Below, piece by piece: positions 1 through 64,000 of a DNA stretch of 64,000 nt. Position 1 is the first letter of the stretch; the number at the start of each line of letters is the position of its first letter. The notes beneath the pieces are model-generated. The model saw nothing but the letters and a program-made list of their open reading frames with translations, did no database searches and was not told where the DNA came from. This stretch comes from Liolophura sinensis (lineage: Eukaryota > Mollusca > Polyplacophora > Chitonida > Chitonidae), in the NCBI RefSeq assembly GCF_032854445.1, contig NC_088300.1, forward strand, positions 15,717,191-15,781,190, given 5' to 3'. A program made the position numbers and the translations under genes.

Positions 1-916
1 TATTTAACTGTCACTGGAACTATAGACCCGCTTGTTTCCGTTCTCTGGCTCGCATGTACGTGCCTTTTATCTTGACTTGTGAAGAACTAGCATTTGCTAC
101 CACTGTATCACATGTAAATTTACTTGTGTACATTGTCATGACCACATGTAGAATGATTGTCTTTGCATTTGCCCATTGACGATTTCCACTGACAATCTCT
201 CTTTTGATGTTGTAATTTCGTATTTTACATACTTTCTTAATTCTTTGGTGGTTTGTGATGAACGTCGTTATGGAATTGGCCTTGCTATTATTGACGTGGA
301 TGTCCATTTTGGTTGACGGCTGATATATGAATTCTGTTTCATCGCATAGATTCCTAATGCTCTACCCTTGTGTTTGTGGCAATGCAAACAAGGTTTCTTG
401 GACACTTATATCTTTAGTAGGTTATGTACATGGGTTTCTCGTATAAATCAAAGTGGCAGCCTGCGTGATGTTCAAATGAACGCTGGCCGTCGGGGTGCGT
501 ATTTGTTACTAAGTATTGTCAGAAATCTGTAGGTTTACTAGTCTAGTTTCTTATGAAATGGCACTACTTTTTCACCAGCAGTTGTCCGCGTATGCTGTGT
601 CACCTTGACCCTTTCGGTATAGGTTACTCTGTACTGCGCTGTGAGATTATTTGACACAAATATGTCGAACTTCGACGACGACAGTATGTTCGCTCAACAA
701 CAGAAAATTGATACGTCAGATTTTCGTAGGTGGAAAAAAGGGTTGGCAATTTGGATAGAACGTTCCTTGCGTCTTTCCGTTATCATGTAAACTGTTGACT
801 GATTTTCTTTGCATAAATTCGTCCTGATTTCTTACTTTGTATGCTTGGTGGTTTGAGTAGAACGTTGTTTTGAAGATTGGCCTGAGGATTATTATCCATA
901 AGGCATGGTTGATGGC
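1..916. other. No gene recognised; diverged duplicate blocks
   Basis: No convincing exon was seen on either strand. Two blocks near 230-330 and 840-910 resemble each other: both read through GGTGGTTTG, then an AACGT word, then TTGGCCT. A third partial copy lies at 1145-1185. They look like old dispersed repeat copies, not coding sequence. Confidence 0.4.
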
Positions 917-1145
917 TGGTCACTCAGAAAATTAATCTAATTTTAATTCAGAAAGTCTGTTGTCTGAGTGATGCTACATGTATTGTGATATTACAATAGA
1001 TTATTCTGCTAAATACAGTACATATATTCTGTTAATTCAATATAAAGATTCTATTAGACGAACACGATATTATGTTGAATATGACACAGTATTGTGTTAT
1101 AATAACAGAATGCATTCTAGCGTCATTCAAACAACAGATTTTCAG
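917..1145. mobile_element. MITE-like palindromic element, copy 1
   Basis: The ends are inverted copies of each other. The left reads through AGAAAGTCTGTTGTCTGAGT and the right through CATTCTAGCGTCATTCAAAC. Related elements lie at 9109-9237, 10230-10468 and 43908-44045. The interior has no open frame of note, which fits a non-autonomous DNA element. This copy is the most diverged of the four. Confidence 0.55.
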
Positions 1146-1193
1146 TGGTTTGTGTTAAACGTCGTATTGGAATTGGCCTTGCCAAAGATTAAC

Positions 1194-1290
1194 TTTCCCC
1201 CGGTTTCCTTCCACCATAATGCTGGCCTCCGTCGTATAATTGAACTATTCTTCAGCACGACGTAAAACACAAATCAAATAAATATATAAA
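1194..1290 (+). mobile_element. SINE-A fragment (3' part)
   Basis: The stretch carries the SINE-A 3' module: CGGTTTCCTTCCACCATAAT, then a CGTCGTATAA word, then ACGTAAAACAC and an AATAAATA-type tail. Other copies in this window are at 5124, 26770, 35278, 43255, 44800, 49133, 55335 and 58163. The tRNA-related head is missing. Confidence 0.7.
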
Positions 1291-2754
1291 CCCAAGACTA
1301 CGTGGGAAATCCTTGAGTCAGTTACTCAATATGCGCCTGACCTTGGAGACAGTGTCATGTATTGTGAAGGTGATGTTGTGTGTCACCGTTATAATTATAC
1401 TGTTACATCATCCATGCAGGCATGATGACTCGTGAGATAAGACTAACCTTCTGCCTAAAGGAATCTAAGATCTTCTGCCCTCTGACTTCCAGTAAACACA
1501 CTTTCACGCTACGTGACGTCTCTGTCAAGCCCACCTGGATTTGCGGTAGGCCTCGAGAAAGTCAATATATAAACCGCACCGTCACAATTAAATCTTTATG
1601 TATTTTTTTTGTAATGTCTCTGCCGTTAAACCCATATAGGGCATGTCGTGAGACCGGAGATAAGCCTATTTATAGTATACCTTACAGCTAAAATACATGT
1701 GTAGGCGTTTTGTTCCTGGTAAACTGTTTAATGCACATGTGGAAATATGCTTATGTCCATGTATCTGACTGATACTTACGGTGGCTTGTTTGAGGGGTGT
1801 GGGTTTATGTTTCTGCAGTTTTCCTTTCATCAAAAACACCTTAATTAGTAATACAAATTACACAGATTCATCATATGTGTAATTACGATATACCGAGAGT
1901 AGGCCCCTACTTCATTATGGATTAAATTTTTCCTATATCTAGATTTATTTATGTTATGAGAGAGGAGATTATCAAACCACATACAGAATGAAATAGCCAT
2001 GTTACAGTGGATGCTGATACGTGTTGCTCAATAGGTGAATTTGGAACCTAATCTCATTTATAAGAATGGTGATTTGTAATACGCAGTATGATGTCCATTA
2101 AACAATTACTGCCATTGTGGATTGATAATACCCGACAAGCAGTAGTAAAAATCCCGGCCTGGCAGCTCCTATATGTAGATTACGGCCTGAAGCAGGCGTC
2201 CAGCGAGCGCTCGAGACAGATCAAGATGGATTCAGACACGAATAACACTAGACCAGTGTATCCTTTGTGTAGCTTGTTCTAAGAGAAACCATGGAATTCT
2301 TTGATATGAAATAAATGTAACAAATATGTCGTCAAAGCACATTGACGTCATACTCATCACTTTTTTCAATTATGAACACAGTGAGGTCAGTTTTTGTTGG
2401 AAATCAGATTGCCCGAGGGAAACCAGCGATTTTTGGCAAGTTACTGGAACATCTCTGGCAGAGTTGTTCAATGGGTTCTCGTAGAAGACAAATCCAGTAC
2501 GCCTTTGAACAAACAGGCCTCCCGTTCAAAACCAAAACACAACAGTAAAAAAATAAATCATCACATACAAGGGGCATTAATAGCATTTTATTTTCCCACC
2601 CGGATCTCCATAGATCAAACAGAATAACATGAAATTCAATCATGCCTTCGCCTTGTTTGTCGACAATTTACCAAATGGAAGCTGAAAATAAAGTGTATTT
2701 GCCTACCATCACCACCACAACAAAGGGTAGTGGGTTCCATATGAGGACAAAACG
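1291..2754. other. No gene recognised
   Basis: There are only short chance frames, for example 1422-1691 and 2088-2282, with no recognisable domain, no paired splice sites and no codon bias I could see. Confidence 0.4.
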
Positions 2755-4165
2755 GGCTGAAGGGCCCTCATGTCCCCAAATTACTCACCCATGGGCCCCA
2801 TTTCTTTTTATTTTGGAAAGGCCCGAATGGGCTGACCGAAGTATTTCCAAAATGGGACCATTACTCTTTTCCACACGTGTGGCCCATATGGCTAAGCCCA
2901 AGTAGATATCATATGGGGCCCTTATCCTTTTTGACATATGTAGCCCCTATGGTTAAGCCCAAGTAGACCTAAATCCGAAATGGGACCTTACCCTTTTCCA
3001 CACGTGTAGCCCGTATGGCTAAGCCCAAGTAGATATCATATGGGGCCCATATCCTTTTCCACATATGTAGGCCCAAGTAGGCCTAAATCCGAAATGGGAC
3101 CCTTACCCTTTTCCACACGTGTGGCCCATATGGCTAAGCCCAAGTAGATATCATATGGGGCCCTTATCCTTTTTGACATATGTAGCCCCTATGGTTAAGC
3201 CCAAGTAGATCTATATCCGAAATGGGACCCTTATCCTTTTCAACATGTGTAGCCCGTATGGCTAAGCCCAAGTAGATATCATATGAGCCCATATCCTTTT
3301 CCACATATGTAGCCCCAATGGTTAAGCCCAAGTAGGCCTAAATCCGAAATGGGACCCTTACCCTTTTCCACACGTGTAGCCCGTATGGCTAAGTCCAAGT
3401 AGATATCATATGAGCCCTTATCCTTTTCCACATATGTAGCCCCTATGGTTAAGCCCAAGTAGGCCTAAATCCGAAATGGGACCCTTATCCTTTTCCACAC
3501 ATGTAGCCCCTATGGCTAAGCCCAAGTAGGCCTAAATCCGAAATGGGACCTTTACCCTTTTCCACACATGTAGCCTGTATGGCTAAGCCCAAGTAGATAT
3601 CATATGAGCCCATATCCTTTTCCACATATGTAGCCCCAATGGTTAAGCCCAAGTAGGCCTAAATCCGAAATGGGACCTTACCCTTTTCCACACGTGTAGC
3701 CCGTATGGCTAAGCCCAAGTAAATATCATTTGAGCCCATATCCTTTTCCACATATGTAGCCCCAATGGCTAAGCCCAAGTAAGCCTAAATCCGAAATGAG
3801 ACCCTTACCCTTTTCCACACGTGTAGCCCGTATGGCTAAGCCCAAGTAGATATCATATGAGCCCATATCCTTTTCCACATATGTAGCCCCAATGGCTAAG
3901 CCCAAGTAGGCCTAAATCCGAAATGAGACCCTTACCCTTTTCCACACGTGTAGCCCGTATGGCTAAGCCCAAGTAGATATCATATGAGCCCTTATCCTTT
4001 TCCACATATGTAGCCCCAATGGTTAAGCCCAAGTAGGCCTAAATCCGAAATGAGACCCTTACCCTTTTCCACACGTGTAGCCCATATGGTTAAGCCCAAG
4101 TAATTCCCAAATAAGACCCTTATCCTTTTCCACATATATAACCCATATGGTTAATCCAAATTCTC
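2755..4165. repeat. Satellite of alternating ~60- and ~67-bp units (~127-bp dimer)
   Basis: About eleven dimers lie in tandem. One half-unit (~60 bp) carries ATATCATATG and then CCACATATGTAGCCCC. The other (~67 bp) carries CCTAAATCCGAAATGGGACC and then CCACACGTGTAGCCCGTATG. Both end in TAAGCCCAAGT. The two halves are clearly related, so this is a higher-order repeat of a diverged monomer. Each dimer usually presents one CACGTG and one or two CATATG E-box words, with some CACATG variants. The last units near 4080-4165 are degenerate. Confidence 0.9.
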
Positions 4166-4483
4166 AAATGGGCCAGTAATACTGTGTTATTTGCAACCGT
4201 GTATAATCGAGGCTTTATCTATACATCGCTGTTTAATCAGTACAGAATACCCCAGCAAATTAATTTCTTATTGAAGGTCACATGATTTTCTCCTGCTGAG
4301 TTCAGAGTTGGTTATGGTTGTTATGCTTGTTTGTTTGTTTACTTACGCTGGTTTTCGTTTCTTGTCGGCTGGAAAGAGTTAAACGTGATATGATGTGACA
4401 CCACAAATATGCTCATTTATACAGGTATATACAGGTATCCCTAAAAAACCTGTCTGCCCGGTTCAGATGGCGATGGTACTCCG

Positions 4484-5434
4484 GGAGCTCGCAGAGGTTT
4501 ATCGGTCATCTACGAAAGGTTTGACACATTGAATATACAGAACCATGCGTTAAAACGCAAAAATGGTGATTTTTAAGTGCGGCAGCCGTGCAAGGCCCTC
4601 TACTAATGGGATGGAAAGTATCCCAAATTTTATCGGCCACGATCGCGTACTAGGATGAAACTCATTTTATGCATTCCATATGAAAACTTGATCGCTAAAA
4701 ACCAATTCTTAAGTCCCCAGCTCATGCACTAAGCCATTTAAGAACCGTCTAATTAACGCTAACCATGACTTTTATCGGTCATGTCACATGCGAGGAAATT
4801 TTTTTTTGCAAAAGATACCTTGAGATGTGCTCATTATAAAATGGTAATTCTTAAGTTCCAACTCCATGTTAAAAACCATTTTAAATTCTTAAGTCCCTAG
4901 GCCAGGTAAATATTGCCCTTTGACCCGTTCTTAAATGGTTTTCAGCATGGAGTTTGAACTTAAGAATGACCATTTTATAATTAGCATATCCCAAGGTATC
5001 TTTTGGTTTAAAAAAGTCCTGGTAGGCGACATGACCGATAAAAGTCATAATTAGCGTTAATTAGACCGTTCTGAAGTGGCTCAGTTCATGGGTTGGGGAC
5101 TGGTTGACATAAGGAATGTATAATTTATTTATTCATTTGATTGGTGTTTTACGCCGTACTCAAGAATATCTCACTTATACGACGGCGGCCAGCATTATGG
5201 TGGGAGGAAACCGGACAGAGCCTGGGGGGGGGGGGGGGATGTATAAAATGAGTTTTATCCTCGTACGCGATCGTGACAGATAAAATTTGTTTTGGGGTAC
5301 TTTCCACCCCTAGAGAACGGTGCACGGCTGCCGCACTTAAGAATCACCATATTGGCGTTTTAACGCATGGTTCTGTACGTTCAATGTGTCAAACCTTTCG
5401 TATGCGACTTGACCGATAAACCTCTGCGAGCTCC
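4484..5434. repeat. Large inverted repeat (fold-back), arms ~400 bp
   Basis: The left arm (4484-4886) and right arm (4928-5434) are near-complementary along most of their length. The left outer end GGAGCTCGCAGAGGTTTATC is mirrored at 5415-5434, and the inner ends around the AAACCATTTTAA words are mirrored across a spacer of about 40 bp. The right arm is longer because a SINE has inserted into it (5124-5238). There is no coding potential. A transcript of this locus would form a long hairpin. It could be a fold-back transposon or an inverted duplication. Confidence 0.85.
5124..5238 (-). mobile_element. SINE-A insertion with target-site duplication
   Basis: The A/T tail, the TTTTACGCCGTACTCAAGA module and GGTGGGAGGAAACC identify SINE-A in reverse orientation. 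It is flanked by ATGTATAA at 5116-5123 and again at 5239-5246, which reads as an 8-bp target-site duplication. A run of about 15 G marks the truncated end. It interrupts the right arm of the inverted repeat, so it inserted after that repeat formed. Confidence 0.8.
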
Positions 5435-6011
5435 ATGACTATGGGTGCAGGGTTGGATTTGTCATTTTCAGTGTCTATTAACAACGTCAGACCTGACCTG
5501 CATAATTCAATACCTGTAAGCTGGTGAACTGTGCGGTGAGATCCAGGTTAATCATACATTGATAAGGAATTTTATGTGACACAAATCAAAGAAAAATACA
5601 CAGCTGCAGGCCAGTAATGAGCGTATGGCGTCTCCATGGTAACAAGGTAACAGCAGCCTTGCGATCGATGCTAATACAGATGTAGGATAGCCCCGAAGCC
5701 ACGCGTTGACTTTCCATAAATGACATGCGCTTTGAGAGTTAAGTTAGGGGATTCCCCTGAGAAAGCCCTGCCCCTCCTGCCCTTCGTGTGTTAAAAGTTT
5801 CCAGCTTTTAGACGTCTCTCCTCGCTTTTCATTGTACTACACCATACGGTTTTCCTCGGCGAGCTGCTGCAATGGATCTGCTCACAAAGAGTTACATGGA
5901 CCGTAACAACTGGTTTAAGTGACAATGAACTTACCTGGATGACGTCAGCGGTTGTGTTGAAAATCTGCATCTGTAAACGACCTCAAAATTTACGCGGACA
6001 CGGATTGGCAG

Positions 6012-6084
<73 letters not shown>

Positions 6085-9000
6085 CAGAAGATCTCTCAAA
6101 TTGCTGAAAGTTTACGCAAATAAATTATTCATTTGTAAAGTGATATATTTTAATCGTACATTAAAACTGTATGTAAGTTCGACCTGTAAACAAACTGGTT
6201 AGGCTTAGCCACGTTTTTGTGCGATGCCTTCAGTCTCAGCCAGTGACCCTTGGATGATACAGCACTTGACATTTAATCTCTAACAACACATGCTATTATA
6301 AAGCGTAATAATAGCCATTCTTTCTTTGCATGACAAGCTCTTCAAGCAAATCCTGCGGATAATAGCTGCTCCTTGATCTCGTTAGGCGTACCTTGGGGCC
6401 GAAGTGTGGGTTTCTGTTCATCCGCCTTACCTTGTCGTCTCATAAAGGAGACTATTATGCCCATTTTATTCAGGTAAATGATGAGGTGTGATTATCCCAG
6501 GGGACCGGATAGACGATGTGATTACCAAGGGCGGGTTGTCAGCAAGCACATCATTGCTACCTGATGCTGTAGCCACAGGTCTCGGCCAACAGCGATTACT
6601 GATGGGTGATGTCATGAAGATCAGAGGCCTTCGCAATGCTCTGTAATTACATGACACTTAACCTGTCCGCACAGCAGCTTACACCCCCAGATATAATCTG
6701 GGTTAAACTGCAGAAAATAAAAGTGTTGAATTGTAGATCATGTAGAGAAGCATTTTCAAAACAATAGTGATAGTATTTATTAACAAGCCATACACTTTTA
6801 CTCAGAATATATGGAAACATGAGAACGTCGAGCATTTTACGAGATATCAGAGATGTAAAGACGCAAAAAATATTTATTGTTAATACATGTTTTGTTGTAA
6901 ATTTTGACGATTTGTTTCAACGTTGTGAGACTATTATAATAGATGGCTACGTCATCTCATTCTAGTAAACCATGTATAGGAATGGTGGAAACTCGAAAAA
7001 TAAACATATCGGTACAAATGCACGAAGTAGTCACTTTACGTTATATTTTCATTTTATAAAAATGATATACATTTAATAATTTATTATAGTCACATAGTTT
7101 TTAAGAGTGCCACCTTGACAAAACGATCTTGTCCACGACATTACGAACACCGTTCTGTATTCTGTACTATCAACACTGCAAACATTTTCCTAGCACTGTA
7201 AACGTATTTTCAATGGCAATATAAACAGTTTCATCCGTACTGAAATTTGAAGAAATGTACCACAGACAAACTAAACCATTCATCGGCTTTATAATAAATA
7301 ATATCATCAAACTGGTAATTTAAATACACTGAAGAGTTATATGAGCACGAGTACATAATAGTATTAACACAGTAAAACTATACCATCATCCGTATGCACG
7401 ATTCAAATGATGATGGAAACGGTAGACTACCGGTGTAATAGCTTGATTATTAATACGAATGTGCCATCATGATGTTAAACTTTCTCATCTTCATATGGCA
7501 GCGTCACCAACACAGTAGGCGCTAATTGTATCGGTGTGTAGCCGTACAGATGTTGTAATTTACAATAAAACTCTTAATTGTACATCATTCACTTGATACA
7601 TGATACGTTCATTATTTTTATGGCTTGTCACCACTAAAGATTTGAAGGAGGCATAGATCAAGTAATTAGAATAAAACTGCAAACCAGATACCAATAAATT
7701 ATACTGTTGTCATTGATGTCGCTCTTCTCATTCAGCTAAGAGTTATCTGTACGTGGAACGTAATCATCTGCGAGTTATGCGACAACGTGTGCTGTGATCT
7801 AAAAGTTTGGGGACTGCTTATTAGGCGTCCACCTGTGCGTGCAGTCCTAGTTTTCTCATTGTGCCCCACATAGATCGATGTAAAGGTACTCCGTTAACAT
7901 ACCTGACCAGGTAAACACAGGTGTGTATAGCCGAGTGTAGAGGTCGCTCTGTCAGGGCCTGTTAGCGGGCCAGGAGCTCACCATGATCGTCATGTTACAC
8001 GTTAATGAGCTGGAAAACGTGTTACCGTGATTAAGAAGGTGATAATAATTCTGCAATCTGACTACAAGACCTAAGTCAAGTAAGTAAGATGTATACCTTT
8101 ATACCTATCTATGGCTGAACTACCTAGGTGTGACTCATGGGACCAGCCAGTAGCTGTGGGTAAACCTGACAGTAGCAGAGTTAGTGAAATACAAACATAT
8201 ATAAATGAGCAAGTAATTAAGCGATAAGAGTCACTTTATGACTCGGAATTGGCATTTTGTTATGAAGTATTCATATGTATACATCAACTTCGGCAACAAG
8301 TCTCACTGCGGAGCTTAATAGTTAAATTGGAGTGTTCTTAACATGAAAGGAGGGGCGTCTAAATAGAGCGTTTATGACTCTGTCAGAGCTCTCTCTTTAT
8401 CAACCAGAAATAAAAAGTTGTCCCTTCTGTTAAAAATTCAGTTTCAGTTATTGACATTTACAAACGCTATAAGACAAACACCTGTAATTTTTTGTATGTT
8501 TTGGTGGTTAGTTCAAAACGGGTTTTGGTTGAGTGAGGCTTCCGCCTGGGTGATGTCATCTCCGTAAATAGGGCGGGCGATTTCCTGCGCTACCTGTGCG
8601 TGTCTCCGTGCCCAGGCGGCCCGGCTTGTCCGGCCAGTCAGCTAGACAACATACGGCAACGGGGGTGAATCAATACAAGGCCGATTCTCTCTCTGTTTTG
8701 TTACGGCTTAGCTTGATCAATACAGCGCGCCTTTCCTTTCACAAGTCGACGCCTCACAAAGGCTCACTGCTTAAGTAAATAAACTACAGAAGGTTCAGCG
8801 TTGACATTGCACCCGATTACCTCATGCACGCAACCCAGGTTCGAGCTGTAACCTATACATATACCATGGCCACATCGTCTAAATCTCTCTTCGTCTAAAG
8901 TTTAATGATTTGATGACACACTTACTTCCCCAAGAAGATACCTACTTTTACCCGTGTTTTAGTTTCTTTAAACCATTTAAATGAATACAAACCAGAGCAT

Positions 9001-9108
9001 TAACACGCAGAGGTTCTGTCATTTGGACATGCATCCGCCTTGTATAGGGAAAATGCCTTCACTTGGTTAAAATTAAACGGATGATCGTTTCATGATGTGC
9101 GCATGGTC
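5435..9108. other. No gene recognised; contains a TA microsatellite
   Basis: Nothing beyond chance open frames was seen. A (TA)n tract of about 68 bp lies at 6013-6080 and produces a spurious Ile-Tyr frame. A GC-richer patch near 8540-8660 contains a short frame with no recognisable domain. Confidence 0.4.
6013..6080. repeat. (TA)n microsatellite
   Basis: An uninterrupted TA dinucleotide run. Confidence 0.97.
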
Positions 9109-9237
9109 CACTCAAAAACATTAATCTGTTAATTTTAACAGAAAGTCTGAGTGATGCTAGAATGTATTCTGGTACTATAACACCACATTCTGCTGCAATA
9201 ACATTCTAGCACCACTCAGACAACAGAATTTGTGTTA
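9109..9237. mobile_element. MITE-like palindromic element, copy 2
   Basis: The left end CTCAAAAACATTAATCTGTT and the following AACAGAAAGTCTGAGTGATG are mirrored by ATTCTAGCACCACTCAGACA near the right end. The element is short (about 130 bp) and almost fully self-complementary. Confidence 0.65.
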
Positions 9238-10229
9238 GATAAATTTCTTTAGAGTAGCTTCACATCGCATGGCTTGATGATTGCTCGCATGACAATGTCA
9301 ATTATAGGGCAGACTGTATATGCATATACAGATTTAAACATACTTCGTTATTCTTATGATGTTCTGATGATTACTGCTTTCATATTTTCATAAGTAACAT
9401 TTTACTGAATTAACAATTGTGTTAAAAGATCCTTGTCAAAGAAGCTACCCTAAAGATAGACGGTTACACATTCAGAGACGCTATTTTTTTTTTCAACAAT
9501 ATAACCCATATAAACCCAAAATATAGTAAAATACAAAAATGGATGTTTTTAAGAAACAAATTCGCCAGATAGCCTCAATGTAGACTTATGTATACATAGC
9601 TCTGCATGTCTCGTTGGAGCACAATGCAAATGTCACCAGACATGACTATTCACTCAGGCAAGGCAATCAGACATCAAGGTTACTAGCAAAGCCTCAGATG
9701 AGGAAGTACTATGGAGCTTTGAAGCCTTTAAGATACAGTGTAATATAGACTCGGAATTTTAACCACTTTTATACCAAATCGTTACAAATTCTGTCGATCT
9801 TTTTCCAGATTTTTGACAAGCTGAGTGAATGACGGGTCAAATGAGGGAATTTTCTGGGTTTGTTCGAAACACCAGTAACACATGGCTCCCTACTGTAAGT
9901 ATATATGTCTACCATTTGTATAACTGAAAAATGTCACGATTTACTGTATCATATATGCAGATAAATGTTCTACTTGACACTGTTCAGTGTCCAATTGCCG
10001 AGTATGTGTCGGTCATAATACGTCAGCATTGGGACATGGACTATTGAACTAGATCTGATTAGGCTGTTACTTCCTTATTACCCTGACAAAACTGCATGCA
10101 CTGGTATGGGGGGAAAATAGAACACTTCATGTACCATAAATGTATTTCTCGTGAGAAGCGAATATCCACGATAATTCTGCGGAAACATGAACGGCGTACC
10201 GTCGGATAATTTGTCAACAAAAAATAACC

Positions 10230-10468
10230 AAATAAAAAAATTATTCTGCTAATTTTAACAGATGGCCTGTTGTGCGAGTGATGCTAGATTGTATTCTGTT
10301 ATTATAACACAATACTGTCATATTCCTCTAATATTCTGTTAATTTTAATATTGAATTAATAAAATAAGTGTTACATTTAACAGAGCAAACTGCCACAATA
10401 ACAGAATATATTCTAGCATTACTCAGACGACAGACTTTCTGTTAAAACTAACGGATTAGTTTGTTGAA
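10230..10468. mobile_element. MITE-like palindromic element, copy 3
   Basis: It has the same inverted termini as the copies at 9109 and 43908: TGCTAATTTTAACAGATGGC on the left and ACTTTCTGTTAAAACTAACG on the right. The longer AT-rich centre (10310-10390) suggests this copy is closer to full length. Confidence 0.65.
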
Positions 10469-11288
10469 TGAAGTCTTAACTGAGAAATACAGATTGTCTG
10501 ACATGAGGCCTCATTATGAAATATTCTGTGAACCTTCAGTGGAAGGTTTACGCGTTAGTGTGATGGCCATGATATAAATGCCAAAAACCGATACCTTTCA
10601 TATACATTTTTCAAGACATCAGGTACAGTGTTTTATTATCCCCGTTGGTGCCTCTCTGGAAATCAGTCAACCCTGTTTAAATAACAGTATTGTGGTTTTA
10701 ACTATTTGAGATATTTTACAAAGAGTACAGCTTTATGAAGACACAGTCTCACAGTATATCAAAATACACACAAAAATATGTCCAGTCGTACTGAATTAAA
10801 CAGTTTTTAAAGTCATGTCTGAGTGGCTCATGTGAATGAAAGTACGGTAAAACGTAGAAAGCTTATTTGAAAGAGTTTACGTCAGTTGGGTGATCCGCGT
10901 GGGTGAGGTCCAATACCGTGTAATTGTCAATATACGGTCGCAGTTGTAAAGCGCCTTAGAGGTAAACAATTCAGTGGTATAATCAGGGGGCTTAGTACAT
11001 ATAAACACAGAAATCTACTAGTTCTGTGGTTATTAAAACCATGGTAGATCTCAGTATGAACCGTTTACAATTAAACCATAAAAGAGCCGATGAGCTTTTT
11101 TAAGCACATTGCGCAATTAATATGACATCCTCAGCTGTCATTAAACGCCTCAGTGAGAAGTACGGGATGTGCTACCTGAGACGCTTCATTAACAAAGAAT
11201 GTCCTTTTTATCTGTGAGTCGATAATAAGAAGGTAAAATAAGAAGGCAAGAGGAAGAAGCCAAAAAAGATGACGTCATCCCAAGAGTG

Positions 11289-11425
11289 AAAGGCATGTAG
11301 GCCTATACATAGTGCTAAAAGGCATGTAGGCCTATACATAGTGATAAAAGGCATGTAGGCCTATACATAGTGATAAAAGGCATGTTGGCCGATACATAGT
11401 GATAAAAGGCATGTAAACACAGTGA
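11289..11425. repeat. 28-bp minisatellite, ~5 copies
   Basis: The unit reads AAAGGCATGTAGGCCTATAC and then ATAGTGAT. Three copies are near identical and two are variant. Confidence 0.9.
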
Positions 11426-11468
11426 TAAGAATGTGGAGCCGATTCCACGATGCCATTTCTGACTTAGG

Positions 11469-11588
11469 TCAAAATTCTCATCAATGTTATCTAAAGACAA
11501 AGGTGTCCAAAATTCTCATCAATGTTATCTAAAGACAAAGGTGTCGAAAATTCTCATCATTGTTATCTTAAGACAAATGTGTCCAAAT
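11469..11588. repeat. ~39-bp tandem repeat, 3 copies
   Basis: The unit begins AAAATTCTCATCAATGTTAT and continues CTAAAGACAAAGGTGTC. The third copy is diverged. Confidence 0.85.
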
Positions 11589-12106
11589 TTCAACACCCTG
11601 TACCAAAAATTAAGCATTGTACAGAGTTTTTAAATTTTGACTTAAGTCAGATAGGACTTTGTGAAATCGGCCCAACGTGTATATTGTGATAGTTGACCAC
11701 ATTTAACACACCAGATCATATTTTATATACTTTGCTGGGCTGATTTTCTAAATTTTATGCGTGAAATGTTAACGATATTGACAAATTTACACAATTTTTC
11801 TGTAACAGTAAATGTAGATGATGAAATCTTTCTGTCACAGGAAATGTTTGATTCATTCGGCACGTGAAAATGTCTTTTTGGGGTTCCATAACACCCAATT
11901 CGACTTCTTTGGACTTCTGTACCAAGATTTTGAAGTTTAAAACCGAACTACCTGTGAGGTGTAAACTTGCAGGGTTTCTTGTGAAATGTGCTATTAGATA
12001 CTGGCACCCGGAAACTAAATTGAATATTACATAATAACGAACACTGGCTAAATAGCTCGTTTTTTCCGAAACAAGGGGAAAAACATCCTGTGACAGATTA
12101 ATGAGG

Positions 12107-12235
12107 CACGTGGGTAAATATTGCCAAAACAGACTCAAACACGTGGGTAAATATTGCCAAAACAGACTCAAACACGTGGGTAAATATTGCCAAAACAGAC
12201 TCAAACACGTGGGTAAATATTGCCAAAACAGACTC
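12107..12235. repeat. 33-bp minisatellite, 4 copies
   Basis: Four almost identical units read CACGTGGGTAAATATTGCCA and then AAACAGACTCAAA. Because 33 is a multiple of three, both strands stay open through the array, which creates long but meaningless frames (for example 11755-12204 on the minus strand). Confidence 0.95.
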
Positions 12236-13275
12236 TCGAGGTATTGTATGTCGTCTTGCCTATATGGCTCCAGGTTGACCCCTTAGGGCTGTCATTTCCA
12301 TTCATGCCTGAGTTAAGTGGTACAGGATGGGTTTGTTGCATAGTGATTGCTCAGGTCCTATATCTATTACAGGACGGGATCACTTTGCTGATATAGGCGC
12401 CTTCTTGTCGCAGTAAGTTTGACCTCTCTGCCGTGTGTACGAAATGAGTCACAGTAACGATTTTTTTTTTTGCGCATATCTAATCTTAGATGTAACAATT
12501 CATGTCAAACACCTTGTGTCAACAAGACTGCTTTTTATTTACTTCTGAAGCCAATTTTATTTATATGCATTTCTCTAGAGTATATGCATGGTGTTTAATT
12601 AATAAACATCATGTTGCCGGGCATTACCTGTAGCCAACTCCTCTATCACTCACTGTTGTGGAATTATGGTGGTAAATATGGCTTCAAAGCTTTTATATAC
12701 TGACGGTTGTAAAGAGGTGTGCGGTGTTTTTTCTCTCTGTTGTTTTCTCCCAGTTTATTGCCTACACTACTTTAGTAAGCACTCCATTATTTCGCCCCAT
12801 ATAGCTTTTGGACAGCATGATGTGAACACTTCCAGTAGACAAAACGGTGTATGTTGCACATTCTAGAGAATGAATTAGCCATAAAAGTTATTTACGTATA
12901 AAGAATTACTGTACGGATTTTTGTCAGCACCGAAAGCCCCTTTTTTTTTCTTGGAAAATGTTGATGTAATCAAGGTTCTTTGGTTGCTATAAACTTTGAT
13001 ACTTGCTTAGTGCCACTTCATGAAAGTGGACAACCATCCATGTTAAATAGAATGATTCTCTGATCAGCTGTGAACAGTTTTACAAGTAAGAAGAATGACA
13101 TTTTTGTTTTGATTGAAAATTTTGTTCAGATATTTGGCATAACATAAGTCTTACAACAAGAACGTTTCACCACAAGCGATATAGCGATATTCTTGAAGAA
13201 AAACATACCAATAGCGTGTTATATCTGCGATGGGAGCAAATTCCCAGCGGTTATACTACAAGTAGCCAATGGAAA

Positions 13276-13345
13276 TTTCTTTTAGCTCAATTGGTAGAAT
13301 GATGGATTTTCGAATGTGAGATCTGAGCTCAAATCCCGTTGTGAC
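13276..13345 (+). repeat. tRNA-like remnant (SINE head or tRNA pseudogene)
   Basis: An A-box-like TAGCTCAATTGGTAGA and a B-box-like GAGCTCAAATCCC lie about 30 bp apart. The acceptor stem does not pair well, so I take this as a decayed tRNA-derived element and not a working tRNA gene. Confidence 0.35.
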
Positions 13346-13659
13346 CCACAGTGGAAATCTTAAACATGTAGCAATAACAGTAAGCAGAAATGTTCAAAAA
13401 GCAGCTTTTAAAGTGAAAATATAAGCCTTTTGAAAACAACATATATGTACATTTTCTATGCCGTCATTTAGCATTGTGTATTGGGACACTGAGAATTAAG
13501 TCAGATCATGCTGTCCTGTCAAACGGCAATATGCACAGACAAACAGGCACTTGACGTTTCCTATTCAGCATCTATTGTTGACGTTTTAAATTTATTGTCC
13601 TTGGGCACACTATACTCTTTAACCCGTTCATAGCAGGCTTAAGCGATGTATCTTTAATA

Positions 13660-13749
13660 TGAAAAAAGAGACGTTTAGTTAGAAGTTGTAACTTCCTATT
13701 CTAGTTTGAAGACTAAAGTTTGTAACTTCTGACTAAAGGTCTCTAATAT
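13660..13749. repeat. Short perfect-ish palindrome
   Basis: AGAGACGTTTAGTTAGAAGT is mirrored by ACTTCTGACTAAAGGTCTCT about 30 bp later, with AATAT flanks on both sides. It could form a hairpin of about 30 bp and may be a mini fold-back element. Confidence 0.6.
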
Positions 13750-14592
13750 CAACCTTGTTATTGATCTAAAAATGGAATGTTCCAGTTCATATACATGTAA
13801 GTGTAAAATTCAAGAAATTTAATTTAGGACGTGAAACAAGGCACAAACTAGTTTAGAATTTTACCAACAATCACACATTCAGTTATGCTTCAGCGTTGTA
13901 CTGTCTTGCAATTCGTATACAGCCTTTGTGAACGCAAATAACAATGTAACAATTGTCGAACAATTAACTGTAATCCATATTTCGTTGTCTTCGTCTTCAC
14001 CACGAAGAAAGTGTATAAAAATGCTTACGTAAAGGTGTAGATCAGTATATACATTAATATTGGTAATAATCCATTAAATTCATGTGCTCCTTATATTAGT
14101 CGCTGCTGTAGTAGGTGGTGCACAAGCCGCGTCTTCAAATTTAAAACATGGTTGCGGGTTTCTCGCTCTACATAAATATGCCAACCTTCGTAACAGAGCT
14201 ATATGTATTTGAAAAGGTTTATCCAAAAATCATCATAAATCAGAGGTTAACGCATCATTGTGACCTGTGAAGCCGTAGCCTTTGAAGCTGTAAGTTTGTT
14301 GTATATGTTCCTAAGTCAAATGTGTAATCGACCTGCTTATTGGGTTAACTATGTTCGGCTGACGTTGAATGCTTCATGTCAGTATTTCAGCGTTCATTGT
14401 TTAATGTGAACTTGGAACACTCCATGTGTATATTGTATATCATTTAAAATAATTCATCCACAATCCTCCACAATTTGTCGATATCTTGAAAATTGTTAAC
14501 GGTCGTGGTCTCACGTAAATATATTGAAATTCCTGGTTTTGAAAATGAAAGGGGAGACAAATTCGCAAAGTCTGACTGATGTTTTCGTGCAG

Positions 14593-14799
14593 GTGAAGAC
14601 CGAGGTGGTGAGGGACGTGACAAGCACGATGGCCACGGACCCCGCAGACGACCCATCCGAGGCCCCCAGCATGGATATTGTGACAGTGGTGGTGCCCGTT
14701 GTTGTTGTAGCTGTTGTGCTCATTATGGCGCTGGCCATCTTCATCTACTGGTACTGCTGCAAGAGGAGGAAGGAACTGAATAAACAGGCTATTGCAGAG
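14593..14799 (+). CDS. Exon: juxtamembrane and transmembrane segment
   Basis: The acceptor is TTTTCGTGCAG and the donor is GCAGAG|GTAAAA, with 69 codons in phase 0. An acidic Thr/Pro-rich stretch precedes about 24 hydrophobic residues (VTVVVPVVVVAVVLIMALAI followed by FIYWY). These are followed by CCKRRK, a membrane-stop of basic residues that places the C-terminal side in the cytoplasm. This is the first exon of the receptor visible in the window. Confidence 0.8.
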
Positions 14800-17700
14800 G
14801 TAAAATCAAAAATTCATTGTCAGCGTGCAAGCCGTCCTTCCCCTAAATGCGACTTGTAGCTGAGTCAACTTTTATTTTGGCTTGTTTTAATTTCGAGGTT
14901 TCAAAATACTGGGTTAATCCTTCACTTATCTTGATTTTTACCTTAAAACCAATTAAGCAGCACATATAACCCTGGCAGCAGAGACTGAAGCCTTCTCCAA
15001 AATAAATCGAAAGGCTAACTATATCCATGTTCTTCTTCTCTGTTGAAGCATGCTCTATGTCGTCAGACTGTCAAAGATCACCCCACTTCAGTGTACACTG
15101 TGGAAAAAAACTTCGTAAGTCCGATCGTCGCATTGAATGTGACATCTGAAAGGCGCCTGCGGTATTCTGGGGAACCGGCTGTTTCGTCGCTGCCAACATC
15201 CGGGCGATCAGTATCCTACGACTGCCTGGGAGATCGCGACAGGTGCCAGCCATGGCAAGGTCTTCGCAACTCCGTCGCTTCTGACAATGGCTACTATGTG
15301 CCTGATGTTCTGCACTCGTCCACATCGCAGCTGAGTCAGAGCGTGGAACCAAGACAAAGTTTCCTTCAGGATTCAGAATCGACACCGGAGAGATCTCTGA
15401 GCAGTGACCACATAGAGGCTCGCTTCTGGCCAGGTGTCGGTCGCAGACCCGTCAGTAAAGCCTCTAGTTTAGGCAGAGATAGTGGTCTAGGAGGCAGTCA
15501 GGAGACATGTCTATCTTATCAAACAGATCTGAAGGCGTCCTTGTCGAATTTCAGCATGTGCTCCTCAGAGGCAGAGTATGATTTGGAATTGTACTCTGAA
15601 AGACCGAAGTCCCTGCCACCTATGTGTGGCTCTCTAGCTTCAACAGAGGTACAGAAAATCGAGCATATACCACTAAGGAGCATGTATCCCTGTCTTCCTC
15701 GTCTCGACGAGAATGACAATCAGCCAGATGTGTACAAACACATACAGTCACTTCGAGACAAGTTTTACACCTTAAGAAACCAAGCCGGTGCCCCTCGAGA
15801 CGAAGCCCCTCGTCAAATCATGGGAACGCCAAATTTCGTAATTGGAATATTTGGCACGGAAGGAGGGCATCTGCAACTCTTTGACGGTTCCGCAACGCTG
15901 GCTATTCCCCAGGACGCCCTACCCTTTGAGCAGGAGGTGTACCTGTATGCTTATTATGAGAACGCCTGCATAGATGGCAAGTCCTACCTGAGAAGAGTGA
16001 TTGAATGTGGGCCTGATGGACTTGCCTTCAAGACGCCAGTGTGCCTTAGTTTTATACCTAGACTCATTCCGTGTGACGAGAATGAAAGTGAAACTGATGT
16101 GGATCTCAAAGTAGTATTCAAGAATAACGAACCAGACTCATGGCGATCTCTAAAAAAGAGTGAATCGTTTTTTCATGCGCAGCACGAATTTGTATCAATA
16201 CATGTGGATCATTTCACGCGGTTTACTGTGGAACCGGCCGGCGGATCCGTCCAGCTGGCGGCCGGTGCTTCCTCTGCACACGTCACCAGTCCACACAATC
16301 AGCCCACGGAGTCCCGAAAGTTCTATGTGTCTGTGTACGTGGGGCAAGCCCTTAATGGCGTCAACGAGTACAGGGTGTGCTTCATAGAAAAAGATAAGGA
16401 CAAGTTACAGGTAAAAAATTACTTATGTATACAACGATAGTCTGGTCTACCTCATCACCGATATACCATAGCGGATTACTTCGTAAACATCATTGATACA
16501 CTAAAACTCAAATAGGTCTCATCCTAGAATCCATTCGAAAACATTCCAAGACTTTTTCGATGGCCAAATAATGCAAACCAGGAGAAATAATATTGTCTTG
16601 TTGATATTTTTTAGGCGCACAACAAGAACATGAATCAGGAAGGGTTCCGCTCAGCAGTTGCCTCTCCCAAGGCATTCAGTTTGACGTCTGAAGGCCGTGA
16701 TGTTCGCATAGAAATACCGTCTATACATGGATGTGAATTTAAAAGCTCAAATACAAAACATGTAAGTGTAGATAGTTGAGCCACCATGTTCTACAGCTCA
16801 TCTTCCGTGCCTTTCCTCAGCGACACTGTAGTGTGGTCACCACACTTCGTCAACAGTGAGTATGTTCTGGTTGTGCCGTGGGAAAATTGACCTTAAGGAA
16901 CTGTGCTTTCAAATCAACCTGTATATATGAAATTGGCAACTGATGTTTAGGTATAATGCACATTTTAACTTGCTGCTTCTAAAACTGGCTCATTATCAAA
17001 TATTGATTTACTTATCAGCTGTTGCTAAGACCAACAGATTTGTTCTGTAGTGTACGGAGCACTAGTTTCACCTCCGGTTTTGTTGGTTTTCCAGGTGGTT
17101 CCAATTGACGAATTTGATGACCAGACAGTGGAGGACATTGGTCCTCCCTGCAGGCACTTTCTTTTGGGTTTGGCTAAACCAAATACAGGGGGGCTCTTTG
17201 AGGTGGCTGTATTCCAGGAGAATGTTCATGACAAAGTGCTGACCTTCTGTGTCAGCATTAACCATAACGCCATCAAAGATAAGGTAAGATCAGCTGTACT
17301 GTCCATATATAAGAATTAAGTTACTCATGTCTCCCAAGCGGTCTCACTTCTTAAAGTATCCACGTTCATACGTGAACAAATGTAAACCCGAAGTTTTTTA
17401 AAGTGTTTAAGAAAATGTCAACGGCATAAATGCATTTATTCAACACTTTATTTTTCGTTAAATCTTTTCAGTTGTCACATGACTCTAGAGAGTTAACCCA
17501 CCAAGATGTCCTGGAGTTTTTGGCGGGAAACCGTCTGGCCAAATACGATCCGAACGTGTGTTTTCCAAAAAACATGAAACTGGACATCTGTACGAAGGTG
17601 GAGGGTTTGCAGACACACGGATGGTACAAACTAGCGGAAGCGGCGCAAATACCAGGAAACAAATACAAATGGTTGGAATCCTATGTCAGGGAGAAGCATG

Positions 17701-18368
17701 TAACACCTTGCTATGTGGTGTTGGACTTTATCGAAGCCAAACTGATCGCCAAAGATGTAGGCATTGGGAAAGCCTGTGATCAGCTTACTCAAATGTTAGA
17801 CAGATCTGGGTTCGAAGTAGCAGCTGATTTCTGCAAATCCTGGAAAGTTGAATTGTTAAAACAACGGAGTCATCACAAAGAAAAAGGAGGGCGAATGTCC
17901 TTTGGAAGGCGAGACGATTATGCCAATCTTTCACCAAGTCGCGAGGAACTAGGAACAATCCCAGAAGAGAGTAATACATCTCGGACACAAACTAACACTC
18001 GCGGGGAAAATAGTCCCGCCTCACGAAGGCCATACAATATGACGCTGGAACTTCGCCAAGGGCCAAATGGTGGTGTCGGTTTACCATTGAGCACATATCA
18101 CCATTTGGAGAAGCAGTTTAGTTCGGATGTTTCCCCTACGCTTCTCTTGGACAACTCTGGTATGGGACATGGAAACTCTTTACCGTCACCCAGTCAAACT
18201 CCGTTCGCCATCAGTCGTGCACACGATTCTATGCCCCAAAGCACCCGAAGGCCCAATAAAGTGCTAGTAAAGGGAAACCGCGAGAAATCCGGGCGCAACG
18301 ATAGCGGGATTGGTAGTGATATAGCTTCTCCAGTGGACTCCGAGGGAGACAGGAGCAGCCATATATAA
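14593..18368 (+). CDS. UNC5-like netrin receptor, transmembrane and cytoplasmic half (5 exons)
   Basis: Exons as I join them are 14593-14799, 15049-16410, 16615-16761, 17095-17283 and 17472-18368. All boundaries are AG/GT and all junctions are phase 0, giving 933 codons plus stop. Order: short juxtamembrane segment, one transmembrane helix, a long Ser-rich linker, ZU5, UPA, death domain, then a ~170-residue tail. That order defines the UNC5 family, which binds netrins and signals repulsion of axons and migrating cells, or apoptosis through the death domain. The start codon and the immunoglobulin and thrombospondin ectodomain exons are not in the window or do not exist. Odd points are the linker and tail, both longer than I recall for UNC5 proteins, which normally end just after the death domain. 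A damaged duplicate follows at 21.9 kb. The domain set is secure; orthology to UNC5 versus a lineage-specific relative is not. Confidence 0.85.
15049..16410 (+). CDS. Exon: Ser-rich linker, ZU5 domain, start of UPA
   Basis: This is a 454-codon exon. Residues 1-~255 are a polar linker with several possible phosphosites, including a DSGLGGS segment near 15479. The ZU5 domain runs from about residue 260 to 395: GIFGTEGGHLQLFDGSATLA, IPQDALPF, and the CGPDGLAFKTPVCLSF core strand typical of ZU5. The UPA domain starts at KFYVSVYVGQAL. The exon ends DKLQ|GTAAAA. Confidence 0.85.
16615..16761 (+). CDS. Exon: UPA domain, part 2
   Basis: This exon has 49 codons between ATTTTTTAG and CAT|GTAAGT. It was too short to stand out as an open frame. 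It was placed by phase and by a homologous, stop-bearing copy at 22937 in the duplicate. Confidence 0.8.
17095..17283 (+). CDS. Exon: UPA domain, part 3
   Basis: This exon has 63 codons between TTTTCCAG and AAG|GTAAGA. It contains HFLLGLAKP and VLTFCVSI, consistent with the end of a UPA fold. A copy with a stop lies at 23568. Confidence 0.82.
17472..18368 (+). CDS. Exon: death domain and Ser-rich C-terminal tail
   Basis: This exon has 298 codons plus stop and its acceptor is TCTTTTCAG. The death domain spans about residues 35-125: a GWYKLAEAAQIPG helix with the conserved Trp, then the PCYVVLDFIEAKL helix, then LTQMLDRSGF. After it comes a tail of about 170 residues rich in Ser, Asn and Pro. 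The tail contains NDSGIGSD (18297-18320), an exact match to the DSGxxS phosphodegron read by beta-TrCP ligases. It ends in SSHI, which fits a class I PDZ ligand. Both motif readings are inference. Confidence 0.85.
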   Translation: MSHDSRELTHQDVLEFLAGNRLAKYDPNVCFPKNMKLDICTKVEGLQTHGWYKLAEAAQIPGNKYKWLESYVREKHVTPCYVVLDFIEAKLIAKDVGIGKACDQLTQMLDRSGFEVAADFCKSWKVELLKQRSHHKEKGGRMSFGRRDDYANLSPSREELGTIPEESNTSRTQTNTRGENSPASRRPYNMTLELRQGPNGGVGLPLSTYHHLEKQFSSDVSPTLLLDNSGMGHGNSLPSPSQTPFAISRAHDSMPQSTRRPNKVLVKGNREKSGRNDSGIGSDIASPVDSEGDRSSHI

Positions 18369-19875
18369 AACAACAGGATGTATGGCTTGCCAGATAAACA
18401 GGTCTACAGAAAGGCAATGTTCAGCCCCAAGCACCTATGGAAGCTGACAAACGTCCACCGGTGGCGAAGACATGAAGTCAGACATGCGCAGTATGATAAC
18501 GCCACGGTGAATCTAACTTTTCTCGTACTGTACCACATTGTTGTGCCTTCCGCTTCTTTATAAACCCGTATTATGGACATTCCTTTGAAGGAACATATTT
18601 CTTACCTGAACATTTGCTACAATATGGATGGCAGCCATCTATGCACATTGTGCACATTCTAATTTTTTTTTAACCGTTCAAGACAAAATCAGTGACCTAA
18701 GCAATCTTCGCAACAAAAGCTTAACACGTTCAGCGTAGAATAATAATGCCTATCAGAGTAAAAGTAAGCAAAAAATATTAACTGAAACATGGTCATATTT
18801 GGGCACATATGGGCTTCTTAGTTCGGGTCCCGCACAAAGGAAATAACGATCCCCGGGGAAGGATGGGGCTTTCGGTTCCTCAAAACCCGTGATAACATCA
18901 CCAAAGGCACTATCCTGTTGGTCAGAGTTGAGCTAGTGCAGCGAATAACGTAATTCTGTTAAAATATATATACATTCCCCATTGCCCTTGTGAAATGTTT
19001 GTGGTGATTGCCCATGACGAGCTGGATTCCAGAAAACCTTAACACAGGATACCACGTGAAACTTCGAGGACACCCCTCTTCAAATGTTACTACATTTCTT
19101 ACCAGAAGACCATATCTACTGTTGTTTTGAAATTTTATACCACGTTCATAAAAAACGGCTTTTGTGTCCATTTTTATTCAAGATTTCATATTTTACTATG
19201 GATTCAGCTGCATATGAAATGTTTGCGTCAATCAGGTACTTGTACATTAGCAATACATACAATGGTTGTGACTCTCAAGTGCTTATATGTAAATATTTGA
19301 TTTTATCGAAAAACGTTGAAATTGTACATTTACAGGTATTATATATATTTACCAACTATATTTCAATGAATATTTTGTATAGTTTCGGTCTAGATATACT
19401 TTGGAATAACACTGTATGTATACCATGTAAAAATGATCTTAGAAATTTTTTAAAAACATATTGTTTGTTGATAGGGTTGTCAGACATACATATATATGGG
19501 CTATGGGCCATGCAACGTGAACGATAATGCCTGAGCACTGATACCGGTATGCTGTAACCGTCCTTATGAATATGCAGATTATCTTATCTCGTCCAGTCAT
19601 ATAAAGAGTTCTATAACTTTCTCAATTTCGTCCTCAACCCAAGCAGTGCGTAGGTTATCTGTCTTGTTTCGTATTAGTCGAGTGTTGGCTCCAGTGTGAC
19701 TTACAACTATTTATGCATCACAAGCTGTCCATTTATATTCCTTTTTACATACAGGTTGTGTTTGCCATTGGTAGCAACGTGTTTAACAGCTGGGTTTTAA
19801 GCCAAGATTCGAATAATATTCTTGTACAGAAGGGTAAACAAATATAATAAACATAATAAAATTATCGTTTTTGGT
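18369..19875 (+). terminator. 3' UTR and polyadenylation signals of the UNC5-like gene
   Basis: Two AATAAA hexamers lie at 19846-19851 and 19855-19860. The UTR is AT-rich. A block at 19555-19620 (TCCTTATGAATATGCA, then CTCGTCCAG) recurs at 26235-26300 downstream of the duplicated death domain. This shows that the duplicated segment included the UTR. Confidence 0.6.
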
Positions 19876-20554
19876 TTTGTGTGAGTGGTTTTGTGACTGT
19901 TCGCTAAAGAAAGCAAAGAGTGTGTCTTAAATACTTTATATAAAGCCCTGCTCACACAGACAACATTTGGTGTCGATAGAAGGATTTTCAGATCTCGGTG
20001 TCAGATGATCTAGAATATCGGTTTCCCCTCACACGGGCCAAATTTGTTGTTTTCTTTAATGACGTCAACATGCTACATTCAAAGTCATGTGACCGCATAA
20101 TATGACGATACATCGGTATTAGAATCCAAGTTGTCCTTGCTCGAATGACATTTCCTGATCGGTTGAATCTGTGCCAGACACATTTGTTTCCGAATTTTTC
20201 AGAGCCGAAAATCATAAACAATCTGACTCTTTGGATCAGGTTTTTCCAGTAATTCAGTCAGTAATTCGTACTGTGGTTACCCACCCAATAGTAAAATTTG
20301 AAGATTGCATCAAAATGACGATATGAAGAAATCGACAACAAAATCAACATTAGGAGATGTTGTCCATGTGCTCTGGGTTTTATTGAGAGATCCGTGAGAA
20401 TCACCTTGCGTGATTTTTAAAGCAACAATTTGGTCTTAATTTGATTTGTTGGTGTTGGGACTCCGTTCTCAAAAATATTCCGATCGGCTGTCGGCGTTGT
20501 GATGGAGAATCCCCAGTACCAGGGGTGACGTCGAAAAGGTTACACGTATTCTTG

Positions 20555-21060
20555 AGCAAATATTAAAAGTTGAGGCGCCGATACATTGGGTTTAAACAGC
20601 ACATATACGAAGAAAGCGAAATGGTTTATAAAAAATCTTAAAAGTGGGCGTGGCAGTTTGAAGTGCCTAGAGTCCGGAAGTTCCGGTACTCTAGATTGCC
20701 GTATATGAGATTTCAGCCATTTTGGAGCATCTAGAGGTGAGGTCTGAAAGCTGTAGAGCCGTAAAAGTGACATGCTGATAGTGAAAGAGTTTTAAAAGCT
20801 CAAGCCTGCACATTAAAGGGACTTAAAGTCGCTTATAGTGATATCCAATGTTGAGGCACTGAGACACGGGGATTAAAACGTACAGACGCGGAAAAAGTGA
20901 CAGGTTGAGAGCCAGGTGGGGCGTGGCGTTTAAAAAGTCTATCCAAACACATAGGCCTAGGCCCGGGAGGCTCGGCAACCCAAGATGGTCGATCGTGCAG
21001 ACGAGTTTCCATCTATTCAAAGTTAATTGGTACCCGGACACGTGAGTCTAAAAGAGTAGG
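20555..21060. repeat. Degenerate tandem duplication, ~300-bp period
   Basis: A block at 20570-20660 (TTGAGGCGCCGA, a TTTAAAC word, then GTGGGCGTGGC) resembles one at 20850-20945 (TTGAGGCACTGA, ATTAAAACG, then GGGGCGTGGCG). Weaker similarity continues to about 21060. No gene was seen between 19876 and 21870. Confidence 0.45.
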
Positions 21061-21869
21061 GAAAACTGACAAAAAATTTAAAAGATAAGAAGTCAGTACG
21101 TCGAGTTCAGATGGATCCAAGTTTATCATTGGAGCCCCCAACTTTTATTTGACAGACACAGATGAGCGTCTTTGGCCAAAATTTTTCACTACCAGTATGT
21201 AAAAAGCTTTGCAAAAGCCTTATCTGATCGACAGAAAGCAAACAATTTCTAAATTCTTAACATACTTTTGAATACTTTCTTGTTTCACATTATTTATGAA
21301 AACCAGAGAATCTAAATGGAGATTTAAACTGTATGGTAACCAAAGTTGTGTATTTAGCAAGACGCAATTAGAGATAAATAAAAATCAATATAGAACTTAA
21401 TCTGTTTGATTAAGTAAAGATTTTTATCTAGTCTTTTTAGTTCATTTTACTGTAGGAAATGTGAAAGAACCAAAATATTAGAATGAGGCAAACCAGAATA
21501 TACTATGTACTTCCTGCCGGATCAAGCTCTCGGCCACCCTCATCCCCCCATTCCCACCCCAACTCCGCCTCACCCGGTAACGACGCCACCGATTAAGAAA
21601 GTCATAGCGTTTACAATTGTTCCGGAAGATATCACTTCCTGAATCAAAATGGCAGCTACATGCTATTTGCATCATAAATAAAGTAGATAAGCCGTTTACA
21701 ACTACGGTTGATACTTTTTATCCCTAGTCATCTCCCCAAATTAGGCTGACTTCAAAGAATTAACACATGAAACCACACGAAAAGTGTTTTTGTTGAAATC
21801 TTGAATTAGACATATGATACATGTAAGAAATATTTCTCTTAAGTTGTACCAACTCTTAAGCACGAGAAA

Positions 21870-24800
21870 CCAAGATAAATCTCAGGGAAAAGCCTGTCCC
21901 CAGATAATTGGAACTCCAGATTTTGTCACTGGAATATTTGACGCCGATGGAGGGTCATCTGCAGCGCTTTCCACAGGGCTGGGTATTCCCCCAAAATACC
22001 TTGCTCTTTGAGCAGGAAGTATACCTGTATCCTTACTACGAGAACTCTTGCAAAGGCGACAAGTCCTACCTGAGAAAAGTCACTGAATGTGGGTCAAACG
22101 GGCTTAAATTCAAGACATCAGTCTGCCTTAGTTTTATACGCACGTATACTTCATGCGACTCGAATGAAATAGATACAAAACTCAAGGTCGTATTAAAAAA
22201 TAATGATGCAGATTCATGGCGATCTCTAACACAGAACGAATCGTTTTTTTCAGTATCTGTGGATCACTTCATCCGATTTACCGTGGAGCCGGTCGGTGGA
22301 TCCGTCCAGCTGGCGGTCGAAGCGTTTTCTCGGCATGTCACCAGTTCATTCAATCAGCCCACGGAGTCCCGGAAGTTCTATGTGTCTGTGTACGTGGGGC
22401 AAGCCCATTGTGGCGCAACCGAGTACAGGGTGTGCTTCATCGAAATATGTAACAAGTTAAAAGGTGACTCTGGAAATATTTCTCGGTTTGCTTCGTTTAT
22501 TCAATAATTCGTGGCATTCCCTTCATCAATAGCACTGAATTGATTTATCTGTATACCTAATCAGTTGTAAACGCAGTATTTCAACAATTTAAATCCACAT
22601 ATACGACGGCGTGCAGATTTACGGGCGCAGGAAAGTTACCTGAGTACACGACATAAACAGCGGCCGTTTGTCAGATACCAGTCAAACTTTTTCCTAATTT
22701 TAAGTCGCACAAGTCATTGGTCAGATATTGGTCCATTTTATCCAGTCCACCGTTTTATACCAATGAGCCAGAGACGATCCATATTAAAGAAATTAAGCCA
22801 ATTACCAGAGGAAAAACTTTGCACAGGATTGTGTCTCATTTTATACATTGAATGCAAATTTAGACTTTTTCAACACTGATTCCAGGTGCGCAAAAAAAGC
22901 AGAATAAATAAAATTATGTGTTTTACATTTTTGCAGATCCTCAACAGTAACATGAAGAAGGAGTTCCATTAATCTGTATTCTCTCTCAAGCCCTTCAGTC
23001 TGACCCCTAGGGACATGACGTTCGCATATAAATACGGCTCATGCATGGGTGCGAATGTAATAGCGCATGTACAAACAATGTACGTGTATTCAAACAATGC
23101 ATCAACCTGCTATTCAAATATCGCTACTTCTTTTTATTTAACGACACGTGTTATATCGACATATTCCTAGTAGAGAGTACACGTTGAGAATAATTTCAAG
23201 TTTCTACGTTGTTATACATGTGCTTATGACCTTCTGTTGTGATAAGCCTAGATCTCATTCTGAACTAGATAGATGTAGGTAAGCCACACGAGCAGTTACT
23301 GCGAAACAAAAAAAATACCAAGATTTATGTAGTGAAATATATCGGCGTGATGATTAAATATCCTGTGGAGATGTAAATACCATATATACTTTGTTTGGTG
23401 TGTTGTGTACGAGATACTTTTGCCGTTTTCTCTATTCTTTTTCCCATTCTGATCAGGTATGAAAAGCTGCAGTTTTCGGCCACACTCCCAAACTCCTCGG
23501 GGTGCAGTCCACGTCATTGCCGAATTCCACTTCCTTCACTTACGGGTTGTATGTTTTTTTTTTTCAGATCATTCCCATTGACTAATTTGACAGTCAGGCC
23601 GTGGACGACATTGGTCCGCCCCACAGGCACTTTTTTTTTTTTTCGAGTTCACCAAACCAGACGCAAGCAGGCTCTTTGAGGTCACTGTGTTCCACGAGAA
23701 TGTCCATGACAAGGTCTTGACGTTTTGTGTCGGAATTAACGACAAAAATTATCGTTGATATAAAATCACTTGTTAAACGGCAAACCTTCTCTGATCACAT
23801 GATCATTTCTGTCGAAATGCCCGACAAGAAAGTACAAATCACATTCTTGAGAGAACTAGGCCTACTGTAGACGAGAGTAAGATAGCACTTGCGCGCAGTT
23901 ACTTGCCATTGGCGTATACATATTCGCCACAAAAATGGGGAAGCATTTAAAATAATCTCAACATGGCGGTGCGCAGTAATCTGACAACGACCGATTGTTT
24001 CGTTTTACTTTCTTGAGCAGCTATGATCTGTTAGGAAAACTTGAACAGATAAACAAACTTTATTTTGAGCTTGTCGCATGTGGTTAATGTCTGGTCAGGT
24101 CAAGTTAACAACGCACTAGTATAAGGAAAGGCATGACTCTTCCTGAATTGTGAAAACAAAAAGGAGCATATGTATCTTTGAGCTGATAAGTTGAGTTGAG
24201 TTGTACTTTGACCTAAGTCCGACGAAGAGCAAATAAATAAGATTAGTGGTGTTTTAGAATGTTGAGGGTGTATTTGTGTGAATACATTCTTAAACAGTTA
24301 ACAGATATTTAAATATCAATGCTCACGTCACACTGTGGTTTGAACTATCGACTATTTTACTAGAATTGAAGGACAGTACTCTATTGTACAATTTATCATG
24401 AGTACAGACAGTGAAACAGCGCCTATGCGCGGATTGAATCACATGTACAGGAGACTCAAAAGTTCTTCGTTTATCTTCTTAAAAGACAAGAAACCTTGAA
24501 TTATTGCTTCCATTTTAGTCACTCTGAAGATTATTTCACTTCAATGACGGCTTGTCAGTAAAGTCATATATTTCTGTGTTTTACAGAAATAAAGCGCATT
24601 TTAAATACATTCACTTCATGTAAAATCCCCTATATGCGCAACCACACAATACACAAGTGAAATCCATTGTTAAAAATCCAGCTGCATAATATTTTTAACA
24701 ATCAACCGTTTACTCTACGTTTTGTCCCTTTCCCTACCCTGTTCAAGTCGCCATTCTTGGGGAATCACGAGGACGTGAAAAAAGCCACCGGAAGTGAATG

Positions 24801-26300
24801 TAACTGGGAGAAATGGACACAGACCCCCATTACAACTTCCGTGTACGAATGTAATTCTGTGTATTTTAGGGTGTAAAGTATTTTTTTGCTGCCAGCCTGC
24901 CGTTTTCGGTGTACAGGTGCATGCTTGGTATCAGAATGCAGGAAAATAAGCTTTGGGCAGGTATGAGTTTTACTGATGAAATGTGAAATTCTGGGCGAGA
25001 GGACACGCCTCTTGGCGTTGCAAGGCACCCCTCCCAGCTGCCGGCTTAGAAAGGTCCAGATTTTGATGGTCAACCTATGTGAAGATTTTAATGGCTTCTT
25101 TCTCACAGGCTGTGTCAGGAATGCACCAAAGCTTACTGGCCACGGAATGTTTGGGGCTGAGCTACAGCGCTAAACGTTAACATTGTCTCTTATGGAAAAT
25201 TAATGGGGGTGTGTGGCCAGCATAAGCGCTATCCATCTCCGGGATACAGGGAATATCCTTTTATAGTCTAGTGGTAGAGTCGAGGACTGAAAATCCGGAG
25301 GCCGCTGCGTCATTTCCCCATTTGGCATGTCTGGTCACAATATATCTCCGTTTCAGGTCTTAATAAAGACCTGTGTTATATTTTCACCCCGGGAAATTAA
25401 CCCTTAAGGAGTTTTTGGCGTGAAAACGTCTAGTCACTTAGCAAACGTCTGCTTCCCCCAAAACATGAAAATGGATATATGTACAGTGGTGGAAGACTCG
25501 CACATAGATGACTGGTACAAATTAGCTGAGGCGGCGCAAATCCCCGGGAACAAATCCAGGTGGCTAGTATCGTACGTCAGTAGAAAGCAGGCAACTCCTT
25601 GTTATGTGGTTCTGGACTTCATCGAAGTACAACTAATCGCTAAGGACGCAGGTGTTGATAAAGTCTGGTCAACTTGGATGTTAGACAACTGTGGATTTGG
25701 AGTGGTGGCTGATGTTTGTAAATCCTGGAAAGCTTACTTGTTAAAACACCAGAGTCCTCACAAGCACAAACCAAACGGAACAAATATCTTCACCTGTCGC
25801 CAAGATAACGCCACCAAAATAACTAATTTAGAATGTTAAGACAAGGAAGAAAGTGATAATGGCGCGTCATCTGACTTTGTTACTGTCGCAACCAACATTG
25901 GTAGCTCTTCATCAACCACAACAGCTGTTGGAAAATGCAGTGCTTATGAAAGCATAAACGATGAGCAGACTTTCAGCTGGTTATGTGCAAATATTTTTTT
26001 TTATTGTTGTAAAACGTTAAAATTGTGCATAATGTACACACGGACATTATGTGTATTTACAATTGAATATAAATGATTAGTTCCCATAGTTATTATATGC
26101 ATATGTAATGTTACAACTCCTTATGTATAACATGTAAGAACTGTTTTGGTAGATATTAAAATGCACTGTTTGTCGATAGGATTTCCAGCTATACGTATTC
26201 TTATAACCTAACATTTACCTGCGCACCAATGGTATGACAGTCCTTATGAATATGCATGTCATATCATCTCGTCCAAGTAAAGGAGAGTTCAATAGCTTCC
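21870..26300 (+). pseudogene. Broken tandem duplicate of the UNC5-like gene
   Basis: The order of homologous blocks matches the gene at 15.8-19.6 kb. ZU5 plus UPA start lies at 21880-22465, UPA part 2 at 22937-23080, UPA part 3 at 23568-23760, the death domain at 25390-25839 and a UTR block at 26235-26300. Intron positions and acceptors (TTTTTGCAG, TTTTTTTCAG) are kept, so this is a DNA duplication and not a retrocopy. Lesions: frame changes in the first ZU5 strand around 21950-22000, an in-frame TAA at 22970-22972, a GAA-to-TAA change at 23583-23585, and a poly-T expansion at 23631-23643. No transmembrane exon copy was seen. The death-domain frame alone is still open. I call it a pseudogene. 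A transcript from its intact parts cannot be excluded. Confidence 0.85.
25435..25839 (+). pseudogene. Open death-domain remnant within the duplicate
   Basis: The frame encodes NVCFPQNMKMDICTVVEDSH, then DWYKLAEAAQIPGNKSRWLV, then PCYVVLDFIEVQLIAKDAGV. It parallels the death domain at 17555-17870 and stops at 25837-25839, soon after the domain, so it lacks the parent's long tail. There is no obvious acceptor directly before it. This is the best-preserved part of the duplicate. Confidence 0.75.
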
Positions 26301-26484
26301 CATATTTTTGGTGTCTAACGCCACAATCAAAAATATTTCTCTTAAACGACATAATGATAAGCTGTGAGAATCATGAAACTTAAAAAAGATAACGGTAGTC
26401 TCACCTGATAAACATGCATCATCAACATATAACACACGCACTGTTATAACATGTATGTTATGTATGCATGAGTTTCTACGTCGT

Positions 26485-26765
26485 ACTTCGCAACTTTTCA
26501 GCCACATGACGACGAGGAATAATTAGGTGTTTGTATGGACACTGTGTCTTCTTGTGACACAGCGAGTGAATGCCGCCAAATCGTTGCCGTCCCTGAAGGC
26601 ATAACACAAAATGCCGGAGATACAAGGCACCTCACCTTGTCACATTATACTGACAACAAGCCAACCAGTTCGGCTTCCTTGCTCTAGCCTCATAGTGCTG
26701 AGCACCAAGCGAGGCAGCAACAAGTACCCTTTTCAAAGTCTTTGGTATGGCCCTACCCGGGTTGA
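26485..26765 (-). mobile_element. SINE-B copy
   Basis: Its tail word ACGTCGTACTTCGCAACTTT and the following CATGACGACGAGGAAT recur at 46378 and, in part, 57540. The CATTATACTGA, CCAACCAGT and CCAAGCGAGG words recur in the copies at 42995 and 46370. No clear duplication of flanks was found. Confidence 0.6.
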
Positions 26766-26769
26766 CTGT

Positions 26770-26882
26770 TATTTATTTATTTGATTGGTGTTTTACGCCA
26801 TACTCAAGAATATTTCACTTATACGACGGCGGCAAACATTATGGTGGGAGGAAACCGGGCAGTGCCTGGGGGAAACCCATGA
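26770..26882 (-). mobile_element. SINE-A fragment
   Basis: ATTTATTTATTTGATTGGTG, TTTTACGCCATACTCAAGAA and GGTGGGAGGAAACCGGGCAG match the other copies. It abuts SINE-B. Confidence 0.85.
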
Positions 26883-27700
26883 GTTGACCTGGATTGACTG
26901 TTAACTCAAAAGATAACAATATTATCGGTAATAAGGATTACACTTTCTGAATGAAATAGATTCTAGTGCTAAATCTGTTCCAGTATCGAACCACCAAATC
27001 GCCAGTAATATTTGTCAACCATCTATACCACTCTACCAACAGTCCTCCCACAAAAATAGGAGGTAAAGTTGACCCGACAGATTACGGCTTACACACATTA
27101 CACCTCTACTTATCAGAAATGACAAAGCTTCCTTGCCCCCATATATCAGATATATCCAACGACGGAAGATGTGTAATAGAAAAAGATTTTAATACCCTGC
27201 TAAAACTGTAAGACGCAAAATGGATCGCTCAAATGATTGGAATTCAGATAGCATATGGTGAGAAATTCTGAACGATAACAATTTTATAGACGAAGAAGTA
27301 TATCTCTTTCAATATATCTATTCACGCCACGTTCTCACACTTTCCATGGAAACTGTATTTGTCGCCGTTCGAACGGGGAAATAACTCTTCTACGACTACA
27401 GCGAAAACTATGCTTTAGTCATCTCCCTTGATGGGACTGATCTCCAAAAGCGCCAGTTTTACAAAGAGCCAGTAAGTGAAGTACATGGTAAAACATAGCT
27501 GGCCATGGTGCATGCGGTGCCACACCTAAACTATCACCACAAATTATCGATGAAACGTTCCCGTGCTAATGTTGTGCGCAAACAATAAAGCCTCTGTTTG
27601 GCGCATCAGAGCGGTAAAAGCGACATGCTACTCGGGCTACTCTGAGTAATACCAGAGAAATACCGCACCAGATTAATCCTATAAGCTCCTAAGATCAGCA
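26883..27700. other. No gene recognised
   Basis: A short frame at 26966-27211 has no recognisable domain. The CCDC97 3' end enters from the right. Confidence 0.4.
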
Positions 27701-27720
27701 TTTAGAATGACAAGATGAAA

Positions 27721-27726
27721 TTTATT
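27721..27726 (-). terminator. Polyadenylation signal of CCDC97
   Basis: AATAAA on the minus strand, 263 bases past the CCDC97 stop codon. It is the first such hexamer I noticed downstream. Confidence 0.55.
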
Positions 27727-27988
27727 AAAATGTTCAATGACAAAGTTACAAGTGACGAAGGATCTTTACAGCTTATAACAGTAAACTCTTCAAAATAATA
27801 GACTCCAGTATACTGTTTGTGAAGAATGCAAAATCAACTCGCAACCAACTCAGGATTCTGTCTAATCAGTTCATATGTACCAAGTTGTATGTATGTGTTG
27901 TTCAGTAACAAGTCACCAACAGATTAACAGAAACAAGGTCACAGTTACAAGTTATCAGTGTCCTTCGCCAAGTACCACTGGATGTTTC

Positions 27989-28109
27989 TCAACCTTTCCC
28001 AACTGTGACTGCATCCATGGACTCTGTGTCGTCATCATCAAAGTACCTCTCCTCTTCATCCTGCTCACGTATCTTCAGAGAATCATAGTCAGTGTTACCG
28101 TCCACCGTA
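27989..28109 (-). CDS. CCDC97: CCDC97 coding exon 4 (last)
   Basis: The acceptor is CTGTTTTGCAG at 28120-28110. The first base completes a split Ser codon (AG|T). The exon encodes TVDGNTDYDSLKIREQDEEE then RYFDDDD and ends TVGKG-stop (27991-27989). Too short to stand out as an open frame, it was found because its start lies inside the 40-bp array. Its sequence past the array unit (LKIREQDEEERYF) is the conserved family C-terminus, so the exon is the source of the array and not a product of it. Confidence 0.88.
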
Positions 28110-31100
28110 CTGCAAAACAGAATCACAGTCAACGTTACCATCCACCGTACTGCAAAACAGAATCACAGTCAACGTTACCATCCACCGAAAAATAGAATCA
28201 TATTTAGTGTTACCGTCCACAGTACTGCAAAATAGAATCATAGTCAACGTTACCGTCCACAGTACTGCAAAACAGAATCATAGTTAGTGTTACCGTCCAC
28301 AGTACTGCAAAATAGAATCATAGTCAGTCTTACCGTCCACAGTACTGCAAAACAGAATCATAGTCAGTGTTACCGTCCACAGTATTGCAAAATAGAATCA
28401 TAGTCAGTGTTACCGTCCACAGTACTGCAAAATAGAATCAGTCAGTGTTACCGTCCACAGTACTGCAAAACAGAATCATAGTCAGTGTTACCGTCCACAG
28501 TATTGCAAAATAGAATCATAGTCAGTGTTACCATTTACAATACTGCAAAACAGAAACATAGTCAGTGTTACCATCCACAATACTGCAAAAACAGAATCAT
28601 AGTCAGTGTTACCATCCACAGTACTGCAAAACAGAATCATAGTCAGTGTTACCGTCCACAGTATTGCAAAATAGAATCACAGTCAGTGTTACCATCCACA
28701 GTACTGCAAAACAGAATCATAGTCAGTGTTACCGTCCACAGTATTGCAAAATAGAATCATAGTCAGTGTTACCATCCACAATACTGCAAAACAGAATCAT
28801 AGTCAGTGTTACCATCCACAATACTGCAAAACAGAAACATAGTCAGTGTTACCATCCACAATACTGCAAAACAGAATCATAGTCACAATTAACTTCCACA
28901 ATATTGCAGAATAGAATGACAGGATACCATCCACAGTACTGCTAAATAGAATCATAGTCAGTGTTACCGTCCACAGTACTGCAAAACAGAATCATAGTCA
29001 ATGTTACCGTCCACAGTATTGCAAAATAGAATCAGTCAGTGTTACCATCCACAGTACTGCAAAATAGAATCATGGTCAGTGTTACTGTCCACAGTACTGC
29101 AAAACAGAATCATAGTCAGTGTTACCGTCCACAGTATTGCAAAATAGAATCATAGTCAGTGTTACCATCCACAATACTGCAAAACAGAAACATAGTCGGT
29201 GTTACCATCCACAATACTGCAAAACAGAATCATAGTCAGTGTTACCATCCACAATACTGCAAAACAGAAACATAGTCAGTGTTACCATCCACAATACTGC
29301 AAAAGAGGATCATAGTCACAATTAACTTCCACAATACTGCAGAATAGAATGACAGGATACTGTCCCCCATGCTGCAAAACAGAATCACAGTCAGTGTTAC
29401 CATCCATGTACTGCAAAATAGAATCATAGTCAGTGTTACCATCCACAATACTGCAAAACAGAATCATAGTCACAGTTAACTTCCACAATACTGCAGAATA
29501 GAATGACAGGATACTGTCCACCGTACTGCAAAATAGAATCATAGTCAGTGTTACTGTCCACAGTACTGCAAAACAGAATCATAGTGTTACCATCCATGTA
29601 CTGCAAAATAGAATCATAGTCAGTGTTACTGTCCACAGTACTGCAAAATAGAATCATAGTGTTACCGTCCATGTACTGCAAAATAGAATCATAGTCAGTG
29701 TTACCATCCACAATACTGCAAAACAGAATCATAGTCACAGTTAACTTTCACAATACTGCAGAACAGAATGACAGGACATTATTGACATTATTGCAAAACA
29801 GAATGACATCATCCACAGTACTGCAAAATAGAGCGACACATCCAGTGTTACAGTCCACAGTATTGCAAAGTAGAATCATAGTCATTGTTAACTTCTACAG
29901 TACTGCAATATAGAGTGACAGGACACCGTCAACAGTACTGCAAAATAGTATGACATATCCAGTGTTAACGTAGACTGTATTGCAAAATAAAAAGACATAC
30001 TCATTGTTACCGTTCACAGAAATGCAAAATATAATCATAGTCACAGTTAATGGCAGTCAAGTTTGTGGGTGGAAACCATAGAGCCTATAGTATACTACTG
30101 CCCTCTGAAATATACAATGGACCTTATTATGAGACCATCTGACTCCTCAGCTATGGCATCAAGAGCTTAATTCGAACACACTACATGTAACCCACTACTA
30201 ACTGTCAAACTGTCTATCCTGTCCACTGATGAACCTCTCCTGTACTTACGTTGCTTATTAAAATACCTCAGACAACGCCTACATGCAACCTACCAGCACT
30301 CAAACTGTCTATCCTGTCCACTAATGAACCTCTCCTGTACTCAAGGTGTTTCTCAGAATACATCAGACAACACCTACAACACACACCTGTAGTCAACCCG
30401 TCTACCCTGTCCACTGAGCCTCTCCTGTACTTAAGGTGTTTCTCAAAATATCTCAGACAACACCTAATGTAACCCCACTGTACTCAAACTGTTTATCTTT
30501 GTCCACTTATGAACCTCTCCTGTACCTAAGGTGTTTCTCAGAACACCTCTGACAACACCTGCATGTGCCCCTACCTGTAGTCAAACTGTTTATCCTGGCC
30601 ACTAATTAACCTTTCCTGAACTCAAGATATTTCTCACAATACATCAGACAACACCTACATGCAACCCACCTGTAGTCAAACTGTCTATCCTGTCCACTGA
30701 TGAACCTCTCCTGCATAATGTGCAGAAACTCTTCTCTAAGCAACCGTTTTTCATCTGCAGAAATCTGCGGCTGATCACCTCCTTCATTTTCTGGGAAAAA
30801 AAAAATCAATTTAAAGGGAAGGATGAAAAAGAAGTTAATCAAACCAAAGAACTTATTCCATTAAGTCAGTGTTGTTAATAAACTGAAATACATGTAAGGA
30901 TATCAAGAATCAGAAACAGTTATCAAAAGGTTAGATTTACTTCTTTAGATCTTATCTTACCTTATGTTTTTTTTTCTGACAGACTGATCACCACATTACA
31001 TTAAGAAATAATTAAACGAACATTACAACTTCTATCTGTTTGCAGCAGTAAAACTAGAAGCGGACTGCTGTCAAAGTAACTTCAATAATGCAGTATCAAA

Positions 31101-34100
31101 CATGTCTTTTAATCGTGAATGATTTGTTTGGCCACGGGATCTGCCATGGTTAATGGAACATGCAAATAAAACGAACAGGCAAAACAAGGTTCATGTAAGG
31201 TCAGTGGAACCAGCTGCTGTCTCAGGTTTACAGAGGAGTAACTTACACCTGATTTTTTAAGAAATTGATGACATTACAGCATTTTTGATTTTCTCAAAGT
31301 GCACAAGTTTGCTCTCTTTGAACTGTGATATCTAAGTTATGGAACATGAGGAAAATAAAAAGGTTCACTTTTTAAACTTTACATTGTATGTGGTATATTT
31401 CATTGGTGCATATATGCATTTGGTCTACTGTTTCTTTTGGTTTTAATGGACTCAAACCAGTAAAGAAGATGGGGACTAAAGGACTCAAACCAATAAAGCA
31501 GATAGAGACGGAGAGACTCAAACCAGTAAAGAAGATGGGGACTAAAGGACTCAAACCAGTAAAGCAGATAGAGACAGAGAGACTCAAACCAGTAAAGCAA
31601 ATGGGGACTAAAGGACTCAAACCAGTAAAGCAAATAAGGACTGAGAAATTCCAGTCAGTAAAGAAGATGAGGACTGAGAGTCTCACACCAGTTACCAAAT
31701 ATGGGATGAGAGACTCAAACCAGTAAAGCAAATAAGGACTGAGAAAATCCAGTCAGTAAAGAAGATGGGGACTGAGAGTCTCACACCAGTTACCAAATAC
31801 GGGATGAGCGACTCAAACCAGTAAAGCAAATAAGGACTGAGAAAATCCAGTCAGTAAAGAAGGTGGGGACTGAGAGTCTCACACCAGTTACCAAATACGG
31901 GATGAGAGACTCAAACCAGTAAAGCAAATAAGGACTGAGAAAATCCAGTCAGTAATGAAGATGGGGACAGAGAGTCTCACACCAGTTACCAAATACGGGA
32001 TGAGCGACTCAAACCAGTAAAGCAAATAAGGACTGAGAAAATCCAGTCAGTAATGAAGATGGGGACTGAGAGTCTCACACCAGTTACCAAATATGGGATG
32101 AGCGACTCAAACCAGTAAAGCAAATAAGGACTGAGAAAATCCAGTCAGTAATGAAGATGGGGACTGAGAGTCTCACACCAGTTACCAAAAACGGGATGAG
32201 CGACTCAAACCAGTAAAGCAAATAAGGACTGAGAAAATCCAGTCAGTAATGAAGATGGGGACTGAGAGTCTCACACCAGTTACCAAATACGGGATGAGCG
32301 ACTCAAACCAGTAAAGCAAATAAGGACTGAGAAAATCCAGTCAGTAAAGAAGATGGGGACTGAGAGTCTCACACCAGTTACCAAATACAGGATGAGCGAC
32401 TGAAACCAGTAAAGCAAATAAGGACTGAGAAAATCTAGTCAGTAAAGAAGGTGGGGACTGAGAGTCTCACACCAGTTACCAAATACGGGATGAGCAACTC
32501 AAACCAGTAAAGCAAATAAGGACTGAGAAAATCCAGTCAGTAATGAAGATGGGGACTGAGAGTCTCACACCAGTTACCAAATATGGGATGAGAGACTCAA
32601 ACCAGTAAAGCAAATAAGGACTGAGAAAATCCAGTCAGTAATGAAGATGGGGACTGAGAGTCTCACACCAGTTACCAAATACGGGATAAGTGACTCAAAC
32701 CAGTAAAGCAAATAAGGACTGAGAAAATCCAGTCAGTAAAGAAGACGGGGACTGAGAGTCTCACACCAGTTACCAAATACGGGATAAGTGACTCAAACCA
32801 GTAAAGCAAATAAGGACTGAGAAAATCCAGTCAGTAAAGAAAATGGGGACTGAGAGTCTCAAACCTGTAAGCAGATGAGGACTGAGAGAATCAAACCAGT
32901 AAAGCAGATAAGGACGGTGAGACTCAAACAAGTTACCAGTTTAGGACGACGAGACTCAAACTAATAAGCAGATGAAGACAGAGAGACTCCAACCACCTGA
33001 GAGATTCATCAATTGAGCAAGTGTGGTAAGAGAAACTTACCTGCCTGTGTACAGTCGTCCTGGCGCATCCCCTCCTCCACACCCTCATCTTCTTCATCAC
33101 TGTCTGATTCCTCCTCCTCCTCCTCTTGACCCTCCTGTCAAAACACAACTTGTTTAATCAAAAGCAACATGCCAACGCATGTTATCATTCCAGTAACTTC
33201 AATGAAAAGGATTAAGAAAAAACTGCAAAATGTTCTGGTCATCATAGAGGATTTAAGTCTGCTTAGAGGATTTATAGGAAAAGATCTCTAAAAATCAAAA
33301 CAGGCATCACAGGAAGTTTATCCAACTCTAATCGCAACACTGAATGTTGGAATAACTCTTTTTACCCATGAATAAAAGATTACTGAAATAATGTTTCCAA
33401 AATTCCTTCTTTCTGGTGAACATTAGAAAAAATAGTGATGTGATGTGATGTCAGAGGTCCTAGATACCATCAGTATGGCTCATAAAGCCCACCACAGTAT
33501 TCACATATTTGAATGCCTTTAAAAAAACCTGGAAAAATATATGAAATCATTTTCACGCATAGTTTCAATATGATGAATCTTACTTCATATTTAGAGGATT
33601 TCACTCTAGTAAGAGAATTTAACTCTAATTAAAAAAATCTTACCTCCATATCCCGCAAGTTCCTATATAATTGGTTTTCTTCTTGTTGAGACAAATGTTT
33701 CATCAGAATATTAGAAAAGCTTAGATCTGATTTGTCAATTTCAGCCTGTCTTTCCTGTTCAGTCAAATGCTGCCCTATCATCTGTTCATACAAATATGGA
33801 TCCCTCCACTTCATTTCTGCATCACTGAAATATTCACCACATTCCACCATGCTCTTCATTGCCTGAAAACGACGATTTTTGACAGTCAATTTGTTTTTAG
33901 TTGAATTTAGCCTGTCTGAAATTTGTGTCAAATAGAAATCAATTTCATAGTTTCCTTTCAGAGGACTGAAGTATTCCAAGTCTTCACCCACAAGGAATTT
34001 GCAGTATCTTGACAGGAAGGTCACAGGGTTTTTCTCCAATATTGCTGAAGCAATACTTGACTTTTCCTCCAATGTTAGCTCAGGATCTCCTCTCTGCTGA

Positions 34101-34237
34101 TGTTTAAAGTGTGCATCCGTCTGGCACAGCCTTTCCAGCATTTGTTCACGCACCTCAATCCTCTGTAATTCACTAGAAACAGCTGCCATGGAAACAGACT
34201 CTTTTTCCAAGTTATCATCACTGTCTGCTCCTGCCAT
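27989..34237 (-). CDS. CCDC97: CCDC97, coiled-coil domain-containing protein 97 (4 coding exons, 309 aa)
   Basis: Joined on the minus strand the exons are 34237-33644, 33134-33041, 30790-30670 and 28109-27989. They have AG/GT sites throughout and consistent phases (0, 1, 2). Features in order: a helical N-terminus, a conserved block FLSRYCKFL plus NYEIDFYL (residues 74-103), KNRRFQAMKSMVECGEYFS (120-138), RDPYLYEQMIGQ (145-156), an acidic Glu/Asp run (~200-220), RLLREEFLHIMQERF, GQDRQFDYS, and the C-terminal DEEERYFDDDD. These match the CCDC97 (DUF2052-type) family as I remember it, and the length is close to the vertebrate protein. The protein is nuclear in vertebrates, and interaction surveys link it to the SF3B/U2 snRNP; I recall this but cannot verify it here. 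The introns hold three tandem arrays, two built from the gene's own splice sites. Confidence 0.9.
28081..30040 (-). repeat. 40-bp tandem array made of CCDC97 intron-3 acceptor plus exon-4 start (~48 copies)
   Basis: On the minus strand each unit is CTGTTTTGCAG followed by 29 nt equal to the start of exon 4 (T-ACN-GTG-GAC-GGT-AAC-ACT-GAC-TAT-GAT-T). The first unit, 28081-28120, is the real intron/exon junction. The rest run head to tail into the intron. By eye about 48 units are present. About three quarters keep the AG and the others read TGCAA. Units past 29750 are degenerate and some have internal deletions (for example 29580-29605, 29660-29680). Open frames across the array are periodic artefacts. 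Confidence 0.93.
30184..30716 (-). repeat. ~95-bp tandem array carrying the CCDC97 exon-3 end and, in some units, its donor (~5 copies + source)
   Basis: On the minus strand the units contain the exon-3 3' end (CAGGAGAGGTTCATCAGTGG, then ACAGGATAGACAGTTTGA) followed by intron sequence with AGGTGTTGTCTGA. The true exon end is at 30670. Diverged copies start near 30624, 30528, 30434, 30340 and 30244. The unit ending at 30575 keeps CTACAG|GTAGGG and that at 30387 keeps CTACAG|GTGTGT. The array sits at the 5' end of the same intron whose 3' end is the 40-bp array. Confidence 0.85.
30670..30790 (-). CDS. CCDC97: CCDC97 coding exon 3
   Basis: The acceptor is TTTTTTTTTTTCCCAG and the donor is GACTACAG|GTGGGT. 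The exon has 121 nt in phases 1 and 2 and encodes NEGGDQPQISADEKRLLREE then FLHIMQERFISGQDRQFDY. The last ~47 nt are the source of the 95-bp array. Confidence 0.9.
31300..31447 (+). repeat. Dispersed repeat family C, 3' part
   Basis: TTTGAACTGTGATATCTAAG, then TATGTGGTATATTTCATTGG and TGCATATATGCATTTGGTCT, resemble 45345-45470 and, more weakly, 56420-56545. It ends at TTTTAATGGACT, exactly where the intron-2 minisatellite starts. Confidence 0.5.
31448..32990. repeat. CCDC97 intron-2 minisatellite: 33-bp monomers grading into a 98-bp higher-order repeat
   Basis: From 31448 to about 31650 there are about six 33-bp monomers (GGACTCAAACCAGTAAAGAA, then GATGGGGACTAAA). From about 31650 to 32850 a 98-bp trimer repeats about twelve times. 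Its three sub-units carry AAACCAGTAAAGCAAATAAG, AAAATCCAGTCAGTAATGAA and GTCTCACACCAGTTACCAAA. From 32850 to 32990 single diverged monomers return. Long frames on both strands in the 33-bp part are artefacts of a period divisible by three. Confidence 0.93.
33041..33134 (-). CDS. CCDC97: CCDC97 coding exon 2 (acidic)
   Basis: The acceptor is GTTTTGACAG and the donor is CAGGCAG|GTAAGT. The exon has 94 nt. It encodes EGQEEEEEESDSDEEDEGVE then EGMRQDDCTQA, the acidic stretch between the two conserved blocks. Confidence 0.88.
33644..34237 (-). CDS. CCDC97: CCDC97 coding exon 1
   Basis: The exon has 198 codons from ATG (34237-34235) to ATGGAG|GTAAGA. An acceptor-like ATTTTCAG ends at 34252, 14 bases before the ATG, so a separate 5' UTR exon is likely. 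A second Met at codon 17 is a possible alternative start. Confidence 0.9.
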
Positions 34238-34984
34238 TCTGATTAAAATTTCTGAAAATAAAAAAAAAAGAAACTGTAAGTGATCTTACCTAATTTTAAC
34301 AGAATCTATACACACAAAACCTGTTATGTTACAGATATATTCATTTATCTGATTGCTGTCTAACCCCTCACTCAAGAATTTTTCAGTATTATAGGTGAAG
34401 GTATAAACCACTGACCCTTGGTTTGCTAGCGAGAATTTATGCATGTTTATTCATTTCAATAAACAACACACTAGCCTTGGAGTACATTTACCCACACAAT
34501 ACTACCTGGGCGTCTTCTGGGCTTTAACATGAGACATGAGATGAATGAATGATAATCATCTGTCAAATGGTCATCAGTTGTCACCTTATAAGTCACCGCT
34601 CCAACAAACTGGTGAAGCTAATTTTCTCATTATTACCACCGATGTTTGCTGTTTTCCGCCCTTTGCAACTTTTTCAAAATGGGTGGATGCTTGTACAACT
34701 GTTGGCCCTACGTCTGTAACGCGGGTGACTGACACTCTATTCTGATCTATACAGTGTAAACACGGTTACTAGATGACGAAAACTGGTCACCTGATGCGAT
34801 TTACTGTGGCCAGGACTAATGCAATACAACATTACTTACAGCATAATATGGACTGCATAAACGATGACAAATTTTGCTTCACCGGATCCTAAAGCTACAA
34901 AGTGGAATGTCAGATAAGCAGATGTGCCGTAGACAAGGTGTCTCCAAAGTATATTTTAGTCGTTCTCCCTACACCTTCACAAGG

Positions 34985-35022
34985 GCGCCGCCATTTTGAC
35001 ACTAACTCGGTAGTCACGTGAT
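34985..35022 (-). promoter_or_regulatory. Likely CCDC97 promoter: YY1 site and E-box
   Basis: The minus strand reads CAAAATGGCGGCGCCC (34998-34983), a textbook YY1 site of the kind found at transcription starts of housekeeping genes, in the right orientation for CCDC97. A palindromic TCACGTGA E-box lies next to it at 35014-35021. The 5' UTR exon would begin about here. Confidence 0.6.
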
Positions 35023-35277
35023 GTGTATCCGTCAACGCACCAGTGAGTGGGCGCTGTGAGTTGTGGCTATCGACTGAGTCACCTAACTCGGCTTAACCAT
35101 ATCCTATGCACCTAATTCCAGCGGCAAAAAGTAGTCTGTTTATGTTTGGAGAAAGAGACGGGAAAAAAGCAACAGAAGGTTATCATAACGAGGCAAAAAT
35201 ATTCCTATAAGCCAGTGTATTTCTCCAAGCATAAATTGTTACCGTTTTTTTTTTTACTCTTTGGTCTTGTATGAGAT

Positions 35278-35416
35278 GGTCTGCCAGCAACCTATGAATG
35301 ATAGTGACTATCCCTCGGGCTCTGTCCGCGGTTTCCCCCACCATAATGCTGTCCACCATCGTGTCCGTAATATATTCTTAAGTACGGCGTAAAACACCAA
35401 TCAAATGAATAAATAA
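35278..35416 (+). mobile_element. SINE-A, 3' two-thirds
   Basis: GGTCTGCCAGCAACCTATGA, GTTTCCCCCACCATAATGCT and GTACGGCGTAAAACACCAAT are followed by an AATGAATAAATAAA tail. Confidence 0.85.
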
Positions 35417-38255
35417 AAAACATATCGCGAACTTCTCGATATGTTCATATATACAATGTATTTGTTTTCTTTTTAGTTATACCCGGTACGTTATTTGGAG
35501 CTTACGCTGACTTCAGTAATATTTCGGCCGTATCACGGCAGTATCTCCTTGTACGGATAACATCAGTATGAAATGATTTTACGGTTTTTTTTTTTTGGTT
35601 TTTTTTTTTGGTTTTTTTTTTTGGTTTTTTTTTCTTGAAATAACGATAATATTGCATGTCTGATTCATTTTACGTATCCAGTAAGTGCATCCAATACTTA
35701 CTTTCGTATAAACGCAGTCTACCATTTGTAACCTATGTAGTCTGTTTCACGTGTATTTCACATAGTCAAATATTTAAAAAATCAAAATGTGTAAATTTCT
35801 CAATTGTTTTCGTTTATCCAGTTAAAGCATTGTAGGCGTATATCTTCAGGCAGAGGAAGTGGACCGTAGCCATAAGTCTACTCAACCGCTGGTGCAAAGC
35901 CTGCACAGATGGCATACGGTGGCGTAGGCTAAACATAGCTATGTAAAATAATCCTGGGCGAGCTATGGAAACGACCATATTAGCTCCCTACGGGAAGTTG
36001 TAAACAGTAAATGACAGTTGACATGTGCAGACATCTATACCTTTAGACAATGGTCCGATTTGATGTCCACGCCATGGAAATGGAAATATTCTGTCGATTT
36101 CCAGTATCAGCGTGGTAGGATTTATTTCCATCCCCCATATAAACTATTTATATTAAATTTTTGTTAACCCCTTTTACTGGCAGATACTAACTTTCAGCTT
36201 GACAACTGTAATGCATCTGACCATCTTAACTGGACATGTAGCTGTTTTTAAAAATATTTTGTTTGTATATACAAGTATAGTCACATGTAATGCTTTTGGG
36301 TTTATTTGATTACACTGGTATATAGTCTAATCTAAAATAAATACTTGTTTATTAAAATAAAGAATAATTTGACGTGCTTGAGATACAAAAGGTGTAGCGT
36401 TTGTTTACCATAGAAGATAGACCCATAAAGACGATAGAGACACCTTCCACCGTGAATGGTTGTCACAGTGGTTCAACAGTTTTTTTTTAAAACGCTTTGC
36501 GAGAGGCAGGTATGCATTCTATCAACAACAGTAAAGTCCAGTGGACAGTTATCCACTAATACGTTACCCTTAGGCACCGTATAGTTTAAAACACAAAATC
36601 TGCATGAAAAACATGAAATGAACCACACCAATATGCAGACTGTTGATGCTATTTTTTGAGGTTATTTTTGTTTTCTTCCTTTTTTTTTTTTTGGCGAGGA
36701 TAGGCTATACGCTCTACATACAATTATTTGTACATATATGTAAAGATTGCCGGTATATAATCAACAATGATAGCTTTACATGAATTATATTAAGACAGAG
36801 TTGCTATAATTTACATTGTCTTTGCACAATATACACTTCGTCTTTTTGACTGGCGTATATAGGCTTGTAATAATCAAGTGCCTATAAAAGCCCTAAACTG
36901 AAAACTCCACATTTAGATTCACTTTCATGGCAGAATTTCACGTAGGAAGGTAGGAATGTTTATATCCATGTAATTAGGCTGTTCCTACGTGATCACCTGC
37001 TCATTAACACAACCCGATAAGTCTGTTATATACCTATATGTGGCTTATATGTAAGTCGGATATATGTACATGCAATAGGCATTTGTATGCTCACTACAAT
37101 ATGGCTGATATTTTGCCGATATGGCGTTAAGCCATAATCATTCATTCATTTCTATGCAGTATATATATATATATATATATATATAGCGGCCAATACTTAT
37201 ATACCCAATTACTCATATACATGAAAGGAACAGGTAAATATCGACATCCGCTCTTATAAGATGACCTGTTGATTCCGATCTAACCTGTAACTGGGATAAT
37301 TAATTCAGCATACTAGTGTATTTGATACTAATCTTTCGTATAATATGCGCTGTGGAGTTCATTTCTTACCGAGTGGTCCTGGGGCGACTTAAAGTAAGCC
37401 AAGCAGATAACAGGGCGCTTGGATTGTTCACTAAACACTAATTTATCGTCATGATTTACCATGAATAAGGTGAAAAAAGTAAAAAAAAAATATTCCATGA
37501 CAAATTCTAATAAGTGAAGGTCAAAATGTTTTATAGGGACTGTTTTCTCCTTATATGTATATAAACCCTGGACATTCAGCTAATGTTAAGGTATAGGTAA
37601 GATTGAAAATCGCTGCTAAATATATACGTATATAGTGAACCCACGTTATATGCATATTTATCACTACACTCTGCATAGGATGATAAGTTAATAGAAATGC
37701 AAATTAAAAAATTATCAGATTAAAATGTTCTGTTAGCAATGGGCGTACAGCAACGTTCCCGATGCTGTCATGTGATGGTATGTGTCATGTTTGCCTATAC
37801 AGATTAAAATCTTAATTGAATAACGTTAACGTATTTATTAAGGGATACACGTATTTTTAAATTGTTTATCATGACTGACAGGATACCTCTGTTTATATTT
37901 CGTCTGTACGCCTACTATAAATCGATTGATTCGAGCGATCGTTGTAGCTATTTAACCAACTTGAGAAGTACATTTGTGCATAATAATGTGAACTGCGCGT
38001 TAGAGCACTGCGTGGGTCACCGGCAAAAGTTTCAACTGGTTTACTACAATCCAAGCAAAACTGACCCTGTGAAAAGTGTTACGGCGATTGCAGAACCATA
38101 AATAGTGCAGCACAGCATCCACCGCAACGCTAGTGGGGACAGTTTAACTAATTCCCTCTTCTCCACTTCTCCCTTACAAAATAAAGACGCCTTGGGCCAG
38201 CCGTATTGGAGCGTGACTCGACTTCAGTTTTTCATCCTTGTAACAAAACCTCACG
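35417..38255. other. No gene recognised; simple repeats
   Basis: There is a T-rich tract with GG every ~12 bp (35584-35634) and an (AT)n run (37158-37185). The rest is AT-rich with no exon I could support. Confidence 0.45.
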
Positions 38256-38261
38256 GGTACT

Positions 38262-38270
38262 CTTATAAAG
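38262..38270 (+). promoter_or_regulatory. Possible TATA box for the upstream calpain exon
   Basis: CTTATAAAG lies about 165 bases before the ATG at 38433, in a locally GC-richer stretch. Position and sequence fit a core promoter; nothing else supports it. Confidence 0.35.
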
Positions 38271-38432
38271 CTGGTGGTCCAGTGAAAGAGTTCTGTTCTG
38301 AAGGCACAAGGAGTCAGAAGAGATAAGGACAGTCATCCTCCCACCGAAGACAAGAACAGAAGGTACCTTAAACCATTAGAATTTGATTATAATCGTGAGA
38401 AGAATCATTAAACTATAAGCTAATAAGCCATT

Positions 38433-39551
38433 ATGCCTCAGCAACACACTATTCGGACGGGTGACGACAGAGTGTATGTCACCAGTATCAGTCTCTCCGA
38501 GAATGGAAAGCATCGACAGAACCCCGGCAGAAATTATGCTTCCGCCAACTCTTCCTCGGATTACAGCGACTCGGGATACTATCAGGAGATTCCTGTAGAG
38601 GTCTATCTGAAACCCAAGATCTCCAAAAAGTCTCATTCTCAGAAAACCCGGGCTGTTGTTCAGAAGGCAACCAAACCTGAGTCTCCGAACCCGGAGACGA
38701 GATTATATGTGTACATCCCTGAAGAAGTGTCTCTGGATGACAGTCTGTCAGATGACGAGGCCATTGTCCACCATGTCCGCAGCGGGTATCGCCAAGATAA
38801 GCTGGCCAAACCTCACCAGATCAGACTGGTGCAGAAGAAACCATCCACCCAGGCCCACCAAGGGTATAAGATGGTGCCCGCCACATACACCGAGAAACGG
38901 CCCAATGCCGTTGTGCCGAAAAACGAAACCCGTGGTCATGAGCCTCAAAACGCCCGTCAGACCAGTCAGTATCGGAAAGTACCATCTTACCAAACCTTCT
39001 CCGACCAGCGTACATCTCACAGACCGACCTACCCCCAGCAGTCCTCTCCACTTCAGTTCCGGAAGTCTAGACCCCCTCCACAGACAAGCTCCGTCAAGAA
39101 GCCACAGCCTATCCGAGCCGTTCCGCAAGACCGTCGATATAAGGCCCCTCCTGCACCTCCTTCTCAACAAAATGGTGTCTACCGACACATTGCTGTCCAA
39201 AAACGGTCCAACAAACCACAACAAACTAGAGCCCCCGATACGAAAACTAAACGGCGAGTTCCCAAAGTTACGAACAGCTCTGGAGCGAACGCTTTTAGGG
39301 CCGTCCCTGTAACCAGTGCCAATGTCAAGAAAGTGAAGCAAGTGCCAGTGTACAGTGAGGGTGGCCGGCGACACTGGGCGGGACCAATTGAGTATCCATA
39401 CAGCTTGTATATGGACCAGGATTATGACTCTATCGTTCAGAAGTGTCAGGCCAAGGGAAAACTGTTCGTGGACAGAGAGTTTCCGGCCGACAACGAGTCT
39501 CTAGGTTATGAGATCGCCTCGTATCGAAGGATCACGTGGATGAGGCCTTAC
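38433..39551 (+). CDS. Calpain first coding exon, basic Pro/Gln-rich N-terminus
   Basis: The exon has 373 codons from ATG to GAGGCCTTAC|GTGAGT, phase 0. An in-frame TAA at 38424-38426 just upstream fixes the start. Residues 1-~325 are a low-complexity basic extension rich in Pro, Gln, Ser, Lys and Arg with no known domain. The last ~45 residues (DQDYDSIVQKCQAKGKLFVD, then FPADNESLGYE and ITWMRPY) match the segment just before the protease core of classical calpains, the Ca2+-dependent cysteine proteases. The catalytic Cys, His and Asn exons are not visible downstream in the window. A second calpain first exon lies at 59841. It may be one of two alternative 5' exons of one gene, or the front of a separate or decayed paralogue. 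Confidence 0.8.
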
Positions 39552-42500
39552 GTGAGTAGATATAATTCTCCCAAGCACTTTCACTGTTTGTATACTTTAG
39601 CGATGCGTTCAAAGTTAATGACGCTCGTGTCAATCACCTGACCAGTAAGGTTATGTATATAATAATAAAATCTCATTATTGTAGCGAATAAACGATAATT
39701 GTCTCGGCTGTATACAAAGCCGTATATAAGTGACATGAGCAAAGAAAAAGACCCCTTGCAACTAGATGGGAAATCATCCAACTTCGGTGCAACAGTGAGG
39801 TGTAAGGTAGATTGCCAACCTGCACACAGTGAAAGATCGTCTGCAAAATGACGCAAGGGCTTCCCCGATATGTGGTTGAAGTCGTTATGTAACAGGTGCA
39901 ACCGATGAAATAGACCAAGCTAAAATATTAGTTGCTAACCATCAGCCTACTGTATGCCTATAAATGCATATGATAATATCCTCTTTTTTTAAAATAAGGT
40001 TTTATCTAACAATGACAATTATACCGTGAATATATAACAGTATCTTTAATATACATTTATAACTAAGCTAAACTGATAAACAGCTGAAGTAAATAGCGTT
40101 GAGCTTTCATTGGGAAAATACTGTATATAATCTATATAGATTTAATATATTTAAACTTATCTAACATAAAGGTTGACAATATAAGAAAAAATATATAAAA
40201 AAATTGTGTGGCTCACAGTAATCCCACCTCCATCACCTTACTTTGTTAGACCGATTATTTTTCTCTTGAAAGGTATGTTTATTCAAATGAATAGGTTACA
40301 TCAACTAAAAGCAAGTACAACGTTTTGTGTTAGAATAAAAGAAATATCACCCGTTAGTTAAAGGTTGTACCACGCTGTCTTCTAGAGAAATTATATACCT
40401 ATATGCAATATTGGTATATACCAGTACACCACAGACTGTAAAATGCTGTGAGGTTACAACATTATGCTTAATGTTCCAGGCTAAGTGGGTGCTTTCTGGA
40501 CTCTTTCCTGGAAGACATATGTTGTCATCAAAAGTCATCAAAGTACAAAGTTAAAAAAAATAAATTAAAAAAAAAACGGTCTGTGCAATAATACCATAAA
40601 ACTGTCGTGTTGTAAACTAACTGACATTTACGTGTTCACCTTTGAAGATGACCTCTATATCACAGGTTTTTTTTCTTTTACCAACTTACCCGTCTAATTT
40701 AGTGATCCAGGAGGAAGGCAACGCTGTCTTAATTAAGCAGAGCATTTTTCTAAATTACTACTACCACAGTCTGGAAATCCATCACAACTGATTCCTTGAA
40801 AAGCCATAAGCGGCAAAAGACCAGGAATCACAACATACATCAAGTCGCTTAGACAAAATGATTTAGCTATAATAAAAGTATCCAAATATTTTTAGTTTTC
40901 CCACCTGCCTAAATGTTGGAATTCATAAAAAGTGGTGGACATAGTAGTTGTTCAGGGGTGCGCAAACTGACATTAAGGTGCTCGGGCAAAGCCGACTAAG
41001 CTACCAAAAGCTCCCCATAGAATTCCGGAAGGGACTTCATCTGTTATAAGTTATATAAAACAAAGCTCTGCATAACTTGAGTTTATTCCATCTCTTTAGG
41101 AAGTATTGGAAACAATCTGTCCACACTGCTTTGTGCGAATCATTGGAAAGAAAGGCGAGAATTTTTAACTTAAAAGCACGCATGTTGCCACTGTACCAAC
41201 GCCAAAAACGCGCTAGAATGCATGAAATATTATGGTGCATGCAGCAATCCTCTGAACTTTCAAATTATTTCTGTTTTTTCTTGTGGAAATGTGGAAATGA
41301 TTTTGGTTCAAATCGCATCACTCCCATTTTTCACACACATGTCCTTCAATAATTATTATTCATATTCAAGTATAAGTTTTCTTTGTTTTTCTGTATGAAA
41401 AAATACACCTCTCTGCTGCACCGAAGCGGGAGGATTTCCTGTCTGGTTGCAAGTAGTACTTTGGAAGAGAGACAAAAAATTTGGAAAGAAAATCTTTTTT
41501 CTTAACCTCCAACGTTTAAAGTTGAGGCCCCGAGTTTAAAAGTCGAGGCCCCGATTTTACTCACCAATCATTGGCCGTTCGCCATCAATCAATCTATGTG
41601 GCAGCCACAGACGAATGTATCTCGCTTAGGAAAAAAGATTTTCACTCTTTTTTTTAACTACGTTATTTTTTCTTTCTCTTCCAAACGATTTTTTCCCACT
41701 TAAAGCTCCGTATAACTGTAACAGCATATTTTTCGGCGAAATTTGCCAGGTACTTAGACTGGTCCGAGGTGTTCCGTCCGGCTCTTAAGAGTTTTCTCCT
41801 TTTACGGAGCGAAGCCTGGTTTAATCCTGGTCATGACGTTATACGTCAAAAGGATATAGCAAGAGTAGAATTCTAAAACGTAACCACATTGGCAGTTAAA
41901 AGGTGCACACAGACGCTGTAGCCTCTTTATGTCATAATGAAACAATAACTTAGAGGTCGTGCACTGACCACTTTTACAAAACTTCCTGTGCAGATTTCTT
42001 TCTGCAAATGACGTCACTTCATGGAACTAGAATACAGGCATACATCATTAGTGGACAAAATGATTTTTTTTTGCGAAAGTGACAACCTTGCATGGCTATC
42101 TCTATCTATCTAGTCACCTAGGAGAGACTTTACAAATTACAAATGATTCCTTAAAAAAAAAGAGAAAAAAGTCTGCAACACAGAATGTCACCCGCATTAA
42201 GATTATTGTTACTCGCGCGGAAATACACATCCTGGTTATCACAGGTTTTTTGTAAAAATGAGAAATGAACAAAAAAAAAAACTTTATACCCTTATCAGGG
42301 TGGACACAGTCTGATTCCTGTAGCAGTATGAGGATCAAAGCGATGCATTCAGTCTCTGGTCACACAACAAGTGCATGTTCTATTAGAGTGCACCCATTTG
42401 GCATTTTTAATTCCACAAGAGTTGAAGGTCTAGAATCTAGAACCGTTCTGAGCAGATAAAGATCTTTGAAGCCTTGGTAACTCAACCACGTCAGGGTTTA

Positions 42501-42990
42501 TTCGCTGGGCCTGAATGACTGAGATACGTTTATACATATGTGGGCAGACTGGAGATCATTATGTTGTCATTTTTAGTTGAGATATGTCAAACATATTTTT
42601 GACATTAATTTTCAGGAGTATACATCAAGAGTACTTCACTATGTCGGGAATTCATTGATTGTATATATATTTATTTTTATATATAGGGCGTGTCATTATG
42701 TTTGAGTCTTGAAAAACAGTTTGGAGCCAGCCAGCTGTGTCTTTCGAATTAGTGTCACCCTATAAATTTAGAATTTCTTTTAAGCGAATCTACTTTTGCA
42801 AACTACTGAATCGCGGACATTTATGCCTATTTAAGGTCCCTTCATCGCAGGAAAGCTTTTGATGATATAATAGTTTGACAGCGCCTGATAGGTAGCAAAG
42901 ACTCAACTGTACAAATTAGTGGGAAAACGAGTGAGTGCGTGCGTGCTTGGGGTGGAATGTCATTCTTAATAGTTTTGCGGACATAGGACG
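39552..42990. other. No gene recognised
   Basis: I looked for calpain core exons (GDCWLL-type words) and saw none. Only chance frames and AT-rich sequence are present. Confidence 0.4.
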
Positions 42991-42994
42991 ACGA

Positions 42995-43205
42995 AGGACT
43001 GAGACGACTCACCGAAGGCAAGTAAGCCGCCCACCGAGCCATTATACTCATACGGGTCAACCAGTCGTTGCACTGTTCCCTTAATGCTGAACGTCAAGCG
43101 AGAAAGCTATAACTTCCTCATTTAAGGTCAGGTGTGAGCTGACCCAGAATTGACCCTAGATCTACCACCCTGGACCCGCTACCAACAGAGCCATCGGAGC
43201 TGGGG
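42995..43205 (-). mobile_element. SINE-B copy
   Basis: GAGCCATTATACTCATACGG, CCAGTCGTTGCA and AACTTCCTCATTTAAGGTCA match the copy at 46370-46705 closely. Confidence 0.7.
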
Positions 43206-43254
43206 GGAAGGAGGGGGTGGGGGTAATGAGGAACGATTAGGTTACAGACAGTTT

Positions 43255-43440
43255 TATTTTGATTTGTGTTTTAGGCCATTCTGGAGAACATTTCACTTAT
43301 ATGATGGCATTCAGCATAATGGTGGAAGGAAACCGAGCATACCTGGGTGGAACACACGACCATCCGTGGGATGCATGCAGACCTTCCAACACACAACCAA
43401 AGAGAATACCATGCAGCATGAGCTAGATTTGAGCATTTGT
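43255..43440 (-). mobile_element. SINE-A, nearly full length, diverged
   Basis: It runs from GTGTTTTAGGCCATTCTGGA through GGTGGAAGGAAACC, ACGACCATCCGTGGGATGCA and CAGACCTTCCAACAC to CATGAGCTAGATTTGAG, which is the start of the head region. Confidence 0.75.
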
Positions 43441-43907
43441 ACCGGGTAGAATATACCAGCCAAACCATAGCTAACTTTCTAAACACCGTAACAGGCTCAC
43501 AACGATTTTAAGTATGCAATGAAAATACATCCTTCTTTGCGAGGTGTAAGTGATATAGTGTATGTAGACAGTTTCAAAATATTCTTAAAGGACGAGTCAT
43601 AAGATACCCGTACAGCATATCACTGTTATGAAAGTATATTCTTGTCCAAGTCACGTTTGGATCGGGTGGTAATCCAAAACTTGTCCTGACTATTCCGTTT
43701 CGACACGTGCTTTAACGCTTGTGATCAGTAGGGGGCATGCCCTAACCTTCCGCATAAAATTCTTGTCTGAAAACTCTAAAACACATAAGCTTTTGGTTCG
43801 GTCCCAGCTTTGGACATGCAAGGAATTTTCCAGGTTCACTTCTAAAATTTTGTCGGGACTTTGATGACAGTATAAGCGATGGACGGCGATCGTATTGGAC
43901 AATACAC

Positions 43908-44045
43908 CCAAAAAGTTAATCAGTAGATTTTAACAGAAATTCTGTTGTCTGAGTGACCCTAGACTATACTGTTATTGCAATACATTTTAGCATCACTCAG
44001 ACAACAGACTTTCTGTTAAACTTAACAGGTAAATTTTTTGAGTAG
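43908..44045. mobile_element. MITE-like palindromic element, copy 4
   Basis: ACCCAAAAAGTTAATCAGTA and GAAATTCTGTTGTCTGAGTG on the left are mirrored by CATCACTCAGACAACAGACT and AATTTTTTGAGTAGGT on the right. This is the cleanest pair of ends in the family. Confidence 0.7.
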
Positions 44046-44124
44046 GTATATTTCTCGTAGGTTTCACAAGCCTTTTCCATGAGGGCAACACTGAGTTCGC
44101 CCTACACGCCTAAAATTGTGCGTC

Positions 44125-44460
44125 ACGTGTGCAAATGTTTCTCAGCTATACCTGTGAATGGGCAAGTGTTTGCTCCGGTCGCTCCGTGCCTCACCCCCGA
44201 CTCTGTGATATTATGAAATATTCTTGATTACTGCCTTGAACAGAATCAATCAGTTTTGACAATTATGGTGTAGGTAACTTAGTCTGTGCGTGATACGAGG
44301 AGATGTTCCTCAGCTGTACTTGTCAAAGGGCACTTGTTTGCACCGGGAACCCAGTATCCTCCACCCGATATGACACTGTCCCCTGTCATATTATAGGAAA
44401 TATTCTCTATTACGGAGAGTCTGTCAGCTATGACAATTATCTATTGTCACATATCTATTA
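44125..44460. repeat. Diverged ~190-bp tandem duplication
   Basis: TTTCTCAGCTATACCTGTGA, GGGCAAGTGTTTGC and GATATTATGAAATATTCT at 44139-44225 correspond to TTCCTCAGCTGTACTTGTCA, GGGCACTTGTTTGC and CATATTATAGGAAATATTCT at 44305-44410. Confidence 0.55.
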
Positions 44461-44799
44461 TCTAATCACATGTTAACACCGAAACAAAATGAAACTAGAT
44501 AAGTTTACGTCCAACAACAAGACATTGTTAGTAGTATATTAACGAACTTACAACATAAACTGTAAATAAACATAAAATGAATTTCAATACATGATTTTAA
44601 TTTACATGCATGGAGCTATATTACTAGCCTGTATATGTAAGTCTCGTGACCTTTGATTTGCATGTCTTGAGCATTTACCAGGCCTTTTTTCACACATAGC
44701 CTCATTAATCGCTCCTTCTTAGAATTTCCCACAAAGATATACAATGTACAAACATACAAACAAGAATTAACATAGCAATGCTTAACAAGCTTACTTTAT

Positions 44800-45026
44800 G
44801 GGACAGACCCAGGAGCGTCTGCGATGGCTGTGAGTTCAAGTCCAGCTCATGCTGGCTTCCACTCCGGCCGTACGTGGGAAGGTTTACAAGCATACTGCGG
44901 ATGGTTGTGCGTGTCCCCCAGGCTCTGCCCTGTTTCCTCCCACCATAATGCTGACTGCTGTCGTATAAGAGAAATATCGTTGAGTACTACGTAATCCATC
45001 AATCAATTAAATAAATAAATAAATAG
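44800..45026 (+). mobile_element. SINE-A, nearly full length
   Basis: The end of the tRNA-like head (GAGTTCAAGTCCAGCTCATG) is followed by CGTACGTGGGAAGGTTTACA, the TTTCCTCCCACCATAATGCT core and an (AAAT)n tail. It is one of the two copies showing how head and tail join. Confidence 0.85.
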
Positions 45027-45149
45027 ATTTATGCGACACAGTTCGCACAATTTTTTTCTAATATTTCTTTAAAAAAGGACATCAAATAATATAACCTGAT
45101 AAATAAAACTGACCTAAACGGCCACAAGCATGTTTTTCAAAATCAGTTT

Positions 45150-45480
45150 TCAATCTGGAATGCATGCGTGCGCCATGTCAAAACAACCGGAAACTTGATA
45201 TCGCGTCCCTCGCACTCAACACACATACGGGTTTAAAGGCAAACCAGGGTCCGGGTGACGTAAACGGAAACAGCTGCGTTAGACAGCTAGAAATAATTCT
45301 GATTGATCAAAATCGATAACATGGCGGCACTTTCTGTTTTCTCATTATACTTTGAACTGTGTAATCTGGGTTATAATACATCACAAAGACAAAAAGTTAT
45401 TCCTTTTAAGCTTCATGTGGTATTCTTCATCGATGCATATATTTAATCTGGTATTGTATTATAATTCAACATTCAGCCAC
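45150..45480 (+). repeat. Dispersed repeat family C
   Basis: AAAACAACCGGAAACTTGAT, TAAAGGCAAACCAGGGT, CGGAAACAGCTGCGTTAGAC and CATCGATGCATATATTTAAT recur in order at 56205-56545. The 3' part also recurs at 31300. Confidence 0.6.
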
Positions 45481-46369
45481 TTCTTGACGGGATAAATTTG
45501 TCCATGTAGAGTTGTCGAATTGTCAAATGATTTGTCTTCATATATACCGGTATATACATTGCATTTATGCATACCTTTGTGTGGAAAGAATGCTTTCCAC
45601 TGTCTGTCATGTCATGTTTAGACGCCTAAATGGGAAATTTGCATTTCACTCACATCCAACAATGAAGATCTCACCTATCTGTTCAAACAATCTTATCTTA
45701 GAGGGTCATCGGACGATGGCGATGAATACGGATTGGCGAGTTTTAAAAACTCAGACTCAGGTGTGAGAAAAAAGGCTAAGGCAAATAAAGCCTACAGTTG
45801 ACCTTAAACCGCACGAATTATCTGAGGATGTATAAGCAGTACTAGTTAGCGCGCATTAGTCAGCGTGCATAGTTAGCGGTGGTATATGTCAGATATTTTG
45901 GCTAATGGTGATTTGGACCTGATCCCTGTTGCCGGTAGACCTAGGACTTTTCAGTGACCTGTCTTTCCATATACTGAAGAAATAAGTGTACGTTCACGTT
46001 ACAAGAGTTTTTTTTTTTTTTTTTTTGATAGATTTCTTTAGATAGATTGTGTAGACCTTACAAAGTGATGAATGCCTATAGTGATATGCATACGGGCCGT
46101 CAGTCGGTCGATTGATCGAGTGAGAAATAAATTTCTAAAATTATATTTTCCTGAAAGACAACCCTTATGTGTAAAGAAATGTCATTGGTTGTATGGCATT
46201 TTACGTTCAATAAGTCAAATTATACCGTACCAGAATCCACAAGAGTCGCTAGTGTGTGCTCCATTTTGCCATATCTGTCCAGAAGCCAGTGAAACTGCCT
46301 TCTTCTAAATACTGCTATTCAAAAAATAGGGATTATTTTTGACGTCAATGCGTGCTAAGAATTTCACCT
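45481..46369. other. No gene recognised
   Basis: Only short chance frames were seen. A run of about 19 T lies at 46008-46026. Confidence 0.4.
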
Positions 46370-46705
46370 CGTTTAACGTCGTACTTAACAATTTTTCAGT
46401 CATATGACAACGAATTAGTCCTTAGAGTGCATGTTATGTGCCTCCTTGTTTCAGGATGGATTTCCACCGCTCTTTTATCTAGTGCTGCTTCATTGAGACG
46501 CCTTACCGCAGGCAAGTAAGTTACCCTGCCAGAGCCATTATACTGATACGGGTCTACCAGTCGTTGCAATATCCCTTTCATGCTAAACGCCAAGCGAGGA
46601 AGTTACAACTTCCTCTTTTAAAGTCTTAGATCTGTCTCGACCCAGGATTGATCCTGGATCTACCGGTCCCGAAGCGGAAGGTCGACCAACTGTGCTATCG
46701 GGGCC
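46370..46705 (-). mobile_element. SINE-B, longest copy, with tRNA-related head
   Basis: Read on the minus strand, the head is CCGGCCCCGATAGCACAGTT then GGTCGACC. It holds an A-box-like TAGCACAGTTGG and a B-box-like GATCAATCC about 40 bases later. The CCAAGCGAGG / CATTATACTGA body and the CATATGACAACGAATTAGT / ACGTCGTACTTAAC tail follow. Confidence 0.7.
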
Positions 46706-47384
46706 GGTTAAACAATTCCGAGAGCATGTTGTATACTTGTATATTACTAAGTATACATGTATATTATTAAGAATTAATTTCACATCAACTTGTTAAAGTG
46801 GTTCTAGTTAGTCACCTATTGGACTAAACACTCGTGTTCGTGTTGCTACCCTCCACACATATGGCGTTATGATAGCCATACTGTAGACACGTACCTGTAT
46901 TTAGAACACAAACAGAAACATTTCTTTAAATGACTACATATAATTATTCAGCTTTTTGTTCGGGTCTTAGCACATTATCATATATCTGATGGTTCTATAG
47001 ATAATATAGCTACAAATACAACGAACGAGATCCGTGAATTAATTTAAAAACAAACTATGCATTGCGTCACTAATGGGCTTTTCTTGCAATTTTGATGCAT
47101 CTTCGCGGATCAGTGTTTGCCAATTGAACTAATCCGTGACAACAGAGAGTTTCTTGTGAGTTTTTTCTAAATAGTTTCGCGTGGCGATACCACGTTGTTT
47201 GGTTTTCCTGTCACGATCTCCAGGTGTGTACTACCCTGATGTGCTGACAGCCAGTTTCCTCATGAGCATAATATTGCATCTAGTACCAGGCTCCTTGCAT
47301 CTGATCACACGAACATGGCTAACATGGATGATAGATAAAACCACCTCAGGGCGGTCGTCGCCCTTGCTTCAGCCACAGTTGTAC

Positions 47385-47785
47385 CGTTTTGCTTCATTGA
47401 AGGAGATATTTTACTCGCCTTTGCCGAAAAGGTGAGACAATGACAGAAAAGGGCAATATCATGGTGTAGGTACAAAGAGGGGAAGACCAGAACTTTACCG
47501 CTGGATTACCTGTTCCCAACCGCGTTTGAAATGAATTCTGGGATTGTTTCTTCCCGTCTTCTGAAATACGTCTCAATAGCTGTGTTCAGTTCGTTGACAT
47601 TGTTCAGTGGCCAACTCCGGTGTTTGTGTGCCTTCAACCAGTACAGCCTCGATTGTCCTCCAGCCAGCCATCTTTGGAGAACAAAGTGTCGCCTTCAGGT
47701 AGCCGCTGTTTTCTTGGCAGTCTTTGATTTAAGGGCAGTCGAAACAATGTCAATTAACTATTCACTGGGATCCACAGCACGGGTT
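47385..47785 (+). pseudogene. Internally deleted copy of the seven-transmembrane receptor at 51241
   Basis: The 5' UTR and first ~70 bases match the receptor: TTGAAGGAGATATT, ATGACAGAAAAGGGCAATAT and ACTTTACCGCTGGATTACC. The copy then jumps to the end of TM2 at TTCCCAACCGCGTTTGAAAT, dropping about 165 bp that encode TM1 and TM2. Homology continues through TM3 and TM4 (NSGIVSS, SLTLFSGQ, CAFNQYSLDC, WRTKCRLQVAAVFL). It ends near 47760, at a point equivalent to the TM4 end. A TAG soon after the ATG and frame loss make it non-functional. Confidence 0.85.
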
Positions 47786-49132
47786 TCGTGGTGGGCGTAT
47801 TAAGTGCTAATAGACATAACCAGATTTGAAATGGAGATCTGATCTTGAATATGACTCCAGGTATATAGAGATCCCCCAAGCAATGAATAGAGGACAATGT
47901 CGACACATATAAGCATCTGATATTTTAATTTTATCTCATATAAATGCTTTTACACGAATCTCCAGTGCCTTTTATATACATACGGGTAAAGCTAACAATG
48001 GTTACAATTGTTTCTGAAGGCGAGGCATAGCAGCACCGCCTGCCACCTTGCTTCCGCCATGTCCCTTTAGACAGGTATAACATCCTTTCCAAACACTATT
48101 GTACTTGACAGGGGTGTCCAAATGTATAGGTCTGTACAGACAGGTGAAAGGTCGATCGTGCTCTTCATCTACGGCAGTGGGATGTTGCTAAATGTGTTTT
48201 ATGGTAATGGCAAAACATACAAGAGTCTTGTATTTTATATTTAAATACATATTTTATATATTTTACATATTTGGCGATAGATACTATTCCCTGTTGCTTT
48301 CGTCACAAAAAGATTCTATATATAAAATGTTTTTCAGTAAGTCTTCCTCATGGAATTATCAGCACTAGGGTATCGTTTTTTAAGGTAATTCATTACAGTT
48401 TTTCTCGCATCAGTTGTTGTCAAGGCAGGTGGCGCCATATTAAATCCTAAGTTGTTAAGCGCCAAATGACAGAGTTCATTAAATTCAGTTAAACTTCAAG
48501 GCATTTCGCATTCAGGTTATGAACTAAAGTGTAGTTCGGTTACCACCATTTTTACACAGGTGTTCAGGGTGAAACAAGACAGTGCTTCTATTATATACGT
48601 AATCACAACTCTATACGAAACTTATGGAAGGACAAATTTCTCCCGTGAAAACGAATGCATTTTGCAGATTAGACAAAAAGTATATAAATACAATGGCTTG
48701 ACAAATTATTTTTAAGAAATCTGAGTGTTTCAAGTTAATTGATGTGGGCTACCTCCACCGCTGGATCGTAGACCACGCGTACTTCTCCCAATCCCTAACA
48801 AAACTAAAGGGCGTCTGAGGATTGAAAGATACCGTCCCGAATTTTAAAAATAATTTATAATTCCATTATACGTCATGATTTAAACAAAAGGGTAAAACTC
48901 TTCATATACATTCAAGTAACCTGAACCTTCACATCAAAGGTGTAGGTTGCCATTCAATTGTATAATTGGAATAATTTTAAAACTATTTTATTTTCCGAAA
49001 TCATCGGAAGAATGCCATGACACGGACTCTAAATACATGTTTGTTGAACAATCGCACAAGATGAACAACAGATATATATGTGAAAAGTGTTGTGTCCATG
49101 AACATTGCATTAATTATATATCAAAGTTATTG
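47786..49132. other. No gene recognised
   Basis: AT-rich sequence with no exon or clear repeat. Confidence 0.4.
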
Positions 49133-49212
49133 CGTTGGTGTTTTACGCCGTACTCAAGACTATTTCACTTATACGACGGCGGCCAGCATTATGGTGGGAA
49201 AAAACCGGGTAA
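49133..49212 (-). mobile_element. SINE-A fragment
   Basis: TTGGTGTTTTACGCCGTACT, TATACGACGGCGGCCAGCAT and TATGGTGGGAAAAAACCGGG are present. Confidence 0.85.
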
Positions 49213-51240
49213 TATCATTCGAGGTGTTTTTTAGAAAACTATCTGCCACACAGGCTTCTGTAAAATGACACACGACGTGTGGTCCAATGTGATTGCTTAT
49301 TGTTTACTCGGTAGTGAAAGCTCACAGAAACTGCGTTAAATAAAATGTTGAATAAAAAAAAAACACTCATATATCAAAGCTAAAAACAAGGGATAGCCTG
49401 CTATACAACAAAAGATCGATATGACTTCAATCCATTGACAAAACTTTTTGAACAAAGAAAAGGCAAGTCAGTCAGTGAAAAGAACAGTCAAGTTGTAACT
49501 TACCGCTTAAAGATTTTGTTCGCCACTTGGATGGTAGGTGAAAAGGTTGGGAGCTAGTATATAGATGCACAGGAGCATTTGGATCATGTCAACACAGGTG
49601 AACTGCATACAGTCGTATCAATCGGTTAGAGTATTCCCCATAAGCCGGGGATCTCTCTCACATAAAATCAGACCTTTACAGACTTTAAAATATTTGGGAT
49701 TTAACTTCGCTTTTAAAATTATTTCGGTCATTATCACAACGGTGTCTCCTTGTAGCAGGCTGGGCCTAATGCCGACATATATAGTTCTGCCTCACTGGAA
49801 TGCAAAAATCTTAGATGTGACTCGATTCGATATTAATCAGGATCTACCGTTTATATATGGGCTTTAAAACCGGTACCCATTGTATGGTATTGTATTGTCG
49901 ATCAGCATAATAGGCATAAGCCAAACCCAGGCTGCTCCTTTGCCCGTACAGTGTGACTTGCTGGGGCGTCGTGTCTGGTGTCGTGTCGTGTCTGGTGTCT
50001 GCGGTCTGCCACAAGGAGATCAAGTCGTGATGTATATAACTGAGGTAATAATTTTTTAAAATCACCATTAAATCCCAAGAAACGCATGCAGATCGATTGC
50101 GTGACTGTTATTTCTGAAACTATATATAACCTGAGGTTCAGCCTTTCTGATAGCATGTTGTAAATTTGTATAAAATTATAATTAGCATATATTTTGGACA
50201 ACTAAGGTTCCGTCCACAGATTTCCTAATAGCCCGCCTTTGTTATTGGATTGACGTCTAGCGCTTTTCTTTCCGTTATCCTGTTAATCTAAACCTATCTA
50301 TGGAACATAGGCAATTGTCTATTTTAGAATGACCTATTGTATTTTGTATTTGTTTTATTACAAGCTTTTTTTTTTTGCTAATACCATCGAATATATTATG
50401 GGATGCCATACCTTGGCAAGAGACATGTATATCGGGTATAAATATTTACATTTCTTCAAAATGCAAGATGTTTTCGGCTTTTTTATTGTAGTTTTATACA
50501 TAATTTGATTGTTGTTTAACACCAAACTAAAAACAACTTTTCACTTATAAGATTGCGGTCTGTTTTGTGTGTGGAGGAAACCGCTGTGCCCGACTTCTGG
50601 CAATTTACCGGCGCATTTTTTCCACCGATATGCACACTATACTGGTGGAAAACAGGTGGTCATCAGCGAACATTACACTACACAAATTGTCACCTAGGCC
50701 CAATGGACAGTGAGATCAGGGAATTCACAAACTGGCTGCTGAAGAGTTATACGCATACCCGAAACTCGTATATGTCCTTCCGAACGAAAGATAGCTTCCT
50801 TGTAAAACTTCTCTGTCACGGCCTTCTCCAGCTTTTATCTTAAATATAAAGCGATCTTTATGGTTGAATTTACTGGTTATGTTTTCATACTTTAATAGAC
50901 CAATATGATGAATTTCTTCGATCGATATTTGCCAGTATTGCTAGTAAGAAAGATTCTCTCTATAGGGGGTAGCAGTTTTGCGCGGCGACATAACGGTGAT
51001 TATTTCGCCCACCACGAACTTCCAGCATGTGTGGCCTTTATGTATACTAACAATTTATTTGCTGACCAGCATAATACTTCATGTAAATGCATACAAGGTC
51101 ACGTGCACTAGCATCGATAATGACTGTCATACATAAACGCCCTTTTATAGCGCAGTTGTCGCTCTTGCTGAAGTGACGATTGCACCGTCTTGCTTCGTTG
51201 AAGGAGATATTGGACTCGTCTTTATCGCATAGGTGACAAA
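49213..51240. other. No gene recognised upstream of the receptor
   Basis: Contains a small direct repeat of CGTGTCTGGTGTCG words (49970-50005) and a diverged SINE-like block near 50510-50590 (GGAGGAAACCGCTGTG). Confidence 0.4.
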
Positions 51241-52137
51241 ATGACAGAACGTGGCAATCTGACGCAGTTGGCACCGGGAGACGAAGGCCAGAGCTTTACC
51301 GCTGGATTACCATTTGTTATTTTAATAACAGCTGCTTTTGTGGCTGGTTTTGGGATCGTCTGGAACGCCATGGTTATCATTGTGATACTCTCAACGAAGA
51401 AACTGCGATCAAATCTGGGCTCTCTCATGGTGGCCATGATATTAGCATTGGAGTTTCTCATGTGTGTTTTAATATTCCCAACCGCGTATGGAATAAATTC
51501 TGGGATTGTTTCTTCCCATGCTTTGAAATACATCTCAACTATTGCGCTCTGTTCGTTGACATTGCTCAGTGGTCAATTCCAGTGTCTGTTTGCCTACAAC
51601 CAGTACAGTCTAGTATGTCAACCAGCCAGTCATCAGTGGAGAACAAAGTGTCGCCTTCAGGTAGCCGCTGTTTTCTTGACATTCTTTGATTTAACCGCAG
51701 CCGCAGCAATGGTCATATTGCAAGAACATACTTTTCGAAATTTTAATATCAAAATCGGCACACTAATGATTGCTTTGCCTTTGCTTTTGGGGTGTATTTG
51801 TTTGACTCTGATATTATATATGAAGCTGATCCGCTTCGTTCGAAAGTTTTCCTTCTCACTGGAGCAGAAGCGGCGGAGGGTGGCGCGAGTGTCCGTAGTG
51901 ACGCTGCGCCTCTTTCTGTCTTGGGCTGTGGAGTCTTTGCTGTTAGTCCTCATGACTGTGCTAACCCAAATGCGATCAGTCATCTTACTAATTTTCTTAC
52001 TGGTCAGATTAAATGGTTGTGTGCGATCTGTTTTATACATTTCAAAAATGCCGGAAATCTCAAGAGTTTTCAGACCAATCACAAAATGTTTCCAGAGTAA
52101 CCGCATCGCCAGTTCCACCTATGAAGGCACTCCCTAA
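51241..52137 (+). CDS. Single-exon class-A-like seven-transmembrane receptor with atypical motifs
   Basis: ATG to TAA, 298 aa, intronless. There is an N-glycosylation site NLT at residues 6-8. Hydrophobic helices are at about 22-50, 60-82, 97-119, 138-160, 173-196, 216-241 and 246-268, followed by a short amphipathic tail resembling helix 8. Family landmarks are displaced: the TM1 GN reads WN (41-42), the TM2 Asp position reads Glu71, the DRY motif reads NQY (120-122, followed by SLVCQP), and the NPxxY position reads RSVLY (262-266). This looks like a lineage-expanded orphan receptor at the plasma membrane. The ligand cannot be inferred. A 5' block (51185-51240) is shared with the pseudogene at 47385, so the pair arose by DNA duplication. 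Confidence 0.82.
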   Translation: MTERGNLTQLAPGDEGQSFTAGLPFVILITAAFVAGFGIVWNAMVIIVILSTKKLRSNLGSLMVAMILALEFLMCVLIFPTAYGINSGIVSSHALKYISTIALCSLTLLSGQFQCLFAYNQYSLVCQPASHQWRTKCRLQVAAVFLTFFDLTAAAAMVILQEHTFRNFNIKIGTLMIALPLLLGCICLTLILYMKLIRFVRKFSFSLEQKRRRVARVSVVTLRLFLSWAVESLLLVLMTVLTQMRSVILLIFLLVRLNGCVRSVLYISKMPEISRVFRPITKCFQSNRIASSTYEGTP

Positions 52138-53270
52138 CTCTTCATGGTCGTGTGATTTCATCAGTGTGATTTGAATTTTGACTTTTTGATTCTTCGTCAG
52201 AGTGGAACGTTTACAATCAATCAAAGAGTATGTATGCATCGCTTGTCATTCTAAATAATCCACAACTTTTGCAAACTACTGTGAGTTTCGAAGTGCATGT
52301 CTTTCAGTGTTTTTTTCAGTAGAGAAAACCCCTGGTTTGATGCTCATGCTTTAGTTGAACATAATTATCTGTCTACACTTGCCTGTACAAACCAAAGCAG
52401 TTGACATTTGCTTTTGATGGAGAATATATGGAATCTTACTCGACACAGGAAGGATGTTATGTTGTCTTTTATCCTTTGATATAGATCAAGGGCATCCGGG
52501 TAAAGAATCACAGCATCGGGACACTTTTTTGCCATTGTTTCCGATGGCGAGACGGTGATAGATCTTTCTGTACTGTCACCCTACTGAATAACAGTCAGCG
52601 GTGAAGTTTAAAACGTTTGTCAACATCATGAGAACATGCCAGTCTGGCCGCAATCAGCCACCGACCACTGGTCATCCGCCTGGTGTATGCGTTATTGTTG
52701 ACCACAAATGTTTCGTTTGGCCAAGTAAAGTGCATCTTGTCATCCGCAAACATCAACAGCGCAACATTTTTGTCGCTCCGTTTCGTTTGCGTAAGAGTAT
52801 ATCGCGTCATTTTATAAATAAAATATCGTTTTGTCGCCCTATACAACATGGAACCAAGAAGACAGAGAACCACGCCAATTTAACTTTTGATCCATCAACT
52901 GATAACACGCACAACGCAACATTTTAACTTAAAGTGATGCGTTGTCACTCTGTCACCAAAGGAAATGACACTTTTATTTGTCAGATGTCGCCTTCCAGTA
53001 ACACATTTGCGCAAGACGAGGTGTTTCATCTTCTAGGATGTTTGCTACATTGGATCAAGATCCGTAGATTGCTCTGCGTGGAGTTAACATTCTGCGCAGG
53101 CGCGTATCTATAATATTTTATTTATATTTTACTAGCTTAAATGCGTCAGCACAACAACATGTTTAAACTTTAAAAGTTGTATTGGTGCATTTTAAATTAA
53201 AATGTCGCAATGGTGCGCTGACTATATGCACATCAACACGATTTCTTACTACACAGAATACGAGGTGGTC
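52138..53270. other. No gene recognised
   Basis: A frame at 52601-52927 has no recognisable domain and no start context. Confidence 0.4.
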
Positions 53271-53309
53271 AAACATATAAAAGTGCAAAAGTGTCTGCCT
53301 CTACCTTAG

Positions 53310-53798
53310 AGTGTTCCAGAATACGCTCATTTCGGTGCCTGTTTGTTTACATCAAGTGTTCAGGAATTTTCTTATTCTAGACAATTCCACCAGGCCTATG
53401 AGGCCTATAAGACCTATGAAAGTAGGTCAAAGGAAGAGAACGGAGAATTATTGAGAGTTTTGGATGCTTTCGCTGTGTATCACTTTAGTAGGCCTTTTGT
53501 GCTGAATTTTGGTGTCTTTATAGCCTCTGGCTTTGTTATATCCTATCTCCACCGAGCACTTGTTCAGTCTGAACTTGTATATTTAATTTGTGCTCTTGTG
53601 TACACAGTGCTTATCAGGACACGGACACTGTCTGTGGAATTTTGTGTATATTTCGTCATACACTCAGTTATACAGTGGATTTTCCCTCTTGTGAATTTGC
53701 CTCTGAGCATTTATGCCTGTGTGGTATATATTGTGGAATATATGCGTCCGTTTACACTTGACACCGTTGTACATGTAAGTACTTTAGTATTTGTATAG
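53310..53798 (+). other. Open hydrophobic frame of unknown nature
   Basis: The frame is open from 53310 to a TAG at 53796-53798 (about 160 codons). It has no in-frame ATG before its late part. It follows an acceptor-like CTACCTTAG (ends 53309) and contains a strong donor-like CAT|GTAAGT at 53774/53775. A TATA-like ATATAAAAG lies at 53274, and AATAAA lies at 53875. The N-terminal 45 residues are polar (RSKEENGELL) and the rest is three or four hydrophobic stretches. I do not recognise it. It may be a spliced exon of an unknown membrane protein, a transposon remnant or chance. Confidence 0.25.
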
Positions 53799-53873
53799 AT
53801 ACTGCTATCCTTTCTTGTTAAACTTAAGTACTTTAGTATTTGTATAAGTCTTATTATCTGTTGTTGTTAAACC
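53776..53873. repeat. 49-bp tandem duplication
   Basis: TAAGTACTTTAGTATTTGTA occurs at 53776 and again at 53825, each followed by a CT- and TTGTTAAAC-containing stretch. Confidence 0.85.
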
Positions 53874-53880
53874 TAATAAA

Positions 53881-54959
53881 TTGTTGTAAAATAAAATCTG
53901 CTGGTTTTGGTTACTTCTTTGTGCGGCTAAACTGTCGTGTATTTCGAACAAGCCATCTCTTCATAATACAGGCAGTTTGGGTCGTAACAATATATATATA
54001 TATAACATATATATAAGTTCTCATTATTTTTTTGATGGGGAGGGGCACATAAAAATGGATATAAACAACGATTTTTCTGAGGCATAACGGTCAGTCCGAA
54101 TATATTTTTTTAATTTTTTTCAGAAATATCTTTCTTTATTATCCTTAAAACCATACTCTTCGTTTGATATTTCCTTTTTTGTATCCTTTAAGCACACAAG
54201 TATACTACCCTTAAGCCCAGTTCACACCTAGACGAACGTTGTGCCGAACTGTTGCGACAAATTAAATTCGTATTGCATCCTGTAGAAAGAGGTAAATTTG
54301 CGTGAATTTAATGACAAGCTTACGACAATCATGAACAAGTCGCGAAACGTTCGGGAAGATTCGTAAATGATTAGTAATTGATTTTTAAAAAAGGGCGAAT
54401 AAACTAAAAGAAACTCAATTGGTACCATTCTTTACTGTATGGTAAGTACTTATTAAGTCTATATATTCGGTATCTATTCTGCCTTGATTTTGAGCACTGC
54501 TGCGATATGGTGATGGTTACGGAATGATACCATTGTTACCACTACTATTGCAACCGATAGTTTCACCAATATTTATGAAGCTTTTACGAGTACTTACGAG
54601 TCATTAAGAACCTGTGTCCAGTTACAAAATGTTTGAACTTTTTGAAATTTTCGCCAACAGGAAAATAGAATACGAATTCATTACGAACGCACACGAGTCT
54701 GTGCCACAAATGTAAACACGATTACATTACGTCAGCTCGGCAAAAAAAAAAAAACGTCTAAGTGTGAATGGTGCTTAAGGAAAAATCACGGAAACGCCGT
54801 TTGATGTATGGGGTGACTTACTTTTAACCAAACTGGGATAGCTGAAAATTGTGTGAGTTTCAACATGTGCGAACGACGCGTTGAAATAGTTCCCCCGCCC
54901 CCATCGCCTTATATAACAATTAGGCTAGCCTAAATATTGGCGGTACTGGATAAACCCAA

Positions 54960-55016
<57 letters not shown>

Positions 55017-55334
55017 CTATATCTGAAAAACTACATGCTGTGGAATGTAAAATGACCTGTGTCAGACATTTTATCCGATGCGTTGACCCTGCCAGACACT
55101 CTGAAACAGTCGCCCCCACCACCACAAGACCCACCCCCAACATACATGCATAAGAAAGTATTGTTTAGTTCCTCTTCGTTTAGCATCACTTTTTTATTGT
55201 AACGATTTTCATGAATTCTACAGAAAAGCGGACATGGGACTTCAGAGACAAGTTCTTGCATGAATCGAAAGGTATATTACCCGATACATAAATCATCGAA
55301 ATACACAATAGTTATTAATATTTTCTTGACTTGG
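53881..55334. other. No gene recognised; TA microsatellite
   Basis: An (AT)n tract lies at 54960-55012, and the rest is AT-rich without exons. A stretch near 54215-54420 has only a chance minus-strand frame. Confidence 0.4.
54960..55012. repeat. (AT)n microsatellite
   Basis: A continuous AT dinucleotide run. Confidence 0.97.
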
Positions 55335-55434
55335 TAGCAGCCTGCGGATTCCCGGTTTCCCCCCACCATAATGCTGGCCGTATAAGCGAAATATTCTTAA
55401 GCACGGCGTAAAACACCAGTCAAATAAATAAACA
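55335..55434 (+). mobile_element. SINE-A, 3' part
   Basis: GGTAGCAGCCTGCGGATTCC, TTTCCCCCCACCATAATGCT, CACGGCGTAAAACACCAGTC and an AAATAAATAAA tail. Confidence 0.85.
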
Positions 55435-55689
55435 GACTTGGTACCATGTAGACGGAATGAAACACAAACGGAAATTTCTGTCTGCCAAGAAACGTTCATC
55501 GTGCGATTGTCGCCAAATTAGTTTGTTTTAATTCATTTACATCCTCAGGAGGTGACTTAATTAAAGTTGAAATACTGATATCGTCAAAATGAATTTCTTC
55601 GGAGTTACTCTGCTCTTATATTACGCTAAGCTGTTCAGTGGATCAACTAGATTCTAACCCCTATAGTATTGCATATGATTGAACAACTA

Positions 55690-56640
55690 AGTCGGGGCCC
55701 CGCGACGAGATGTCCTCATTCGGCTTCAATATCAACGATGGTGAAGAATCGTTTCAAAATTTCTATACCCGGATTCAGCTCCAGCTCAACATTGAAATGT
55801 AATGAATTGGTTCTTTTACAGAGGCCAAGTTGTTCGCGAAGTTCCATCAAACTCCGTGCACGTATAAGTCTACTTTCTTTAAATTGAAATGGTGAAGAAT
55901 CGTTCCAAAGTCCCTGGATCAGATCAACACCAAAATGCAAAGGATTGGTGTTAGTGCCAAAGCAAAGAGACACACAATTTCATCAAAATCCCTGCATACA
56001 TTTTCCCCTTACGTTATAATGATAGGCATTTGACAATGACGAAGAATCGTTTAAATCATCCTGTATCCAGATCCGTATGCGCCACTAAAAAGAAAAAAAC
56101 AACAGATATAATATAGCCTTAGTTGTTCAGGAGGAATGGTGGAAACGGACACAAATCTTTCTGATGTGCTTCGTAATTCATTATAAATCATGCATGCATT
56201 GTGTAATCTAAGGCTTTGGGATGCGCCGTATTAAAGCAATCGGAAACAGGATGTCCCGTCACTTGTACTCCACCCTCATATGCATGGCTGAAAGGCAAAC
56301 CATGTACGTAAGCGGAAGCAGTTGCGTTCATAAAATTGGATTAAAGAGATAATTCGTAAACCTGACTGATCAAAATTAAGTTTGCGTCGCTTTCGCTTTT
56401 CTAAATGCGATCGATTTTGTTTACTTTGATTTGCGATATTTTCGGCTGTAAACAACATCCCATACATGCAAAGCTGGGGTTTTTAAACAATTTGGGGGAT
56501 ACTTTATCGATGCATATATATACATTTCGCCTGGTGTTGTCTTTTCTTTTAAATGGACTGATGCTTGGCCCAAGGCCAAAGACAAACTATTCTCCAAGGT
56601 CCATTCAAGTCCGTCCATAACCCTTCCCCGCGTAAAGCAG
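55690..56640 (+). mobile_element. Possible non-autonomous element with internal ~150-bp core repeats
   Basis: Three core units begin at about 55738, 55890 and 56037, each with GAAGAATCGTTYMAA, a GGATCCAGMTC-like word and CAAGTTGTTC or a relative. They are followed by a family C block (56205-56545) also present at 45150. The arrangement of unique 5' part, tandem cores and conserved 3' part resembles the bivalve 'pearl' (Helentron-related) elements. That assignment is inference. Confidence 0.4.
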
Positions 56641-57364
56641 CTGACGGACCTCCAGGTGAGCTGATAGGCAGAGAAACAGAAAAATAATAGAACAGTTATG
56701 TTAACATTCGCTCCCACTGAAACATCACAGTAGGCCTAGCCTATAGATACAATTTATAATCCACATATCCCGATATACATATACTTTAACTGCTCTTGCA
56801 GCATCATATGAGGACTGAAATCTTAATTTATTTTACAGGTAAATTATTTTATCGCGGATCAAATGTAAATTTCAGTTGCTGAAACAGACGCAGAGGAGAC
56901 ATATACCTATAAGTGCCGTTTCTTCAATCTAAGCACGATATGGAGATCCGCATAGTTTCGATCAGAGGAGTTGTCATGCGGGTATAATTTTAACAAGGTA
57001 CAGGGAATTCCCCAATGTCCTAGCCGTTTTCCTCCACCCATAAACCTATAACTGCTGTATCATATATAAGTGATCAGTTCTTACGGAACCATGGAGAGTT
57101 TAAGACCAAATTAAGAAATGAAAATAAATTTTCTGAAAATGAATATTCGTTCATGTTATAATTAGTGCCAATGTAAAAGTATTGACGGTGTACCGGTATA
57201 TAATAAAGCCTTGGTACGAGCTATATATATATATACATATACATTTCATTCTGAGATCATTGTCCTATTTATCATTTTTTATGAATCAAGTTTTTCCTTT
57301 ACCACAGACTATACGGCTGCTATCGGCAAAATTATCTGAGGTAAAATACATGTAAATTTGTATG

Positions 57365-57625
57365 CTTTGGGTTTTACATCGTACATAACAATTTTTCAGC
57401 CGCGGGTTGGGTTATACCAAAGACTTTAAAAATGCCTCGCTAGGCGCACATCACTGAGAGATCATAGAGCAAGGAAAGAGAACTGGTTGGCCCGGTGTAA
57501 ATATAATTTGCCTGGGTGGGGTGTCATTCTGGTGTCTAGAGCCCAAGCACACGACGTATATACAATTTATCAGCTATATGACGACGAGGAATCATTGGGT
57601 GCGTGTATACATATACTGTGTAGCT
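57365..57625. mobile_element. SINE-B fragments, two orientations
   Basis: CCAAAGACTTTAAAAATGCC, TAGAGCAAGGAAAG and AACTGGTTGGC at 57417-57490 are the reverse complement of 26655-26755. The tail module CATGACGACGAGGAAT-like reappears in the other orientation at 57565-57595. Confidence 0.5.
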
Positions 57626-57675
57626 TGTAAGTGGGTGATTCCACGCCCCAAAAGCCCGCCCTGAAATTAAAATGG

Positions 57676-57702
57676 GGGGTGGGGGCGGGGGGGGGGGGGG
57701 GT
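57676..57702. repeat. Poly-G tract
   Basis: A G run broken only by single C or T bases. A G-quadruplex is possible on the plus strand. Confidence 0.85.
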
Positions 57703-58162
57703 AAATCCCCTGTTCTTTTCTGTAGACGAAATGATATCGGCTGAGCGGTTTGAATAAAAATACGCAAAAAAAAAAAATAAAGGATGACGCACATTGGATT
57801 TATAACAATTTTTTTCACCAGAAATCGCCTAAATTGCGTCTCCAGAGATATAAATGGCGAAAGCTTCCGGGACCTAGGCGGCCCCTGGACCCAAACTGGT
57901 AGCAATTATATTTCGCCAAGTCCACCTTCATCTGGATTATAATTATTTGTTCCAAATTGTTATACAATGTTTTTGTAACACTGTGTAATATAAACGTCGC
58001 AGTCTTTTATTTGCATATTGTTATGGTTTAGGCCTATACCTATTAGTAATACCGTCACGTTACTGTAACATAGCATTCTTAAATTTCTTGTGGAGCAGTT
58101 TGTCACACCTTCCTTCTGTTTGTATACAATCTTTGTCATCACAAAGCGTGGAGGTGGGGGTG

Positions 58163-58350
58163 TGGGGGCTCTGTGGCTCAGTTGGTTTGCGCGCTAGCCC
58201 AGCGAAAGCGCCCAGGAGTCTCTCACCAATGCGGTCACTGTGAAGTCAAGTCCAGCTCATCCTGACTTCCTCTCTGGTCGTACGTCGGAAGGTCTTTCAG
58301 CAACCTGCGGATGTTCGTGGGTTCCCCCCAGTCTTGTCATAAATAAACAA
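58163..58350 (+). mobile_element. SINE-A head with tRNA-like promoter, truncated tail
   Basis: GGCTCTGTGGCTCAGTTGGT carries an A-box-like TGGCTCAGTTGG. About 60 bases on, GTCAAGTCCAGCTC is B-box-like. CGTACGTCGGAAGGTCTTTC then matches the body seen at 44870. The conserved TTTCC...CATAATGCT core is deleted, and the copy ends in AATAAACAAA. Confidence 0.75.
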
Positions 58351-59840
58351 AGCGGGGGCGTGCGTAGATATGTATAGGGTATATGGTAGCTACAGACCCA
58401 TGCAAACGTGGCAATAAATTAATGTATAGCTGTAGATTGTTATGTCAAAGGAATACTCATAGAACCTGATATTTCCTGATATTTTTCTTGTCTATTTCCT
58501 GATATGTACGGACGTCTTAAGCAAAACCAAAATCTTTGGGCATGGCCTTCACTCTGTGTTTGTGATGACAACATTATACTTTTACATGCTGATCGTTCCT
58601 AACCCGTTTCGTTTGAGTATGAATGTACGTAAATCTGAGGAACAGGGGAAGCAACTCTGTGGGCTTTGTACAGACCATACCATACGACTTTAGTGGGGGA
58701 GGGTGCTAGTTTTAGTGTTCTAACTTAAGTCGTGGAGAAAGTATGTTAATATTACAAATCTGTCTCAAAATATAATAAATACACAAACATAAGCTTTTAA
58801 ACTTTAATCATATATATTTTTTGTTTTACATTTTCCGATTAATTAAAATCATTGCCCGAAAACAAGGAAATGGACTTACGTATTTGTCAGTGAAGGAGAG
58901 ATAGAATTACAAAATGCGTTAATTGGCGGAATGCAAAATTTGCACTTTAACGTTTCTGGAGCTGGAATTTTTGCCAGGCGTGTATGAAACTTACTTTAGT
59001 GTACTAATTTTCTGGTGATTCAACTTAAAATTAATGTGCTTGCTGTGCATAGTCCAGCGAGCATGGAGGTATAAATTTAATCTGTTTATAACTACATGTT
59101 CTTACCATGGCATTTTTCATCAGTGCATTTATATGCAGTGTTAATCTTTCGTCAGAATAAAACTAGCGTTGCCACTGAGGCTATGTACATATGTACACTG
59201 TTAGTAGTGTTGGCCACACATAATGAAATACACCGATTACTTACAGTTTTACCGATAGGCCTTGAACACGATCGCCTTGCGCTGGCTTTAAAGACCAATG
59301 GGTTTTATGTAACAAAAACTGATGTTACGTAATTCTAAACCCTGAATCTGTCCACAAAGTACTACTGGTCGTACAAGTTGTTGCCTGTTCAGTTCATTTG
59401 CAATGTAAGCGATCTGCTTCATTGCTTTCTTTTTATGGGACCATGACCACGCCCACTCCGAGAATGTGTAGCCCCTCATGGATATAATGGGCTCGTCCTC
59501 ACAGCTTTCACCGGCACATCAGATTCTGTCTTCAACAGGGAAGGATAGGTGGATATAAAATTCGCCCGAAATGCAAAATTAAGTACGTTAGCCGCAAGAT
59601 TCTGTTGTGTCGGTGTTGTAGATGAGCTGCTTAGTTGTCTTGCACCCCTTGATGTGAGATTTCTTGACTGCTCTTGCTGTGAGCTCGTCATTTGCGCTTG
59701 CCGGCTGGTGGAGACCGTCCAGTAGAGAGTTGCCTGGGCAGCGGACCGGGATATCAGTACGGTAGAGAAAGACAGAGCCTCCCTTCAGAGGAAACTCGCC
59801 GAAATTTTGGAGTAACTGTTTATACATATACACTTTCAGC
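58351..59840. other. No gene recognised; probable 5' UTR at right end
   Basis: AT-rich sequence, turning GC-richer from about 59600. The last ~150 bases before 59841 have no stop in the calpain frame, so the 5' UTR or an earlier start may lie here. Confidence 0.4.
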
Positions 59841-60233
59841 ATGTTTAGCAACTTCGGCAATTTCGGTGGTGGGGGTTTCAACTTCAATCAAGATTCGGGT
59901 GATATTGATATCGGTGGATTTAGGTTCAATATCGGCGGAGGAGATGGCGGGTTTGGGTTCCCCAGCTTTGGAGGCGGTGGCGGCGGTGGGGGGAGCGGTG
60001 GAAGCAGCTACCGTAAGTCTGCCTTCTACACTCCACCCAGAAACATCGGCAGACCGTCCAGGAAAAGCCAGAAGAACCCATTTTCCGGTCTTGAAACGCA
60101 GAGTTATGATCAGCTGAAAGAGAAGTGCCAGTCGGAAGGAATCCTGTTTGAAGATCCCGAGTTCGAAGCCGAGGATGCCTCGATCTTTTTCAGCAAGCGC
60201 CCTCCAAGGCCGTTTGAGTGGAAGAGACCCCAT
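59841..60233 (+). CDS. Calpain first coding exon, Gly-rich N-terminus
   Basis: The exon has 131 codons from ATG to GAGACCCCAT|GTAAGT, phase 0. Residues 1-~55 are Gly/Phe/Asn-rich (FGNFGGGGFNFN, then a run of Gly), like the N-termini of small calpain subunits and arthropod calpains A/B. Residues ~85-131 (QSYDQLKEKCQSEGILFEDP, then FEWKRPH) are the pre-core segment of calpains. The splice site falls at exactly the same place as in the exon at 38433 (W-x-R-P-[YH]|). The protease core should follow on the plus strand beyond 64000; nothing of it is seen in the 3.8 kb that remain. The reading frame is open upstream of the chosen ATG, so the start is the first Met and not forced. Confidence 0.82.
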
Positions 60234-60662
60234 GTAAGTTACAGTAGCTTTATCACCCTTTCTCAGCGTTCTCCACGAGGGTCGCTCGGCATAATTTTTG
60301 TAACTACCATGACAACCTATTTATTTTCACCGTCCCCGTCATATCAAATAATTTCTACACCACAATGCTACAGCAATGCATTTTTTGAGGTTAGTACATG
60401 AACGGCCAATCGTACACATGGCTGTTTTACATCATATTCACCATCATCGCTCATGCATTCATCTGTGACTCCACCGTATAGCCTTATTATCAGATGAACA
60501 TATACAGCTCATCAAACTCCTCAATTGTTGATCCTGCTGCGTGCATGGGGTGTCCACAGACCATGGTGTAAATACATACAAGGAAACAGAGCGACCACTT
60601 ACTGTAAATGCATGTTAATGAGTGAAACCCACAACCTAATTCATGACCTAGAGATGTAGCAG

Positions 60663-61291
60663 TTAGCCCAGGCCAGACTATCCAACATCGTTTAACTTTT
60701 GTTGACTCAACAGCAAGTTGAATGCTGTTGAGGGAAGTTGAGTGTCCCCTCCACACAAATCAGATAGTTGAACATTGTCCAACACTGTTGTTGTATGTTG
60801 AACTGTGGTGAGCTGTGTTTTTTTTTTCGAAATTTTCAATAAATTGGAGGGAAATTTTCATTTTCCTCTCCAGTGCAGGAGACACAATGACAAGCAGCAG
60901 CTGGAAGAATCTTGTCGTTGGCTTAACGGCTGCGCTAATTGCCATGGCCATACTCATGTATCAAAGAAACTGTCTCATTGTGAAATCAGTTTCTCTCTTT
61001 CGCCTTTGGCGCAGCCATTATGCCCAGGCCACATGCCTTATGACGGTCACGTTATTTCTACATGCCTGCTGATTGGCTGCGTTCACTCAACTTGACTCAA
61101 CTTGTTGAAAAAAAAATACACATGCACATTTCTGATTCAACAAAGTTGGATGGTGTTGAGTGTTGTTGAACGGAGTTGAAGAACCCATTCAGATTACTCA
61201 AGACTGCTCAACTTGTTGACTCAACTTCAAGTTGACTCTTGTTGAGTCAACAAAAGTTGAGTGATGTTGGGTAGTCTGGACGGGGCTGTAG
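60663..61291. mobile_element. Non-autonomous DNA transposon with long terminal inverted repeats
   Basis: The left end TAGCCCAGGCCAGACTATCC, then AACTTTTGTTGACTCAACA, is the inverse of the right end (61291-61220; minus strand CAGCCCCGTCCAGACTACCC). The inverted repeats run about 60-80 bp and are dense in GTTGA/TCAAC words. Length is about 630 bp. Neither flank gives a clear target-site duplication, so the superfamily is not assigned. Confidence 0.75.
60887..61072 (+). CDS. Small membrane-type ORF inside the transposon
   Basis: ATG to TGA, 61 aa. One hydrophobic helix (LVVGLTAALIAMAILMY, residues ~9-25) is followed by a basic segment (LFRLWRSHY). It is preceded by a splice-acceptor-like TTTTCCTCTCCAGTGCAG, so it may be a captured host exon or a transposase remnant. 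No family was recognised. Confidence 0.2.
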   Translation: MTSSSWKNLVVGLTAALIAMAILMYQRNCLIVKSVSLFRLWRSHYAQATCLMTVTLFLHAC

Positions 61292-64000
61292 AGCACTTAA
61301 TGACATATATATGAAATGTACAATCTCTCTCATAATGGAGATTTTGGGGTTGTAAAAAATTTGGTGCTGTAACATGGTGGAGTGATGTATGTCATCTCAC
61401 TGAAGAATCTGCTTTTCACAATTAACTGCTGCGAAGTGGGTCAACAATAGGAGACCGTGTAAAGCTGATTGTTTACAATTCCTGAGTAAATTTTTTATGC
61501 ATATTAATTTTTGTTTGTTTTTTTTTTGGGGGTGGGGGGTTGTTTTTTTTTATAGAAAGCATGGTGATAATAATTTACTATACATTAATACATAGAGGAT
61601 GATTGAGTTATATTGGGCTGTTATATAAAGCGGATACTGCACAACAGTTACCATCTTGATGAGAAACAATTGCTTTTTTGCTTGCATGAAATGAAACACC
61701 ACAACTTGACAGGTCTTAGCACCTTTGGCATTCTGTCGCCTGTAATGCAGGTTTCCTATTTGGCCATGCATTCGTGCATATGTGCACATGACCCACCTTG
61801 TTAAAAACAGGTTTGCTGGAGTGGAACAGTGGTATTACAGTTTTGTATGGTTATGACAGCTTGGTAACAATCGGACAAGTAACTGAAATTACCTGCTGTG
61901 TGTCATAATTACCTCTGACACCTGTTGAAATTTTAATACCCACCACACCTTCATTCTTCAAGTATGTATTAAAAATAGATGTCACTGACTGAAAGTCAAG
62001 CTAGTCAGTTTCCAGACCTCATTTGTTCAATGCCATAACAATACTCTGACAGTGAAGTGTACAGGTCCCTTTTCGTGTCGTGTACATAGCATCAGGTATT
62101 GCATGAAGCACATCAAAAGATGGCTCCTCATATACACGTGTTCACCATCTTAATCTAGCAGTTCGCATAGGCTTGCAAAGCCATTGGATCATCTTTATAT
62201 GGAAGCTGAAACGAAATTTCAAGTCATTTAATCTAAAAATTAACATTATCGTACATCATATATTTCACCAGAATTTGATATCCGGCAATCTTCCAGTTTT
62301 TTCCAGTTTTCTCCTATTTTCACCATCTCTCCCATGTTAATTTAGTGGAGGGGACACTCAACTTGGCTATGGGCATCTCATAGCCAAGAAATCGGCTGTG
62401 AATTTCTAATGTTGGGTAAGGTTTAGTTAGGGATGGCAGTGATTTCTGCTTAGAAGTAAACAGAAGTCATTCTTAGACCAGATTTTCGGGCTAAGCATCT
62501 CAAGCACAATGAGACACCCCCCTGCCCCTGGCTAAACCTATGTCGTACATGTAGTATGTGTAAAAGAAATAAAAAATTGCATATATATATAGAAATATTT
62601 GTAGTAATTATTTTGAGAAAGTACAAATACAAACATGATCACATAAATGATTAACCACATTAATTAATTGATTATTTAAATTTGTGTTTGGAATCTACTC
62701 AGTTATGTTTTGCACTGATGACTGAGTCTCTGGACATCGTAGGGAAGAACCTAGCTGAGGATTAAATAATATCTCCTAATTTGTTTTTGTTCTCATTATG
62801 TTTATCTAATTTGGTAGGCAACTGTATACCAGTATTAAAGCATGTGTGGGTATTGGGGTTGTGGTAGAACCCTCAGCCCTCGGGGCATGGCATCTTAATT
62901 ATGCTACAGTTATCTCTAAGGGCATGTACATGTGCTCAGCTCTGCTACAGGTATCCATCATCTATGTGTTAGAGCGCCACATACAAGAACATGTGCTGAC
63001 AGTTCTCCCAGAGCTACCAACACTATCATGGTGGGTGTAGCTCAGAATTATGTCTGGGCTGACCAGTTCATTGTTTGTAGTACGAACCAGTCCATTGTTT
63101 GTAGTACGAACCAGTTCAATTCCTGTCCTTACAAAAGTTCCTCATGTCTATTGTAGATGTGGGTGCAAATATTTATGTAAATGTATGACTAGTAGTAAAT
63201 GTACTGTTCTATAATTGTACATGTGTAGTGTGTCTTTTGATCCCTGGAGAGCAATGATTATATATATATATAGGTTTTGACTCCTGATCTGAAGGATTGA
63301 GGATCTCTTTTCAGAATCTTAACCGAGACTAATTCCCAACATTTTTCAGAGTAATACATATATTTGCCATAAAGCATAATCGTTAAGAAATTTTCTGAAA
63401 GTGTACAATTGATTTAACATTTGTCATTTAATGTTTCAAGCGCTAAATGGTGGCATTTAAAGGTAAAATGTCCGGTGGTTGCCAGGTAGCCAAGCTATTC
63501 TATGACTGGATTCAACTCTTCCACCAGTAATACCTGCACATAGCTCTCGTGATTATGACGGTGGAGTGGGTAGACTGGTTGTCACAGTTTTAGTTGTGCA
63601 AACATTAGCGTAATTAGAACTTTTTATATATAGTATGTGTACATATTTCCACACACATTCCACGTGTACAATTGATGTGTAATTTCAGTGCTTTTAATTA
63701 CACTCCTCACAGCTTGCATTCCTGCATAGTCCTGCTGACTTACTGTACTGTATTAGTGTGTTTTAAACCTGGCCTAGTGGTTGTTACAGTCATGGAGGGG
63801 ATTTATTGTTCCTGTTATATGTGGTGTAATTAGTGGGTTACACTTTCTCACATGCATGGGACTCCATTATGCAGTATTGTGGGTAGTATGTGGTTGGTTT
63901 CTGAATAGAAAAGTGGACCAAAGTGTCAGCTCAATTAAGACCAAATGAATGTTGTATGAACATGTATGTAGCAGAATAGAAGACTTTGTATTATGTAATA
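61292..64000. other. No gene recognised; presumed calpain intron
   Basis: Only short chance frames and AT-rich stretches were seen. Simple-sequence patches lie at 61513-61552 (T/G) and 63259-63272 (TA). If the exon at 59841 starts a gene, this is its first intron. Confidence 0.4.

Follow-up and report, generated by a model that had tools for sequence, protein, structure and literature searches.

The original report of a mirage, in Adh, is said to be that of Canestro et al. (2002), and Turri et al. (1995) reportedly described a minisatellite in the human 6-16 gene (IFI6) that supplies multiple copies of a splice donor. As the relevant sections of the lancelet papers describe them, mirages are minisatellite-like tandem duplications over exon-intron boundaries, which occur in Adh3, the globins BflGb6 and BflGb9, troponin C and PGBD5, with units of 10-72 bp in Adh3 and 150-160 bp in the globins (PMC3087553, PMC3902484). 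The passages on PGBD5 place 60- and 108-bp repeats over its splice sites and cite Adh and troponin C too (PMC3902484), and those on globin RT-PCR and Adh3 provide a precedent for normal splicing despite mirages (PMC3087553). Two downstream repeat units of human IFI6 serve as donors and give rise to three mRNAs, according to the part of the text that deals with them (PMC4526556). Finally, variable internal tandem repeats at exon-intron boundaries alter gene structure in human segmental-duplication genes; as summarized in that paper, they have ~30-bp units and four copies on average, lie in recent paralogues and are often retained in exons (PMC2812944).

Here, we examine the CCDC97 gene of the chiton Liolophura sinensis, in which both ends of intron 3 are mirages, with units that hold exon sequence, a splice dinucleotide and intron sequence. 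As in lancelet mirages, the CCDC97 arrays lie over a 3' or 5' boundary, many of their copies keep the AG or GT, and the terminal copy is the genuine junction. When compared to the lancelet cases, the differences are the mollusc host, the amplification of both ends of one intron, a recurrence measured over 498 exon ends, and the 50 copies of the CCDC97 acceptor array versus the 3-6 of the BflGb6 mirage. Lancelets are the reported range of mirages rather than part of their definition, and the chiton falls outside this range. The likeness to IFI6 is that of a minisatellite multiplying a gene's own splice site; the IFI6 array is donor-only, whereas in CCDC97 the acceptor array is the larger one. 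Unlike the human segmental-duplication repeats, those of CCDC97 form long intronic arrays in a single-copy gene. An earlier sequence-only reading of this locus knew of no described satellite of this kind, a claim that fails against the mirages published in lancelet genes (PMC3087553, PMC3902484). Among the papers listed in a search of open-licence full-text literature, none reports molluscan mirages, and the consulted part of a chiton genome comparison (PMC12005716) mentions neither 'tandem repeat' nor 'minisatellite'. The phenomenon is already known, as the mirage; what appears to be new is how abundant it is in a mollusc.

Within the window (the whole stretch of DNA analysed, 64,000 nucleotides), CCDC97 lies on the minus strand, where four coding exons join into a single 309-aa frame that stays open across the outermost splice sites of intron 3. 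The features are as follows, in window coordinates:

34237-33644, minus strand: CCDC97 exon 1, coding part from the ATG
33134-33041, minus strand: CCDC97 exon 2
31449-32995, minus strand: intron 2 minisatellite, 98 bp x 14.9, with 33- and 65-bp subperiods (TRF)
30790-30670, minus strand: CCDC97 exon 3, donor AG/GTGGGT after 30670
30204-30713, minus strand: donor-side mirage, 95 bp x 5.4 (TRF, comparison with exon 3)
30669-28110, minus strand: CCDC97 intron 3, 2,560 nt
28110-30049, minus strand: acceptor-side mirage, 50 units of ~40 bp (TRF and wrap-around alignment)
28118-28079, minus strand: genuine junction copy, 9 nt of intron (28118-28110) and the first 31 nt of exon 4 (28109-28079)
28109-27989, minus strand: CCDC97 exon 4, last coding exon, ends at the stop

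The 309-aa product matches the Pfam family CCD97-like_C (PF09747) over the full profile (positions 1-197 of 197, E=3.6e-44), which bears out the earlier statement that exon 4 continues into the conserved CCDC97 C-terminus; the naming of intron 3 and exon 4 likewise holds for the coding exons of this model. A PDB search with the protein for a solved relative gives no match at E<=1. In the genome searched, the Liolophura sinensis assembly of 609,464,459 bases in 632 contigs, CCDC97 is single-copy, with all four listed matches belonging to its own locus, and one haplotype is present there.

The acceptor-side array consists of head-to-tail units, each corresponding to 31 nt of exon 4 and 9 nt of the intron end, with the genuine junction as the outermost copy. 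TRF reports a period of 40 over 28079-29769 (43.1 copies, 85% matches), and wrap-around alignment extends the array to 30049, for 50 units with the genuine exon not counted. The array of ~48 copies that had been proposed is therefore real, and so is its terminal unit as the real junction, since exon 4 begins at 28109 right after the last unit. The proposed boundaries were also accurate as far as they went: 28081-28120 comprises the last 11 nt of the intron and the first 29 nt of exon 4, but the similarity extends 2 nt deeper into the exon, to the 31 nt of 28109-28079. An AG is present at 38/50 unit ends, one of which is the genuine acceptor, in agreement with the estimate of about three quarters, and the 12 losses comprise 10 AA, 1 AT and 1 gap. 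Although the tandem array is real, the term "satellite" is a stretch, as 40 bp x 50 at a single locus is a minisatellite.

Outside its own locus, the searches report no copy of the unit. On the minus strand of the window, the junction 40-mer has 38 ungapped matches of at least 30/40, all of them inside 28079-30049, and the best match outside the array reaches 23/40 on the minus strand and 24/40 on the plus strand. All 21 matches listed in a genome search with the unit are at the CCDC97 locus, a missing match being no proof of absence. A dispersed satellite family was also considered and is rejected, as every listed genome match is local.

Within the array, the identity of units to the exon junction increases toward exon 4 (Spearman 0.55, p=3e-5, n=50, where p is only indicative as the 50 units are not independent). 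The distal units are degenerate, some 35-bp variants occur, and there are higher-order blocks. Greater divergence of the distal units is what would be expected if the distal end is older, and the recurrence of multi-unit blocks within the array indicates that it has grown internally too, which is compatible with length turnover. CTGAC and the more general YTNAY are forms of the branch-point consensus. The exon 4 codons ACT GAC yield a branch-like CTGAC, the A of which lies 19 nt before the last base of the unit; CTGAC and AG occur together in 20/50 units, and YTNAY and AG in 25/50. Because the units carry this motif, the genuine exon 4 acceptor probably uses a branch point that was itself copied from exon sequence.

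On the donor side, the first copy of the unit combines 44 nt from the end of exon 3 with the genuine donor and 51 nt of intron. The genuine end of exon 3 (30670) thus sits in the first, outermost unit, and the further copies are intronic, with the decoy GT kept in 4/5 donor-array sites with letters. The earlier description of intron 3 was right about the acceptor array but incomplete, having missed this exon 3 donor array at 30204-30713. Together, the two arrays occupy 2,406 nt of intron 3, which is 2,560 nt long. The array in intron 2 is a contrast case within the same gene: it begins 45 nt past the exon 2 donor and is without exon sequence. As this array neither reaches exon 2 nor has any sequence in common with the exon, we reject it as a third CCDC97 mirage. 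Other minisatellites in the window include a 127-bp family at 2846-4154 and three short arrays of 29, 38 and 33 bp at 11289-12235, the 33-bp one being 100% matching.

Use of the decoys is predicted to be costly for the protein. Among the predicted translations from the 37 AG-preceded upstream acceptors, none preserves the native C-terminus, as had been anticipated; the products range from 276 to 362 aa (median 287) versus the native 309, and most end in near-identical short tails, e.g., STVDGNTDYDSVLQYCGR. At the next upstream unit, the frame shift that the sequence-only reading had pointed out leads to a stop 20 residues into the tail. Both decoy donors tested give the same predicted truncation, to 290 aa. 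Since decoys are predicted to alter or truncate the C-terminus, the choice of the outermost site matters for the CCDC97 protein.

The CCDC97 case is not a one-off, given that the intron 3 donor is also amplified and that comparable arrays occur at other genes of the genome. We surveyed exon matches of three protein families, taking as exon ends the ends of profile matches, some of which are not true junctions, and covering the matches scored by the family search rather than all exons of each family. An end was counted as positive when the array unit contained the splice dinucleotide together with 6 or more nt of exon, with each candidate judged by reading. Junction arrays are found at 18/498 sampled exon ends (3.6%, exact 95% CI 2.2-5.7). 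The kinesin motors, with all 132 listed matches covered, have 7/264 positive ends (donors L004, L014, L019, L063 and L075; acceptors L007 and L070), and the myosin heads, surveyed as a replicate with all 81 listed matches covered, have 8/162 (donors L090, L116, L117, L122, L126 and L137; acceptors L097 and L119). The CCT chaperonins, with 36 of the 50 listed matches covered, have 3/72 (donors L146, L155 and L156). Without the borderline L075 (6 nt of exon) and L122 (two copies), the count is 16/498. Because some profile-match ends are not true junctions, the true rate is probably above 3.6%. The array units range from 27 to 140 bp, and the sequence of each is that of its own host exon. Donors outnumber acceptors by 14 to 4 among the survey arrays (p=0.03).

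Several candidates were left out of the count: L003, L012, L077 and L107, whose arrays end about 10-25 nt before the AG; L051, L101 and L129, whose arrays begin in the intron past the donor; L163, whose unit includes the AG with about 1 nt of exon; L089, which consists of two paralogous exons 1.1 kb apart; and L020, a second partial copy of the L019 exon within the same array. At L019/L020 (C11:27412433-27415380), a kinesin exon end (ETKSTLMFGQR) with its GTAAGA donor is repeated as a 73-bp unit, and L020 is a longer second copy of the exon, 1.6 kb downstream and inside the same array; this is a possible exon duplication by a mirage. L163 (C8:53411619-53412932) is a chaperonin exon with arrays on both sides, one of 41 bp x 11.9 ending at the acceptor AG and one of 28 bp x 26.4 starting shortly past the exon end, and is a candidate for a further intron pair built of minisatellites. 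The two myosin-head exons of L089 (C1:26641745-26643836) are ~80% identical, as in mutually exclusive exons.

The arrays quite likely stem from tandem duplications that repeatedly arose across splice junctions and are tolerated since the outermost site, on the full exon, would still be chosen. A short tandem duplication would span a splice junction by chance and seed a minisatellite, which would then expand via slippage or unequal exchange. On this view, tandem duplication would be frequent in gene introns, perhaps most of all at junctions, and the arrays would be its by-products, persisting as long as splicing still takes the outermost site. The choice between duplicated splice sites is set by exon sequence and proximity. 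A decoy would bring a stub of a few dozen exon nucleotides, while the genuine site would have the whole exon, with its enhancers and terminal-exon signals. In a donor array, the genuine site would be transcribed first, and in an acceptor array it would come last, after all of the decoys. The donor excess of 14 versus 4 fits such a full-exon choice, as the genuine donor is transcribed before its decoys and the genuine acceptor after them, and the acceptor array of CCDC97 would then fall on the side that is both rarer and riskier.

We looked for selection silencing or keeping the decoy sites in 16 arrays (14 from the survey, without L122 and the three CCT arrays, and the two of CCDC97; 11 donor and 5 acceptor), ranking the decoy GT or AG against the other dinucleotides of the same array, and find no sign of either, at low power. 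Decoys are retained at 86/92 GT and 72/93 AG positions, and the mean percentile of the decoy site within its own array is 0.60 for the 11 donor arrays (p=0.17) and 0.43 for the 5 acceptor arrays. Given the donor excess, acceptor decoys may not be fully neutral.

A doubtful but serious alternative to chance seeding is that tandem duplication in the chiton lineage is mechanistically targeted to junctions, e.g., by transcription- or splicing-linked breaks. At 74 junctions whose flank holds an array, we observe 15 junction-spanning arrays versus 5.9 expected (P about 6e-4) under a rough null, restricted to kinesins and myosins, in which array ends are uniform over the exon edge and a 450-550-nt flank. 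The ends of non-spanning arrays crowd the junctions too (14 at <50 nt, 10 at 50-100, 10 at 100-200 and 15 at 200-300), and both ends of CCDC97 intron 3 are affected. On the other hand, the near-junction excess is modest (about 2.5-fold), and the test rests on approximate profile ends, hand-judged calls, the 450-550-nt flank and two families. Seeding may therefore be biased toward junctions, or the approximate null may be off. The excess speaks against a loss of arrays that span junctions and is compatible with targeting.

It is less probable, indeed unlikely, that the arrays are a functional splicing switch, in which regulated use of decoys would give a C-terminally altered CCDC97 or an unproductive mRNA. 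Such a switch would be in keeping with the loss of the native C-terminus at 37/37 AG-preceded upstream acceptors and the truncation to 290 aa at both tested decoy donors, with the half of the acceptor units that combine YTNAY and AG, and with the two downstream minisatellite units that act as splice donors in the section of the human IFI6 account concerned (PMC4526556). However, similar arrays occur at unrelated genes with unrelated unit lengths (27-140 bp), the decoy sites are kept no better than neighbouring positions, and the lancelet mirages are reported, in the sections that describe them, to be without effect on splicing (PMC3087553, PMC3902484). A search of the open-licence literature for a role of CCDC97 in splicing gave nothing usable, and we therefore do not argue for self-regulation by way of such a role.

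That repeats were collapsed or expanded in the assembly at this locus is highly improbable. Tandem arrays are assembly-prone, and the mitochondrial contig of the same assembly appears to be a concatemer, but the units are distinguished by individual substitutions, the same anatomy recurs at many independent loci, and the reads, as given in the sequencing details of the assembly paper, are HiFi with a mean of 8.3 kb at 14x, able to span a 2-kb array (PMC11068029). The published Liolophura assembly is now assigned to Liolophura sinensis (PMC12441733). The exact copy number of the CCDC97 array may nevertheless be wrong. The contig that looks like a mitochondrial-genome concatemer (C99) has seven cox1 matches, mostly ~15.5 kb apart, and a TA-rich simple repeat between trnE and cox3. 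The mitochondrial gene order is consistent with a chiton/vetigastropod-type mollusc.

Recruitment of a pre-existing intronic minisatellite as the start of exon 4 is scarcely credible, and the Pfam match leads us to reject it. The consensus of the array departs from exon 4 mainly at ACG/ACT and GAC/GAT, columns from which the direction is unreadable, but the exon part is conserved CCDC97 sequence within the full-length PF09747 match, and the array unit is listed nowhere else in the genome. Exon 4 is the source of the acceptor repeat, as first proposed, since the exon part encodes the conserved CCDC97 tail.

With recurrent duplication and outermost-site choice as the favoured reading, the arrays bear on how splice sites are selected. 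In the textbook view, local motifs (branch point, pyrimidine tract and AG; GT context) select splice sites, and yet CCDC97, a conserved gene, has dozens of near-identical, frame-breaking copies between its genuine splice sites. We tentatively suggest that splice sites with a branch-like motif, in up to 50 copies, may be insufficient to capture the spliceosome, and that minisatellite birth may be concentrated on junctions. Should RNA show the outermost site in use, the array would amount to an in vivo counterpart of experiments with duplicated splice sites, replicated naturally hundreds of times at various copy numbers within one genome. What the CCDC97 case adds is its 50 copies, the involvement of both intron ends, and an occurrence at a few percent of sampled mollusc junctions. 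The survey extends the lancelet phenomenon to a mollusc, with an estimate of its rate, and the mutational origin of the arrays and their role in intron gain are testable with public reads. If the birth of minisatellites is indeed concentrated on junctions, a few percent of junctions would carry growing arrays of near-perfect decoys, and the chiton genome would be both a standing natural experiment and a ready reservoir from which new introns and exons could be made.
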